DNA of 64,000 nucleotides from Nannochloropsis salina CCMP1776 (Eukaryota; Sar; Eustigmatophyceae; Eustigmatales; Monodopsidaceae), in the NCBI GenBank assembly GCA_004565275.1, contig SDOX01000005.1, positions 966,765 to 1,030,764 of the forward strand, given 5' to 3'. Position 1 is the stretch's first letter, and each line of letters opens with the position of its first letter. Positions 1 to 64,000 of the stretch are shown here, piece after piece. Under the pieces are notes generated by a model. It had not been told where the DNA came from, made no database searches, and was given only the letters and a program-made list of their open reading frames with translations. A program made the position numbers and the translations under genes.

Positions 1-1610
1 TTCGCATTACATAATATGATCCACACATCTGGCGTGGATGACTGTTTATCGCCTTCCCAACCATGCTCCAGCTCGGGCGCCGTCGTAAGCATCTCTCTTA
101 TCGTCCGCTCCCCCGCCCCCACGAAGGTCCTCAAGTCACAGGTCTGGAAAGCCGTCTCCAACTCTGACAAAGCATACGTAAGCGACGAAGTTTGCACGAC
201 ATCATACATTGAGCGCGGGGATTCGAGGGGGGAATCTGAATCCTCCGACACACTGCACACAGCTACCCAGCGGCTCAGCGCCTGGACTAGTTTCCTCCTT
301 GAGACAACCCTGCTCAAATTACCGAACGCCCGCCGTCGCCCTCGATCTAAGGCTATTTTACTGTCAATTCCCTCTAGAAGTAGGTCGATGTGTTGAGCGA
401 TCAGGCTGTGCACACTCTCGCGCTTTTCAAGTTGAGCTTGGACCCGCCGAGGGCCGAGCAGCGAACCCAGATCCTCCTCCTCCCTATTGAGCTGGAGAAC
501 AGCCCCCACCCGCCCCTTGCCGTCTCTCGCGTTGACAACAGGCACACATACCATACGCCCCCCGCCTGCTTCCACGGTGCATCCCGAGGCAGCCGCCTCG
601 CCTACCAGGCCAGCCGGGGGAACCTCCCTGCCGGCGCCGTCCCTGTCTAGCGTCCACAGCGAAGGTCCCCCTTCTCGCGAAGGAACCGCGATGAACAAGC
701 GGGCCTCGTCGACACAGAGGAGGTCGGGCAGTCCCCGTGCGACCGCCTTGACAAGCGCTGCCCGCAACACGTCTGGCTTAGGTTCAGCTTCCGCGCAAGC
801 CGCCGTCAAAGATGCGAGCACACGGGGCAGATCCTGGATTTTCTTCCAAAGTCGACCAGGGGCCTCTGCCAAGTCGGCATGAGTAGAGTCTCCACTCGGC
901 TCTTTTTTCCATTTCATTCGTTGCTCTTCCAGCTGTCGACGCGCTCTGTACAGCTCCGCTTGCAAGATAGCCTCTCGGGAGAGTGCTCCCCCTCCCTTGC
1001 CCGGCGGCCGTGATGAGGGCGACGGCAAGGGACTGCTCGAGGTCTTGAGGAGTTCAGTGTCTCCCGACTGGCTAGACGATGTTGGAGTTATGGCTGCTTG
1101 TAAAAGGGTTCTTTTGCCTGAGTTTCTGTGCTGTGAGCCCCTCTTCTCGAGCATCCCACTCTCGGTGGCCACGGGTATCTCGTCGACCAACACGGATGAC
1201 CTCGACATCGTTCCGCAATAATCTCCTTCGCCCATTGATTTGTCATCAATCTTAGCAGGAGAAGGCAGGCGCTTCAAAGCGCTTCCGAACCGGTGCTGAA
1301 GCCAAAAGAGGCGCCGCTGAAATGGCTGCTTGGCACGCCGTTGGAAAACTGGCGACCCCGTAAGGTCGCACTCGCTGCTGTCCTCGATTTCATGCCCTTT
1401 ACAATCCCTCAATTTTCCTGACAGACGAGGGGGTGCCGAGCAGGGCTCGAGATTTGGAGAAACGATTTCCTTTCGTCCTTTGACAGGGGGAGTGCGAAGG
1501 CGCGCGTCGACCTCCTCACATGGAGACGGTTTAGGACCGTCATCCATGCAGCTATCCGACTGCAGCTGAGCTCTTCCATTGCTTGAAGTTTTGCGCTTTC
1601 CTTTCCACAT
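1..1610 (-). CDS. GAF-domain protein, 5' part only (runs off window)
   Basis: One uninterrupted minus-strand frame starts at the ATG at 1610, which follows an in-frame stop at 1638-1640. It reads through to base 1 without a stop, so at least 536 residues are present and the 3' end lies outside the window. Residues 1-175 are low-complexity, basic and Ser/Pro-rich. A short charged helix follows (LQAELYRARRQLEEQRMKWK). Residues about 280-400 resemble a GAF domain: a leader helix, DEARLFIAV, LWTLDRDG, GLVGEAAASG, then MVCVPVVNARDGKGRVGAVL and QLN. GAF domains bind cyclic nucleotides, chromophores or other small ligands and often precede a phosphodiesterase, cyclase or kinase domain. Any such effector would lie beyond the window, so the enzymatic role is unknown. 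Internal ATGs at 1547, 1235 and 1208 are in frame and could be the real start. The frame is convincing; the GAF call is moderately sure. Confidence 0.72.
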   Translation of the reverse strand, partial: MWKGKRKTSSNGRAQLQSDSCMDDGPKPSPCEEVDARLRTPPVKGRKEIVSPNLEPCSAPPRLSGKLRDCKGHEIEDSSECDLTGSPVFQRRAKQPFQRRLFWLQHRFGSALKRLPSPAKIDDKSMGEGDYCGTMSRSSVLVDEIPVATESGMLEKRGSQHRNSGKRTLLQAAITPTSSSQSGDTELLKTSSSPLPSPSSRPPGKGGGALSREAILQAELYRARRQLEEQRMKWKKEPSGDSTHADLAEAPGRLWKKIQDLPRVLASLTAACAEAEPKPDVLRAALVKAVARGLPDLLCVDEARLFIAVPSREGGPSLWTLDRDGAGREVPPAGLVGEAAASGCTVEAGGGRMVCVPVVNARDGKGRVGAVLQLNREEEDLGSLLGPRRVQAQLEKRESVHSLIAQHIDLLLEGIDSKIALDRGRRRAFGNLSRVVSRRKLVQALSRWVAVCSVSEDSDSPLESPRSMYDVVQTSSLTYALSELETAFQTCDLRTFVGAGERTIREMLTTAPELEHGWEGDKQSSTPDVWIILCNA

Positions 1611-2295
1611 GAGAAGTTCAGCTTCACCAGATGCCAGTTATCTTCGCTTCTGCGTCCCGGTTCGCATTTCGTGACCACCGTTTTCTCTGGAAAGGTGAAG
1701 GGAAGATGGGTAAATGTAACTTTAAGTGCTGGTTGCCTTGCGTACTAAACCTCGTATACTTAATTTTAAATATTTGATACCACGGTCAATATTTATGCGG
1801 ATTTTGCGTGGCGGTTTTCCTCAATTTACAAAGATAGCAATACGTTTGCCGCCGGAACAGGAATGATCGCCTCTCCACCTTCCTTCGCGCCCTCCCTCCC
1901 GCCCTCCCTCCCGCCCTTCCCCCCTCCCCTCCCTCCCTCCCTCCCTCCCCTCCCCCCCCTCGCTTCCGGCGAGCGTCGGCTCCAGCCAAGCCGTTTCCGG
2001 GCTATCGTGCTTTCGGCCTGCCCCCAACCAGGTTATTGCTCTGTTTAACAAGGCGAGTCTTGGATAGGGATTCTGTCGCTGCGTAAGAGCGTGTCATCAT
2101 GCGAAAATCCCAACAAAAAGACATTTTGTCTCTCTGTTTAATAAGTAATATTTTTGGCGACGGTAGCCCTGCAGCATTTTTACTTAAATATTTGTGTGAA
2201 AAATACAAAAAATAAGAAACAATAGCAAGAGGACACAAAGCTACGGAAAGGAGTTTGAAATATTGACGCGTGAAAACCTTTTTTTGCAGCGCGAA
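1611..2295. other. Intergenic, divergent promoter region with C/T tract
   Basis: This stretch separates two divergent genes. It holds a polypyrimidine tract at about 1868-1965 and an AT-rich part at 2100-2260. A pyrimidine run ending in CAG at 2281-2289, just before the dynein light chain ATG, looks like a splice acceptor and may end a 5'-UTR intron. No gene is seen. Confidence 0.6.
1868..1965. repeat. Polypyrimidine (CCCT-rich) simple-sequence tract
   Basis: The plus strand is almost pure C and T for about 100 bases, made of CCCT and CCTCC units. Open frames on either strand here (Pro/Ser-rich or Gly/Arg-rich) come from this composition and are not genes. Such homopurine-homopyrimidine tracts can form triplex or G-quadruplex structures. 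Confidence 0.85.
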
Positions 2296-3002
2296 ATGCA
2301 ACACATCGTTTCAGCACATAATTCGCACGAAGGAAAAGCTGTCGGTGTAAAGCTTTTACCAACGTATCAGCTAAGGCCACTGGAAAGCGAAAAATTCTCC
2401 TCGGTCAGAGCGCGACTCGTTATTGAGCAGATTTTAGCTAGTAACTTGCACGGGAAATCATACGATGACGGATATGTCACACAATGGGGTGAAAACATCG
2501 CTTCTGCCGTGAAAGCAGGTGTAAAAGGTGTGTTGCCAAATGCGTCGAATACAGCTGGGGATGGTTACTCAAGGGCGCACTCACCTGGGTGTTCGAGATA
2601 TTTCCATATCAGGGATAAAAACTTTGATTTACATCTGGGAAGCAGTGTATTAATTTATCGAGACGGCGGGGGCAACCAAGTTTACCTTCCTCTCACCGCC
2701 TTTATCACTTATATGACAGAAACGCAAAACATTCCGCGGATTAAATTACTTGTACAAGTAGCAATAGGGGAGAAGCGAGGGCAGAGTGTGCGGATAGCTT
2801 CCCTGTGCCTATGGGACCCGGCAACGGACAATTATGCTTCCGCTGCATTTACTAATGTATGTATAATACGACATCTTCGTCTTTCTGACGACTGGTTGGT
2901 TCTTTAAGGATTCAAATACTTCCTCGCTCAATCTTTCACCTCTACCTTGGTCAGGAAAGTCTTTGGTGCAACGTGGTGGCTTTTGCCGTCTACGTCGAAT
3001 GA
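2296..3002 (+). CDS. DYNLT2B: Tctex1-family dynein light chain (DYNLT2B-like)
   Basis: Exons 2296-2527, 2720-2856 and 2955-3002 make a protein of 138 residues. The Tctex1 fold is complete: TYQLRPLESEKF, then the helix ending SYDDGYVTQWGENIAS, IKLLVQVAIGEKRGQSV, CLWDPATDNYAS and the final strand NESLWCNVVAFAVYVE. Intron 1 (GTGTGT...ACAG) is 192 bases, has no stop and is a multiple of three. Its removal joins VKAGVK to ETQNIPRIK as the family predicts. Intron 2 (GTATGT...TCAG) restores the C-terminal strand. Tctex1 proteins are dimeric dynein light chains. The TYxLRP start and NxSLxCVVAAF-like end fit the DYNLT2/2B branch, a subunit of dynein-2 that drives retrograde intraflagellar transport. 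The subfamily assignment is less sure than the family. An additional 5' exon is possible. Confidence 0.88.
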
Positions 3003-3118
3003 AAGTGGTTGTGACCCTGTTGACAGAGTTACAACTGAAAATTATTTGCCGCTTACGACTTGAAGTCAAAAAATTCTTCATTTCATTCACAAATTTATGA
3101 GTTCTCAGTGTCCTCAGC

Positions 3119-4189
3119 TCAATGGTCATCCTCGTTTTTGCCTGGGCATTCTTCTTTTAAACTTTCCACACTTTGATACTGATGCCCGCAATATAGACAA
3201 TAGCTGTGGGTTTCCCGTAAATATAGCGTCGCAAGGCTGAGCTTTTCATCATTCTTCAAGGTCTGCCAGAGCTCAAAATTGACCGAATATTCCTGATCTT
3301 CGGTCATTATTGGCATTTGGTTGGCGGCAACGGTATCGTTTTGATCGCGCATCGATGGCTTTTCTTTGAAATCAATTGACTCCTGGACACCCTGTTTGAG
3401 ACCAAACCGTTTCTCTTCCTTTCCATGTTCATCCGCCGAACTCCACCAAAGGCAGGACCTCTCATGGCCGGCTTGCACGTCCAGTGCTTCAATCGTCTTC
3501 ATGGCTTTAACCAGATTTGACGCGACACGCCGGTCCGAGAAACGGCTGGACATGGCAGCTTGGAAGCTTTCTCTCCGTTGCTCAATTAAACGGATTCTTG
3601 CCTGTGACCAGGCTTCCCGTTTGCGAGCTGCTTCCTCTTGTCGTTCTGTCTCCCCGAGACCCGCTCGGCCTCGCTTTTTTGCAAATGCGAGTGGCTCGCG
3701 AATGCCATCTTCCTTTTTGCCAATACCCAAACCCGTCTTGAAACCCATCAGCTTCAACATTTTCAAGCCTACATTTTCCTGCAAGGTCAAAGAGGAGTGT
3801 TATTGAAAAGACTGGGAGAAGAGAATGTAGCAGCTCGCGAGGACATTATCTCAGACAGGAACATGGTCTAAAACATGAGTGTTATTACGAGACAGAGCTA
3901 AATTTCACATCATTGAAGAGGTGGAAAGGGGAAGTGAAGCAAAACGTAACGACTGTACCTCAGAAAGAGGGGTCTTTAAGTCTTTTTCAAGCTTCTCCGC
4001 TACTAGCGCTGCCCTTGCCTTCTTTGAGGCAGGCACCGGTGCCGGACGAGAAGAGCTTTCGACGCTATCTTTCACTGGCTCATCGATGAATGCAGCACTC
4101 AGATAGTCTTCTGGAGATTTAGAAAGGGGAAGTTCCCTATGATGCTGCTTTTCAATACGCTGCTCCTTCTTTTTTTTGAAGCGATTCAT
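3119..4189 (-). CDS. GPATCH11: G-patch domain protein 11 homologue
   Basis: Two exons, 4189-3959 and 3778-3119, are separated by a 180-base intron (GTACAG...TGCAG). They encode 296 residues. The N-terminus carries the acidic EDYLSAAFI motif typical of GPATCH11, then a Lys/Arg-rich helix. The G-patch spans about residues 78-120 (MLKLMGFKTGLGIGKKEDG, GRAGLG), with the conserved glycines. A long basic helix follows. The C-terminus has the family zinc-binding-like end SYCLYCGHQY and ECPGKNEDDH, matching the human protein's terminal CIWC and CPGD region. G-patch proteins act in RNA processing, usually by activating DEAH helicases. Human GPATCH11 has also been linked to kinetochores and splicing, so the exact role is uncertain. 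Splicing through the G-patch boundary fits the family exactly. Confidence 0.9.
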
Positions 4190-5022
4190 TTAATATTTGA
4201 TCTGTTGATATGGCGTATGGTATGCGACAATTCAGTCCGGAAACTACAATAGAGGTCTTGACGCAAGCTTTCTCGATATTTAAGACAGAATAAGGGCGCC
4301 GATCAGGCTGGGGAAGAGTTGCAAAGTTCCAGAAAAGCATGTCAGTTAAAGAGGCAGTCGCAAGTTGCGACTCGCAACTATTTCCGAAAACTGATGCATC
4401 AGCTCCGAAGGGGAGGGTGAGTTTGGGGAGGAAAGTATCCTATACACACTAAGAGGGAAGAATACCACAGCACGACAACGCTCCTGAAGCAGGCATGAAA
4501 GAGAGCAAAAACGAAAATTGAACTCTTGCTGCTTGTTTAACAAGTTGGGAGCGGGAGGCAAAGCACCAGAAGGCAAGGCTTACCATGCCCCTGTAAATAC
4601 CATCCACATTCCCTTTTTACGCACAGGCAATTTTTATGCCTTTGAACGCTGACCCGAAGACGTGAAACAGTACCTTGCATCTTGCGCTCTTGAATTCATA
4701 CGTCGGGAGGGTACATCTGCGCACTACCAGGCTTGCTACTTGCGGGCGGGAGCGGCCCATGCGCCTGGGGTCGTACGTCCCTCAACAAAACTCAGCGCAA
4801 CCAGACTGCGAAAGCAGTAGCCATCAGTTTTAATTTGCGTCTTTCATACATAACCATATCATACAAAAAGTCAATCATATGTCATCTTGGCACGCAAATA
4901 TATTGCCATTGGCTAATGAATTTCAAAATCGGCGCATACCTGCAAACTCGCGCTGCGAAGTTGGTCTTACAATTTGAACGACCTACTCTGTCATCATTGT
5001 CATCATTTAATATTTTCTGACT
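4190..5022. other. Intergenic, no gene seen
   Basis: This lies between the GPATCH11 start and the end of the large Q-rich gene, both on the minus strand. It should hold the GPATCH11 promoter and the 3' UTR of neither or either gene. Short frames on both strands (up to 95 residues) have no recognisable motif. Confidence 0.5.
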
Positions 5023-8000
5023 TCATGGTGCTATTGAACGGCAAAACTCATAAAAGTGCTTCAAATTTTGCACGTTGGCCACTACTAAAGGATGGGCGAA
5101 GTGCCGATCAAAAAATTCGGTGACCGCCTGTGGGCTGCGCAGAAAGATGTGTTCCCCCGCGGGTTCCATGATGCCACGGATAACGGTGACGACATCCCGC
5201 ACGACCGTCCATATCTGTGGCTGGTTGAAAAATCCCAGTTCCCCCATGTAGGCTTCGAAGCGGTCGACCAATAGCTGGTCGATGACCGTCTGCTGGCCTG
5301 AACAAGCACCTCTAGCGCTTGTCATTTGCGCAACGCCGTCAGACTGAATCAGGGCATGGTAATGGAAAGGCAAATCCTGTGCATTATGGCGGTGATGACC
5401 CTCCTGGAGGTGCTGTTGGTGTTGTCGTGGTAATTGTTGTTGTTGATGTTCTTGTCGTTCTTGTTCTTGTTCTCCTTGATGTTGGTGTTGATGTTGTTGT
5501 TGTCGTTGATGGAGTAATAGTGTTTGTTGTTGTGGTTGTTGTTGAAGATGTTGTTGTTGATTTTGTGTTTGTTGTTTTTGTTCTTTTTGATGTTCTTGCT
5601 GTTGTTGTTGCTGGTGCTGCTGCTGCAGGTAAAAGTAAGCAGCGTACTGCTGAGGAGATGGGTGCAAATGCGCAGCCCAATGTTGTTGCTGCTGCTGCTG
5701 TTGATAGCGCAGTTGTTGATGGTACTGCTGTACCTCTTGTGGTTGTTGTTGCTGCTGCTGTTGTTGTTGATGGAGTAATAGTGTTTGTGATGACTGGTGT
5801 AGTTGTGGTTGCTGCTGCTCTTGTTGTGATAGTTGAAGAGGCGGTGGTGATGATGATGATGATGATGATTCTTGCTGTTGCTTTATCACATTTGGATTTT
5901 GTGGTTGTGGCTCAAATGCACAAGCGACTTCTGCATTTTCCACCGAGCCCCTTTTAGCGTCAGAAGATGACGGAGCCTTGTAAGATTGGTGTGCGGACAC
6001 GCTGGATGTCCTGGAGGTCACATGGGCAGGTGTGGACGCTGCCAAGATAGGATCCACTCCATGGGAGGCAAAGACTTCTCCAGTCCTTCCGCTCTTCCCC
6101 TCCACTCCAGCGAGCAGCGACGCACTTGCCGAGGAAGGGAGTGACAGTGAAGAAGAAGGATCTGTGGCTGACGCCGATGTCGCGTTAAGCGAGATCGAAT
6201 GGGAAGAAGCAAGCTCTACCGCACCTCTCCCGTGCTCATGTAATTTCTTTTCCTGCTTGTGCTGCTGTTTGTGGACTTGGTCCAAAACATGCTGCTGCGC
6301 CTGCTGCAAGGCTTGTTGCTGTTCATAAAGCTCGAGGTTATGTTGGTGTTGTTGCTGCTGCAGGCTCATAGAAAGGTCGTTGTTGAATTCTCGCACAGCG
6401 TTATCGCCCGAGAGGAAACGGATGAAGTGCCTCCAGAATGTTTTGACACTCACATTTGCGGTCCGCCCGACCTCAGCCAAGAAATCTTGGTAATACTCGT
6501 CAACGAACACCCGAATCTGCTCCAAAGACATTTCGGCACGATCCAGCGATGTATTCGGCTGCGGATGCAGCAATAACATGGAGAAGAGGACACGGTTTGC
6601 GGTGCGCATGGCAGTGGTCATCGAAACTGGCTGCATCTTTGTATTAGTCTTCATCCATTCCGTAAATCCCTCCCGAGCATTGCAGTCCATAACCATCCCC
6701 TGCTGTCGCCGAATCGTCGAAGCAGAGGCCATGTTCGGAAGATTAATCGCTGTAAATCCAGTGATGGCGCGTGACGACGGGAGAGATCGCTGCTGCATCT
6801 GCGCCGACGCCATGAAGGGCACATCTAAATCCTCGTTCTGGTTGAGAGAATCTGTTGGCCGGTCATTAACGCCCTCGCCTTTCATCCCATCGCCATTAGA
6901 GCCCCCTCTGAAACGGCATGGCACGCTCGACAATCGGCGCTTTTCTGGTATTACACTCCTGCTCTCTGTGTCATGCGTAGAGGCTTGGGGATCTGGAAAC
7001 CCTCTTTTTTTCCTCCTCATGCGCTTGTCTTCCGCGTCAAACATGCCGCCGCCACCATTGAGTCCATTAACACCTTCTTTTGGTACCCTCAAGTACTTCC
7101 CTGCGTGTGACGTCATTCCTAGCGAGTCCTCCTCCGCTGCTCCCGATCCATCGGGACTCCCCCTGAGACCCCCTTCTTTCTCACTGTCCGCGACCCTTCG
7201 ATAAGCTCCAGATCCCGGCACGCCAACAGGTACCACATCGGCGTCTAGCTGTTCACCGGTCGTCACGAAATACTCCATGTCCCCCTCACCGCTGGAGTCA
7301 CGCAGGAAATTCATGAAATGACGCCAAAATGTCCGCAATGATTGATTGGTGCCACGGGCCACCTCTGCCGTCAATTCCGCCTCGCTCCGCTCCAAGAGCC
7401 CGCGCAAACTCTCTATATCGAGGCTTCGGGAGCCTCCCTCTGACATATTCTCGTACCGTGGTAGACGTGGCAAGGAGCGAGCCAGGAAATTATTGACACT
7501 GCGCACTATTGTGTTAAGAGAAGAGCCGCGGTTGCACGTATTCAAAGCCATCCATCCCAAAAAGCCCATCCGTATTTCTTCATTGACCATCATGGGCGTG
7601 CTTGGTCGCTTGCCTCCCATGTATCCTGCTGCCCCCCCGCCAGTTCCGCCATTCGCCAGTGCTCCGGCGCGGCTCAATAAGCCGCCAGGAAAGCTGCTCC
7701 CGGTCCCCTGGTAGCCACCACGCTTGCGTCTACGTCCGTACCGTCTGGGTCTCGGCTTGGGAGGGAGACCGAAGATGACCCCCCGCAGGTCGTACTCGTC
7801 GTCATCGTCCTCCTCATGCTGAGGCGCGGGCCGCTGTTCCAAGTCCTCCGGTCCATCCACCTTGATTCGCTTGCGCGACTCTTCATCGTCCGACGACACA
7901 GAGTCATCATCATCCTCATCCTCATCGTCTTCATCGTCCTCCTCTTCATCTTGCACAGCTTCTACCAGCTCTCGCGCCACGGAAAAACGTCGGCCTGGCC

Positions 8001-10191
8001 CCCTTCCGCCCCTCCTTCCCCGTCCTCCCCGGGCCCCTCGGCCCCGACCCGGTCTTCCACGCGTCGAGTTCAGCCGACCGCCCGAGGATACAAAGCCTTG
8101 CAGCATTTTCCATATACGCGGCAGATTGGCATAGGCATTCTTTGTGTGCCGCTCGAACACCTGATGGTAGTTCTGCACCAGGTCTTCAAGTTCCGAGAAA
8201 TCCAAACACACGTCCACGGCCCCGCGGTCCCCCTCCAGTTCCACTAGCACTCGGTGAACAAGCGCATTCGCCGCACCCGCGAACATTTGTGCGCTGCTTT
8301 CACTCATCGTGGAATGCATACGCATGTACGTAATAAAGCTCTCCCGCAAATCTTCAGCCAGCACCGTGGACGACCGAGGCCGCCGCTTCCTGTGCCCGCT
8401 TCCACCGGCACCGCTTGCCATGCTTTGTTCATCATCGAGCCTGACACCATCCCCGACGGCATGCGCCGCGGACAACAACAAATTTCCTCCTGTCAAGGCT
8501 CTTGTGTCCATGCTACCGCCTCCAGCACCACTATCACCAGGACTGCCGTCGTTGCCGCCCAAGCTTCCGCCAGTGTGATTGCGATCACTAAGCGGAGGAA
8601 GGTCACTGTTAGACTGACTGTGCGGTCCGGCCAGAGAGATCCGATCCTTTTTCTTGGCGGCGCCCTCATAAAATCGAGGATTAAGCGTGACTTTCCTCCC
8701 CGAGGTGGTAGTCGTCGTCGTCGCCATCCCTCCCCCCGACTCGAGCGCGGGCTGTTTCTGCTGTGCGAGGCGCGTGGATTCCGACAGGAGGGCCAAGGCG
8801 GCCGAATCGCGAGCTTCACGAATAGCAGCCATCAAATTTAGAATCATTTCATTCACACTGAAGTCGTCCGCCTCCTCCAGGGCGTAAAGAGACTTGAGCC
8901 GAGCAGCCGAAGCAGTGGCAACGTCCACTTGCTCCCTCTTCTTCCGCGCTACCAGTTGTGCCATGCGAGGCCCGTATTTCTGCGTGACAAAGCGGATCGA
9001 GGAGGTATGAGGGTCGAAGGCCTCAATGAACCCCCGGGAGTTTCGCCTGTACGGATCCACCGACGGGTCGTGCAGGGCCTCGTTCAACACGTGCACTGCT
9101 TCCTCGACCCCGCGCTTGGAGAGGTAACCGGTCACGGTGCTTTGGATCTCGACGGCAGTGATTTCCACGTCCACGTCAGAGAGAGCATCCTCGATTTCCT
9201 CTTCCGTGTCTGACAGCTGCGTCGGGGAGAGCAGCTCAGGGAAAAAATCCTTTACAGCTTTGGCCAGTAATGTTTGTATGTTCGTCACGTTTCTTCCAGC
9301 GCTCTGGGATTTTTCCAACTCGAGGCACTTCTTCCGCAATGCTTCCACTTCGTCGTCGCTGGTCCTGTTGCCGTCGCTTATACCGTTGGTATTCGTTTGA
9401 CCTTGCGCGGCCATCAACCCTGCGAGAGCGTGTTGCAAAGCCATGACTTCCTGCTCTTTGCTCTGACAGTGGTGTAGGAGCTGCTCGGCACTCTTCGTGA
9501 TGGAACTCGAGCCGGTGGCCAGTAAGGGCTCAAAGAGCTCACCGATACGTTCAGATGAGAGCGATTGTGATGGGAGAGAAAGCAGGTTGCTGATAGCGGC
9601 TGATCCAGCGTTGCAGCCTGGCCCTCCAGTCGCCATGCCGCCGGTGCTGCTCTCAGTGGTTCCCGCCACCGGATTGACGGGAGCATTCAAAAAGGCAGCT
9701 CCTCCCCCTGCAGTCTGCATCATTCCGATCCGAAAAGTAGGCGGTAGTCCAAGGGAAGTGTTTCCCGTCGCCCCCGCCCCCGGCGCAGGTGTATACAAAG
9801 TTGGAACCACGCTCATGCCTCCATAAGGGTCGGTTAAAGAGACGCAGGAGCCGGTCGCGAAGTTGGCCGGAGAAATCTCAGGTAAGGCTCCTGGTGGCGT
9901 ATACTGTAAAGAGGGTCCAGATTTTAAGACAGCGAGGGCGTCTGTTGGGTCGAGAATTGCTGACGCTTGATTGCGGAAAATGTTGCTCGATGATTTTGTT
10001 TCTTGCTCAACATCACATATTTGCTCGTCTGCACCTGCTTGCTGCCCAAAATTTCTAGCGTCATGTAGTTCTTGATTTTGCCAATTTTGTTGTGCTTGTT
10101 GGTGTTGTTGTTGATGCGGTATCTCGTCCGCTATTTTTTTGTCGAAGAGGTTGCTTTGAGTAAGCTCCGGGATCACTGCATCATCTTCCAT
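5023..10191 (-). CDS. Giant Q-rich nuclear-type protein with four copies of a ~90-residue module
   Basis: A single exon of 1,722 codons starts at the ATG at 10191. I do not recognise the protein as a whole. Residues 1-300 are Q/G/S-rich with a Leu-heptad stretch. Residues 310-500 are helical and charged. A module of about 90 residues then occurs four times, at about 613-702, 869-968, 1167-1263 and 1633-1721. It has the pattern F-x2-(W/Y)-M, an A/V-x2-N-x-(V/F)-L helix, a long acidic helix and a C-terminal aromatic helix; TFWRHF is shared by copies 2 and 3. Between copies 1 and 2 lie a Gly-Arg stretch with AT-hook-like RGRPGRGRG (about 705-735), a long Asp/Glu run and a second basic patch. Q-rich tracts fill about 1270-1320 and 1430-1600. 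The composition suggests a nuclear DNA- or chromatin-associated regulator (inference). The modules recall the helical core-binding domain of tyrosine recombinases, but no catalytic domain is present. Confidence 0.85.
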   Translation of the reverse strand: MEDDAVIPELTQSNLFDKKIADEIPHQQQHQQAQQNWQNQELHDARNFGQQAGADEQICDVEQETKSSSNIFRNQASAILDPTDALAVLKSGPSLQYTPPGALPEISPANFATGSCVSLTDPYGGMSVVPTLYTPAPGAGATGNTSLGLPPTFRIGMMQTAGGGAAFLNAPVNPVAGTTESSTGGMATGGPGCNAGSAAISNLLSLPSQSLSSERIGELFEPLLATGSSSITKSAEQLLHHCQSKEQEVMALQHALAGLMAAQGQTNTNGISDGNRTSDDEVEALRKKCLELEKSQSAGRNVTNIQTLLAKAVKDFFPELLSPTQLSDTEEEIEDALSDVDVEITAVEIQSTVTGYLSKRGVEEAVHVLNEALHDPSVDPYRRNSRGFIEAFDPHTSSIRFVTQKYGPRMAQLVARKKREQVDVATASAARLKSLYALEEADDFSVNEMILNLMAAIREARDSAALALLSESTRLAQQKQPALESGGGMATTTTTTSGRKVTLNPRFYEGAAKKKDRISLAGPHSQSNSDLPPLSDRNHTGGSLGGNDGSPGDSGAGGGSMDTRALTGGNLLLSAAHAVGDGVRLDDEQSMASGAGGSGHRKRRPRSSTVLAEDLRESFITYMRMHSTMSESSAQMFAGAANALVHRVLVELEGDRGAVDVCLDFSELEDLVQNYHQVFERHTKNAYANLPRIWKMLQGFVSSGGRLNSTRGRPGRGRGARGGRGRRGGRGPGRRFSVARELVEAVQDEEEDDEDDEDEDDDDSVSSDDEESRKRIKVDGPEDLEQRPAPQHEEDDDDEYDLRGVIFGLPPKPRPRRYGRRRKRGGYQGTGSSFPGGLLSRAGALANGGTGGGAAGYMGGKRPSTPMMVNEEIRMGFLGWMALNTCNRGSSLNTIVRSVNNFLARSLPRLPRYENMSEGGSRSLDIESLRGLLERSEAELTAEVARGTNQSLRTFWRHFMNFLRDSSGEGDMEYFVTTGEQLDADVVPVGVPGSGAYRRVADSEKEGGLRGSPDGSGAAEEDSLGMTSHAGKYLRVPKEGVNGLNGGGGMFDAEDKRMRRKKRGFPDPQASTHDTESRSVIPEKRRLSSVPCRFRGGSNGDGMKGEGVNDRPTDSLNQNEDLDVPFMASAQMQQRSLPSSRAITGFTAINLPNMASASTIRRQQGMVMDCNAREGFTEWMKTNTKMQPVSMTTAMRTANRVLFSMLLLHPQPNTSLDRAEMSLEQIRVFVDEYYQDFLAEVGRTANVSVKTFWRHFIRFLSGDNAVREFNNDLSMSLQQQQHQHNLELYEQQQALQQAQQHVLDQVHKQQHKQEKKLHEHGRGAVELASSHSISLNATSASATDPSSSLSLPSSASASLLAGVEGKSGRTGEVFASHGVDPILAASTPAHVTSRTSSVSAHQSYKAPSSSDAKRGSVENAEVACAFEPQPQNPNVIKQQQESSSSSSSPPPLQLSQQEQQQPQLHQSSQTLLLHQQQQQQQQQPQEVQQYHQQLRYQQQQQQQHWAAHLHPSPQQYAAYFYLQQQHQQQQQQEHQKEQKQQTQNQQQHLQQQPQQQTLLLHQRQQQHQHQHQGEQEQERQEHQQQQLPRQHQQHLQEGHHRHNAQDLPFHYHALIQSDGVAQMTSARGACSGQQTVIDQLLVDRFEAYMGELGFFNQPQIWTVVRDVVTVIRGIMEPAGEHIFLRSPQAVTEFFDRHFAHPLVVANVQNLKHFYEFCRSIAP
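5400..5900 (-). repeat. CAA/CAG-rich (poly-Gln) coding microsatellite
   Basis: On the minus strand this part of the giant gene is mostly CAA and CAG codons mixed with CAT/CAC. It encodes long Gln and Gln-His runs. A second, shorter tract lies at about 6240-6375. Mixed codons and His interruptions suggest slow expansion rather than a pure repeat. The plus-strand frames rich in Val or Leu here are shadows. Confidence 0.85.
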
Positions 10192-11353
10192 TGCGCGCGC
10201 GGGCAGAATAAAAAGTTTGCCTGCTTCCCTTCTTTACAGCGCCCACTTTTGAGTGGACGGCTGTAGACTTGTAAAAAAATTCGGGAATAGGTAATTTGAT
10301 GTTCAGGTGATTCAGTGAGTCGCAACGCTAGCCCCACCTCCTTCCTCTGAAGGCTTTTAAAAGATAAGCGGAAGCTGTTTAAGCGGAAACGCAATAGCTC
10401 TCACTTCTTGTTGGTGCTCTCCGCATCACAATTACCAGTAATTTTCACTCCATGACATGTTGACATGAGGTGTGTGCTTCATCCATGGCATGTTTGAGAG
10501 GGATTCGCGATTGTCTCTCGCAATTATCTTCATTTTTGGTGCGCTCTTTTTTTTTTCCATCGCTGGTGGGTAGTAGCCTCTTTTCTTTTCTGCCTCTCGG
10601 GCTAAACATTCACCTCACCCACATCGCATTAAAAAGAGCACGGAATGGACACCAAAGCTACTCTACGGGTGAAATTCGAGTGGGTCAAAGAATTGAAAAT
10701 GGGAGGCTCGACATTGAATTTCCCCGCTTGATTGGGTGTTCATCAGGTCAGAACAAAGGCTCGTCAGATTTTTCTTTTCCAACCATTTCAACGACCTCGC
10801 TCGGTTGGCGCAGGGCTCTGCAAGATCCGGGCACTACGGGCACTGGCAAACAACCTGCAACTTTGCGACACAAAGATATGCAGCACCCGTATGGTTCTTC
10901 CAACATTTCTACGGCTGAATTCGTCTTATGCTCGGTCGCACTTCGACAGTTGTCAGCAAATCCCGTTGTGATGACGGGGATGAATGGATGGGAGGCGCGG
11001 CCGGGGGATCTTCGCTAAAAAGAACCGATGCACCAGCACGCGCGTGTTGTAGACCTGATATGACATACGTTTGTCTTGAACATGAAAATCATGGCTTCCT
11101 TGTTCTTTTTCAGGCCTTCGGTCCCATTCTTTTGGTTTTGGTACCGTACGTTGGAGAATTAGAGCCTAAACATAATGACTATATGTTCTCTTCGCAATGT
11201 ATTAAATCGCTCAGATACACATGTATGATTTTGAACGACATAAAAACAAGAATGCTCCCTTTTGGGTGGGAAAAAAATGCGAAAACAGCAAAAGATCTCT
11301 GGTGTGGTGCTTATTTTCACCGAAAAAATTAACAGATTTTCAGGAGGGCCCAT
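10192..11353. other. Intergenic, upstream of the giant Q-rich gene
   Basis: This is the 5' flank of the giant gene and the 3' flank of the TMEM115 gene. It contains several short frames, the longest being 182 codons on the plus strand at 10470-11018. None shows a family motif. Nothing else is seen. Confidence 0.5.
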
Positions 11354-13261
11354 TCAAACATCGGCCGTGGTCTGCGCCGCTTCATCAACTGTTCTTGAAG
11401 CCACGTTAAGTTTGGAAACTTCCTTTTCTTTCGCTGCTATGCTATGAAGGCGTGTCTCAAGTGCCTGGAGGGCCTACAATATAGTTTGGAGACAGGGCAT
11501 GGGAGTATCGTGAGCCTGAAAAGTTGCGTTGGAAACAACAGCAACACACCTGAAACAAACACCTCTCCATCATGAACGAGGGGAGAGTATTTTCTTCCAT
11601 ATGTACCGCAAAATTACTGACAAGATGTGACAACTTTCCTATGTGCAACATTTGAAATACCTTAATCTTTCTTCGTTCTGTCACTGAATCAGTCTTTGAA
11701 AGATTTTCAGGGGTTTCCCTGTGAATATTGCATCTCTGATTCTGTAGACAATGATTTTGAACGTCGTTGCTGGCCCGGCTTGTAAAAGAGTCTTTCCCGA
11801 GCAATAAGTTCTCCTCTTCCGCTATTAAATTCGACGCCATGGCGAGCTTGTTTGTGTACGAAAGGGTAAGAATTATGTGTTGGCGTCGGCAAATATATAT
11901 GTGTAAGGATATATATGCGTTGTCTCAAGCGCATCGCACAAATGTGCCTTCGCCATCACGAACCACAAAGAGCATGAAAGGGTACCGGATAGATCGAATG
12001 ACGAAGAGTATGATGGGGTTTTGACGTGTTATCGACCCTACCTCTCGCTCTTTGCATTGTCCACAGAGAGCCAAGACACCATAGCAGAAGTCGAACACTG
12101 GTCGCAAATAAGGACGTGAAAACTAGAGACGAGTTGGATAAGTGGATCCATGAGTTGGCTACGACTTCCCTAGCATTTCTGAACCTATCTGCGTGTTTAT
12201 GTACTACGCAAAACACATATGAGACGTGCACTATGCCTTTTCCAATCTTCTTCCCTCCAGATGGCTGACAGAAAGAGCACACTTACACTAGGGAACAAGT
12301 TGACCAATTGGAAATCCTCGGACGTGTCCCCGACGGAGCCATCGCTGTTGTGCTGGAAAAATCGGAGGTATAACCATGACACAGCGAAAGAGCAAGCCAG
12401 GAGGGGGAAATCCATTGTCATGCTTCCCGCTACTGCAAACCGAATTGGAAGGAGCGCGCGGAGAAGCGCCGAGACACAGAAAAATGTGAAGGGCAGCTGC
12501 TGCATGCAGAAGGACGGGAAAACGCCGCGACAAAAATTCGGAGGTGAGAGAAAGGCCTCCGTGGGCACTTTCTGGGCTGTAAGAATAAAGTAGGCCATCA
12601 AAATAGGACCATAGCCGTAAATTTGGGTGAAAAACAGGGTTTCCCACCGAGTGACGACATAAAACATGAAAACCAAAACGCTCGTGCATAAAGCTGAGCC
12701 CACTGCGGCTATAATTGTCAGCGCCGCCAGCCGGACAGGTTCAAGTAAGTCCTCTAAAGGGCCGATGCGGCTCACAAGCCATATCAGAACCAGTAAGTCA
12801 AGCGACACTTTAAGGCCTGAAGTCTCTGTGAATGCGCTCGTAAGAGTTGTCCAGATGAAGAAGTCTGTGCGCGTTGAGTACATTAGGGGATTGAGGTTGG
12901 CTTCAGTTACAGCGCTTATCAGGCTTGCAAAGGGAGATTCACGGTCGATTTATCACAATAGTGACAACCTCAAACATCGAATGTGGCTGCGGGCATTTTG
13001 TCGTTGATATCTTTCATCAGTTGCAGCAACGAACCAGAAAGCTTAGCCAGAGCACAAAAATGATACGCACAGCTTAAACTCGAGCAAGCATCGTACCTCA
13101 ATTGATGGCAGACTTTACTTACTGTTCATATACGTGTTGCCCAAGACAAGAGGAAGCGCCATGCCTACACCTCCAGGACTAAAGGCCATTGCTGAATATG
13201 CGATAATAAGAGCCGTCGCTGTTCCAAATACAAGGCCCGATCGGCTCATTTTCGTTGCCAT
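11354..13261 (-). CDS. TMEM115: TMEM115-like Golgi membrane protein
   Basis: Five exons fit by phase: 13261-13123, 12900-12287, 12122-12042, 11846-11661 and 11473-11354. They give 379 residues against about 351 in human TMEM115. The first exon is hydrophobic and ends at TYMNT. Exon 2 carries the family start of the rhomboid-like fold (TRTDFFIWTTLTSAF), several membrane helices and the hallmark SWLYLRFFQ followed by EDFQLVNLFPS. Exon 3 supplies LRPVFDFCYGVLALCG, the segment that follows FFPE in the family. The last exons rebuild the conserved tail ERRKIKALQALETRL. TMEM115 proteins are rhomboid-like, catalytically dead Golgi proteins implicated in retrograde Golgi-to-ER traffic. No rhomboid GxSG serine motif is visible, as expected. 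Exons 1-3 are firm; exon 4 is the least certain. Confidence 0.87.
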
Positions 13262-15309
13262 CAGCTTTAAACTTTATGATTTACGGGAGGATTGATAGGA
13301 CCACGGGTTTGAGGGCTTTCAGCGAGAGATGGGCCCTGATGATTATGAGAGGCGCGAGGAATGTGAGCTGCTTGAGGGCTTGACCATCGTTATGGGTGAT
13401 GGTGAATGACAACCAATGAAGTGTATCGGGACATGGTGGCTGTTCCGCAAGCAAAAACTCATGTCCCGTGTGGAAGAGACATGAAGTGCTGCAAGGCAAC
13501 TCCCCCAAAGGGTAACGGCACAGAAGAGGCCGCTCGCTCGCTGTTGCACACCGCAGTCCCTGCGCGCAGCTCAGACCGATGGCCTGTCTGAGAAGCCCAG
13601 TTATCCCAAAGAGCAGTATTTTCATGAGTGCTTTGTCAATGGACACCCACTTTGCACTTCGTCGGAAACTCGTCTGCCCGGCAGAGCAGAATTGGGACAA
13701 CTCAGTTGACCACACGCGAGACTGACCTCCCGCCCTTCACAAAGCACGTCGGACGCCTCTTTCATAGACTTGGAGCGGGTGGACTAAAATATTTGAATAA
13801 TACAACCAATGAAAAATACGATATTAAATCTTGCACTGCTGCTTCTATAGCAATATTGCTTCTTTTTGAGCTCTTTAAATACCATGCAAATGATTTTTAC
13901 CTTGATTTCAGGGGGTGTACCTCGAATCGGAGAGAAGCATTTTTAAGCTTTATCCATCTTTCGATCAGCTTTCAAGACGTGAAATTCACTTCGTTTATTT
14001 CTTTTCTGTGGTCCCCGGACAGCATTGACGTCTTTTGCCTTTGTTGTTTGGTAACGTTGCATATGCATCCATAGCACGGCCTCCCCTGATGGTCAAATCG
14101 CATTAGACCTATTTTTGAGTCTGTCATTCAATCAAGATGAATTACCCAAACATTTGTTTGATGTGAGACTGGATCCATTCACTGATTCATCTTCTCCACC
14201 ATTGTGGAACTCAAGGAAGACGAGTCGGACTTTGCCCAGAACACTGTGAGCCCCGCATTCAACTTTTCGGACGCGCAAGCCCCTCCGAGACGAGGAATGG
14301 TAGGCGTCTTACTAGAAGGCCCTTTATTTGAACCCTTTTAGTGAGTCAAGACTGGACGTTATCCCAGGAAATGTTCTCCGAAAAAGCATCATGCTTCTCG
14401 TGGATGTTTTTCATTATCAAGTAGCGATTCCCGCTTGTAAGAAAATACGAGGTGCAAGAGTACGAAACGGAGAATGCACCCGTCAAAAACAAAAGTTGCC
14501 ATGAATTTCCATGTGCGTGCTTTAGGAAAGACTCTCAGCTCTACCATATATTTTAAAGCGTCAATTGATTATGGCGCTCCCCACGACTTTAGGTTAAATG
14601 ATTTACCCACACCATTGACCGCGTAAAACGCGAGTAAAACGGTAGGGTTCATAAAAGAGGAACACAGTGTACCCTTCACATTTATGAAGCTAAGGTATTG
14701 TCGAATTTTCTCGGTCGGGTCGAGAGTGAGAAGGCTGTCTTTGGACCTCGTTGACTTCTGCAGCTCGGATCTTGCCGGTTACACCATGACGTGGGAATGG
14801 TCTGCACATGTTTTCCACAAGACAGAGAGTCACAACCCCTGAAAAGATCTTCTGAAGTGCGCAGAATCACAAGTGTCTATTATTTTATTTGCGAGGCATC
14901 CTTCGCATCGTCGGTTGCACAACCACGAATGGCGGGGACTTGGAAACTCGGGAGGGCTGGAAGGGCGCACGGAAAGCAACGTGGACGGCGGCGACCACTC
15001 GCACATTCGTCAGATTGAAGCTGGTCAGCAAGGTATTTTTTAACTTTCCGCACGCGCATTGAACACCAGGGATATATTTTGAAATTAAAAATACGGTTGA
15101 GTTCCTGTACTTGTTTCGGGCTGGCACCGGCGCGCTCCATCGAGGTAGGTCTACATGACAGGAAAAGCTGACATTCAATAAGCGCCCCCATGGTATATCA
15201 GGTGTGAGGCCAGCGAATCCTTTCTTATATTTTACTACCCTCCTTAGGTCCCAGGGCCACCCGAATTGCCCATACCCCCTTTACTCAATTCTTCTTCATT
15301 TTTATAAGC
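13262..15309. other. 2-kb divergent intergenic region
   Basis: It separates the divergent TMEM115 and Mpv17 genes and is longer than most gaps here. Overlapping antisense frames of about 145 codons occur at 13281-13715 (-) and 13628-14074 (+). Neither shows a motif, and they cannot both be genes. The middle, 14080-14700, is AT-rich and has no long frame. A small RNA gene cannot be excluded by eye. Confidence 0.45.
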
Positions 15310-16180
15310 ATGGCCTCGAGTTACATTCGGCGCCACCCGATGCTTTGTAAAGCAGTCCTCCCCGGCACCTTGGCGATTGCTTGTGGGGACGTACTATGCC
15401 AGCAACTTGAAGGCAAAAAAGAGATTTGCAAAGAGCGGACAGCCCGCATGGCGCTCACTGGGGCTGTTCTTGTGACTCCACTTTCTTTTTACTTGGGGTC
15501 CAAAATAGATCGTGTTGTCCCGAAAGGTGAGTTGGTGCGAGGACATGGAATGAGTATAATGTAGCATCTCAACGCGGACGATAGCTCACTTTTGGTTGAT
15601 TCATCTCTCACAAAGCTGTCGATGGATGTCATCGAGGGCTCACAACTCCCGTTACCTGCTTTCGTGCGCATGCTATTGTGCGTCTCGAACGTGAGTTTAT
15701 GAAGGCCTTTCCAATCTTCTCTCGCATGCATCTACAGTTGACACTGCCGCCGCGACACTCGCCAAATCCGGCCTCAACGCTGCATGCTCGGTAATTTTTA
15801 TCATCGGCAGCTTTTGTGGAAACAATCTTCTACAAGGCCGTGGCCTGGATGTACTGCGCGCTCAGCTTCGGGAGCGGCTTTTACCGACATATGCAGCCGG
15901 TCTCGCGTACTGGTCCGGAGCAAATCTGTTGCTCTTCTCGGGCCTGGTGCCGCAAACAGTGCCGGCAACGGTGGTCTTTTCAATAGTATGGAATGTCAAG
16001 ATGAGCAGTGCCTTGAACAAGAAGACTCCAGAAGCTGAAGCTGCCCTGGCCCGGGAGAAAGCATCCTTGGGCCGGAGGGGATGGGGCGGCGTCCAGGCGC
16101 TGGGGCCGGTCCAGCAGGAGATGAACAGGAGCAGTAGGAAGAATCAACAGGCCAATCCGTCGAGCTGTGGCCTGCATTAG
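15310..16180 (+). CDS. Mpv17/PMP22-family membrane protein
   Basis: Exons 15310-15526 and 15738-16180 give 219 residues. The intron (GTGAGT...TACAG) splits a Gly/Val codon cleanly. The N-terminus has the family opening YIRRHPMLCKAVLPGTL followed by GDVLCQQLE. Next come MALTGAVLVTPLSFYLGSKID, then the signature YWSGANLLLFSGLVPQTVPA and VFSIVWNVKMSSALNKK. Members are four-helix proteins of mitochondrial inner, peroxisomal or vacuolar membranes thought to form channels; Mpv17 itself supports mitochondrial DNA maintenance. The usual Trp-Tyr motif between helices 2 and 3 is not obvious. The 60-residue C-terminal tail is hydrophilic, Arg/Gln-rich and unlike the family. Organelle location cannot be decided from the sequence. 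Confidence 0.88.
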
Positions 16181-17190
16181 AACGTATATATGGGCGAGCT
16201 ATTGAATGCAACGCCTCGCCCGGTGAGACGCGCGGTCCGGCTCGGTCGGCGTGTTGCGGTGTACCAATAAACTTTGGATAGGGGAAAGCAAATTGTTTTT
16301 TATAAGTTAGAAAAAAACCTTCATTTGGAATACGAGTGCATCCTGCAGCTAAGTCTGCTCGTATCGAGCGCAATGGCGATTGCAAGCTTCACGGGCGTTA
16401 CATCCGCGGGCGGTTTGATGCAAGGCCATCCCCTAGTGTAGGACGATTGGTTTCGAGAGTATAGGGAGATAGCTAAAATACCCAATTTTGTGACCACGTA
16501 GTCAGATGCCTGCAAAATTCACATGCTCTGCATCGACGTGGACAACTGTGTGCTGTGCGGAGTTGAGGGAATGGTTCGGCTGCCTCGATCCGCAGGCTTG
16601 CTTACACGATCTTTCTGGCCAGAGCTATAAAAGTAATATCAACACCAATGTTAACCCCTTCACATCTATGTGAGTAGGGAGTGTTCAACCACTGTCGCAT
16701 GTAATATCAACACCAATGCTCATCCCTTCACGCATATGTGAGTAGGGAGGGTTCAACCATTGTCGCCGGGCAGGCAAGTACGGATACGCGTGCAGGTGCC
16801 CCTCGATCACTTTTTCTTTTTCTCCTCTGTCATGTATGTAAATGCATATTTCAGACGACGTCTTTGACCTAGTCTTATGTATGAGTACATGCGGACCATC
16901 GGCTCGGCCTCTGCTCTGGGCCTTAGAAACTGAACTTCAGTAAAAAGCAAACACTGTCTAGCTATCTGTCGGGCAGGCCAACCTTACGGGAGGCATAATG
17001 GTATCCCCCCGTGTGTGCGCTGTGATATATACATCCTGTATCGACAACTCTTTTCACCACTAGCCGTCCTTTCCGTCCCCTTTGCTTGCTCCAAAAGCGA
17101 CCCGGAAGCTCGGCACCCGCTGACCGAACTCCCAGCGACTCCACCGAGCCCCAGCGGCTCGAGGTCCTGCGACACGCCTGCACGACCTCG
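16181..17190. other. Convergent intergenic region with tandem repeat
   Basis: This gap lies between the Mpv17 gene and the 3' end of the phosphatase gene. It should hold both 3' UTRs. It contains the two-unit tandem repeat at 16633-16768, listed separately. No coding signal is seen. Confidence 0.55.
16633..16768. repeat. Tandem duplication, 2 x 68 bp
   Basis: Two adjacent copies, 16633-16700 and 16701-16768, each start GTAATATCAACACCAATG. They share CCCTTCAC, TATGTGAGTAGGGAG and GTTCAACCA in the same spacing, with a handful of substitutions. They lie between two convergent genes. Each unit carries a small imperfect palindrome around CACATNTATGTG. Confidence 0.9.
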
Positions 17191-19006
17191 TCACCTACGA
17201 ATGGACACACGGGCTGGCAAGCGAGTGTCTGGCGGCCGGAAGAGTTCGCGAACCAGCTCAAGGGCTTCGCCCCCGCGTCGCTGCTTCCTTCCTTCCTTTC
17301 CCGCTTTGCTTCTCCCCATGAACGCCTCTGCCAGGGCTATGTCGGCCATCACCTCCGCCACTTGCTCCGCCGTCGCCTTCCTCTTTCTCATACCTTTTCC
17401 CTCCCCCGCCGCCGACCCGCCGCCCTCAATTTCCTCCAGCGTGCGAGCCACCACCGCCTCCACCCCCGAAGGGCCCAGCAAGCCCAACTCGGCGGCTTTC
17501 ACTGCGGCGCCAACATAGGTGCGGAAGTATATGACAGGGACGTCGAGGAGGGCCCGGTCGCGGGGAGGGGGCGGCGAGGGACGACTCATCGAGACGTAGT
17601 GCATGAAAAGCGCCTTAATCCGCGTGGGATACTTCCTAAGAGATGCGTGATATAATCCGCCGTGCAAGGCCATCGGGTCAGTGATCCTCCCAATGGGGTC
17701 AGGCACCCCCCCCCGACTCGTTCCAAGCGCGCCAACAGACCATTGCCCTACCCCCCCGCAGCTCACCGAATCATGCTCTCCCCTGCTTGCAGATCCAGCT
17801 CCCCCGTGTCCCCCACGAACACGTAGTCGGTCCGGTCGAGGCGGTCCTGGGCGCGCAGGGCCTCGAAGTTGCGGAACTTCCGCAGCCCTTTGCGGGACTG
17901 GCACACCCACTCTTTCACGCTCCCGTACAATACTGTGCCTACACCCCAGCCCTCCACCCCGTTGTTTGCTCCTGCTGCTGCATACGTGCGGCAGACTTTG
18001 TGCGAAGGCTTGAGCTCCAGGGCAAATTTGAACTCGCGGGCTCTGTAAACAAGCAGAAGGGGGGAAAAGGTCACGCTCAAAAAGGAGTACAGGTCAAGGG
18101 CGCAGGCCATTAGCCTAGCAAGCACAGCGGAAAGGGGGGGGGGGGCGGGTCACCTGGCGGTCAGGACGGCGACGCGGGCAGGCTCCCGGCCCTCGGGGAC
18201 GCCGAAACGCGAGAGCTCCAGGGCAAATTGAAAGGCGCCGGGATAGTACTGTCCGCGCTTGTATTGCGTGTCGATCCCTCCGAGAGCCACCCCCATCAAC
18301 CTCAATCCGCCACTGGACTTGACCGTGTCGTCGATGTCGGTGATGACTTGCAGAATCCTAGGGAGGGAATGAATGTACGGTGAGGAGGCAGAGATTGTGT
18401 TACCACCGCGTCCCAGACCCATCGCGTACCTGCCACTGCGCACATCTCCAGATGCTCTGCCCGTCTTTCTACCATCCCCGCCATTTCCAGCCATCCTGTT
18501 GATGCCGTAGGTCGCGTTCGGCAGGTCATGACTCGAAAGAGGGTGCTTCTTCAACCCTTTCCAAGGCAACATGTGACACTTTATTTGCATCTTATACATT
18601 CAAAATTCCATAGTTATCACAAGATGAAGTTTCACAGTTCACCATATTAGTTTGAAAGGGCCAAAGCATGGACAAGAAGCCATCACAGTCATTCCTCACG
18701 ACGCCCGTCTAGGCGATTTCAATGCATCATTGCCCAAAAATATGTGCCGCAAATTACTTACTTTTCAATATAAGTGGTCGCAGCCCCGATAGAGGTCACT
18801 ATTTTATGGTTTGGAGAAGAGAAAAGCCTCTTTGGGCCTTGAAAGCCCGCGAAGTCGGGGGCATGCCGTTGTCGGAAGCTGGCAGAAGTGCATAAGTACC
18901 CGGCCGCTCCCAGCACTGTGGAAGAGACCAGGAGACAAATTATACGCCTGCTCACACATCCGGGCAGGCAACCCGACATGTGACCCCGCTTCTGCTGCTT
19001 GAGCAT
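17191..19006 (-). CDS. APP1-type phosphatidate phosphatase (DUF2183), plastid-type presequence
   Basis: Exons 19006-18762, 18357-18154, 18042-17767 and 17686-17191 share consistent phase 2 junctions and give 406 residues. The catalytic core is clear. It has the HAD-type motif VITDIDDTVKSSGG, then RVAVLTARAREF in place of the LTARP-like segment, and FVGDTGELDLQAGESMI, equivalent to the GDSGQxD motif. IKALFMHYVS follows, as in APP1 proteins. These enzymes dephosphorylate phosphatidate to diacylglycerol. Exon 1 encodes a hydrophobic stretch (IICLLVSSTVLGAAGYL) followed by TSASFRQR, which looks like a heterokont bipartite plastid signal with Phe after the cleavage site. A small cassette exon within 18358-18761 (for example from 18510 to 18439) would also keep frame. 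The start at 19006 is the best guess; 18982 and 19117 are alternatives. Yeast App1 acts at actin patches; a plastid membrane role here is inference. Confidence 0.85.
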
Positions 19007-19385
19007 TTCCTGTTGCGAAAAAAAGGGTGAGAGTGGGCTGTTATGTCCTGGGCCTTGTCCCCCTGCGCGTTGCATCTGTGCGGGTTCCTCGCTCGCGTTC
19101 GACTCGCCGTGGTACAACCCTCTGCCCCGTCACTTCAAGTGAAAGCGACAAGCACTCCTGGCAATCAACGACGAAGAAAAGTGGTTGGCAAAGATGTCTC
19201 AACGTGTCAAGAGTCCTTCCCCTTTCCCGCCTTGTCGCGAGAAACATTGCCAGCCGCCTTCCTTCTTGGGCAGGGAACAAACTCGCTTGTCTTGTCCGCC
19301 CGATTCCACGTCTCCATGGCACGTTTACATCAATCAACATACGTGCAACGGTCTCACATTTTTCATGATGAACAAAGCGTAGGGC
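19007..19385. promoter_or_regulatory. Short divergent promoter between phosphatase and NudC genes
   Basis: Only about 380 bases separate the two start codons, so the promoters must overlap or be shared. No TATA-like or other motif stands out. A T-rich run ending in CAG just upstream of the phosphatase ATG could be a 5'-UTR splice acceptor. Confidence 0.45.
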
Positions 19386-20030
19386 ATGGAGGAGCAAAAT
19401 GGAGTACAGAGACAGTCAAATTCGGCACACGACCCTGCTACTCCGTCCTTGGCCCCCTCCTCCTGCTCCTCCTGGCCTCGACAACACACCAGTTGGGAGA
19501 GTAGCACGAGTGAAAGCTCATCCACGACATCTTACCCCACGGCATGCTCAGTCATTACACCCAAAGGCAAAGAAGGCCGGCTGAAGTTTGAGTACGACGG
19601 GCGGACCATATATGAGTGGGAGCAGACCCTGGAAGACGTGAGCATCTACGTCACCCCTCCATCGGGGGTCAAAGCCTCCATGCTCCGGTGTACCATCGCT
19701 TCTTCGCATCTGACGTTAGGGCTGAAAGAAGCAGGGCACCCTTTCATTGATGAGGCAACTGGCGGATCCGTAAAAGCGGCTGAAAGCTTTTGGACACTGG
19801 AGGACGGTGAGCTGCACGTATTGCTTCAAAAAGCAAAGAAAGGGGAGGTGTGGCCGAGCGCTCTGGCAGGCCGGGGCTCGTTGGACCCCGTGACGAGCGA
19901 GAGTGTGCGAAAACAACTCATGCTTGAGCGCTTTCAAGAGGAGAACCCTGGCTTTGACTTCTCGAACGCCGAATTCAATGGCGCGGTGCCCGATCCAGAG
20001 ACGTTTTTAGGCGGAGTAAAATACATTTGA
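19386..20030 (+). CDS. NUDCD2: NudC-domain (CS/p23-like) co-chaperone
   Basis: A single exon of 214 codons. Residues 1-70 are Ser/Thr-rich and probably disordered. The CS domain covers about residues 72-160: YEWEQTLEDVSIYVTPPSGV, LRCTIASSHLTLGLK, SFWTLEDGELHVLLQKAKKG and the Trp of VWPSAL. The C-terminus has the NUDCD2 hallmark LERFQEENPGFDFSNAEF. NudC-like proteins work with Hsp90 as co-chaperones for dynein regulators and beta-propeller clients. The gene lies head to head with the phosphatase gene. The divergent N-terminal 60 residues may include untranslated sequence if translation starts within a different exon, but the ATG at 19386 is consistent. Confidence 0.9.
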   Translation: MEEQNGVQRQSNSAHDPATPSLAPSSCSSWPRQHTSWESSTSESSSTTSYPTACSVITPKGKEGRLKFEYDGRTIYEWEQTLEDVSIYVTPPSGVKASMLRCTIASSHLTLGLKEAGHPFIDEATGGSVKAAESFWTLEDGELHVLLQKAKKGEVWPSALAGRGSLDPVTSESVRKQLMLERFQEENPGFDFSNAEFNGAVPDPETFLGGVKYI

Positions 20031-20273
20031 AGACAAAAAGGACACGCACGAAATAGCAGTAAGCATGGAAGTAAAAACAACAAGCATGCTTTGTTCCCGC
20101 ACTCTCATGCAAATGTGTTTACATCACGGTGCACACATCTGGCGTGGCGTATGGAGACTTTGACGGCCACCACAAAATGACCTACCCCTACACTCATGCC
20201 CTCTAACGGACAGTAAATCGACATTGGCCCCTGTTTCTATCGACGCATCCCTCATATCAGTATAGATTTATTC

Positions 20274-23200
20274 TCATGGGTCCGACGTCCATTCCTCCTC
20301 CCGGAACACACGCGGAGTCAATCCTAATTCACATTTTCTCACCATCCCACTGAGCGTGCTCCTCACGTCTCCAAGTAGCACAGCTGGCGGACCCTCCTCT
20401 ACGCATCTGCCTCGCTCCATGACAAGGACGCGGTCGAAGTCTTGGATGTGCTGCAGGCGATGGCAGATCCAGAGGACCGTGCAGGGCAGGGACAGGATGA
20501 TTTTGTGGATGATGGCGTCCGTTTTCAGATCGATAGCCGAGGTGACCTCATCACAGAGCATTACCGGAGCCAAGTGGAGAAGAGCGCGTGCAATGCATAG
20601 CAGCTGTCGCTCCCCCTCGGAGAATTCTAAGGCCCTTAAGCGCGTGTCAAGCCCCCGAGGCAAAGCCCGCACCGACTGCGCCATGCGTACCGCCTCCAAC
20701 GCCTGCCAGACCTCAGCCTCCCTCGCCTGCATCTCCTTCCCCTCCATCGCTTCCCGACCGACCAGGGCGTCCATTACAGTGGTCCCGAACAAGGTGGGGT
20801 GTTGAGGGATGAGGCGCACCCAATGCCGCAGGCTTTTCAGGGAGAAGCGCGAGACTTCCACCTTTTCCACGGCGAAGCTCTTGCTGGACTCTACATGGTA
20901 GAAGCCCAACAAAGCCTGGAAGATGGAGCTCTTCCCAGCACCTGTCCGACCCACTATTGCGACCTTCTCGCCCGCCCTTACGCCCAAACTAAACCCCCGT
21001 AAAGTCGGGCTCGAGCCCCGCCCGCCATAGCACAAATAGATGTCATGACCCTCCACGCCTGCAGCCGTGGGCAGTGAAAATGCAGCAGCTTCTTTTTGTG
21101 CACTGACGAGTGACGATTCCCCTTCGGAAGTGCCGTTCTCAGCATTGATCTGCCCACAGTCTGAGGCCTTTCCTACAAGACTTGTCTCGGGCTTCAGCCT
21201 CACGTACTGAAAAACGCGCTCGACGGAAATGAATTCAATTTCAGCCATAAAGTAGACCTTAAGAAGCCATCCGAGGTTGTTTGGCACAAGCACTGCATAG
21301 CTCATGAGCAAGCCCATTTTCCCCCCGTCGATATGGCTGGCTAGAACCTCCGGAGCTTGCGGACCCGTCACCCAAACGGCCAGTACCCCGCAAAAGAGCA
21401 TGAAGAGCGTGCCGACCATCTCCAGCCAGATCGTGACCCACTGGTTCGCCACCCATTTTATCCAATAGGATTGGATGGAACGCGTGGAGAGCGCAAGGTG
21501 GGCATGGAAGAAACGCTCTTGGGCACCGAAAGCACGAATCGTAGACACGCCGCGGACAGTCTCACCATACTGCGTGTTCACTGGGCTCTTGCTCACGGCC
21601 TCCAAGCGACGGAGATCGCGGGCAGGCCATCGGTAGTACTGACTGATCGCACGGTAAGGCATTGCAAGGAGCACGACCACAGGCAATATCTCAGGCAAGG
21701 CGTAACACAGAATCGCCAAAGTCGCCCCGAAGTAGAGGAGCTGTTGGAAGAAGTCGGCCAGTGTGGAAGGAACAATACCATCAATGGCTGCCTGGTCGGC
21801 GATGAAACGGTTCAAGATGCGTCCTGAAGGTTGCCGGTCAAAAAAACGCATGGGTGCCCTCAAAATTGCTCTCAGCATGGCTCCGTGCAAGACATTCCCC
21901 GCCGTCACCGCACCGAAGATCAAAACGAGAATGCGCACTGTTGTGATGACGCACAAAGCGGCTCCCAATCCTATGAGAGCCGTCACCTCCGCTGCCTGTA
22001 TGGAGGCGCTTTCGGCCCTGCTCTCAGAGCCAGTCAAGTGGGAGAGCCAGAACCACTGGAGCACATTGCAAGCCTGCTCCGTGATCAGTAGCCCTACTAC
22101 GAATCCCACGAAGGTCAAGCTGTCAAACCCTCCAAAGCGCCTCAGATACATTACAAGCAGCCGCGGCTCGATACCCCCTTGCCGCCGCTCCTCCCGGTCG
22201 TTGAAGGCCTGCACTTTCATGCCTGTACACTCCTCAGGGCCCCAAGCTCCCTTTTCGCTGTCTACCTCGATCTCTCCAGCGCATTCGCCTCCGTCAGTGG
22301 AACCAGCCAATCCGCCTTCAATTTTCCTTTCCGCAAAAGAAAAATGCGACTTCGCTCCCACTCCCCCTTCCTGCATCTCGTGACGCCCTTCTTCCTCCTC
22401 CCCAACTAAGTGTAAGGCATGTGAGCTTCCGAGAGGCACATCCGGCCTGGGACCGACGCCTGTCCGTCGGCCGTCGCTATTATCGTGGGCCAAGACAGCG
22501 TCGACAACTTGCTGGTCTTCCGATGCCACAAGCTCATTATACAGACCCGAAGCCCTGAGACGACCACAGGCGTCAAGCACGACAATGCGGTCGACGGCCG
22601 GGTGGTGAATGAAGTGGGTCTGGTGCGTGACCACGACCCGCGTCTTGCCGCGCAGAAAGTCTACCAGACACTCGTCCCAAATGCGTCGCCCGACGCTCAC
22701 ATCCAGGCTTGAGAGTACATCGTCAAACAAACAAATATCCGGGTCGCTGTAAAGAGCTCTCGCCAAAGATACTCGCTGGCGTTGTCCCCCGCTCAAGGCA
22801 ATGCCACTCTCGCCCACCTCCATCATTTCCCCGCCCTGCACGGCCAGCCCCTGAAGATCTTGCAGGAGACCGCAACGCCGTATCACTTCACGGAATCGAT
22901 CCTGCTTGTAACCGAGTGCTGCACCAAAAACGACGTTGTCCCGGATAGTCGTGTTCTGTATCCAGGGACTTTGCTCCACCAAGGCCACCTTCCCATGCAC
23001 CGCCCACGTTACGCCCGGCACATCGTTGACCTGTATAGTGTCCCCTACAAGGCTATGCAGCAGCGTACTCTTCCCCGCACCTACGGGCCCGACCACCACC
23101 ACGAATTCACCGGCTTTCACGCGCAATGTCACGTCTTGAAGCGTAGGGGGGGACTTGTCGCCCTCTCGAGTCCAGGCGAAGGAGCACTCCGACATCTCCA

Positions 23201-25196
23201 CGGCCAAAGCTCGACGCACGCATGATTCAGGAAGGTAGGGTGACAATGGAGATAAGGCAACGCTCGGCGTCGATGAAGAATGTTCGAGCGCGTTGTGAGC
23301 AGCAGCATCCTCAGGGGGCTGCAATGCGGACACCTCCTCCGAGAGGAATAATTCTTCCAACCGTGCCCAGGAGACCAAACAGTCCATGAAAGAGGTAAGC
23401 GCACTGGGAAAGCAGTTCAGTGGGCGTTTCAATAAATTAAACCACGCCAAGGATGTAAATGCCACCGCAGCAGTCAACGGCTCCTTCTCCCATAGGATTC
23501 TGCAAGCGAAGGACGCCAGAGGACCCATCACTTGAGCGAGCTGCGCAAGGGCATTGTTGCCACCGAAACAGGCCGACCGCTTTATTTGAGCCTTTATCTC
23601 TCCTTGACGCGCCCGCTTTATAATCGACTTCGCGAAATCTTCCCATTGTAAAGATTTTACAAGGCGAATTGATTCTAAAGCTTCCGCCATGACGCTGGCA
23701 CGGTTGTCGCGCTCGCGCTGTATATGCATCGCTGCTTTCTTCCCACGCAGTCCCAGCAAATAGCCAAGCGGCCAAAACACAACGATTATTATAACGCCGA
23801 CGAAAGAGGATGCTCCGAGCAAGGCGTGGAGGGCCACGAGGGAAATGGTCAGCGTGAGTACGGCGCACCAGGTGCCCCAGTGCACCATTGGCACCACGTT
23901 CACATCCGCCACCCGGCAGGCGTCAACGCTCATAAGGTTTATCAGCTGCCCGCTCGAATATTTTCGACGGCTTTCAGGCCCCAAGCACAGAGCTTTTCGA
24001 AAACACTCGCCCATCAGGGCGCTCTGTGCCCGCATTCCACACCGGACGCCCCAGATCCAAAATTGGTGCTCCGACACGCTCTGAAGGACGGCAAGCGCGA
24101 ATAAGAGCACCGCTAATGCGTACCCTTTCCCTGCCCCCCCTTTTGCCAGCAGTCCCGCCTCAATGTGCGCGAGCAAACGATTCAGCACCACGGGCACCGA
24201 GAGCTGAAGCGCGGTGGACAGCGTCAAGACAGCTCCACAGACGACAAAGGTCCGCCACTGCGCCGCCAGGAGCACCCGCATGACAAGCCATCCGCCTTGC
24301 GGTTTCAGGGAACGCCCCCTTTGTCCAGCGATTTCTGCCCGGCGAGCCCACTCCCGCCTCAGGGCCGCGTGCGTGGTGGCAGGTCGGTCCCCCGGTTCCA
24401 GGGCCGGCAAGTCCTCCGCGTCCAGCCTTTTGTTCCGATAGCCCCTGCTCAGCAAGGGGGTAATCCACCAGAATGTCAAGCGGCTCAAAATGCTCGCATC
24501 ACTCTCCAATTGCTCTGGCTCGTCCAGCTCTATCTTGTCTGCCATGCCCTCTGTTTCCACGCTCTCGTGGGCAGAGCATTCCACTACTGATAAGAGAGGC
24601 TCGTGCTGCGAAGCACTGATATCGCATGCTGCGTTTGCGCCAGCTGTAAGCATACCTGATATCCTCCACGACAAGATACATTGTCCGCCCAAGGCCAGTG
24701 CCTCGACAAGGAAGAATACCAGGGGCCCCCACTGCCGCTCGCTCGCCATGACCGGGACGAGTGCCGCCGTCGGAACGCTGGTAACGCCCACCACTTTTCG
24801 GACGACATCCAGGCCACGTTGTAGCATTGATGGCTTCATTTCGCTACCTCGATAGCTTCTAACGGGTTCGGGCGGATAAACATAGGTCAAAAAGCTGAGG
24901 AAGGCCCAGGTGGCCAGCGTCGCCAGTCCCGCCGCTACATGGACCCCCGAGGCACGAGTGTAGGCGGAAAGGGCCTGCCAAAGTCCGAGCGATACCAAAA
25001 GAAGTGCAACTCCATGAAATGCTCTCACAAACGTCGCATTGCTCCCGGTTTTCCTCCATGTATCGGTTTTTATCGTAGGTCGCGCACTATTGCGTAGGCG
25101 CGGGGAGGTTAAGACCAGAATTAGCAATATCACAACAGCCGTTGCGTCAAGAGCTGCCTGGATTATCAAGAGCATACGCTCAGATGGGTAGCTCAT
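20274..25196 (-). CDS. ABCC-subfamily (MRP-type) ABC transporter, full length
   Basis: One exon of 1,640 codons starting at the ATG at 25196. Architecture: an N-terminal TMD0 of about five helices (residues 8-195), a linker, TMD1, NBD1 (about 670-890), a charged linker, TMD2, and NBD2 (about 1380-1620). NBD1 has Walker A GPVGAGKST, signature LSGGQRQRVSLARAL, Walker B CLFDD and VVVTHQTHFI. NBD2 has Walker A GRTGAGKSS, a variant signature FSEGERQLLCIARAL, Walker B VMLCDE and ICHRL. The Asp in place of the catalytic Glu in NBD1 is typical of ABCC proteins, so NBD2 is the hydrolytic site. MRP transporters export glutathione and other conjugates, often into the vacuole. TMD0 groups it with MRP1-like long forms. 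The substrate cannot be inferred. Confidence 0.95.
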   Translation of the reverse strand: MSYPSERMLLIIQAALDATAVVILLILVLTSPRLRNSARPTIKTDTWRKTGSNATFVRAFHGVALLLVSLGLWQALSAYTRASGVHVAAGLATLATWAFLSFLTYVYPPEPVRSYRGSEMKPSMLQRGLDVVRKVVGVTSVPTAALVPVMASERQWGPLVFFLVEALALGGQCILSWRISGMLTAGANAACDISASQHEPLLSVVECSAHESVETEGMADKIELDEPEQLESDASILSRLTFWWITPLLSRGYRNKRLDAEDLPALEPGDRPATTHAALRREWARRAEIAGQRGRSLKPQGGWLVMRVLLAAQWRTFVVCGAVLTLSTALQLSVPVVLNRLLAHIEAGLLAKGGAGKGYALAVLLFALAVLQSVSEHQFWIWGVRCGMRAQSALMGECFRKALCLGPESRRKYSSGQLINLMSVDACRVADVNVVPMVHWGTWCAVLTLTISLVALHALLGASSFVGVIIIVVFWPLGYLLGLRGKKAAMHIQRERDNRASVMAEALESIRLVKSLQWEDFAKSIIKRARQGEIKAQIKRSACFGGNNALAQLAQVMGPLASFACRILWEKEPLTAAVAFTSLAWFNLLKRPLNCFPSALTSFMDCLVSWARLEELFLSEEVSALQPPEDAAAHNALEHSSSTPSVALSPLSPYLPESCVRRALAVEMSECSFAWTREGDKSPPTLQDVTLRVKAGEFVVVVGPVGAGKSTLLHSLVGDTIQVNDVPGVTWAVHGKVALVEQSPWIQNTTIRDNVVFGAALGYKQDRFREVIRRCGLLQDLQGLAVQGGEMMEVGESGIALSGGQRQRVSLARALYSDPDICLFDDVLSSLDVSVGRRIWDECLVDFLRGKTRVVVTHQTHFIHHPAVDRIVVLDACGRLRASGLYNELVASEDQQVVDAVLAHDNSDGRRTGVGPRPDVPLGSSHALHLVGEEEEGRHEMQEGGVGAKSHFSFAERKIEGGLAGSTDGGECAGEIEVDSEKGAWGPEECTGMKVQAFNDREERRQGGIEPRLLVMYLRRFGGFDSLTFVGFVVGLLITEQACNVLQWFWLSHLTGSESRAESASIQAAEVTALIGLGAALCVITTVRILVLIFGAVTAGNVLHGAMLRAILRAPMRFFDRQPSGRILNRFIADQAAIDGIVPSTLADFFQQLLYFGATLAILCYALPEILPVVVLLAMPYRAISQYYRWPARDLRRLEAVSKSPVNTQYGETVRGVSTIRAFGAQERFFHAHLALSTRSIQSYWIKWVANQWVTIWLEMVGTLFMLFCGVLAVWVTGPQAPEVLASHIDGGKMGLLMSYAVLVPNNLGWLLKVYFMAEIEFISVERVFQYVRLKPETSLVGKASDCGQINAENGTSEGESSLVSAQKEAAAFSLPTAAGVEGHDIYLCYGGRGSSPTLRGFSLGVRAGEKVAIVGRTGAGKSSIFQALLGFYHVESSKSFAVEKVEVSRFSLKSLRHWVRLIPQHPTLFGTTVMDALVGREAMEGKEMQAREAEVWQALEAVRMAQSVRALPRGLDTRLRALEFSEGERQLLCIARALLHLAPVMLCDEVTSAIDLKTDAIIHKIILSLPCTVLWICHRLQHIQDFDRVLVMERGRCVEEGPPAVLLGDVRSTLSGMVRKCELGLTPRVFREEEWTSDP

Positions 25197-25900
25197 GGGA
25201 CTGTCTCAAGCTGGGCTCGAAGTGTCAGACCTTTTAGTTTTCCCTAAAGAGATAGCGAACGCAGCACTTGTACCAGGACGGTCTTTCCCCTCCGCTGCCG
25301 CCCTGAAACAGCGAAATAATTACTATATCAGAGACAAGATTTGATTGAATGGATCAAAAAGATGTCATTTATTGCCTCCCAGGAAGATAGGACTTTTTAA
25401 ATCAGTTTTGCCAGTGGCAGGCACATGCTCGATCGGATCATGCCCTTGGGTACAGGTCAGGACGGAAGAGGCGAGTGTGCAACGACGACGTGGCCAAAGG
25501 TAGTGTGCGCCAAGTGCCTAAGTGTATGGTTTGTGGCATGTTTCGCTTGAGGATCATAATGTCGTTTTTGAAAGAGGTCGGCTGTTTTCGCGCGGAAATC
25601 TCTTCGTGAACCTTTATTAGTACTTCCTTTGCGTGTGCTTGAGGTCAAGAGGCGAGAGACAGGCGATAGGCCAAGATATCGAAGCAAAGTGGCACGTTTG
25701 GTGGGGCAAGGCAAGCACAGGTTTTCCCCACGGCTTCGAAAATAAATGTTGTGATCAGTGTTCAAGTAACGAAACGCATCTTTTATGTAGGTCACGTTCG
25801 CAGTCCGAAAAAAGGCAAGTTGAAGGCAAGCAACGAGGAAAAGGACAAAGGGAGCAAGATCAGGACTCAGCCGACCCTGCTGCCGCCTCTTCCCCCCCCC
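25197..25900. other. Divergent intergenic region, ABC transporter / PPR gene
   Basis: About 700 bases between two start codons. The PPR reading frame stays open upstream to 25751 but has no ATG there; a pyrimidine-rich run precedes the ATG at 25901. A minus-strand frame at 25457-26008 has no motif. Probably 5' UTRs and promoters. Confidence 0.5.
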
Positions 25901-28900
25901 ATGGTCGAGGTGCTTTCTAAGGCGTGGCGGAGAAGAAAAAGGAAACGAGTGGAGGATGACACGTGTTGGTATGCGCCTTTGAGCCCGCCGCCTTCGACGG
26001 CCGCCCATACAACGTTACCCCTCCATCCACTTTTAAGAATCCCTCTACTTCTGCTACACCTCCTGCTTCTCCTCGCTCCCTACACTACCGCCTTCGTACA
26101 TCCAACGCGGTCATCCTTCAATGCGTTGTCATGTTCCCCTCACAACCCCACGCAAGGCCCCACATTTGCCACGAAGTCTGTGATAACAAAGAGACCAAGG
26201 CAGAATGGCCCGCAATTCTCTCCGTTCACGTTTCCGTTCGGGAGCACGTGTCTTCGTGTTGGGCTGCAAGCTCAAGGGACAGACATGGCGAGAGATATAA
26301 TAGCGGTAGCTCGGAGTAAAGCTGACCTATTTGAAGATTTGCAGAGCCATGCCCGACGGAAAGAGGCTTTCGAGACGCTTTGGAACTCGGACTTCGAGTT
26401 CAGCGAGTCCGAATACCAGGACTTGCTCAAGGCCTGCTTCCGGCTCGGATATGTCAATCCTTTTAACGATCTGGTGGACGAGATCCAGCGCCTGAACGTG
26501 CCCATTGCGCTGGAGACATGGACGGCGTGTATCTACATCGCCTCCTCGCGAGACTTCTTCCGGCTCGGCATTGCCTGCCTCGAGCGGATGGTTCACTGGG
26601 GCGTGCGCCCGGACAGCAAGGCCATCAACCAGGTCATGGCCCTTTGCGAGAAGAAGGGCCGCGGGGAAGAGGCGATGCGTCTGTTTTTGTTCATGCGAGA
26701 CCATGGGGTCGAGGTTCCGCCGTTGACGTACTGGGCATTGGCCTCTCTGCTCTCATGCGGCGGTCGGTGGGATGATTTCAAAATTGTGGAAGAAGACTTG
26801 CGCAAGCGGGATTTTCCCGAGAGCATCAAAGAACGCTTTTATTCGACGGCTGTAGTGGCACGCTCGGGTGCCAGGGACTGGAAGGGCTCTCTGGATATGC
26901 TCCGGCGCATGCGCGAGTGCGGGGCGGTGCCCAGCATCCGCGGGTTTACCACGGCCTTGAGCACCTGCATGGCCGCGGGGGCCTACCAGGCGGTCAGGGA
27001 CTTTGTGGAGGAGGTACAGGGATGGGCGATATTCGACCTGGACGTGGCCACCTACAACGTGGTGATCAATTCCTACGCCAGCGAGCGCGACCTTGAGGGG
27101 GCTCTGGCGTGGTTTGAGAAGATCTACGAGGCCGGGCTGCGGCCCTCCCTCATATCATACTCCACCATCTTCAAGGTGTGTGCATCCACTAAGCGCGGCG
27201 ACCTGGCCCTGACTTTCCTGGACCGGCTCGTCAGGGAGGAGGATCTGCAGCCGAGCCTCGTCACCCTCAACCACGCCCTCCAAGCCCTGACCGCCAGTCA
27301 GGAGCATTTCGACGACGCTCGTCGCCTCCTGGAGACCATGGAGGCACGCTTCGGCGTCGCCCCCAACGCCTCCACCTACACCTCTCTGCTCCGCGCTGCC
27401 AGCGAGAAAGGAGACGCGCGGCTGGCTCTAGAATTGTACCACCGCATGAAGGACGTGGCCGTGTTGGCGCCGGAGCCCAGGTCGATATGGGAGGTCACGG
27501 TGGCCTGCACGAAGAGCCGCTTCTTCGAGCCGCTCGAGGAGCTGGTGGATGATTTGATGGCCCTGTCAGAAAAGGTGCTGGCTGGCGATCGACAAGACCA
27601 TGTCGGCCCCGCGGGGGGGACGGTGGCGTCAGTGCCCGCCCTGCCTGGCACGAGTGAAGGAGGGGGAAGTGGAGAAGGAGCATTAAGCGGGGTAGTACCT
27701 CCTCCGAACAGCAGTCGAAAGTACGATCCAACCCGTTCGCTCCTGTACGCCTACAGCGCGCTCATGTCAGGTCTGGAGAAGGGCAGCGAAGGGGAACTCG
27801 CCCTCCGCCTCCATGCGCACATGCAGGCTCAGGGTCTGCAGGCGGACACCGCGACGATCGTCCGGCTGCTGGAGGCCCTGAACAAGGGAAGGATGCCAGA
27901 GCGCAGTTTAAAGATCTGGTCCGACCTGGAGGGTCGCCGAGAAGATGTTCGACGTAACGTGAACGTGACCAACGCTGTCCTGAGCGCCATGGCCGCCGTT
28001 GATCCCTTGGCCGCCGTCGAGTTCTTCCACGACATGCGCGACCGGGACCAAGTAGACGACCGGTCGTACACCTATGCCTTCACAGCGTACGACAACTTGG
28101 GCGACATCACCGGCGTTCAACGGCTGTGGGAGGAAATGCGAGCCCGAGGCCTGACCTTCGACCGGGTCTCGTATGGCTCCTTGCTGCGGGCGCTGGCCCA
28201 CGCCGGGGAGGTGAAGCAGGCGATGGAGGGGCTCAGGCACTCGGAGAATGTGGGGGTGCCGCTCAATAACTACACCATTGCGCTCACTTTGATCGGGTGC
28301 AAGCGAACGCGGCAGTGGAGCACGGCCTTGAGCATGCTTCGCGAGCTCCGGGATGAAAGGGGGCTGTCGCTGAACGTGGTGTGCTACAACTCCGTCCTCA
28401 CGGTTTGCAACGCGGCTGGCCAGTGGCGAGCCTGTTTGCGGCTTTTGGAAGAGATGGGAGAGCATCAAGTTGAGATCGACTACACCTCCCTGCGGGTGAC
28501 CCTCAACGCGTTGGCGTCCGCGTCTCGCTACAATGAGGTCGTGAGTCTTTACCGGCGGCACGAGGAGCTTGACGGCGTGCTGGCGCGGAAGCTCGACACC
28601 TTTGCATTCCGTCTCATCGCTAACGCCTTCATTAAAGTGGACCCTGTTGCGGCAGTTTCCATGATAAAGAAGCACGTACAAAGGTTCTCGGGGGGAGCGG
28701 TGCGCCCTGGCGCCGGTGACGTACCAGTAGGGTCATCGCAGCCCGGTAGACATCAATATCACAGGTCATCAGGTGGGAGTCCTGCGCGCCAGGTCAGGAG
28801 GGGCCAAGAGCAGTCGACCGCCTTGGTAGATTCGAGACTGTATAAATCTCTCATCACGGCGTTGGGACACAAAGGGGAGTGGGAGCAGGCCGTGCAAGTC

Positions 28901-29545
28901 CTCCAGGCTCTGGAACCCCCCCTGCGAGACATTTCAACGATTTCTGCGACTGCCAGCGCCTTACTTCGCTCTGAGCAGTACAGTCGCGCGCGTGATTTGT
29001 TGCTTGAGGCGGAAGAAACGGTGCCAGGCGCCCATTTCGACGGCGTGGCCGACTCGTTGGGGCTGCAGGCCGCGTACATGGCAGAGGATTATGCACAGGC
29101 AGGGCTCTACCTGGACAGGTTGATTCAGGCTGGTAACCACGGAAACTCCAGCGCAAACTTTGGTTTCTGCTTGCTGGCGAAACAGGGGAAGTGGCAAGAG
29201 CTCTCGACGCTCTTGCTCGACATTTCCAGGCTGCAGGAAGAGCATGGAAGGCGATACATCGTGAGCCGGACAACCTTAGAGACCTTCGCGAACTTGACGT
29301 CATGGACGCTGGACTCGGAAGCTCCTGGTGGAATGGTCAAGTCCCTGAATGCAGAGGGATCCGAAGGGAAGATCGCGCACGTTGAGCCAGCTGTCTTGGC
29401 GAATATTATGGAGACTCTGTGCAAGATGAGTGAAGCAGGGCATCTTAAGAACGCGACTCTAGGCTTCGCAGGAACGCAAAGTGGCATGAATTCACAAACG
29501 TTAGCAGATTTGACCGAGGAAAAGTCTGTCCGGCAGGTCGGTTAG
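25901..29545 (+). CDS. Pentatricopeptide repeat protein, probably plastid
   Basis: From the first in-frame ATG (25901) the single exon encodes 1,214 residues. After a basic N-terminus comes a strongly hydrophobic segment (LLRIPLLLLHLLLLLAPY) followed by TTAFVHPTRSSF. This fits a stramenopile signal peptide with an ASAFAP-like motif, so plastid import is inferred. The n-region of about 40 residues is unusually long. From about residue 190 the protein is an array of 35-residue PPR helical pairs, for example ATYNVVINSYASERDLEGAL and ALAWFEKIYEAGLRPSLISY. Repeats continue, with non-PPR gaps, to about residue 1120. PPR proteins bind specific organelle RNAs for processing, editing, stability or translation. 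No DYW, SMR or other C-terminal catalytic domain is evident. The RNA target cannot be read from the sequence by eye. Confidence 0.92.
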   Translation: MVEVLSKAWRRRKRKRVEDDTCWYAPLSPPPSTAAHTTLPLHPLLRIPLLLLHLLLLLAPYTTAFVHPTRSSFNALSCSPHNPTQGPTFATKSVITKRPRQNGPQFSPFTFPFGSTCLRVGLQAQGTDMARDIIAVARSKADLFEDLQSHARRKEAFETLWNSDFEFSESEYQDLLKACFRLGYVNPFNDLVDEIQRLNVPIALETWTACIYIASSRDFFRLGIACLERMVHWGVRPDSKAINQVMALCEKKGRGEEAMRLFLFMRDHGVEVPPLTYWALASLLSCGGRWDDFKIVEEDLRKRDFPESIKERFYSTAVVARSGARDWKGSLDMLRRMRECGAVPSIRGFTTALSTCMAAGAYQAVRDFVEEVQGWAIFDLDVATYNVVINSYASERDLEGALAWFEKIYEAGLRPSLISYSTIFKVCASTKRGDLALTFLDRLVREEDLQPSLVTLNHALQALTASQEHFDDARRLLETMEARFGVAPNASTYTSLLRAASEKGDARLALELYHRMKDVAVLAPEPRSIWEVTVACTKSRFFEPLEELVDDLMALSEKVLAGDRQDHVGPAGGTVASVPALPGTSEGGGSGEGALSGVVPPPNSSRKYDPTRSLLYAYSALMSGLEKGSEGELALRLHAHMQAQGLQADTATIVRLLEALNKGRMPERSLKIWSDLEGRREDVRRNVNVTNAVLSAMAAVDPLAAVEFFHDMRDRDQVDDRSYTYAFTAYDNLGDITGVQRLWEEMRARGLTFDRVSYGSLLRALAHAGEVKQAMEGLRHSENVGVPLNNYTIALTLIGCKRTRQWSTALSMLRELRDERGLSLNVVCYNSVLTVCNAAGQWRACLRLLEEMGEHQVEIDYTSLRVTLNALASASRYNEVVSLYRRHEELDGVLARKLDTFAFRLIANAFIKVDPVAAVSMIKKHVQRFSGGAVRPGAGDVPVGSSQPGRHQYHRSSGGSPARQVRRGQEQSTALVDSRLYKSLITALGHKGEWEQAVQVLQALEPPLRDISTISATASALLRSEQYSRARDLLLEAEETVPGAHFDGVADSLGLQAAYMAEDYAQAGLYLDRLIQAGNHGNSSANFGFCLLAKQGKWQELSTLLLDISRLQEEHGRRYIVSRTTLETFANLTSWTLDSEAPGGMVKSLNAEGSEGKIAHVEPAVLANIMETLCKMSEAGHLKNATLGFAGTQSGMNSQTLADLTEEKSVRQVG

Positions 29546-30669
29546 ACGCAAAAAGTAAAATAGGATAGTCTGGACTGTCCCAACGTAGTGGTGGTGCGGA
29601 CAGGTTTGGGAAAAAGAATGGTATAGGTGACTGCGTGTAATCAACGAGCCGGCATTTAAAGAAGGGAAACGATAATGTCGTTGGAACGACACGAAAGTAA
29701 CGATTTAGAGTTGATGTTTCGGCATGTGAAATGTGAAGTTGCTCGTCCAGCTGGAAGTTGCTCGTTTTCTTTCGACGCGAAACGTTGACTTCTTCACATC
29801 ATCGTAGCTTTTTGTCGAGCTCTCAGAGGTCACACAAATAAACACTTCTGCGTTTTTCGACAGAAATATCAAAGACAGAAAGCGCCAACATCCCAACGTC
29901 TCCCCTTTCTCCTTCAATTTCAAACAAAAGAGAGGCTGGCTTCGACTGGCGGCTAGCGAGGACGTGAGAGAGAGAAGTCCTAGGGGCTCGCGAGCCGCCT
30001 TCCGCTGCCACGTCACATGCCCCGCTGGGCACGTCTGGAGCTGCATGCGCATTGCACGGCGGGTAATACTAGACCGCGTGCATTGGACGCAAGCTGTATG
30101 TCTCAAGTCTCGTGACAGGTCCCATTTGCGGTCGCCGTGGCGCTCTCGGCATTCCGTCAGGGCGGACGTGCATTTTTAGCCAATGGGAGGGCACAACCGG
30201 GCCACGCCAACCCGCTGCTCCTGTCGGTTTCTGACACCGAGCGAGCCCTTGCGGTGAAATCCCCCAGGTAGACGTTAGAGGAGGGTCTTTTAATTGTGCC
30301 GGGGTACTTGCAGGGTGTGCAATCTGTGTCCTCTCTTTTTCGTGGCTGGCATGGTCGAGGTAGACATTTTTTATCCAATCCCCGAGCTCACCGTCTGCAT
30401 TCCCAGCGCAGCCTCCGCGTCGAATCGCGCCCTGCGTCACGTATGACCCTGTTCTTTTCGCAACTCAGGAGGATTTTCTCCCTTTTGTGTGATCAAAACA
30501 CCGCCACAGCAATCAAGAGCTCTGACAACATCAGTTTTGGATGCTTGGTTCCTTGGTTACGAGCTGAAGGTCAAAAGTCTTTCGACAGCAGGCAGCTCGG
30601 CCGAGAGCAGCAGGATCAGGATCTAGCAGGTGCAAGAGCAACACACGAAAGCAAGCTTTGGACACAGCC
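29546..30669. other. Intergenic, PPR 3' end to HMG gene
   Basis: This 1.1-kb gap lies between two co-directional genes. Frames on either strand are short and have no motifs. It presumably holds the 3' UTR of the PPR gene and the promoter and 5' UTR of the HMG gene. Confidence 0.5.
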
Positions 30670-33429
30670 ATGAAAGACAACCTGGAATGTTTCCGTTCCG
30701 ATGCAGAGGACGCCTATGCATTTTTCGATATGGAACCCGAGAATGCCTCCAAGGTAAGTGGTAGTAGCAGACTTGTTCTCTCAGCCAAGTGCGACTCGCG
30801 GTGCTCGATGTGGATCGCTAAGATGGCAAGATTTATGATGGTGTGTCAGGGGAATTAATCGGCCAAAACGATGTCCTCATCTTGCCCAACAGCAGGAGAT
30901 GGGCCTGCTAATGGTATGTGAGGAGGAGAAGGAAATGCTCGGAAAGGAGAAACGTCTTGAATGCGAGGACGCAGGCGACGAGGAGGGGGAGGACGACATC
31001 GAGGTCATGGACGAAGACGATTCTGTCGCATCCATATGCGTTGATGAAGTTTTCGCTGGTAAAGATGCTGCCGAAGCCCCTTCGGCGCCTGTGCGGCGGC
31101 ACTTGAAGGTGCGTAGCGTATGTGAGGGCCTTAGTCATGCTCGTACGGCACTTCCCAGGAAGCGCGAGCCCGAGGAGGGCAATTGAGGGTTGGTGCGACA
31201 CCACGATCATCCCCAATGAACTCGCTATACTGAAAAATTAATGCGGATGCCTTTTTGTATCTCCTTTTTTCCATGAAACGACAGCGCAAGGCCGCTCTGA
31301 AAAAGGCGCCCGGGGCTCCCAAGCGCTTTAAGAGCCCCTACATCCTTTTTTCGATCGAGTGTCGAGAGGCCATCAAACGCCAACTTCCCGCGCAAGCTAA
31401 AGTGACTGAGATCATGAGCAAAATCGCCGAGACGTGGCGGAAACTCTCGGAGAAGGAGCGGCGGCACTGGGAGGCCCTGGCAGAGAGGGACAGGGCAAGG
31501 TACGACTCGGAAATGTCCCGCTACCAAGGGCCTTTAAAGGTGCCCAGAGTCCGTCCACGCCGCTATCCTGACCAACCCAAACGGGCAACGTCGGCGTTCA
31601 TGCAGTTTGTGCGTTCCGTGAAAGCCCGGGTGCGACAGCAACACCCGCAGATGAGCAACAGCGAGATCATGAAGATGCTCACTGAACAATGGAGGAGCGC
31701 GAGCAAAGAGGATAAGCTTCCTTTCCTCGAGAAGGAAAGAGAGGAACGGGCGATCTACAAAACAGCCATGGAGCAGTGGCAAAAGGATACGGGGCGTGTC
31801 GCGGACGACGCCTCCCACGCGCCAGAAGAGGGACGGGCCATGTCCATGCTCCCTTCCCCTGGAAGGGAGGGAAGCGAGAAAGCTTCGATGCCGGAGCAGG
31901 GTATAACCACCACGGTCTCTGTAAGAAGTACCAAGGCGAAGGCGCGTGTTCCACCGCCCCCGGTCACCGACGGTCATTGCCCCTCAAGTAGCTCTGATGT
32001 ATTGCCGGCGTGTGAGCCTATGTTTCCCGAGCGACACGAGCACGCCCCGACGGCCCAGCCAGCGCCCTCGCCTTCCTCGCAGGCCGGCCTGGGCCTACCC
32101 ACCTTGAAGGCCCAACACCAGGAGCAGCGCCAGCAACAGCAAGCCCGGCAACAGCTGGCAAGGGAACAACAGGAAAGGCATCACCGTTTGCAGCAGCAAC
32201 AGTTGGAGCAACAGCAGCTACGCGAGCAACGAGAAAACAAGCGCGAACATCAGTGGGAGCGACAGGCGCAGGTCGCGGAATACGAGGACGACTCCTTTCT
32301 CATGGATTACTTGAACGCCGCCCATGCCTCGTTTGCAATTTATGACAACTTTATGCGTGGTATTGAGACGGAAGCTGCTGCGGCGTTGGCCATCTCGTCC
32401 CAGAGGGTGAGCAGCGTGAGTGCTTACGCGAGCAGCAGTGGATCTACCAGAGGTCAGAATGAAATCACACCCGTGGCACCGAATCCACCAGGGTCCTCAT
32501 CGTCTCTTGTGTCCGGGGATTCATCGCGGAACTCGAACGAATGGATTTCCGGTGGAGGTTCCTGGAAGGATCATGCGTCATCGCCTCTCAAACAGGAGCC
32601 ATGTAGCGATGTGAAGGGGTTCAGATCCGCCCGCTCTCCTGCATTTAGTCCGGTCGACTCATGCGGCGCTCTGAGTGACTCTTCCGCCGCCTCGGCGTTG
32701 GAAAGCCACGGCAGTTGTCGTTTTCGTAGCCGCGACGAGGCGAGTGTAGGCGGAGGTTGGCCTGCTCGGGGGAAAATGGGTCCGGACGAGGCGCATCACT
32801 CCAGCTCATTTCCGGCCATCGGCGCGGCCTCTTCGGTGTCGGGGGAGTCGTCTGTCGCTGGGGATGACGTCGCGAGTAAACCACAGATGGCTTTGGCAAC
32901 GGGAAGACTATCCGCATCAGCCCTACAGACTTCAAAGCCATGCGTAAGGGAAGACATTCCACTGCCGCAAATAGCGCCACACCCACCCGTCGATCTTGGC
33001 CAGCGTGCAATCAGTCGGGAGTTAGGGTCTCCTCTATTGGGTCGACCGCGACAAGGGGACCAGCCAAGTAGACCATTGGAAAGCGCCGCCAGGGGACATC
33101 ATATCCTTGGCCTGTTGCCATCAACGCCTTGCTCTCCCAGCAAGTGCGCTCCCCTCCCTGTCGGCGTTGTCGAGGCTGTTCGTCCCTGTTCTTCAGCCGA
33201 ACGCCATTCTTCGCCTTTTCTCCAGAAGCTCGATGTCGAGGGAAAGGCAATCGAGAGTCAGGGACACGAAAATGAGCACCCTCAACACCCTCCTATGCTT
33301 GTGGTCACGACAGCGACGCCCGAGGGCGGGGTTCGACAAACGACATACCAACGACTTCCAGCTGAATGGCCGCCCTCCTCCTCCTCATTGAATGCAACTC
33401 AAAGTCTCACACGCGAGGAACTTTCTTGA
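30670..33429 (+). CDS. Double HMG-box protein with Q-rich tail
   Basis: Exons 30670-30753, 30893-31108 and 31285-33429 join in phase 0 and give 814 residues. The donors are GTAAGT and GTGCGT; the acceptors CAACAG and CGACAG. Residues 1-100 are acidic. Two HMG boxes follow at about 110-178 (PKRFKSPYILFSIECREAIK, ETWRKLSEKERRHWEALAER) and 195-265 (PKRATSAFMQFVRSVKARVR, EQWRSASKEDKLPFLEKERE). Residues 370-425 form a Gln/Arg-rich helix. A conserved-looking hydrophobic patch, FLMDYLNAAHASFAIYDNFM, comes next, then a long Ser/Pro-rich tail. HMG boxes bend DNA, so a chromatin or transcription role in the nucleus is expected. Tandem boxes occur in HMGB, UBF and mitochondrial TFAM-like proteins. The long tail and absent presequence argue for a nuclear regulator (inference). 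Confidence 0.92.
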
Positions 33430-34732
33430 AGGTCCAAGAGATAGGTTGCATACGACGAAGGCGTAGGACTGGCTAGAGGTGAAAGGCAGGAGGATGTTCT
33501 GGCGCGGCCACGTCAGCGTGGTAGCATCAACGGCTCCTTGGCAGTGAGCAGTAGCGCACCTGCCCGGGAGTGTGCTGGCAAACCAGCCCGATCGTCTTCC
33601 GGGGAGTTTAGTGTTGAAAAGAGATCTTGAATTTGTAAGAAGCATCGACGCTTCAATGCACGGTGCAAAGGTCACCACTCATGGATGCTTTGCATCTCCA
33701 TACCCAACTTAAATGTCCGGCGGAGGCGATGAGATAAGTGTGTTGTATAACCAGCCGCGATAAATTGAAGCACTAGATAATTTGTCAGACAGATGACTAA
33801 TTTGCCAGACATGTGAGTAAGGCAAGGCCAGAAAAAGCAATGAACGCGATTTATGACTGGGCTCAGAACTTGACCGGGAAGACTGACCTTTATGTACCAG
33901 CAATTCACCTCTTCGCGTCCAGTGCGCTGACATGCGTGAGACATATTTGGGGAAAAAGAGCTTGTTCTGTTTGCATGACAGAACGATTCGTGATTGTATT
34001 TGCTTTTCGATATTGCTGCTGCTCGGAAAGAACGACGACAAGGGTGAATGCGACGAATAAGACCCGTGTGTCTGTCCATCGAATAAAACAAAGCGTCTGG
34101 ATTGCAAGATGAGAACAACGCAACCATTTTTGTTTCCGACTCTGTCGTGAACTGCTTATCAAGCACACATGAAAAGAAACCTTACACATGGAAAAAAATG
34201 ATGGTTACGTACTCAGGAAGTCTCGACTAAAATTTTACATTCGATTAGGTTTGTCAAGACCCTACCAAAATATATTCAACCCTCGATATCTTCCGCAGCC
34301 ATCTATTTTATTTGAAGGGGAACTGCTAAATAATGCATCAGGAGCAAGGGGCAAAAGCGGACATCATTTTACATTCATCGCTACGAACACTACACGGACT
34401 ACAATCAGGCGCGCTCAGACCTTAAACTGACGCGTTCCCATTTACGCAGTGAATTGCGGTCCTCACCCTACCCAGGCAAGACGATAAATGGTTCTGTTCC
34501 AAGGAAAGTGATGGAAAAATAGGTAAACAAGCAAAAAATAAGAGCCTCGCGATCCTCCCCATGAGACTTTCGCGTGTCAGAGGTGTTCAGCAAAGGTTTG
34601 TGGTCATACACTTCCATCCGTGAAGTGACTACCTCGTAAATTACCATTTGAAAAAGCATCATGACAGATCTGCACGCCATACTGTCCGAACACCATCAAG
34701 AGATGGCTGTCAACGACACACTTACCTCAGGG
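33430..34732. other. Convergent intergenic region
   Basis: 1.3 kb between the 3' ends of the HMG and ELP6 genes. Overlapping minus-strand frames at 33672-34189 (up to 164 codons) lack motifs and look like chance. Nothing else is recognised. Confidence 0.5.
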
Positions 34733-35521
34733 CTATGTCGGCGCTACGTTTATCCCAACCCTCGCCGAGGACAGAGACAGCCGCCCACATTTGATGCCGC
34801 CTTCACCCACTTTGAAGTTGAGAAGCTCTGCGTGCTTCGCTTCCTGATGCCGTACTGTGATGAGGCCATGAACATCACGACTGTATCCAGAGGCTAGAGG
34901 ACATACTTCCACATGCACGTGTGCATTTCGCAAAAGAAAAGCCAGAAGATTTATCGACGTTGAGTTTTGCACGCTGAGGGAGTTTGCACATTCGTCGTTT
35001 TCCTTTCCCAATGCGCGGACGAGCAAGGAAGCTGCTTGCCGCCCTACACCAGCGTTGCTAGGCTGACGTCGCAAAAGCAAGCCCCGGCATGTCTGTACAA
35101 AGTCCACGGCTGCACGCATCCCGTACACGCCAGCAACAACGCTTATGTCATCAATGACGATCATGGTAGGCAAGCTTTGATCCTGCTCCAAACTCGTCAT
35201 CATGGCGGCGAGGGATGAGAAGAGTGATTGTGTGGAAGCTGAAGAGGGGTAGGTCGGAAGCAACGAGACGTAACGAAATGCACCAGAGGTCCCGTCAAGC
35301 TTGCCTTTCTCCACCCCAAGCCTTCGAAGCACCGAGGTGTACTGCGCTTCTGGAAATGATGACGCCAGACAAACAACGCGTGTGCCTTGCCTTAGCCCCT
35401 GCGCGATCAAATGAAGAAGCAACGCGTGTCCGTCCGCCAGCGGGTCCTCGTCTGTGAGAAGCGCCATTTGTCCCGCCACAATGCCCCGCCAATCCAGCAA
35501 GGCATCCTCAAAGCTTTCCAT
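34733..35521 (-). CDS. ELP6: Elongator complex subunit 6 (RecA-like, P-loop-less)
   Basis: One exon of 262 codons from the ATG at 35521. The order of secondary structure fits a RecA-like ATPase fold without Walker A: GQMALLTDEDPLADGHALLL, then VVCLASSFPEAQYTSVLRRL, RYVSLLPTYP, LPTMIVIDDISVVAGVYGM, a middle helix, INLLAFLLRNAHVHVEVCPL and LITVRHQEAKHAELLNFKV. This is the layout of Elp6, one of the Elp4-Elp5-Elp6 ring of the Elongator complex that modifies wobble uridines in tRNA. The ISVV/Walker B-like strand is present while the P-loop is missing, as in Elp6. The N-terminal motif is weaker than in animal proteins, so Elp5 or another RecA-like paralogue cannot be excluded. Confidence 0.68.
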   Translation of the reverse strand: MESFEDALLDWRGIVAGQMALLTDEDPLADGHALLLHLIAQGLRQGTRVVCLASSFPEAQYTSVLRRLGVEKGKLDGTSGAFRYVSLLPTYPSSASTQSLFSSLAAMMTSLEQDQSLPTMIVIDDISVVAGVYGMRAAVDFVQTCRGLLLRRQPSNAGVGRQAASLLVRALGKENDECANSLSVQNSTSINLLAFLLRNAHVHVEVCPLASGYSRDVHGLITVRHQEAKHAELLNFKVGEGGIKCGRLSLSSARVGINVAPT

Positions 35522-35806
35522 GGATTCAGATCAAGGATCTAAAGGACATCTATATCAGTATGATAGTTCTCCATTATGGCAACCTGTATGCCCCGCTCTG
35601 CACCGACTTCGAAGATACGCGCAGTCTTTGATCCTCTGCGAGTCAACCTCCCCCTCGTTGGCCCATGTCGATATTACCACAACCCATGGGGCGTTACTAC
35701 ATGGAACAAAAATAGAATCACGACGCAAATTCTCACGATTGACAGCGAGATTTCTCCAACCTTCAATCGCTGATATTAATTTTGTTACTTTGACGCGCAT
35801 CATATT

Positions 35807-37184
35807 TCAGATCTTGGTATTCTCTGTTTCCCCCCCCTGCTGCATGTACCCAAATGCAGACAAGTCTTTCAAATTACATCGCCAATCTTTGCGGACCTTG
35901 ACTCGCATCTCTAGATAAATTTTCTTGCCAAAGAAATTTTCTAGGTCTAGCCGCGCTTGGGTGCCCACCTCTTTTAATTTACTGCCCTTGGTCCCGATCA
36001 GTATAGGGACATGTGAGTCCCGTGTGGTGAATATGGTGGAGTTGATTTTAATGAGTCTCCCTTGATCTTTGAATCCTGTTACAGATACCTCGCAAGAGTA
36101 GGGGATCTCTTTACTGTAAGATGTAAACAGTTTTTCGCGGATGAGTTCAGATGCGAAAAAGCGCTGAGGTTTGTCTGTTAGTGTATCATTTGGATATAGG
36201 GGCGGAGACGGGGGCAATTCCTCTTTCAATGATGCCAATAGCCCATCCAAATTGAAACATTCTCGGGCTGAAATAGGAATGATGCTCGCGTTCGGCAACG
36301 CCGCCTGCCATCGGGCCACTACGTCTTGGAGGGTGCCAATTCGCTCGAGCGCATCCTTCCCCAAATTGCCCTGAGGATGCGTGGCGTTGGGCAAAAGGTC
36401 GATTTTGTTGACGGCCAACAGGAGCGGTCGTCGCGACTGCTGCATGTGCTCAAATATTTGTTGATCAGGAAAGTCTCGAGGGTCCTCGAAGACGTCCGTC
36501 ATCAGGAGCACCACGTCGGCGTCGCCCAAGCTCTCTTTGACGAAAGCCATCATCCCCTCTTGTAGCTTATAGTTGGGCCGTAGCACCCCTGGTGTATCGT
36601 AGTACACAATCTGAAAGTCTTCTCCTGTCACAACCCCCATAATTTGGTGCCGTGTCGTCTGTTGCTTCGAAGTGACGATAGAGACACGCTCCCCCACCAA
36701 GGAGTTCATCAACGTGGACTTCCCCACATTGGGACTGCCGACAATGCTAACAAAACCAGCGCGAAATCCTTCGGACCCCTGGTCATCTTCCATCAATGTC
36801 GGGTCTCCAAATTCAATTCCTGCATCTTTCAGCAACTCGTCCAGCTTCTTGGCTGGCGCGGCCAGCATGGCTTTATGTTGATCGGAAAGTTCCTCGTCGT
36901 CGTCATAGTCCTCCATGTCAACATTGTAATCTTGCCTTACATTTTCAGCCTCTGTATCCAGTGAAGCCAGAAATTCTTCCAAGTCATCCTCCTCCTCTTT
37001 CTCGCTCTTTTTCCGTTTGGACTTGGTAGTAGTCTTCTGAAGCCTCTGGCTACCCCCTTCCTCCCCATCTTGGGAAAATAGAAACCAATCTATGCTTCTA
37101 GCTATGGACACTCTTCTTCTTCTGCCCACAAGAAAGACGTTTGCTTTTACCTCCCCCTCGCTCCTCGATATCAAAGGCGTCCAT
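35807..37184 (-). CDS. Era-type GTPase with KH domain
   Basis: Exons 37184-37151 and 37068-35807, with an 82-base intron (GTAAAA...CCAAG), give 431 residues. The joint restores GGDGEEGG in frame. Residues 1-120 are acidic and Lys-rich, not a typical transit peptide. The GTPase domain has G1 GSPNVGKST, G2 TTRHQIMG, G3 DTPGV, G4 NKID and G5 SARE. The C-terminal KH domain includes PILIGTKGSKLKEVGTQARL and KIYLEMRVKVRKDWR. Era binds the 3' end of the small-subunit rRNA and is needed for ribosome assembly. In an alga a plastid or mitochondrial copy is expected, but no targeting signal is visible in this model. A missing upstream targeting exon is therefore likely: an acceptor-like GTCCAG lies just upstream of the ATG. 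It is divergent from the HMBS gene. Confidence 0.92.
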
Positions 37185-38178
37185 TGGTAGAACCGCGATC
37201 GGACGCCTGGACAAACAAAGCCTTCAGAAAGGCCTCCGCATTTTCCGTGTGTGTTTACAGCTCTGTTGAGGGAATCAAAAGAGTAAAGCGTGACCTATGG
37301 AACAGGCTTGAAGGTCTCATCAGACCCACAGACACCGGGAACATCAGCTACTTTACAATTTAAGAGAGGGATCGGCTCACAGATTTCACAAGTGTGATAC
37401 GAGAATTTTCTTGCACGTATGGTTATTTTGTAGTTACTCACACGAGATGAAAAGGAGAGATCCCAAGAACCGACAGGATAGTTACTGCTGTCGCAGATGC
37501 CAAGCGGAACTTCATCTCGCCTTGCCCCCAAAGATTGGATTTTTTCCCGATCGATGAGACTAACACTGCAATCTCCTATGTGGAATGTGGAAAGGTGGAG
37601 TACACGCGGGGTGGAGACATAGTATGGGCACAAGGAGGGGAGCATTCCGGTGGATGGGCCGGCCTGCCTGCTCGCTCAGTGGTGGAGGAGGGGGGGAAGT
37701 CTCGACCCGAGGTCGGGCAGATTATAATTGGGCATCAGCCACCCACAAAAGCCATTGGGAGCTTGGAAGACGCGTATGTATTGCTGTCGCCCCATTCACA
37801 CCCAAAAGAAAAGCGCGCGCTTCTCTTCGAGACGGGCGTGGCTGTATGTCCACAGAGAGCAAAGAGGTTGGGGCGGGGAGCCGCTTGTTGACTTGACCTG
37901 TTGCAGCAACATCTTCCGTCGCGACCTTCCAGGCCAGACTTTTCTCATAAAATTCAGGTGGCCGAAGGGGCCATTATTCAATATGTCAGCTCTTCTATTA
38001 ACAACTTGCTGACTTAATTTTTTGTTCATCCTACGGTTCGGTTTGCTGTAGTGAAAAAGACAAACTAAAGATACCGTCAAGGCCGTCCCCTCCTTGATCT
38101 CCTACATATTCCTTTTGCCTGCCACATAGTCCAACAGGTCTATCCACAGGAGCTATTTTCATTGTTTACGTACAAATA
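37185..38178. other. Divergent region between Era and HMBS genes
   Basis: About 1 kb between start codons. It probably holds two promoters and perhaps a 5' exon of the Era gene encoding its targeting peptide. Minus-strand (37295-37645) and plus-strand frames here show no motif. Confidence 0.5.
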
Positions 38179-39536
<1,358 letters not shown>

Positions 39537-40247
39537 AAAGGCGCATTTTGACATAAAAGAGATGGGACAGAAGAGATGACGGAAAGATGGGCAATGAAGA
39601 ACATATTATATACAGCTTGTCCGACCGCTGCAAAGAGAATCTGCTACACGCGGAGAGGCAAGAGTCACCTGTCGCTTACATTGACTTGCATCGCTGGTGT
39701 GGCGGAGGGGGAAGTGTGCAACTTGAAAGAGATATCTTCTCAAAAAGAAAAGCTACTCAACTCCTACCTATACAAGCATGACAAGAAGCGGCGCTACGAA
39801 TAAGCTTCACAATATTTTGTTCGTCTTCAAGTGAATTCACCCGTGCTAGAAAAAAATATAGTTGTTTATCGCATACCTCCCCCTCTACATTCCATTTAGC
39901 AACCACAGAAATTGATAAACCGAGAGGAGCGCGCTTTCACACATATGCTGGCTTAAGGTGAGGGACATACCGCAAAAATCATGAACCAAGAAAGTAAACA
40001 TCGTTCGTTGTCGATATCATGATCTTGAAATTTTGTCCTGGGAGTAAGTGAGAAGAAGCGCAGGGAAGATATGTCGCAATATATTCTTCCTTTTTAAATT
40101 TATTGTGTGGACGCATTTCGCGCCAAGAATTTACGGACGGATACCACGCTTTGGGGTCTTTATTTTTGCACGTCTGCGACACTCTAACTCTGTGGCTACC
40201 CCTTAAATGCCAACGAGAAATTGCACGCTAAGAGACCTAACATTAGG
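39537..40247. other. Convergent intergenic region
   Basis: About 700 bases between the 3' ends of HMBS and the unrecognised multi-exon gene. It is AT-rich with no convincing frame; 3' UTRs are expected here. Confidence 0.5.
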
Positions 40248-42405
40248 TTACACTGCTCTAAACCAAGCTCTCGACTGAGCCTTTCTACATTCTTCGACGA
40301 AGACCTGCGGTTGACGGTGAATGAAATCCACCAGCATCGCATGATCAGTTGGGAAATAATCTCCCGGTCGGGACTTCGCCTCTTTCTTGTGCCCTCGATA
40401 ATAGCATCGATCTACCATTCCGATGCCAATAGTCCATGCCGGATCTCGAGCCTTTTCACAGTAGGCTATCCCGAACATCCGCGCGTAGCGGGGCTCTCCT
40501 GGCTGGAGCGTCTCCCCATTCAGACGAATGTCACCCGTTTCCGTCACTTCCACCTTTGGCCGGTGACTTGGATTTCGTGCTAAAGTGTGCTCTTCTTCTA
40601 CACTTAAACAATTCGACTCTGTGATTTGCTGAATTGATGCCCTTGTTACTATTTCCTTCTTGTGAACGTGACCATTGTAGCGGGACGATTGCTGCCTTGA
40701 CTGCAGCGATTTTCCGACATCCCCGTCATGTATGTCTCGAAAGTCGGTCTTTTTGCCTCTTTTATACAATGCCTGCCTCTCATCAGTGCTCCATTTTCCC
40801 ACGGAGCTCGCGCTACTGACGGCCATCGTGGGAGTCGCGGACCTCACATTGTCAGCCGTAGGGGTCGTAGGTCTGAGGCTCGGCGAAAGCGACCTTTTCC
40901 TTTTCATATTTGTGGTTGTTGTCTCCGAAGGCAAGTTTACTCTTGTGGGAGATCTCATCTTGCTATGTGCCAGGTCATCTTTGGTGTTGAGAGGCTTGCC
41001 CTTCGCTGCCGACGCAACCCGACCGGCTGCCGTAACACCACTTGTCCGGTGGATACTACTGCTTCGGGGACGTCCAGAAAGCTCAGCTTGGAGGTCCGCA
41101 AAGGCTCGATCTTGTTCTCGCAAAAATGACAAATCGATCCCATCTGTTCGTCGCCCGAAATTCGCCCTTAGTATGCTTTGAAAGCGTTTCAGACCACGAG
41201 GAATAGGTCTGGCGTCTCGCTACGAGCGGTTAATGCGGATCGAGTGTAGGGAAGAGGACCAACTATAATGAATCTCAGATCGGGAAGCACATATGTCGAA
41301 AGAATGTTCCTACTTACCAGGTGTCTCTCCAGGAGATCTTGACTGACTGGATAAACCGTTAGAAACGGGGACTGAGTATGGAACGGATAGGCCATTGTCA
41401 GCTCGTCTTGTAATATTTACACAATCACGGACAGTACGACATACCTTGCTTAAAGCCGCTTCCACATTAGACCATTCTTCAAGTTGTGGACAGTGTGCTC
41501 GGTAACCGATGAACTTGTCAGACTATGGTGCCATCCGTTTGAAAAAGTCAACGACTGGAAATATTCTACTTTACTCGCTTGGTTTAAAACGGTTCTGAAG
41601 CTATAACAACACATCATACAGCAAAACGACTCCCGTTTGTCGAGGACACTACACTCATTTATAGTCAAACACTTACCCGACGAGTTGTCTGAGTTACGCA
41701 GTGTTCGAATTTTTGAGCCTGTTTTCAGTTTGTATGACTCTCATGAAAATAGTCCGGGGGAACTCACACATACAATACAACTTTTATGACTTACCTTGCA
41801 AGATGAGATTTCTTGTCCTTTCCGAGGGTGTGTACTTGAATCGATGACAGAATCAAAATCAAAAGTGCACGGCTCGGAGACGCGAGCCCTGTAATCACGT
41901 CCACGGTTCCATGTCAACATCAATTGACGGTGCGCTCCTGATAACGTATCCGCCTTTTCTAAAGATGTGACCGAGCATCCTGCACTCATTGGTGAGTCTG
42001 CAGATGGTTTTGAGGGCGTGATGGAGGACAACACAAGTTAGGCATGCTCGACCAGCCTTCGCAACGGCGACCCACAATTCGAAATATGTAACTCATTCAG
42101 AAAAGCCCCGGAGCTCTCCAAACTTTAGATTTAGACGCAATGCACTATCTAAATAACATACGTGATTGAGAACTCAGCGCGTCTCGACATTCACAAGTAT
42201 CAGGTCGATGAACTTCGTACGAACGACACGACTTCCCACACAGCATGATAGCATGGACAGGCTCAAAACACTCATGGAAGACCATCGTAAACGGGACAGA
42301 CGTGTGATCACATACATACAATGATGAACTTCTCCAACTCTCATAAGTCCAGAGCTCGACAGAGCTCACACATTGCATAACATCTCCACCATTCTCCTTT
42401 GGCAT
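40248..42405 (-). CDS. Unrecognised multi-exon gene
   Basis: I do not recognise this protein. A chain of minus-strand exons agrees in phase and splice consensus: 42405-42162 (start uncertain), 41997-41795, 41718-41677, 41513-41445, 41401-41318 and 41219-40248, about 537 codons. Donors are GTATGT, GTAAGT (three) and GTATGT; the last acceptor is CGTAG. The small exons encode AQKFEHCVTQTTRR, FIGYRAHCPQLEEWSNVEAA and YPFHTQSPFLTVYPVSQDLL. The last exon holds an amphipathic segment (FLREQDRAFADLQAELSGRP), a Ser/Thr/Lys-rich disordered part, and a compact C-terminal region with MFGIAYCEKARDPAWTIGIG and GDYFPTDHAMLVDFIHRQPQ. The locus is intron-rich for this window. The last exon is firm, the middle ones probable, the first weak. 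It is divergent from the ECD gene. Confidence 0.6.
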
Positions 42406-42914
42406 TGAAGACCCCCCGTAACTCTCATGGGCGTGTGTGGGACAAGGAGCAAAAGCTAACGTGGCCCATCGATGCACTCTAGAGTTGTGGCATTCAATAA
42501 TGAGGCGGCACGTCCTCAGAATATAATGTCTCACACATTACGATAGTGGAAGAGATGTGAGGAATTGGTGTGTGTCGTTCCGTAATGACAGCAAGGGAAT
42601 CTCAAAGCTCCCGCATCCGGTGTTCAGGAGACTACTAGTCGGGAACCCATCTCTCCTCTTGCTTGAGCCCTGCGCGTAACCGCTCCTCGAAGCTGAGACA
42701 GATTAAGACAACCCCTGATCTTTGCAAGTGGACTACGCCTTCTTTCTTTCGATGATGGTAATCTTTTGACCCACTTGCAAGCTATGTCTGAAACCCCAGT
42801 ATGATTCATTCCTCCGTTCCCGTGTAAGGGCCACAAAATAGCGGAGACAGCGAGGACATGGAACTGGGCAACGTATCTTAGACCAAAACCCATCACATTG
42901 TGAAGGTTTACAGC
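42406..42914. other. Divergent promoter region upstream of ECD gene
   Basis: About 500 bases between the uncertain start of the multi-exon gene and the ECD start. The minus-strand frame continues open to 42534, so an earlier start of that gene is possible. No motif is seen. Confidence 0.45.
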
Positions 42915-45278
42915 ATGGAAACACATCCTGCATCGCAAGCAACTCCAGCCCTGGACGACTTCATGAACCCCGACGCATCTTTTTTGCAAGAAATCAGGGG
43001 TTTAGGACGAGAGGAAGCAGAAGACTTTGTGGCTTTTGAGATCTACGTGACGAAACAAGGGGACTCCGATGGAGAGCAAGATGATCGCGATAAGTTGGCA
43101 AGATATGCACTCTCCAGGATCTTGGAAGTCACTGAGGAGTACCGAGAGGCTTACTTCTGGCATCACGAGACCTTTATGCTCTCACCAGTGCCTTCGTTCA
43201 GAGAAGTCGACTCCGCCATGACGCCAGCGCCTGGTCGCGCACCGGAGGCAGGTTTTCCCTTATTGCGTGGATGCGTGCATGTGGGCGACAACATAGAAGA
43301 CGAGTGGTTTACTGTCTGGTTGCTACGGCGTGCCACTGGAGACCCAGCACTTGCGGCCCTCGGCTTGGCAGCACGGGTGTGGGACGCAGATGGCGATTTT
43401 CTGTTGATTGAAGCCGCCCTTGCAGCGCCTTGGTGGCTCGATCCCGACAACAGCGCTTTTCGCGTGTGGATCAAAGGCGGAGAATTTCACTTCATCTCGA
43501 TAGATCACCATCCTTTGTCTTCTGCCCGCCCCCTGGCAGCAGCTGACGCCTTGCGGCTCCTAAGTGCCCCCTCGCCCCTCCCACCCTCCGAGACCCCTGT
43601 CTCTTTGGCACACCCTCCCACTCCATCATCTTGGCTCAACACGGCTCTGAATGGGCGAATGGCCGCATACCCAGCCGGGATAGGAAGCGCGAAGCACCGA
43701 TCGGCGTGTTATCTGCCCGTGGGCGCGGCAGTTTTGCTTCAGAGACATCGTGCCTTGCTGACGGCCGCTGTGAGGACCCTGCGGTCTCGGGAGCCGGGGG
43801 AATTGCTGCGCTTGATGAGAAGCGAAAGAAACAATGGAGGTGGCGGGAGGAAGGGAGGAGGGAAGGGGGGCGGTGGCACGTTGGGAGGGCGTTGTCAAGG
43901 AGAGATACGCTTTGACGTGTCTCGCTTGGTCCCAGTGCAACTGACCATGACGCGCCTCCTGTTTGGGCAGCTTGAGTCGGACTCGCTACAGCCGCCCAAA
44001 GCCTTCATGTCTGCCATTGTCGACGTGGGGGGGAGGGAGCGGGAGCGGGCGGTGGCCTCGGGAAAAGGGAGGGAGGAAGGCGGGGAGCGGGAGCGGAGGG
44101 TGGAGGCGGCGATTCTGCGCGGCGTACGTCTGGCTTGCGGGTTGGAAATACTGTACTGGCGGCTCCAGAGGGACAGGAAAGAGGGGCGTGGGGGAGAGGA
44201 GGGCAAAGCTTGGACGGCGTACCAGGCCCGGTTGCGGAGACAGGGGTTTTGGGGGCTGGAGGAGGAGGGCTCGGCGGAGTATCGGGCGCGAACTAAGCAA
44301 GCATGGAATACGTTCACTAGATGGAGGCGAAAGCAAGGTTTGGAGGGTTGGAGGGATGAAGGCTTAGAGCGTGACGCATGGATGCGTGAGTTGCTGGAGG
44401 AGGAAGATGGGGGGTGGGAGGCGGGCGCCTTCTCGCCAGTCCTGGACGATCTCCCTATGGATGACGACGAAGGATGGATGCAAACGGAACCCGAAGATCT
44501 GGAACGGCTGCTGGAGCACTATGCAGAGACTCTTGAGGGGCAGGAGCAATCTTTCTTAGATGAGGAGGACGAGGAGGACGAGGAGGAGGACGAGGAGGAG
44601 GGCGAGGAGGGGGAAGGGCCTGGTGTGGAGAGTCTGACCACTATATTGGAAGGAATGAAGGACTTTGTCACGGGTCCGGCGGGGTTGGATGGTGCCGAGG
44701 TAAGGAAAAGACGGGGCAGCGGAGGGCGCCACGACGCACGCGGCAGCGAAGGTGGAGGCGTGCGCTTGGGCGTGAGTCGATTGCTGAGCATTCTTGAAGG
44801 AGGCGATACGGAGGGCGGGTTAAGGACGGCGGCTGGAGTGACAGAACTTGAAGGAGCGGAAGAGGAGGAGGAGGGGGACAATGATTTGCTTGGTGATAGA
44901 GGCATGGCATTCATGCACGAAGCTAGAAAGAATGAGGAAAATGACAGCGATGATGGAAGTGAGGGCAACATCTTTGACGAAGAGACCGTGATGGATGGGG
45001 AGACGTCACAAGACCGAGAAATGGAGATGTATTTGGCGCAGATGGACAAAGAGCTCGTCGGCACAACCTTAGCTGACACGTTTGAGCGTGCACCCGCTGA
45101 GAGGAGGCCTGAGGCTTCCAACGGTCTTGAAGGAGCGCAGGAACTCAATAATGCGGAAGACCTACCACCAGTAGATGTGGACTTGAATTTGGTCCGTCAT
45201 TTACTGGAGTCGGTGGCCGCACAAGGCGCTCTTCCAGGGCCCGCCTCGAATCTCCTGAGGGAGCTGTGGGAAACCTGA
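42915..45278 (+). CDS. ECD: Ecdysoneless (ECD/SGT1) homologue
   Basis: The single exon has 787 codons from the first ATG at 42915. The N-terminal half is clearly ECD: VGDNIEDEWFTVWLLRRAT, ARVWDADGDFLLIEAALAAP, WWLDPDNSAFRVWIKGGEFH, followed by a run with HRSACYLPVGAAVLLQRH. The segment SRLVPVQLTMTRLLFGQLES and a Trp-rich region with ILYWRLQRDR follow. The C-terminal third is highly acidic, with a run of Asp/Glu near residue 555. ECD proteins act with the R2TP co-chaperone and with spliceosomal U5 components, affecting splicing, transcription and cell cycle. At 787 residues it is longer than the human protein (about 640), because of a Gly/Arg/Glu-rich insertion and the acidic tail. Confidence 0.92.
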   Translation: METHPASQATPALDDFMNPDASFLQEIRGLGREEAEDFVAFEIYVTKQGDSDGEQDDRDKLARYALSRILEVTEEYREAYFWHHETFMLSPVPSFREVDSAMTPAPGRAPEAGFPLLRGCVHVGDNIEDEWFTVWLLRRATGDPALAALGLAARVWDADGDFLLIEAALAAPWWLDPDNSAFRVWIKGGEFHFISIDHHPLSSARPLAAADALRLLSAPSPLPPSETPVSLAHPPTPSSWLNTALNGRMAAYPAGIGSAKHRSACYLPVGAAVLLQRHRALLTAAVRTLRSREPGELLRLMRSERNNGGGGRKGGGKGGGGTLGGRCQGEIRFDVSRLVPVQLTMTRLLFGQLESDSLQPPKAFMSAIVDVGGRERERAVASGKGREEGGERERRVEAAILRGVRLACGLEILYWRLQRDRKEGRGGEEGKAWTAYQARLRRQGFWGLEEEGSAEYRARTKQAWNTFTRWRRKQGLEGWRDEGLERDAWMRELLEEEDGGWEAGAFSPVLDDLPMDDDEGWMQTEPEDLERLLEHYAETLEGQEQSFLDEEDEEDEEEDEEEGEEGEGPGVESLTTILEGMKDFVTGPAGLDGAEVRKRRGSGGRHDARGSEGGGVRLGVSRLLSILEGGDTEGGLRTAAGVTELEGAEEEEEGDNDLLGDRGMAFMHEARKNEENDSDDGSEGNIFDEETVMDGETSQDREMEMYLAQMDKELVGTTLADTFERAPAERRPEASNGLEGAQELNNAEDLPPVDVDLNLVRHLLESVAAQGALPGPASNLLRELWET

Positions 45279-45838
45279 AAGGGTTACAGGAAAACCAGGC
45301 AAGCGTGGAAAAATTCGCCAAGCCGCCGCTGGTGAAATGATAGTTGTCGATTCACAGCAAAGAAATCGTAAAATTTTGTTGGCGGGAGATCTGGCATGTA
45401 ATGCAAAAGAAATGCCCAGGGATAGAGGAGGTTGCCCCTTGAGCTGTCGCCGTCTCGCCTGCCGGTGGCCTCGAAGACAGGCCGCTCCCTTTGGGAGTGG
45501 CGTGAAACCACCTGGGCAATTCGAGTCCCTGTATGTCGTAGTTGCTCATAGCTACTTTTTGTTTGAAACCCGTCAAGCGTAGTGAACTCATTGTTCCAGA
45601 CTCCCATTGCATTGGCTTTCGATCCTTATCACTTTACCCTTGTCGCTGGTGTGGGAAGAAGGTGGGCTGTTTTTGGCCCCGAAACGCTACCGTGTAAGAA
45701 TATCAGTAACTCTACAATGCATCGTTGGCAGGTTGCAAGTCATGCTACGAGGTATATCGTTGCCCGGCTTAAGCGATCGAGGTCCTCTCCGTTGGACAGC
45801 AGGTACGAAATTACTTGTTGGATGCGTTTGTCCGCGTA
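45279..45838. other. Intergenic, ECD 3' end to mitochondrial gene
   Basis: About 560 bases between co-directional genes. A frame from 45607 starts with a hydrophobic stretch (MHWLSILITLPLSLVWEEGG) but has no downstream support. Otherwise nothing is seen. Confidence 0.45.
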
Positions 45839-47706
45839 ATGGTGCTGACCTCAACCCTCATGCGTCATTCTTTGCAATTTACCCGGCCATGTCTCACTAC
45901 ATCAGCCTCTTTGGGTGGTCTTCGAAATATCCGACAAGGAAGTCGGGGAGGGGACAAGGACGTGCAAGAGTTCCTGGAGGAGGCCGTCACGCCCCGCGGA
46001 GCTCAGGGACCTCGGAGTGGAGCCGGTCGTGGCTCCGGCTCTTACGAGCGTTTTATTAAAACCTACAAGGAGACAGTGCTTACCGAAGAGGACAAGCGGT
46101 TTAAGACGTGGTCCAACTGGAAGGATCAGTTGGAGGATTTCGAGAACGACGGGCAAGAGTGCGTCATGATGGGGGTCCCCGGGCCGGGGGAACGGGGGGG
46201 GAAGAATATCGAATGTTTTTATATGTCTCCTACTTAGCGCTGACGTAGCTTGGCGTTCTTCTTATAAGCTATACCATTTCCTTGTGACCATTTGCGCAAT
46301 ATGCAGGGACCTGAGCGGGGGCGAGGAAGGCTACTTGGGCAGCATGGTTGATATGGAAAGTTCCGGGAGAGGGGCCAAAAAGGGCCGGGGGAGAGGTCGC
46401 TCAGTGCGTGGCCGCAGTGTCCGGCGCTCTCGGGGCGGACGTGACGAGGAGGGCGAAGAGGACGTGGGGTCGTACTTCGACTGGACCGAAGGGTCCCTGT
46501 TCATCCCCGACCTCCTCGTCCGCGAGGGGGACGAGGGAGGCACGGTCTCGGACCGCATCCGCGTGGAGGATGACCTCCAGCTCCGTCTCAATAAGCTGCT
46601 CTGGCGGCGGCTGAAGCTGAGGGCCCGGGACTTGGACCAGCACGTGCCAAGGGCGTACCGGCGGGGGAGAGCAGTCCAAAGGGCCATGGCGGAGGCGCGC
46701 GCGAGGGAAGCAAGAGCGGGCACGGGCGTTTCAGGGGCGAAGGGGGTAGGCCTGGAAGTGCAGAGTGGTACAGGAGAAGATGGCGTCGGGACTGTGAGGG
46801 AGACAAGAGAGACGTCGGGCGGGCCCGAGAGCCGGGGCCAGGGGGGCGAGGGCCACCAGGAGGGAAGCCCGGACCCCGTCGCTGGCGGTGTCGCGCCCGC
46901 TCTGGATCCTGACATTCAAGTGGTGAAGAGATTGAACCGGGCTAGGACGTTGGAAGCCATTGAGGATGAAATAGGGCGGCTCATGGTGGAGGGCAAGGTG
47001 GACGTGGAGATGGAGGAAGAGCAGATTCGAGCGCGGCGGCTCCAGGCGAGGGCGAGGAGGATGAGGTCCGGGGAGTATGACCATGGGGAGGACGTAGACG
47101 GGGGCGGGGAGGAGGAAGAGGGCGAGGGGGAGGGAGCGGCAGGGCTCGAAGATGGACGACTGGACACGGATCCACGTGCAGGACTTGGAGGAGGCCGTGG
47201 GGGAGGAGGTGCCCACCCTGGACGCGGACGAAGAAGGCTTTGAAGCCTTCAGGGAGTATGCTGAGCAGCTGATTGAGGCGGGCGGCGTCATCGAGTATCG
47301 TTCCACGCGGGCAGGCAAGTACGACCGGGAGATGGCCCTACCAGCGCCCCTGGCCACGGGGCGGGCGCTCGAGCAGGCCTTGCGCAGAGACCGGACAGCC
47401 GTGGAGAAAGTGTCTGGGTCTAAGCACCGCTTTGGCGGTAAAGAAAAAGGGACGGCTCCGATGTCGGCTTCGGATTTTGAGGCATCAGCAGCCTGCGCCT
47501 GGCTGGCACTCAATAAGAATGTGAGCATGGGAGACACCACCAGGATGGAACTCAGCGAGGCCCTGGCGGCAACCCTTCAGCGCCTGCAAGAGAAGCCTGG
47601 ACGGCTCGAGCGCGTGCGTGCTCGTGTTAAGACCGCTGCCGCGAGTGCCGGAGGAAGGGCTGACGGCGAGGCGACAGGGGGAGGAGGTAGAGGCCGAGAG
47701 GGGTAA
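45839..47706 (+). CDS. Unknown protein with mitochondrial-type presequence
   Basis: Exons 45839-46158, 46307-47093 and 47143-47706 agree in phase and give about 556 residues. The N-terminus MVLTSTLMRHSLQFTRP plus CLTTSASLGGLRNIRQGSR is rich in Arg/Ser/Leu and free of acids, typical of a mitochondrial presequence (inference). The mature part has SYERFIKTYKETVLTEEDKR, an RGR-rich linker and VGSYFDWTEGSLFIPDLLVR. Charged helices follow, then WTRIHVQDLEEAVGEEVPTL and AREYAEQLIEAGG-like segments. I recognise no catalytic motif. A lineage-specific mitoribosomal or other mitochondrial assembly protein is possible. The second intron would be only 49 bases with a weak GTAGAC donor. It is the weakest point, and the third exon could instead be reached by another junction. 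Confidence 0.62.
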
Positions 47707-48191
47707 GGGCGAGGCGGGGAGAAAGCCACCACGAAGACAAAGTAGTCGTTAGTCTGGCCAATTGGTGCGTAAAATGACTAGGGAGCATTTTAAGAAGAAA
47801 AAAGTGGTCGATAAGTGGCATGGGGGGACGCGCAAGGAAGTCTGCTTGCTGAGATGTGGATACTTCGCGGCTCCCGCCACTCCCACCTAAGCCCGTCCTT
47901 TTTTGTTTTACGTCCTCCTCTTCAGTCCCTCTTTCCCATCTTATAAATTCCCAGTGTGCATGCATTCTATTGATGGATGATATACGAATGTGTCATGTCG
48001 TTTGTTGAAGTGGCTCGCATTGGTTGGCCACGTTTTTCAAATTCATGTACACCTCGTCGATTACAAGCGCCGTCCTCGCTCAAAATATTCCTCATGTCGG
48101 CTATCCACTTTATCTGAGCCTCTTCCTCTCCCTACTCACAGACGACAGGAAACAAGCATCGCGTGGTGATCGACGCAACAGGTTTCATAGG
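47707..48191. other. Intergenic, upstream of UBC12 gene
   Basis: About 480 bases. The UBC12 frame is open upstream to 48024 but contains an AG just before the chosen ATG, suggesting a 5'-UTR intron acceptor at about 48190. No gene is seen. Confidence 0.5.
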
Positions 48192-48884
48192 ATGCTCCGA
48201 GCCAAGAAAAAAAAGGAGGAGGAGGCCGCCGCCGCTGCAGCTGCGGCGGCCAAGATTGATGTGGACGGAGGCTCGTCGTCATCATTTTCGGTGGAAGCAG
48301 GAGAAATGGAGAAGCCTCACGACGGAGGAGCACCAGCTACGGAAAATGGAACGGTGAGCATAATGGGTATCGGCGGCAAGAGCGTGAAAGCTGCTCAGAG
48401 TAAGGGCAGGCGGCGGCAGCCTGCTGAGCTTCGTATTCAAAAGGATCTGGCAGAAGTGGAGCTGGGTACGGCGGCAACTCTGATCTTCCCGAATCCGAAT
48501 GACTTGACGGACTTCATCGTCGAGGTTTCACCGGAGTCTGGCTTTTGGACCGGCGCCAAGTTTACGTTCACCTTCCGCTTTCCAGCCGAGTACCCGCATA
48601 CGCCGCCCAAGGTGACCTGCCAGACTCGGATCCTGCACCCGAACATCGACTGGGAGGGCAACGTGTGTTTGAATATTCTGCGAGAAGAGTGGAAGCCGAT
48701 TCTGGACGTGAACGCGATTATCTATGGCCTCCTCCATCTCTTTGCCGAGCCCAACCCGGACGACCCCCTCAATAAGGAGGCAGCTGAGCTCTTCCGGGCG
48801 GACGCGCGGCAATTTGAACGTGTCGTCAAGCAGACCTTGCGTGGATTGAGTTATCAAGGGCACACATTTGAAAGACTCCTCTAG
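48192..48884 (+). CDS. UBE2M: NEDD8-conjugating enzyme UBC12
   Basis: One exon of 230 codons from the ATG at 48192. The N-terminus MLRAKKKKEEE mirrors the UBC12-specific N-terminal peptide that docks on the NEDD8 E1, but it is followed by a poly-Ala and Gly/Ser-rich insertion of about 60 residues. The UBC fold starts at AELRIQKDLAEVEL. Conserved segments are FRFPAEYPHTPPKVTCQTRI, LHPNIDWEGNVCLNILREEW with catalytic Cys159, and IIYGLLHLFAEPNPDDPLNK. The NVCLNILREEWKP block is diagnostic of UBC12 against other E2s. The enzyme passes NEDD8 to cullins and so activates cullin-RING ligases. An upstream non-coding exon is possible. Confidence 0.95.
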   Translation: MLRAKKKKEEEAAAAAAAAAKIDVDGGSSSSFSVEAGEMEKPHDGGAPATENGTVSIMGIGGKSVKAAQSKGRRRQPAELRIQKDLAEVELGTAATLIFPNPNDLTDFIVEVSPESGFWTGAKFTFTFRFPAEYPHTPPKVTCQTRILHPNIDWEGNVCLNILREEWKPILDVNAIIYGLLHLFAEPNPDDPLNKEAAELFRADARQFERVVKQTLRGLSYQGHTFERLL

Positions 48885-49393
48885 GCAAGACGATGGTGCA
48901 ATGGCATGAAGGTTTGAAAGAGGTGGCTAGCGTCTCTGGAAAAGGAGAAGACTGACCGGGGTAGGAAGGGCGTTGTGTGGTAAGGCAATGGATTAAAGCT
49001 GGTGAGCCCGAAAGCTGGGCGTGTACAGCAAAGAGTAAAAGAGAAACAAACAATCAGCAAGACCAGCACAGCATTACAAGCGGCCTGCAAAGGACTCAGG
49101 GGTGTGTCTGAAGACAGTCCAGCTTGACCATCACTCTTATCATGCTTTCTTCAGCTTTTGTGTAAACTATTCGTGATCCTATAAGAACCGCCTTAAGGGC
49201 GTTGCTTTTTGGTACCTATTTTGTTATACGGTCATGCTCAGCGAAGCCCTTGTGAAGCTTCTCGTTCGAGTGCGCCACGCGACTCACTGAGCTTCTTGAT
49301 CCGGTCCCGGCGCACTGTTCGAAGGACAAACTATAGTTGATTGATTAGCCAGGCTTCACGACCTGCAAAATGGTCTTCATCCACATTTGCATG
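48885..49393. other. Convergent intergenic region
   Basis: About 500 bases between the 3' ends of the UBC12 and RBR-protein genes. Short frames only; 3' UTRs are expected. Confidence 0.5.
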
Positions 49394-51515
49394 CTATGCA
49401 TGTCCGTTTCCCCCCGTTCCGTACATGTAGAGACGGAGGACATGACCTCGAGTGTGCTTGTTTTGGCAGCGAATGCAGCAGGAGAAGGATGGACAATTAA
49501 TGCACATAGCCAGAGGCCCCATTATTTTTGCGGAGCAGACATCGCACTTGACGGGAGTCCCGTCCATGATCTGATGTTCGACGCGGGCAATCTCAGCGGG
49601 TGGCACTTCTTGGAAGGGAACGATCGACCGCTTCTCTCCAATGTCTGCTACGTATAAGAGAGCATCGTTCCAGTCGAATGCCTGGCCACATCCGTTTTGG
49701 ATGTTGCCTCCGTGTGCGTTCTGTCCACACACCATGGTGTCACAGCCGTCGACGCGCTCAATCACTCGATTGCAGTGGGGACATCGCTTGCACCGAGATG
49801 CTTTGTAGTTCTCGTCCGCGACCAACAATCCCCAGTTCTGCTCCGCTGTACGGACCTCCTGCACATGAGCGGCTCGTCGGCTTTTGAAAACATCCAGGGC
49901 TGCCTGGTAGGAAGAATCCTCCCTCGCCATTTTCGTCAAGTAGGGGGCCCGTCCGTGCTGCTGCCACTCCAGCCATTGCTTGGTGATGGTCATCACCTCG
50001 TCGCAGGAGCAGCGGAAATGATACGGGCGCTTGCAGAGAGAGCAAAAAGCCATCAAACACTTCGGGCAGTCGACGCGTTGCTTCTCAAGCGGGCGAGTGG
50101 GCTCAACCCAGTAGCTACACCGTCCGTTCGGACACTCGATGCATCCCGCGGCGATTTTCCCCTTCCGCAAAAATGCCTCTGTCACCCGTTCGCTGACCCA
50201 GCCCAGACCTCCATCGACAAGCCGTCCTCGTCGGAAGCACAGTAATTTCCGGTCCTGAGCAGGGAGTTGCGAGGGCGGCGCGTGACGATTCAAGACGTGC
50301 TCTACTTCCTTTTGAGTGAGCAAGTAATTACAGCGCTGAGGCGCGTCAGGATGATTTGCCAAGGGACACGCAGGGATCAAATCATCTATTAAAGCCGCCT
50401 TGATGCAACCATATAAAGTTTCCGTACTAAAGGCATGCGCACATTTACAATCCAGCCGGTACGCAAGCGAGGCCGGCACGCGCGTCATGAGGACCAAGTC
50501 CTCGAGCATCTCCTCCTCTACTATGTGTTGGGGACTGTCTTTGTAGACAGCGCATGCCCCAATCGCTGCCGCTGCCGCTGGTACAATCTTTTGGCCCGTA
50601 TTGGACTTATCAATAAATGTGGTCGAAAGGCGTTTCGATGTTTCTCCGCCTCGTAAGTAGTAGCGAGGGGGCCAGTTATCGCTCTCCTGCTTAGCTTCCC
50701 CAGTGGCACCGCCTGCTGCCTCGTACAATGTTTGACGTAGCATGCCACGGCCACTGGAAGAGTGGTGACTCTGATTTAATCTGACGACCGGGCTACCCGT
50801 CTCGCCGGCGCCTGAGACAGCTCGTGCGGCCCCCTTTTCAGTATTCAAGTCAAACTGCGGCTGATGCCGGGAAACGGAATGACTTTGCTCTGCCGCCGCC
50901 TGCAGAGGACCGGCTAAGGCTTCATTTTGCCTCTCAGCGTCACTAGCGTCACTAGATTTCTGGTTTCTTTTTCCACGCATTGTGGCTTTGAAACCTAGTT
51001 CAAGGAGCCGTCGGGTAAGGGATGAAAAAGATGAAGCCGCTGGAGGCGGCGCTTGGCCATCCACAGGATTGCCTGCGCTGCTGTTTCTGCTCAAAGACAA
51101 AGGTGAAGAATCAGCAGACCTCTGCTGATCCCTGTATTGAGTTAGAAGCCTAGGCGATGGAGTTGCAGAGAAAGTGGCGGACGACTTAGTTTATAGTAAT
51201 GCAAAGTAGCTATGGGATGTGCTTGACATCAAGCCCATTATGCACGTTAACAGCCAATCTCATACCTACAAGGTTGATCACATACCTGACAGCTGGAGAG
51301 TCACGGGCTTTCCGAGCTGCGTCCAAATCCCCACAATAGGGCAGGGCCGCCGATAAATTTGTCATGATATGCGATGACGAAGACACCGAGCCACAAGGCA
51401 TCAACGCAGGAGGGTCACGGAATGAGAATATGCGTAAACTTGCGCTGGATTGTCTACTATTTGATTGACTGTGCGCTTCATTGATTTCTAGACGCAATCC
51501 TTCCGATGATTCCAT
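49394..51515 (-). CDS. RBR-type E3-like protein with C-terminal ZZ-like zinc finger
   Basis: Exons 51515-51286 and 51086-49394, with a 199-base intron (GTATGT...GCAG), give 640 residues. Residues 1-250 are low-complexity. A RING1-like region at about 265-345 has LDCKCAHAFSTETLYGC and ACPLANHPDAPQRCNYLL, but the first Cys pair is not evident. The IBR lies at about 391-437 (CIECPNGRCSYWV, CPKCLMAFCSLCKRPYHFRC). The Rcat/RING2 lies at about 506-545 (CKRCPHCNRVIERVDGCDTM), with Cys after the GC dipeptide region and a Gly/Asn-rich insertion. A further Cys/His cluster at about 587-635 (CDVCSAKIMGPLAMCINC, HTRGHVL) resembles a ZZ finger. RBR ligases pass ubiquitin through a RING2 cysteine. The start at 51515 is a choice; an earlier ATG is at 51662. 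Confidence 0.83.
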
Positions 51516-52443
51516 GATCCAAGCTTGACAATCTTGCGCCTGTGCTCGGGGACCCTCGCTGCCGCTCTCCTTTCCGTCCTCCTCCGTTGCTCTCCCCACC
51601 AAACAACCTTTCAACCCACCTTTGGTGAGGATCGTAATGATTTTTAATGATATCAATTCCAAGTGAAGTTGATCGATTTAGCTGTCTACCATATCTGCTT
51701 CGTATTTTCACTTTCGAATTTATCAGAACCCGAAGAGGGGAGCATGTAGATTCGTAAAGTCGTTAACATTGTACTCGTAAGTCTATAAACACATTTATTA
51801 TAACGGAGATGGGGATACAAAGAATAACAAGAGCATGGAATGATTCTCAGAGAAGATTGACGCAACGGACTCCCAGCCGTTGGTGGCTGTTTGGCTGCTG
51901 CCGTTAACGACAATACGCCTTCACGAGGAAAAGTAGCTTGACAAGGAATGTCAGACACTGTACAGAAGTACTCTTGGAAAAACTCTACGTCTTCTTGCGA
52001 ACGGATAAAGTTTAATTGTAATGAGCGGAAAATCTCCATGACACTCTAGGGGCCCGAGAATAATCATGTCCGTTAACGGCTCGTTGCTTGTTAGGGTCGT
52101 GAGAAAGGCGTTTCAGTAATTGGTCGTTTTGTTCAAGGCCCGCAGCCCGCGCGACCCTACTATGCCGTTTCAAGATTTGGATTTGATCCTTTTATTGCAC
52201 AGCGCTTTTGCGATTTATAATCCCTGCTATTAGTCACATTTACTGCACAATGTTGTCGTCTTACTGTCTCTGCCTTTTCGAGCGCTGACGCTAAGGCGCT
52301 CCGTTAATATCACATTGAACTTTGCACATGTCACAGTTGTACACAGAGCCACGACCTTACACATCGCTGCTATAAGCTATTGTTTTGAAATCAAAATAAG
52401 TTGTTTCAGGGGATTATAACGAGGCGAAGCTGCAGCTACTGCC
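51516..52443. other. Divergent region between RBR and TRIM-like genes
   Basis: About 930 bases, AT-rich in the middle. The minus-strand frame of RBR exon 1 remains open to 51662. Another frame at 51686-52039 has no motif. Probably two promoters. Confidence 0.5.
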
Positions 52444-55082
52444 ATGGCGGCTGAGTCAGGAAAAGTAGGAAAGACCAGGGGCTTGGACTGTCCCATTTGT
52501 TTTGAATCGTACGGCAGCTCGATTAATGTTCCCATGGTTCTGTCTTGTGGACATACCCTCTGTGAGAACTGTGTAGGGAAGAATAGAAGGGCCGGTGAAA
52601 AGGTAAGCCGGGAAGAAGAGCGCAGTATTACATCCTACTAAACGTGTCTTGTGGGTGGCACGTCCCATCATATCGATTCTCAAAGTTTTTTTTTCCCATT
52701 CTCACCGGTCGCTCATATGATGTACATATCTAGGTTCTTTGTCCTTTCGATAGCAGCCTATGGACAGTCACTAAGAACTTTGCTCTGCTGCAGATCCTGG
52801 AACTAGAGGCCCGACCTGGGGTGCATGCGGCGGACACAAAAGCAGCCGCAGGAGAGCAGCAAAATTGCGACATTTGCTGTGGGGAAGATGGAGAGACAAT
52901 ACTTCACGATGCAACTGTGTATTGCATTGACTGTGAACAATACCTCTGCGATCAGGCCGCTCGGCTTCACGGACGTACCAAAACGACGCGGGAGCACGCC
53001 GTCGTGCCCATGGAGGACGCCGAATTCCGCAAAGCAAGACCGCAGCCAAGCTGTCCCTTCCATGGAATGCCAATTGAATATCTATGCTTGGAAGACGACT
53101 GCCTAGTCTGTGTAAAATGTCTTCCGTGTCCGATTCACAATGGGCATCGATGTAAGGCGATTCCTGAGGCGCTCGCGGACGAAAACAGAATGATCTCTGC
53201 TGACCTCATCCAAGAGGGCAGGGGAAAGATTGATTTGGTCTCCCGAGCTCTCAGAGTCGCCGAAGAAACTATTGACGGTGTCGATGAACGCCAGCGCCTG
53301 GTCAAGGGTCAAGTAAATTCTTACGTGGATGAGTTGGAAGCAGTGCTTCAACAGCAGCGCAATGAACTGCTCAAACGGGTAGACGAGACGACTACCAGCA
53401 AGTTAAAAATACTCTCAGCGCAAGCGGAGGCGCTTCGATGCATACTTGAGTCCCTGGTCAATGGTGTGGATCATCTGGAACGACATGATACCAACGAGGC
53501 GCGGGACTTGTTGATGAAGCGCGCTTTTCGAAAGTCAGTGGAGAATACTCATCTGTCCATGGAACCGGACGCCTTAAATGACCTTGAGTTTGTGGCACGG
53601 GAGGAAACACAGGACTTGCTGGGCAGTTTAGGAGAAGTAGCCGAGTCGGGTCCGTGCGCCTTCAATACCACAGCCGGAGGACCTGGCGTCCTGGCCTACC
53701 AAATGCAGGCCCAGAAGGGAATGAAATTCACCGTGTCGGCCAGGTCTCGAACCAGTCTTCCGGTGACCCGCGGGGGGGAGCGAGTCAGCATCAAGGTGGA
53801 CAAAAATTTAAACCCCGAATGGCAAGTAGAAGATGTGGGCAACGGAACGTACGAGGTCGAGTATCGACTTAATTCCGATCGTCTCCGGGACGAGCGGTCG
53901 TTCCGTTTATTCGTGCGTCTGAACAGCAAAGACATCCAGGGAAGTCCTTTTACGGTGCCTGTACGGAAGGATTACAACTACGTTGTAGATCGAAGCTTGC
54001 AAGGCATTGGGCTTGTATCGGGTGGTATAATCGACGGTGACTACATATTTGTCGCACTTTATTCGCAAAACCAAATCGTGAAGGTCCGGAGAGATACGGG
54101 GGCACAGGAGCAGCGCATTCCAGTAAATGGGCAGCCGTATGGAATGTGTGTTGATGGACAGTTGCTGTATGTTTGTTTGTATAATACGCATTATGTAGGT
54201 GTATATAACAAAGAAACGGGCGCACAGGAACGAATGCTCGGCGGGCCAGGAGTGTTTATGAACCCTGTGGGGCTCGCGCAGGAAGGGGAGGAACTATTCA
54301 TAACAGAGCACGTCGCTCATCGCCTTCAGGTGGTTCGGAAAGACGACGGCACACCCATCCGCCGCTTAGAGGATGCCACGCTCCGGAGCCCCTTTGGCCT
54401 TTTGCTAGACGAGCAACACATCTACATTTCTTCCAACACGGGTAATCACGTCAAGGTTTACAGTAAAGGAACCTTAAATCTAGTCCATACAGTGGGGGAA
54501 AGCGGAGGGCAATTTTTGCAATCTCCCATATCCCTTACACAGGAGGATGATATCTTATTCGTTGGATGCAATGGAAACAATCTTGTACAGCTTTATCGCA
54601 AGGGAACTTTTGAGGCGCTTGGCACAATCCACAACGTCAATCAGCCGTACGGTGCATGTACACATAAAAACTTTTTATATCTTTGTTGCATGGGTGTCTC
54701 AGCCGTGACTGTTCTTCGACCTTCATTCTTGGATCCCTCTCCACACGCACCCAAGGTGGTCACGGTTCCTTTTGCCCCTACAGGCGCAGGAACGTTGGAG
54801 GGTATCGCTGGAGGCGGGGGAATAGGAGAGGCAGGGGTTCTGGGCCTCGGTGGGGTCGAATTTGAAGATGGGACCGAGAACGGCTCAGATCTTGAGAGAA
54901 TAAGAGGTGGACGAGACGCTCTATTAAGAGGGGATGGCGACGGTATGGTGCGGGCAGGAAGCAGGGGAGAAACAGGCGGCAGGGCTGCCGTCAGGGGGCA
55001 TGCGGGGGACGGAATGCTTCCTGCTTTGAATGCAGGACCGGCCGATCATGATCTGGTAGATTTCGGCGACGGGGATTACTAG
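52444..55082 (+). CDS. TRIM-NHL-like protein (RING, B-boxes, coiled coil, filamin, propeller)
   Basis: Exons 52444-52602 and 52734-55082 give 835 residues; the intron is 131 bases (GTAAGC...TCTAG). The RING uses C16, C19, C35, H37, C40, C43, C56 and D59. The last ligand pair (LCPFD) comes from the start of exon 2 and has Asp for Cys. B-box-like zinc motifs follow at about 97-145 and 158-195 (CPFHGMPIEYLCLEDDCLVC). A coiled coil spans about 205-330. A filamin-type Ig repeat spans about 363-463 (VEDVGNGTYEVEYRL, GSPFTVPV). A six-bladed propeller lies at about 475-715, with blades such as DGDYIFVALYSQNQIVKV and DEQHIYISSNTGNHVKVY. The Gly-rich tail is disordered. This is the animal TRIM2/3/71 layout. 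RING activity suggests a ubiquitin ligase; the substrate is unknown. Confidence 0.9.
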
Positions 55083-56379
55083 CTTGGTTAAGGAAAAGAG
55101 ACATCATTCTGAAGGTCAAATATGGACCAGTGATGATCTTGAGGTGAAAGACTTGGAGAGTACTCGAGTAGGTCGAGGATGTCAAGGATGGAAAGTCAAA
55201 GCCTTTGTCCACATCGGCATCATCTGAGGTTAGATGAGAGCAAAATAATTTATGCGATATTTGAATGTACCACATGAGATCCTCTAAGGTATCACATCGA
55301 CATCCATAGCATTTGTTGCAAAATGCATGCCTGTGGCGAGCATAAGGCTCAGCGGCCACGTCAAATGCCAAATGCCCACTTGAAAAGATAGTAATTGACG
55401 CCAGAGAGAGAGGTCACAACGTATGATATTCAAGCCCAAGGTGCTGTAATGCTTAAAGAAATCGATAATGCATTTAATGCCCCACTCCTTCTCGGTACAA
55501 ATCCCTCTCGTTGCTAGCGCGAGCTGCCAAACTTTTGTATTTTTCTTTCTCGCTGTTTGCTCCTGTCTAACTGTGAGCAGGAAGTTCTTTCTATAAAGGG
55601 AGGGCTGGGATGACACAGCCGGTCGGAGGGCATTCTTGTCTCTGATGCCTTAAACACCCGAAACCAGTCCTCTGGCCAGACTACCATCGTCGCCACTCCT
55701 GAATCGGTTCGATAAGGGGCAGAAATTGTACATGTGTGAATGATTCGTTTGCTGCTTCGACACGGCATACCTTCGTCCTCCGCTATGGTATGCACATCGA
55801 CGCAGGGCCTGATACACTCGATAAATTTGATTGACTCAACCAAATGTGTACGCCATTCGGCCCATCATTCCGCTTCCTTTTCTCCCCCAGATTGGCCATC
55901 TCGTTTCTATCGCATTCCCACCCCGATCGCTTGCTACCTCCATAGCCGTCGCTCCATCCCGTGCCAGCGTCAATTCGAGTTCGGATCGAAATACTCCACC
56001 TGATACTCCCCGTGCCCCTGCTTTTTTATAACGTCCATCTCTTAAGCCTCTTTTGCTTTCTGTGAGTTCTCACTCTTTAATCTCCGCGCATACCTTCCAG
56101 CGATGGAATCTAAGATTTTCCATTTGCTTAAGCTAAGAGAGTGTGACGATAGGCGCGAAAGAGTAGACGCTATCCCTACTCTCACTCAATTACGCCTCCC
56201 CTCCACGAGCCCTCATGTTAACCAAGTTGTCGGCCAAGCAACCTAACTTGCCGGCTCCACCCCGGACCCCACCCCCGCAGCAGATTGGTCTTCCTCAGAA
56301 CAACCTTCTTTCAACAACGGCTATGTGCTTTCTTCGTACGGATCCCCGCACATTCCTGTGCCCCCTGTGAACGTGATCT
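55083..56379. other. Convergent intergenic region
   Basis: 1.3 kb between the TRIM-like and casein kinase 3' ends. Frames on both strands are short and unrecognised. A pyrimidine-rich stretch lies at about 55870-56100. Confidence 0.5.
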
Positions 56380-58843
56380 TTATGACGGGACTGCTAGCCC
56401 TGTCTGGCCAAAACCGCCACTCATGTGCTTCGAGGACGATGAGGAAGACGCGGCTATCCGCGGCCCCGACGTGCCAGCACTCGCTCTTTCTTGACCACCC
56501 GCTGCGCCGGCGGATGCCACAGTGTTCCCACCCATGCCCCCTTTCAACCCTCCCTTCAGGCTCGAGGCCGACGCATTGGCAGGACGCAAAGACCGACGCC
56601 CTGGAAGCGACGGGTTTAGCGGTGCCGCTACGGCTGTCGTAAGTCCTGCACCGTCGCGCGGGTTATCGGCAGGGTCGACTGGGCCAGAGACAGTTGCAGA
56701 GGAGTGCCGGGCAAAAGACTTCGCTTTCCGCAAGATGCCGTTCAAAAAAGAGTCCGCCTTAGTCCCACCCATCGACTCGCCCAAGGCACCCGCTCCTTGA
56801 AGGTCCGAACCCCCGAGCCTGGCCATCTCCACTCTCTCCCCAGGCATGGCATCAAGCGCACACGCACCCTCCTCCTCCTTCGCGTTCTTGGTCGGTGCTG
56901 ACAGTGGCTTGCCTCCATTCCCAGCCATAAAGGCATCGGGAAGTAGGCCCGCCAACGGCTGAGTTTGTGACTGCTGCTGCTGCAAGGCGTGGCCCGTCTT
57001 GGGCCGACACCCTCCCACCTGCTGTTTGTAAATCCCTCCGTCGACACCTCCCCCTCCCTCTGCGGCACCCCAAAGCCCCACCCCCGCTCCACTAGGCCCG
57101 CTTTTCGCCGCGTAGTTCGCAGTCCCATCCCCTGCAACCTGGGAGAGAGAGAGGTGCCTTTTGTGACTCTGTTTGCCCTGGCTGCCCTGCTGATTGTCCG
57201 GACCGCCGCCCCCCTCCCCACGAGCAACGGCGGCTTCTCCGTCATCAGAAATCCGTAGGGACACCTTCAACTGGTGCAAGGGCGACTGCTGCTGTTGCTG
57301 CCTCTTCACGGGCAAAGTCGAGTCCGAACTCTGCATCGCTACAATCCCTCCCTCTCCTCCACTCGCAGATATAACGATTTCCTTCCTTACTTCGTCCCCA
57401 CCCGCTATATCCATCAAATCCCTGCCTCTCACTGCGTTATCTTTCATCGCCTTTTCCTTCGCCAGAACTACAGCCCGTCCTTTCACCCCCACATTCGCCC
57501 CATCGGCAGCACTCGGCACCCCTCCGCCGGCAGAGGCGCTGTAATATGCAGGACTCACAAATCTATCCCAATCCCATTCTATCGGCCCCGCTGAAGCAGC
57601 CAATGCCGCGGCACTTCCTATAGTGGGCCGCCCTCCCGTTGCTATCATGGAGGGCATGGTGGCGGGGGGGGACTGGTGCACGCCAAAGCCTTGCTGTACG
57701 TAGAGATCGCGGAACAGGCCCCGTAAGTAGAACATGTCGGGGTTCCCGTCGAAAGAGAGCGAGCGACAGTACGACAAAAACTCCGCAAACTGGACCGGGC
57801 AACCATGGCAGAGTTCCGCGACAGACACGGACTGCTTCTTCTCCATGATCATCTTGTACTTCTTGCTCGCGGTCTTGGCCTTCAGTCCTTGCCAGGGCAA
57901 AATGCCGCGCAAAAAATAGATGAGAACGTATCCAATCGACTCCAAATCGTCTCGACGTGACTGCTCGATTCCCAGATGATTGTTGATCGAGGCGTAGCGG
58001 GGCGTCCCGGTCAAGGAGCGGCCCTCCCGGTAGGCTATGTGCTGGAGCGTGCGCGGGTGCCGATACCGCTTGCTCAGCCCGAAATCGATGCAATGGACAA
58101 TGGCGGACGCAGACCCATGCCCGACGACGAAATTCGCGGGCTGTGCATTTGTGGTGGAGGGGCAAACGGACGCACACATGAGATGGGTGCGGTTTCGAAG
58201 GAAAGCTGGAAGACGCAGAGGACACAGGGCATGACACACAATCACAAAGCTGTTCGGGGGTGGGATTTACGACATGCGTGGCATGGACACCATGAGAGGG
58301 TGTCTTCGAAATAATGGCCGCATTTTGCCGGAGCATAGGTCGCCGGCACCCTCCGACAGGGCCGCCAGCGGTACCCCCCCCGGCCCATATTCCACGTACC
58401 TTGATGTCCCGGTGGATGAGATGGCGGTTGTGCATGATCTCTACGCGTTCCAATACCTGATCTGCGAGCTGCAACACAGTTCGGAGGGAAAAGCGGCGGC
58501 CACACTTGTTGAAGAGATCCTCCAACGAGTAACCCAGCAGCTCCATTACCATCACGTTGTAGCAATCGAGCTGCCCAAAATAGTGTACCTTGCCAAAGCC
58601 TGCGCAATGCTGAAGTTCTCGATAGACCTTGTATTCATGGCGAAGCTGAGGGCATCGTGCGCCATGCTTTTCGAATTTGACGGCCACCTTCTCACTCGTG
58701 GGGATATACTCCCCGAGGTATATGTCACCAAATGAACCCCCCCCAAGCCGCCGAGAGAGCCTGTATTTGTTGCTGATTACCGCGATGGCCTGCCCTTGCG
58801 ATCCCACGGGTAGTGGGGGTTGCGAGGATGATGTTGACGTCAT
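56380..58843 (-). CDS. Casein kinase 1 family Ser/Thr kinase with long tail
   Basis: Exons 58843-58400 and 58140-56380 give 734 residues; the 259-base intron (GTACGT...CACAG) splits HRDIK from PANFVVG. The kinase domain has the Gly-rich loop [37 protein letters not shown], then the CK1-specific [20 protein letters not shown] and [20 protein letters not shown] in place of the APE motif. CK1 kinases are constitutively active and phosphorylate primed acidic sites in clock, Wnt-like, transport and DNA repair pathways. The usual Asp of KPDN is Ala here. The C-terminal 400 residues are Gln/Ser/Gly-rich, with no domain, and may carry inhibitory autophosphorylation sites. It resembles CK1 delta/epsilon or plant CKL kinases. 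Confidence 0.94.
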
Positions 58844-59951
58844 ACTGCGTGGATGACAAACGTCGAACTACTCCCACGTTCCTCCTGGACGGAGCACGGA
58901 CGCTACTGTTTTACTGCGGGGGGCTCAGGCCACTGCTTCCGCCGACAAAAGCAGCACGAGACACCAGCGGGTGCTTTTTCGGCCTTGCAAGTATACGTGC
59001 GTGCGCAGGTGTGTGAAGGGGGACTTGCAGGACGCTGTCCCTATATCAGAAATCCATCCTCCCTGCCTTGCCCTGCGGGGTATGGGTTGGGACGGTCCGA
59101 GGACAAATGAGGAATCATGAAAGTCAGGAACACCAGCAGTATACAAAACCATTACGGTGTGCATGAGCGAAGGAAGGTTATGCCCCAACGTTGCAGCAAG
59201 AGCGCCGTGGGTGGAAATGAGTTGGGCCGAGGTCGCTCGTTGCGCCTGCCCGGCATGTTGAACGAAAGAAAAGGCAAGCTTCGGCGCTATCTGTCACCAA
59301 AATGAGCTCGGAGAGACCGCCACGAGCAGCCACAGGACAAATTGTGGTACGACAGAGACATACGAGGGCAAACTTGTGCACCAGGTTGGAGTCGTGTCCG
59401 GTCCACTGCGGACGAAATGCGCACTTGTAGGTGTCTTTGTCTCTTCGCCCCCTCGAGGCGTAGCGACAAGAGCGAGTTTCAACGTTCCCTCTCCCCGACA
59501 CCTCCACGGGGACTGAATCAAATGACCGGACTTTCCATGACAACGTGTCGCGCGCGAGCCGACATCACGGTAAACTCCACCGTCACATGTCCAAGCAGAG
59601 GGGCCCACCGAAACACAGGCGTTGGTTGATGCCCGTGCCTCTCAGGGGAGACAGCGCCCGAGAGGTTCAGGCATTGCGCTTGGGTTGCCCTCGTACACAT
59701 ACGGAACCCCCCCCAAAGAGGCAGCAAACGCATGATAGGCCTGCGTCAGTCTGGTATCGTATTTCTTTACGTGGTGCATGGACATCTTTTCTCATCAAAG
59801 CTATGCACTCCTTCATCAGACCGTCACTGTCTGGCACCGCTTGATGGGCATCGGTATTACAAACCTCATCCTGGGCGTCTGGGCTCAGGGAGACGTCGGA
59901 CGTTGTAAATTTACCAAACCCCCCCCCAATCTAGAATCCTCATCCCTGTTC
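58844..59951. other. Intergenic, upstream of casein kinase gene
   Basis: 1.1 kb holding the casein kinase promoter and the 3' flank of the NDUFV2 gene. Several frames of 60-120 codons on both strands overlap each other and lack motifs. Confidence 0.5.
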
Positions 59952-61191
<1,240 letters not shown>

Positions 61192-61968
61192 AGCCAGTAG
61201 GAGAGGTGAATAAGAATATACGTCGCAGAAGGAATCAGATCGCATCAACCCAGCGACCCTGCAACCTCAGCGGCTACTTTTATTCAGGGTTACCTTGTTA
61301 AATGCAGGAACGCGCAGAATAGAGCGGCTCAGGCGACTTGCAACCGCTGGAAGCATAATTATGTCGCTCAACTACACAAATTTGAATCCCCTGCCACTCT
61401 TGCTCTCCTGCAATAATCATGTGAAGGCATATAAAAAGTTAGTGTGCCTGAAGTTCCTCAGAAGTCTTGCATTAGTTGCCCTTCTCCCACTTAGTACGGC
61501 GCATCTGGTCTGGCCCTGTCCTAGGATGCCTATGCCGCAGTGTAGGAGCGACCCGCGCACGCTTCAATCATGCTGGGCACATAGATAAAATGAGAGATTT
61601 CTTCCAGTAATGTGCAAGCACACGTCTTGCGTGGCGCAAGATGACTGACCGGGCTGCGAGAGCCTGGCCTGTCCGTGCTAGTAGCTTCGAAGGCGGACAC
61701 AAACTGTGCCGCAACAGACAGGCAGTGGAAGCGAATGGAAGCAAGTATGCAGGGGAGTGTGCCAAATCGTCACAAAACATACTGCCTGGTGCGATTCTTA
61801 TAGCCGTGCACATGCTTCATTCAATGCATGTTGGCAGGACCTTTCAACATATTTTTTCCTCGCACCATTCTGTGCTCTTTGGCCCTGACTGACCCGGCCT
61901 TCCTTCTCGCTTTCTCCTTGCAGTTTCTATTTCCACAACCAAAAAGTGTACAGAATTAGAATTAAAAG
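61192..61968. other. Divergent region between NDUFV2 and PA28 genes
   Basis: About 780 bases between start codons. Short frames only, no motif. Presumed promoters of both genes. Confidence 0.5.
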
Positions 61969-63219
61969 ATGAGTAGCAACAGCAGCAACACTAAGGCTGT
62001 CGCTGCGCTGGCGGAGGAGCTGAAACAAAAAGGCATGACGACGTTCAAAGAGGAATTTCCGGCCAAAATTGCGCTTTTGACTTCGCTCTTGCAAAACGAG
62101 CTGCTGCGTTTAGAAAATGATGCGGTGCTTCCCCCAGAATCAGAGGTCACGCCAGTCATACCACCCATTTCAAGTGGTGAAGAGAAAGGAGAAACTTCGG
62201 CGGCAGGGGGCCGGAGGAAAAAGCGGAAAATGACAGAGACCCAGCAGGCAGCCGCTTCCGTCATACCCGCCGCGCACGTGGACGCTCCGTCACATTCGGA
62301 CTCAGAGGAGGAATCGGAGGACGAAATTGGGCATCTAAATGGGCGTCACGGCCATGCACACTGGGACTACACGCATGACTTCGCCGTGCCTTGCAACAAG
62401 ACTATCATGAAAGTGATCGAATTGCTTAGAAAGGAATGGAAAGAGGCGGTTGAGCTGGTTGGCTGCGTGAAACTGTGGATTCAACTGAGTATTCCTCCCA
62501 TCGAATCGGGTGGTCAGTTCCACGTTGGGGTGCAGGAGGAGGTGATTCAGGAGCTGAATCGATTCGAGGACGTGGTACGAGGGTCGGCGCGAGGTGGGGG
62601 GTTAACAGGAAATATGCGCCTTGGACTTGGCGTGAATGTGCTCACATAGATTTTTTGAGCCTGATTTCCTCTCTCGACAACTCCCTCCAGGCGTATAACT
62701 ACCTGGAGAGCCCTACCAAATACTTCCAGACGCGAGCCAAGTTGGGGGCAAAGCTGTCACGGCACCGGTCCGTGTACGACTACCGGCAGTCCCTACTCGA
62801 GGCAGACTCGCTCGAGTACCTCAACCTTAAAATGGCGGCGACAGAGCTGCGAAACTCGGTGCGTACTTTGGTGGAGCAGCCATGTGGAGCTGAAGGAACT
62901 CGGTAGTGGGTTCGGGAACGACTCTAGGGCTTTGGCGTGTCTATGTGTGTGACAGGAGAGACGCCTTTCGGACGCGATTTGCTGGGTTGCGTGGCAGTGG
63001 AAAGTGTGCCAAGGCTCCATTAGATCGTACCCACTTTGGGCAACCCGATAGTCCCGGACTCAAGTCGCCCGCTGACCGTGCTTTTACCCTTGATTCCTTT
63101 ACCCATCCCCACCCCCACCATGCGGCACACAGTACTTGGTTGCCTACGATCTGCTTTCTAAGAACGAAGACAAACTCTCAATCAAGGACCAAAGCTTTGG
63201 CTCCCGCATGACCATCTGA
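61969..63219 (+). CDS. PSME3: Proteasome activator PA28gamma-like (REG)
   Basis: Exons 61969-62574, 62691-62858 and 63133-63219 join in phase 0 and give 286 residues. Helix 1 is KEEFPAKIALLTSLLQNELL. The central linker is acidic and has a basic cluster, GRRKKRKM, a likely nuclear localisation signal. The activator signature follows: VKLWIQLSIPPIESGGQFHV and GVQEEVIQELNRFEDV, then YLESPTKYFQTRAKLGAKLS, YDYRQSLLEADSLEYLNLKM and ATELRNSYLVAYDLLSKNED. PA28 forms a heptameric ring that opens the 20S proteasome without ATP. The nuclear signal suggests the gamma type, which is the ancestral form in many eukaryotes. Confidence 0.94.
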
Positions 63220-63667
63220 AAGAGGTCCGATCGCGCGCAATTTCTTGGTGACGAGAAAGATCGCACATTGTGCCATAAAGAAATTAATCGCAAACTGAAG
63301 CTCGCGACGGTTCGCAGCCGACACGGCACCACAATCATGGCGGTGTTGATCAGGGCCTGGATTTGGCCCTGAAAAGATCAAATTCTGGGGGCGCACAAGA
63401 TGAAATTAAAGATAAAACCGCGATAGCATCAATTCGTTTTATTTGTCTGTCGCTTAATGTGAGCCTTTGGCCTCCTATAAATCAGGCATTTGCTCATTTG
63501 CTCACTATTTTTCCTTCCTCCTTCAATTCCTCCTTCAACGTTCCAGCTCTATACTTATTCCTTCTCTCCTAGAGAGAAAGGCTTGTATCCACTTTCTTGT
63601 ATCCACTTTCTTAATACGGAGGTCCTTCCTACGCCCCTCGCAGATCACTTATGGCTCGACCGGCTAC
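63220..63667. other. Convergent intergenic region
   Basis: About 450 bases between the 3' ends of the PA28 and sterol reductase genes; contains pyrimidine-rich sequence at 63500-63560. No gene seen. Confidence 0.5.
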
Positions 63668-64000
63668 CTACACAGCCGTTTTCTCGTTGGCATCTCCCTC
63701 GTCTTCCAGGACACCTGCTTCCGGGCGAATCTTCTGGTAGATAGAGGGGAAAGCGCCCTCGCAATCGTACTTTTCACGCATCTTGTCATAGAGTGCGTGG
63801 TTGAACATGAGCCTGAACTCCTTCTCGTCCATAAAGGTGTCTGCGTACAGGCATTGGTAACTTGTGACACACAGAAAAAGGAGGGAAGGAAGGGATCGTG
63901 AGAAAAAAAGCTTGACGTTGGGCGCCAGGAATGGGGCAGAAAATGATGAATCTAGGAGATGCAACCATCCTCAGGGATTTTTCTTACCCTCCTACATCCC
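63668..64000 (-). CDS. DHCR24: Delta24-sterol reductase, 3' end only
   Basis: Two exon pieces: the last bases of an exon at 64000-63988 (reading DVGG) and the final exon 63860-63668, joined in phase 2 by an intron GTAAGA...ACAAG. The joined peptide DVGGYQCLYADTFMDEKEFR then FNHALYDKMREKYDCEGAFP and SIYQKIRPEAG matches the C-terminus of the FAD-dependent Delta24-sterol reductase family (DHCR24, plant DIMINUTO/DWF1). The enzyme reduces the side-chain C24 double bond in sterol synthesis at the ER. The FAD-binding part lies outside the window. The short Glu/Asp-rich tail after PEAG is not part of the conserved core. Confidence 0.85.

What the first reader, a model, noticed from the sequence alone, without database searches (positions are those of the whole stretch)
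5023..10191. Four-fold repeated helical module in a giant Q-rich protein
Seen: one 1,722-codon exon contains four diverged copies of a ~90-residue module (about residues 613-702, 869-968, 1167-1263, 1633-1721). They share F-x2-(W/Y)-M near the start and an aromatic helix at the end; copies 2 and 3 share TFWRHF. I know no named family with this layout. Inference: the order of helices resembles the SAM-like core-binding domain of tyrosine recombinases, so this could be a domesticated, non-catalytic DNA-binding array. With the Gly-Arg/AT-hook-like patch and the Asp/Glu run between copies 1 and 2, it may be a lineage-specific chromatin protein.
Basis: partly seen in the sequence, partly recalled or inferred. 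Interest (0 to 1): 0.78.

Follow-up and report, generated by a model that had tools for sequence, protein, structure and literature searches.

The report
Four-fold array of recombinase-like domains
A large unnamed algal protein carries four related copies of a small helical domain that resembles the DNA-gripping half of site-specific recombinases without the cutting half, so it may be a DNA-binding regulator built from an ancient recombinase part.

Summary
The 1,722-codon ORF at 5023-10191(-) has four related ~90-100-residue modules. Over the searched region it is 97% identical to Naga_100003g95 of Nannochloropsis (Microchloropsis) gaditana. Three shorter relatives keep the array, though P0004's fourth module is uncertain; modules 1-3 are 42-63% identical, most linkers 5-28%. 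Profiles tie M1-M3 together (E 1.5e-8 to 6e-19) and M4 to them (7e-6).

M2 is a confident helical-bundle prediction (pLDDT 86); structural ranks 2-4 are recombinase core-binding (CB) domains, at modest Z, below a retroviral matrix protein, and Foldseek finds nothing significant. The stronger link is a second protein in the same genome (C72): its first module matches a CB profile (E 2.7e-6, about the first half) and the window's modules (E 4e-6). M4 matches CB directly (E 0.001); M1-M3 alone do not. No recombinase catalytic domain was found.

Best reading: a catalytic-domain-free array of CB-type domains acting as a DNA-binding regulator or scaffold. Nearest precedent: plant ALOG domains. DNA binding, nuclear role and mobile-element origin are inferred. 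New variant of a known kind.

The parts
5023..10191 (-). whole ORF, 1,722 aa, single open exon
   Evidence: orthologue P0001 Naga_100003g95, 97% identical over residues 280-1270
8080..8364 (-). module 1 (residues ~610-704)
   Evidence: hhalign to M2 1.5e-8 and to M3 5e-9; 42-60% identity to three relatives
7294..7587 (-). module 2 (residues ~869-966), contains TFWRHF; the one modelled
   Evidence: AF2 pLDDT 86.3, pTM 0.81; 48-63% identity to relatives
6400..6693 (-). module 3 (residues ~1167-1264), contains TFWRHF
   Evidence: found by M2 profile at 1.1e-15; 50-63% identity to relatives
5032..5286 (-). module 4 (residues ~1636-1720), divergent, C-terminal
   Evidence: hhalign to pooled M1-3 6.8e-6; to recombinase CB profile 0.001 over 77 columns; 24-32% identity to relatives
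8668..8715 (-). conserved short motif SGRKVTLNPR (residues ~493-508)
   Evidence: 62-88% identity to three relatives
7747..7815 (-). conserved short motif DLRG(I/V)IFGLPPKPxPR (residues ~793-815) between M1 and M2
   Evidence: 61-83% identity to three relatives
7987..8031 (-). Gly-Arg patch (residues 721-735)
   Evidence: in a linker of low identity
7903..7950 (-). acidic run (residues 748-763)
   Evidence: in a linker of low identity
5302..6399 (-). Q-rich linker between M3 and M4 (98 Q in 366 residues)
   Evidence: mostly missing in the three shorter relatives

Best explanation
The protein is a catalytic-domain-free array of four domains of the tyrosine-recombinase core-binding (SAM-like N-terminal DNA-binding) type, joined by low-complexity linkers. 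Shown here: the four modules are homologous; M1-M3 are conserved while most linkers drift; M2 is predicted as a confident helical bundle; the set connects by profile to recombinase CB domains, mainly through a paralogue. Suggested by the tree: the array order predates the split of these lineages. Inferred: several modules (M2, and M1 in the relatives, where it is net basic) contact DNA as CB domains do, giving multivalent binding at spaced half-sites, while the acidic M4 and the two conserved short motifs recruit partners, so that the whole acts as a sequence-specific transcription or chromatin regulator in the manner proposed for plant ALOG proteins.
Confidence: 0.6

Rival explanations
1. The CB-type fold is kept but reused for protein-protein contacts: a Q-rich coregulator scaffold (Mediator- or corepressor-like) whose modules bind partner peptides rather than DNA.
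For: Near-neutral or acidic modules M1, M3, M4 in the window; Q-rich and acidic linkers and two conserved short motifs that could recruit partners (the role is inference).
Against: M2 is net basic in the window and two of three relatives; M1 is net basic in all three relatives; the related fold contacts DNA in recombinases and is predicted to in ALOG (PMC3537659, parts 1-3 of 5 read).
Confidence: 0.2
2. SIN3-type corepressor with four PAH repeats.
For: Four helical repeats in a large low-complexity protein; a PAH structure (1e91) is the top Foldseek row, E 2.4, for the paralogue model.
Against: VIA Z for that PAH chain is 2.0 against 6.7 for XerA; no PAH match in Pfam scans of the ORF, nine M1-3 rows and M4; hhalign of the modules to six PAH copies from the same genome gives E 0.026-0.19; a gene with six PAH matches, presumably SIN3, lies elsewhere (C29).
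Confidence: 0.03
3. A helical bundle of independent origin that only resembles CB domains (or the retroviral matrix fold).
Against: Profile chain from M1-3 to C72 module A to CB with no decoy as high; M4 to CB directly; Pfam's Phage_int_SAM_1 matches the intermediate at about its cut-off.
Confidence: 0.17

Closest known systems
ALOG domain (LSH1/G1, PF04852)
   Same: A CB-type DNA-binding domain without catalytic domain in a host regulator; four core helices (PMC3537659, parts 1-3 of 5 read).
   Different: Plant ALOG proteins mostly have one copy, usually with a zinc-ribbon insert (HxxxC, CxC); here four copies and no such insert; no PF04852 match in the ORF, nine M1-3 rows or M4 and only a sub-cut-off match elsewhere in the genome (C14, E 0.16).
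Tyrosine recombinases, core-binding domain (PF02899 and kin; XerD, XerA, IntI)
   Same: Predicted fold and profile link.
   Different: No catalytic domain; four copies. [quoted passage not shown]
Domesticated Crypton recombinases (DUF3504, GCR1_C proteins)
   Same: Recombinase parts reused in host regulators; DUF3504 genes do not preserve the catalytic site (PMC3212892, passages seen).
   Different: DUF3504 is described there as the domesticated recombinase itself; no PF12012 match here (but no control rang either).
MrpR of prophage SPbeta
   Same: Recombinase-like fold that lost recombination and works as a DNA-binding repressor (PMC10516654, abstract and outline seen).
   Different: Resembles the overall recombinase fold, not a CB-only array; bacterial.

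Membership tests
[quoted passage not shown]
   AF2 helix order and VIA ranks 2-4 (M2) and 1-2 (paralogue) fit; Foldseek not significant
Tyrosine recombinase core-binding domain superfamily | Significant profile similarity to CB domains | tested here: inconclusive
   Good for C72 module A (2.7e-6), M4 (0.001) and pooled M1-3 plus A (4e-4); not for M1-3 alone (0.015)
Active tyrosine recombinase | Catalytic domain (PF00589) | tested here: not met
   No Pfam match in the ORF, none for it in the four relatives, and no PF00589 match in the genome at E <= 1
ALOG domain | PF04852 profile match | tested here: not met
   No match at E <= 10 for the whole ORF, nine M1-3 rows or M4
ALOG domain | Zinc ribbon insert (HxxxC, CxC) between helices 2 and 3 | tested here: not met
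   By eye: no such set. M2 of P0002 and P0003 has two Cys (CPGGEAC) there, absent from the window and P0004. Some plant ALOGs also lack the ribbon (PMC3537659)
ALOG-like DNA-binding regulator | Binds DNA in the nucleus | not testable with these tools
   No experiment available
SIN3 PAH repeat protein | PAH (PF02671) repeats | tested here: not met
   No PAH match; no window match among the 11 PAH matches; hhalign not significant
DUF3504 / Crypton-derived protein | PF12012 match | tested here: inconclusive
   None found, but no control genome rang

The most novel reading that the evidence does not exclude
Eustigmatophyte algae have a private class of DNA-binding regulators built as tandem arrays of recombinase core-binding domains (here two genes with profile support, a four-module one and one with two or three modules, and a probable third on C23), which read spaced DNA half-sites multivalently: a second, independent domestication of the CB domain besides ALOG.
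Probability: 0.35. Interest if true: 0.78.

Novelty: new variant of a known kind. Interest (0 to 1): 0.57.

Why it matters
Lineage-specific regulators of algae are poorly charted (my own knowledge). If right, this shows a recombinase DNA-grip domain multiplied into an array without its catalytic half, gives candidate regulators in an oil-rich alga used in biotechnology (recalled), and offers a natural multi-domain DNA reader to test. I found no account of such arrays in six paper searches (open-licence full texts only, listings of at most 15 papers seen; two returned nothing, with very narrow terms).

Tried and rejected
Rejected: chance repeats (decoys); SIN3/PAH; topoisomerase IA: a weak PDB match with 9 rows (E 0.057) faded with 12 rows (0.85), so it carries no weight; SATB1 CUT weak match (0.85). 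Negative: Pfam on ORF, M1-3 rows and relatives, nothing above cut-off; PDB sequence searches, best E 0.02 to a designed helical repeat; viral fold library; relatives in IMG/VR with P0004, none of 423 stretches confirmed; PF13495 in the genome; gene name in papers, 0. Paper searches gave listings that I did not follow. One search was an uninformed pattern, used only to learn the genome's size. Own-genome matches to the whole ORF other than itself were weak (three, E 0.02-0.5); P0004 found only this ORF. P0006 also hit C47 (6e-4), C70 (0.0025) and C68 (1.1), not followed. In C72, modules A and B are related (7e-7 over 42 columns), but the third stretch, C, is not shown to be (E 0.004-0.08 against A or B; no Pfam SAM match), so it is a module by eye only. 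The C23 relative matches module A at 2.7e-11, but the first half of that alignment seems to run through repetitive, perhaps intronic sequence, so I trust only its second half.

Limits: three protein searches with length windows and an exact-word prefilter; one search scored only the 7,984 candidates sharing most words; absence elsewhere is not shown. Taxa of P0002-P0007 are not known. P0004's fourth module was placed by eye and MAFFT; it is a very long branch. VIA looks only at Foldseek's own candidates. hhalign E-values are for single comparisons. Columns filled in fewer than half the rows were dropped before decoy tests, real and decoy alike. In one search, 44 of 80 IMG/VR recombinase loci were taken (near-duplicates and matches lacking the N-terminus left out), 42 kept after a stop-codon filter, plus 15 of 81 XerD rows (E. 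coli and every sixth of the rest).

Full report
What is there. The ORF at 5023-10191 on the minus strand is a single open exon of 1,722 codons. It lies in a 26.5 Mb assembly. A protein search returned P0001, named by its source hypothetical protein Naga_100003g95 of Nannochloropsis gaditana, 1,711 aa, 97% identical over the searched region 280-1270; that species is an eustigmatophyte stramenopile, now Microchloropsis gaditana. The window is therefore probably from that genus (inference). Three more relatives of unknown taxon were found: P0002 (1,067 aa), P0003 (1,063 aa) and P0004 (1,020 aa).

The repeats. F-x2-[WY]-M occurs four times, TFWRH twice. Before P0004 was added, hhalign gave M1-M2 4e-7, M1-M3 9e-6, M2-M3 6e-19, and M4 against each single module 0.007 to 0.16. 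With P0004, M1-M2 is 1.5e-8, M1-M3 5e-9, and M4 against pooled M1-3 6.8e-6 (3.5e-5 in the other direction). In each of these calibrated tests none of 492-501 column-shuffled, reversed-rotated or block-reversed decoys reached the real score. In a set of 2,335 ORF translations from the window and up to nine loci, the M2 profile found M3 at 1.1e-15 and M1 at 3.2e-4 inside this ORF.

Constraint. Against P0004, P0003 and P0002, identity (gaps counted as differences) is 42/60/60% in M1, 48/61/63% in M2, 50/56/63% in M3, 24/32/32% in M4, and 5-28% in the linkers at 509-604, 705-790, 967-1162 and 1265-1630, with 20/45/41% in the short stretch before M2. Two short motifs outside the modules are as conserved as the modules: SGRKVTLNPR (62/88/75%) and DLRG(I/V)IFGLPPKPxPR (61/83/83%). 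The N-terminal 478 residues are largely absent from the three shorter relatives (75-95% gaps). On a tree of 19 module rows the copies group by position rather than species (4 changes for five groups, the minimum; 0 of 200 shuffles as low), but only 3 of 16 inner branches are strongly supported and P0004's fourth module is a very long branch. This suggests that the array is older than the split of these lineages.

No catalytic half. PF00589 is not found in the genome at E <= 1, while 14 of 14 control genomes, all prokaryotes, ring; PF13495 is not found either. So these modules do not sit next to a recognisable recombinase core, and I located no parent mobile element. A third gene on C23 has at least the second half of a module A relative (profile E 2.7e-11); its exons are unresolved.

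How it may work. Shown: conserved, repeated, compact modules in a drifting frame. Inferred from the CB fold: in recombinases this domain grips DNA opposite the catalytic domain (PMC3537659, parts 1-3 of 5 read; PMC8138268, passages seen). M2 is net basic in the window and two of three relatives; M1 is basic in the three relatives but not in the window; M3 is mixed; M4 is acidic in all four. So a division of labour, with M2 and perhaps M1 and M3 on DNA and M4 plus the short motifs on partners, is the most economical guess. The rival that the modules hold proteins is kept at 0.2.

What it is not. It is not SIN3 by the tests made: the genome has a separate gene with six PAH matches (C29), and those copies do not match the modules (E 0.026-0.19). 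It is not ALOG by Pfam or by zinc ribbon (by eye). DUF3504 was not found, in a search whose controls did not ring. The nearest precedent is ALOG, where a single CB domain from a DIRS1-type retroposon became a plant regulator (PMC3537659). RitA recombinases carry two CB domains in a row (PMC8138268, passage). I found no account of CB-only arrays in six paper searches, whose terms and library are limited.

Verdict. A real, conserved, unnamed protein family with four repeated modules, probably of the recombinase core-binding type; function inferred. New variant of a known kind, interest 0.57.

Noticed in passing
G000:C72:861954-864854 (L011 1955-4855, minus): A second protein of 966 codons with two related CB-like modules (the second split by a long insert), a third by eye only, a Phage_int_SAM_1 match at about the cut-off, and by eye a coiled-coil-like stretch after them; relatives P0005-P0007.
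   Followed up: partly
G000:C23 near 50108-50629 (L095 2609-3130, plus): A third gene, apparently with introns, holding at least half of a module A relative and by eye a similar charged helical C-terminal stretch.
   Followed up: partly
window 7747-7815 and 8668-8715, minus: Two short motifs outside the modules, DLRG(I/V)IFGLPPKPxPR and SGRKVTLNPR, as conserved as the modules and of unknown role.
   Followed up: no
G000:C29:513019-515043 (L114): Six PAH matches over the cut-off, presumably a SIN3 gene.
   Followed up: partly
window 20277-58843: Ordinary neighbours by Pfam in nine of ten ORFs scanned: ABC transporter ORF with a GTPase-type match, PPR protein, HMG-box protein, GTPase with KH domain, porphobilinogen deaminase, SGT1, IBR, filamin/B-box, kinase; one ORF (56383-58245) without a match; nothing transposon-like in these ten.
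   Followed up: no
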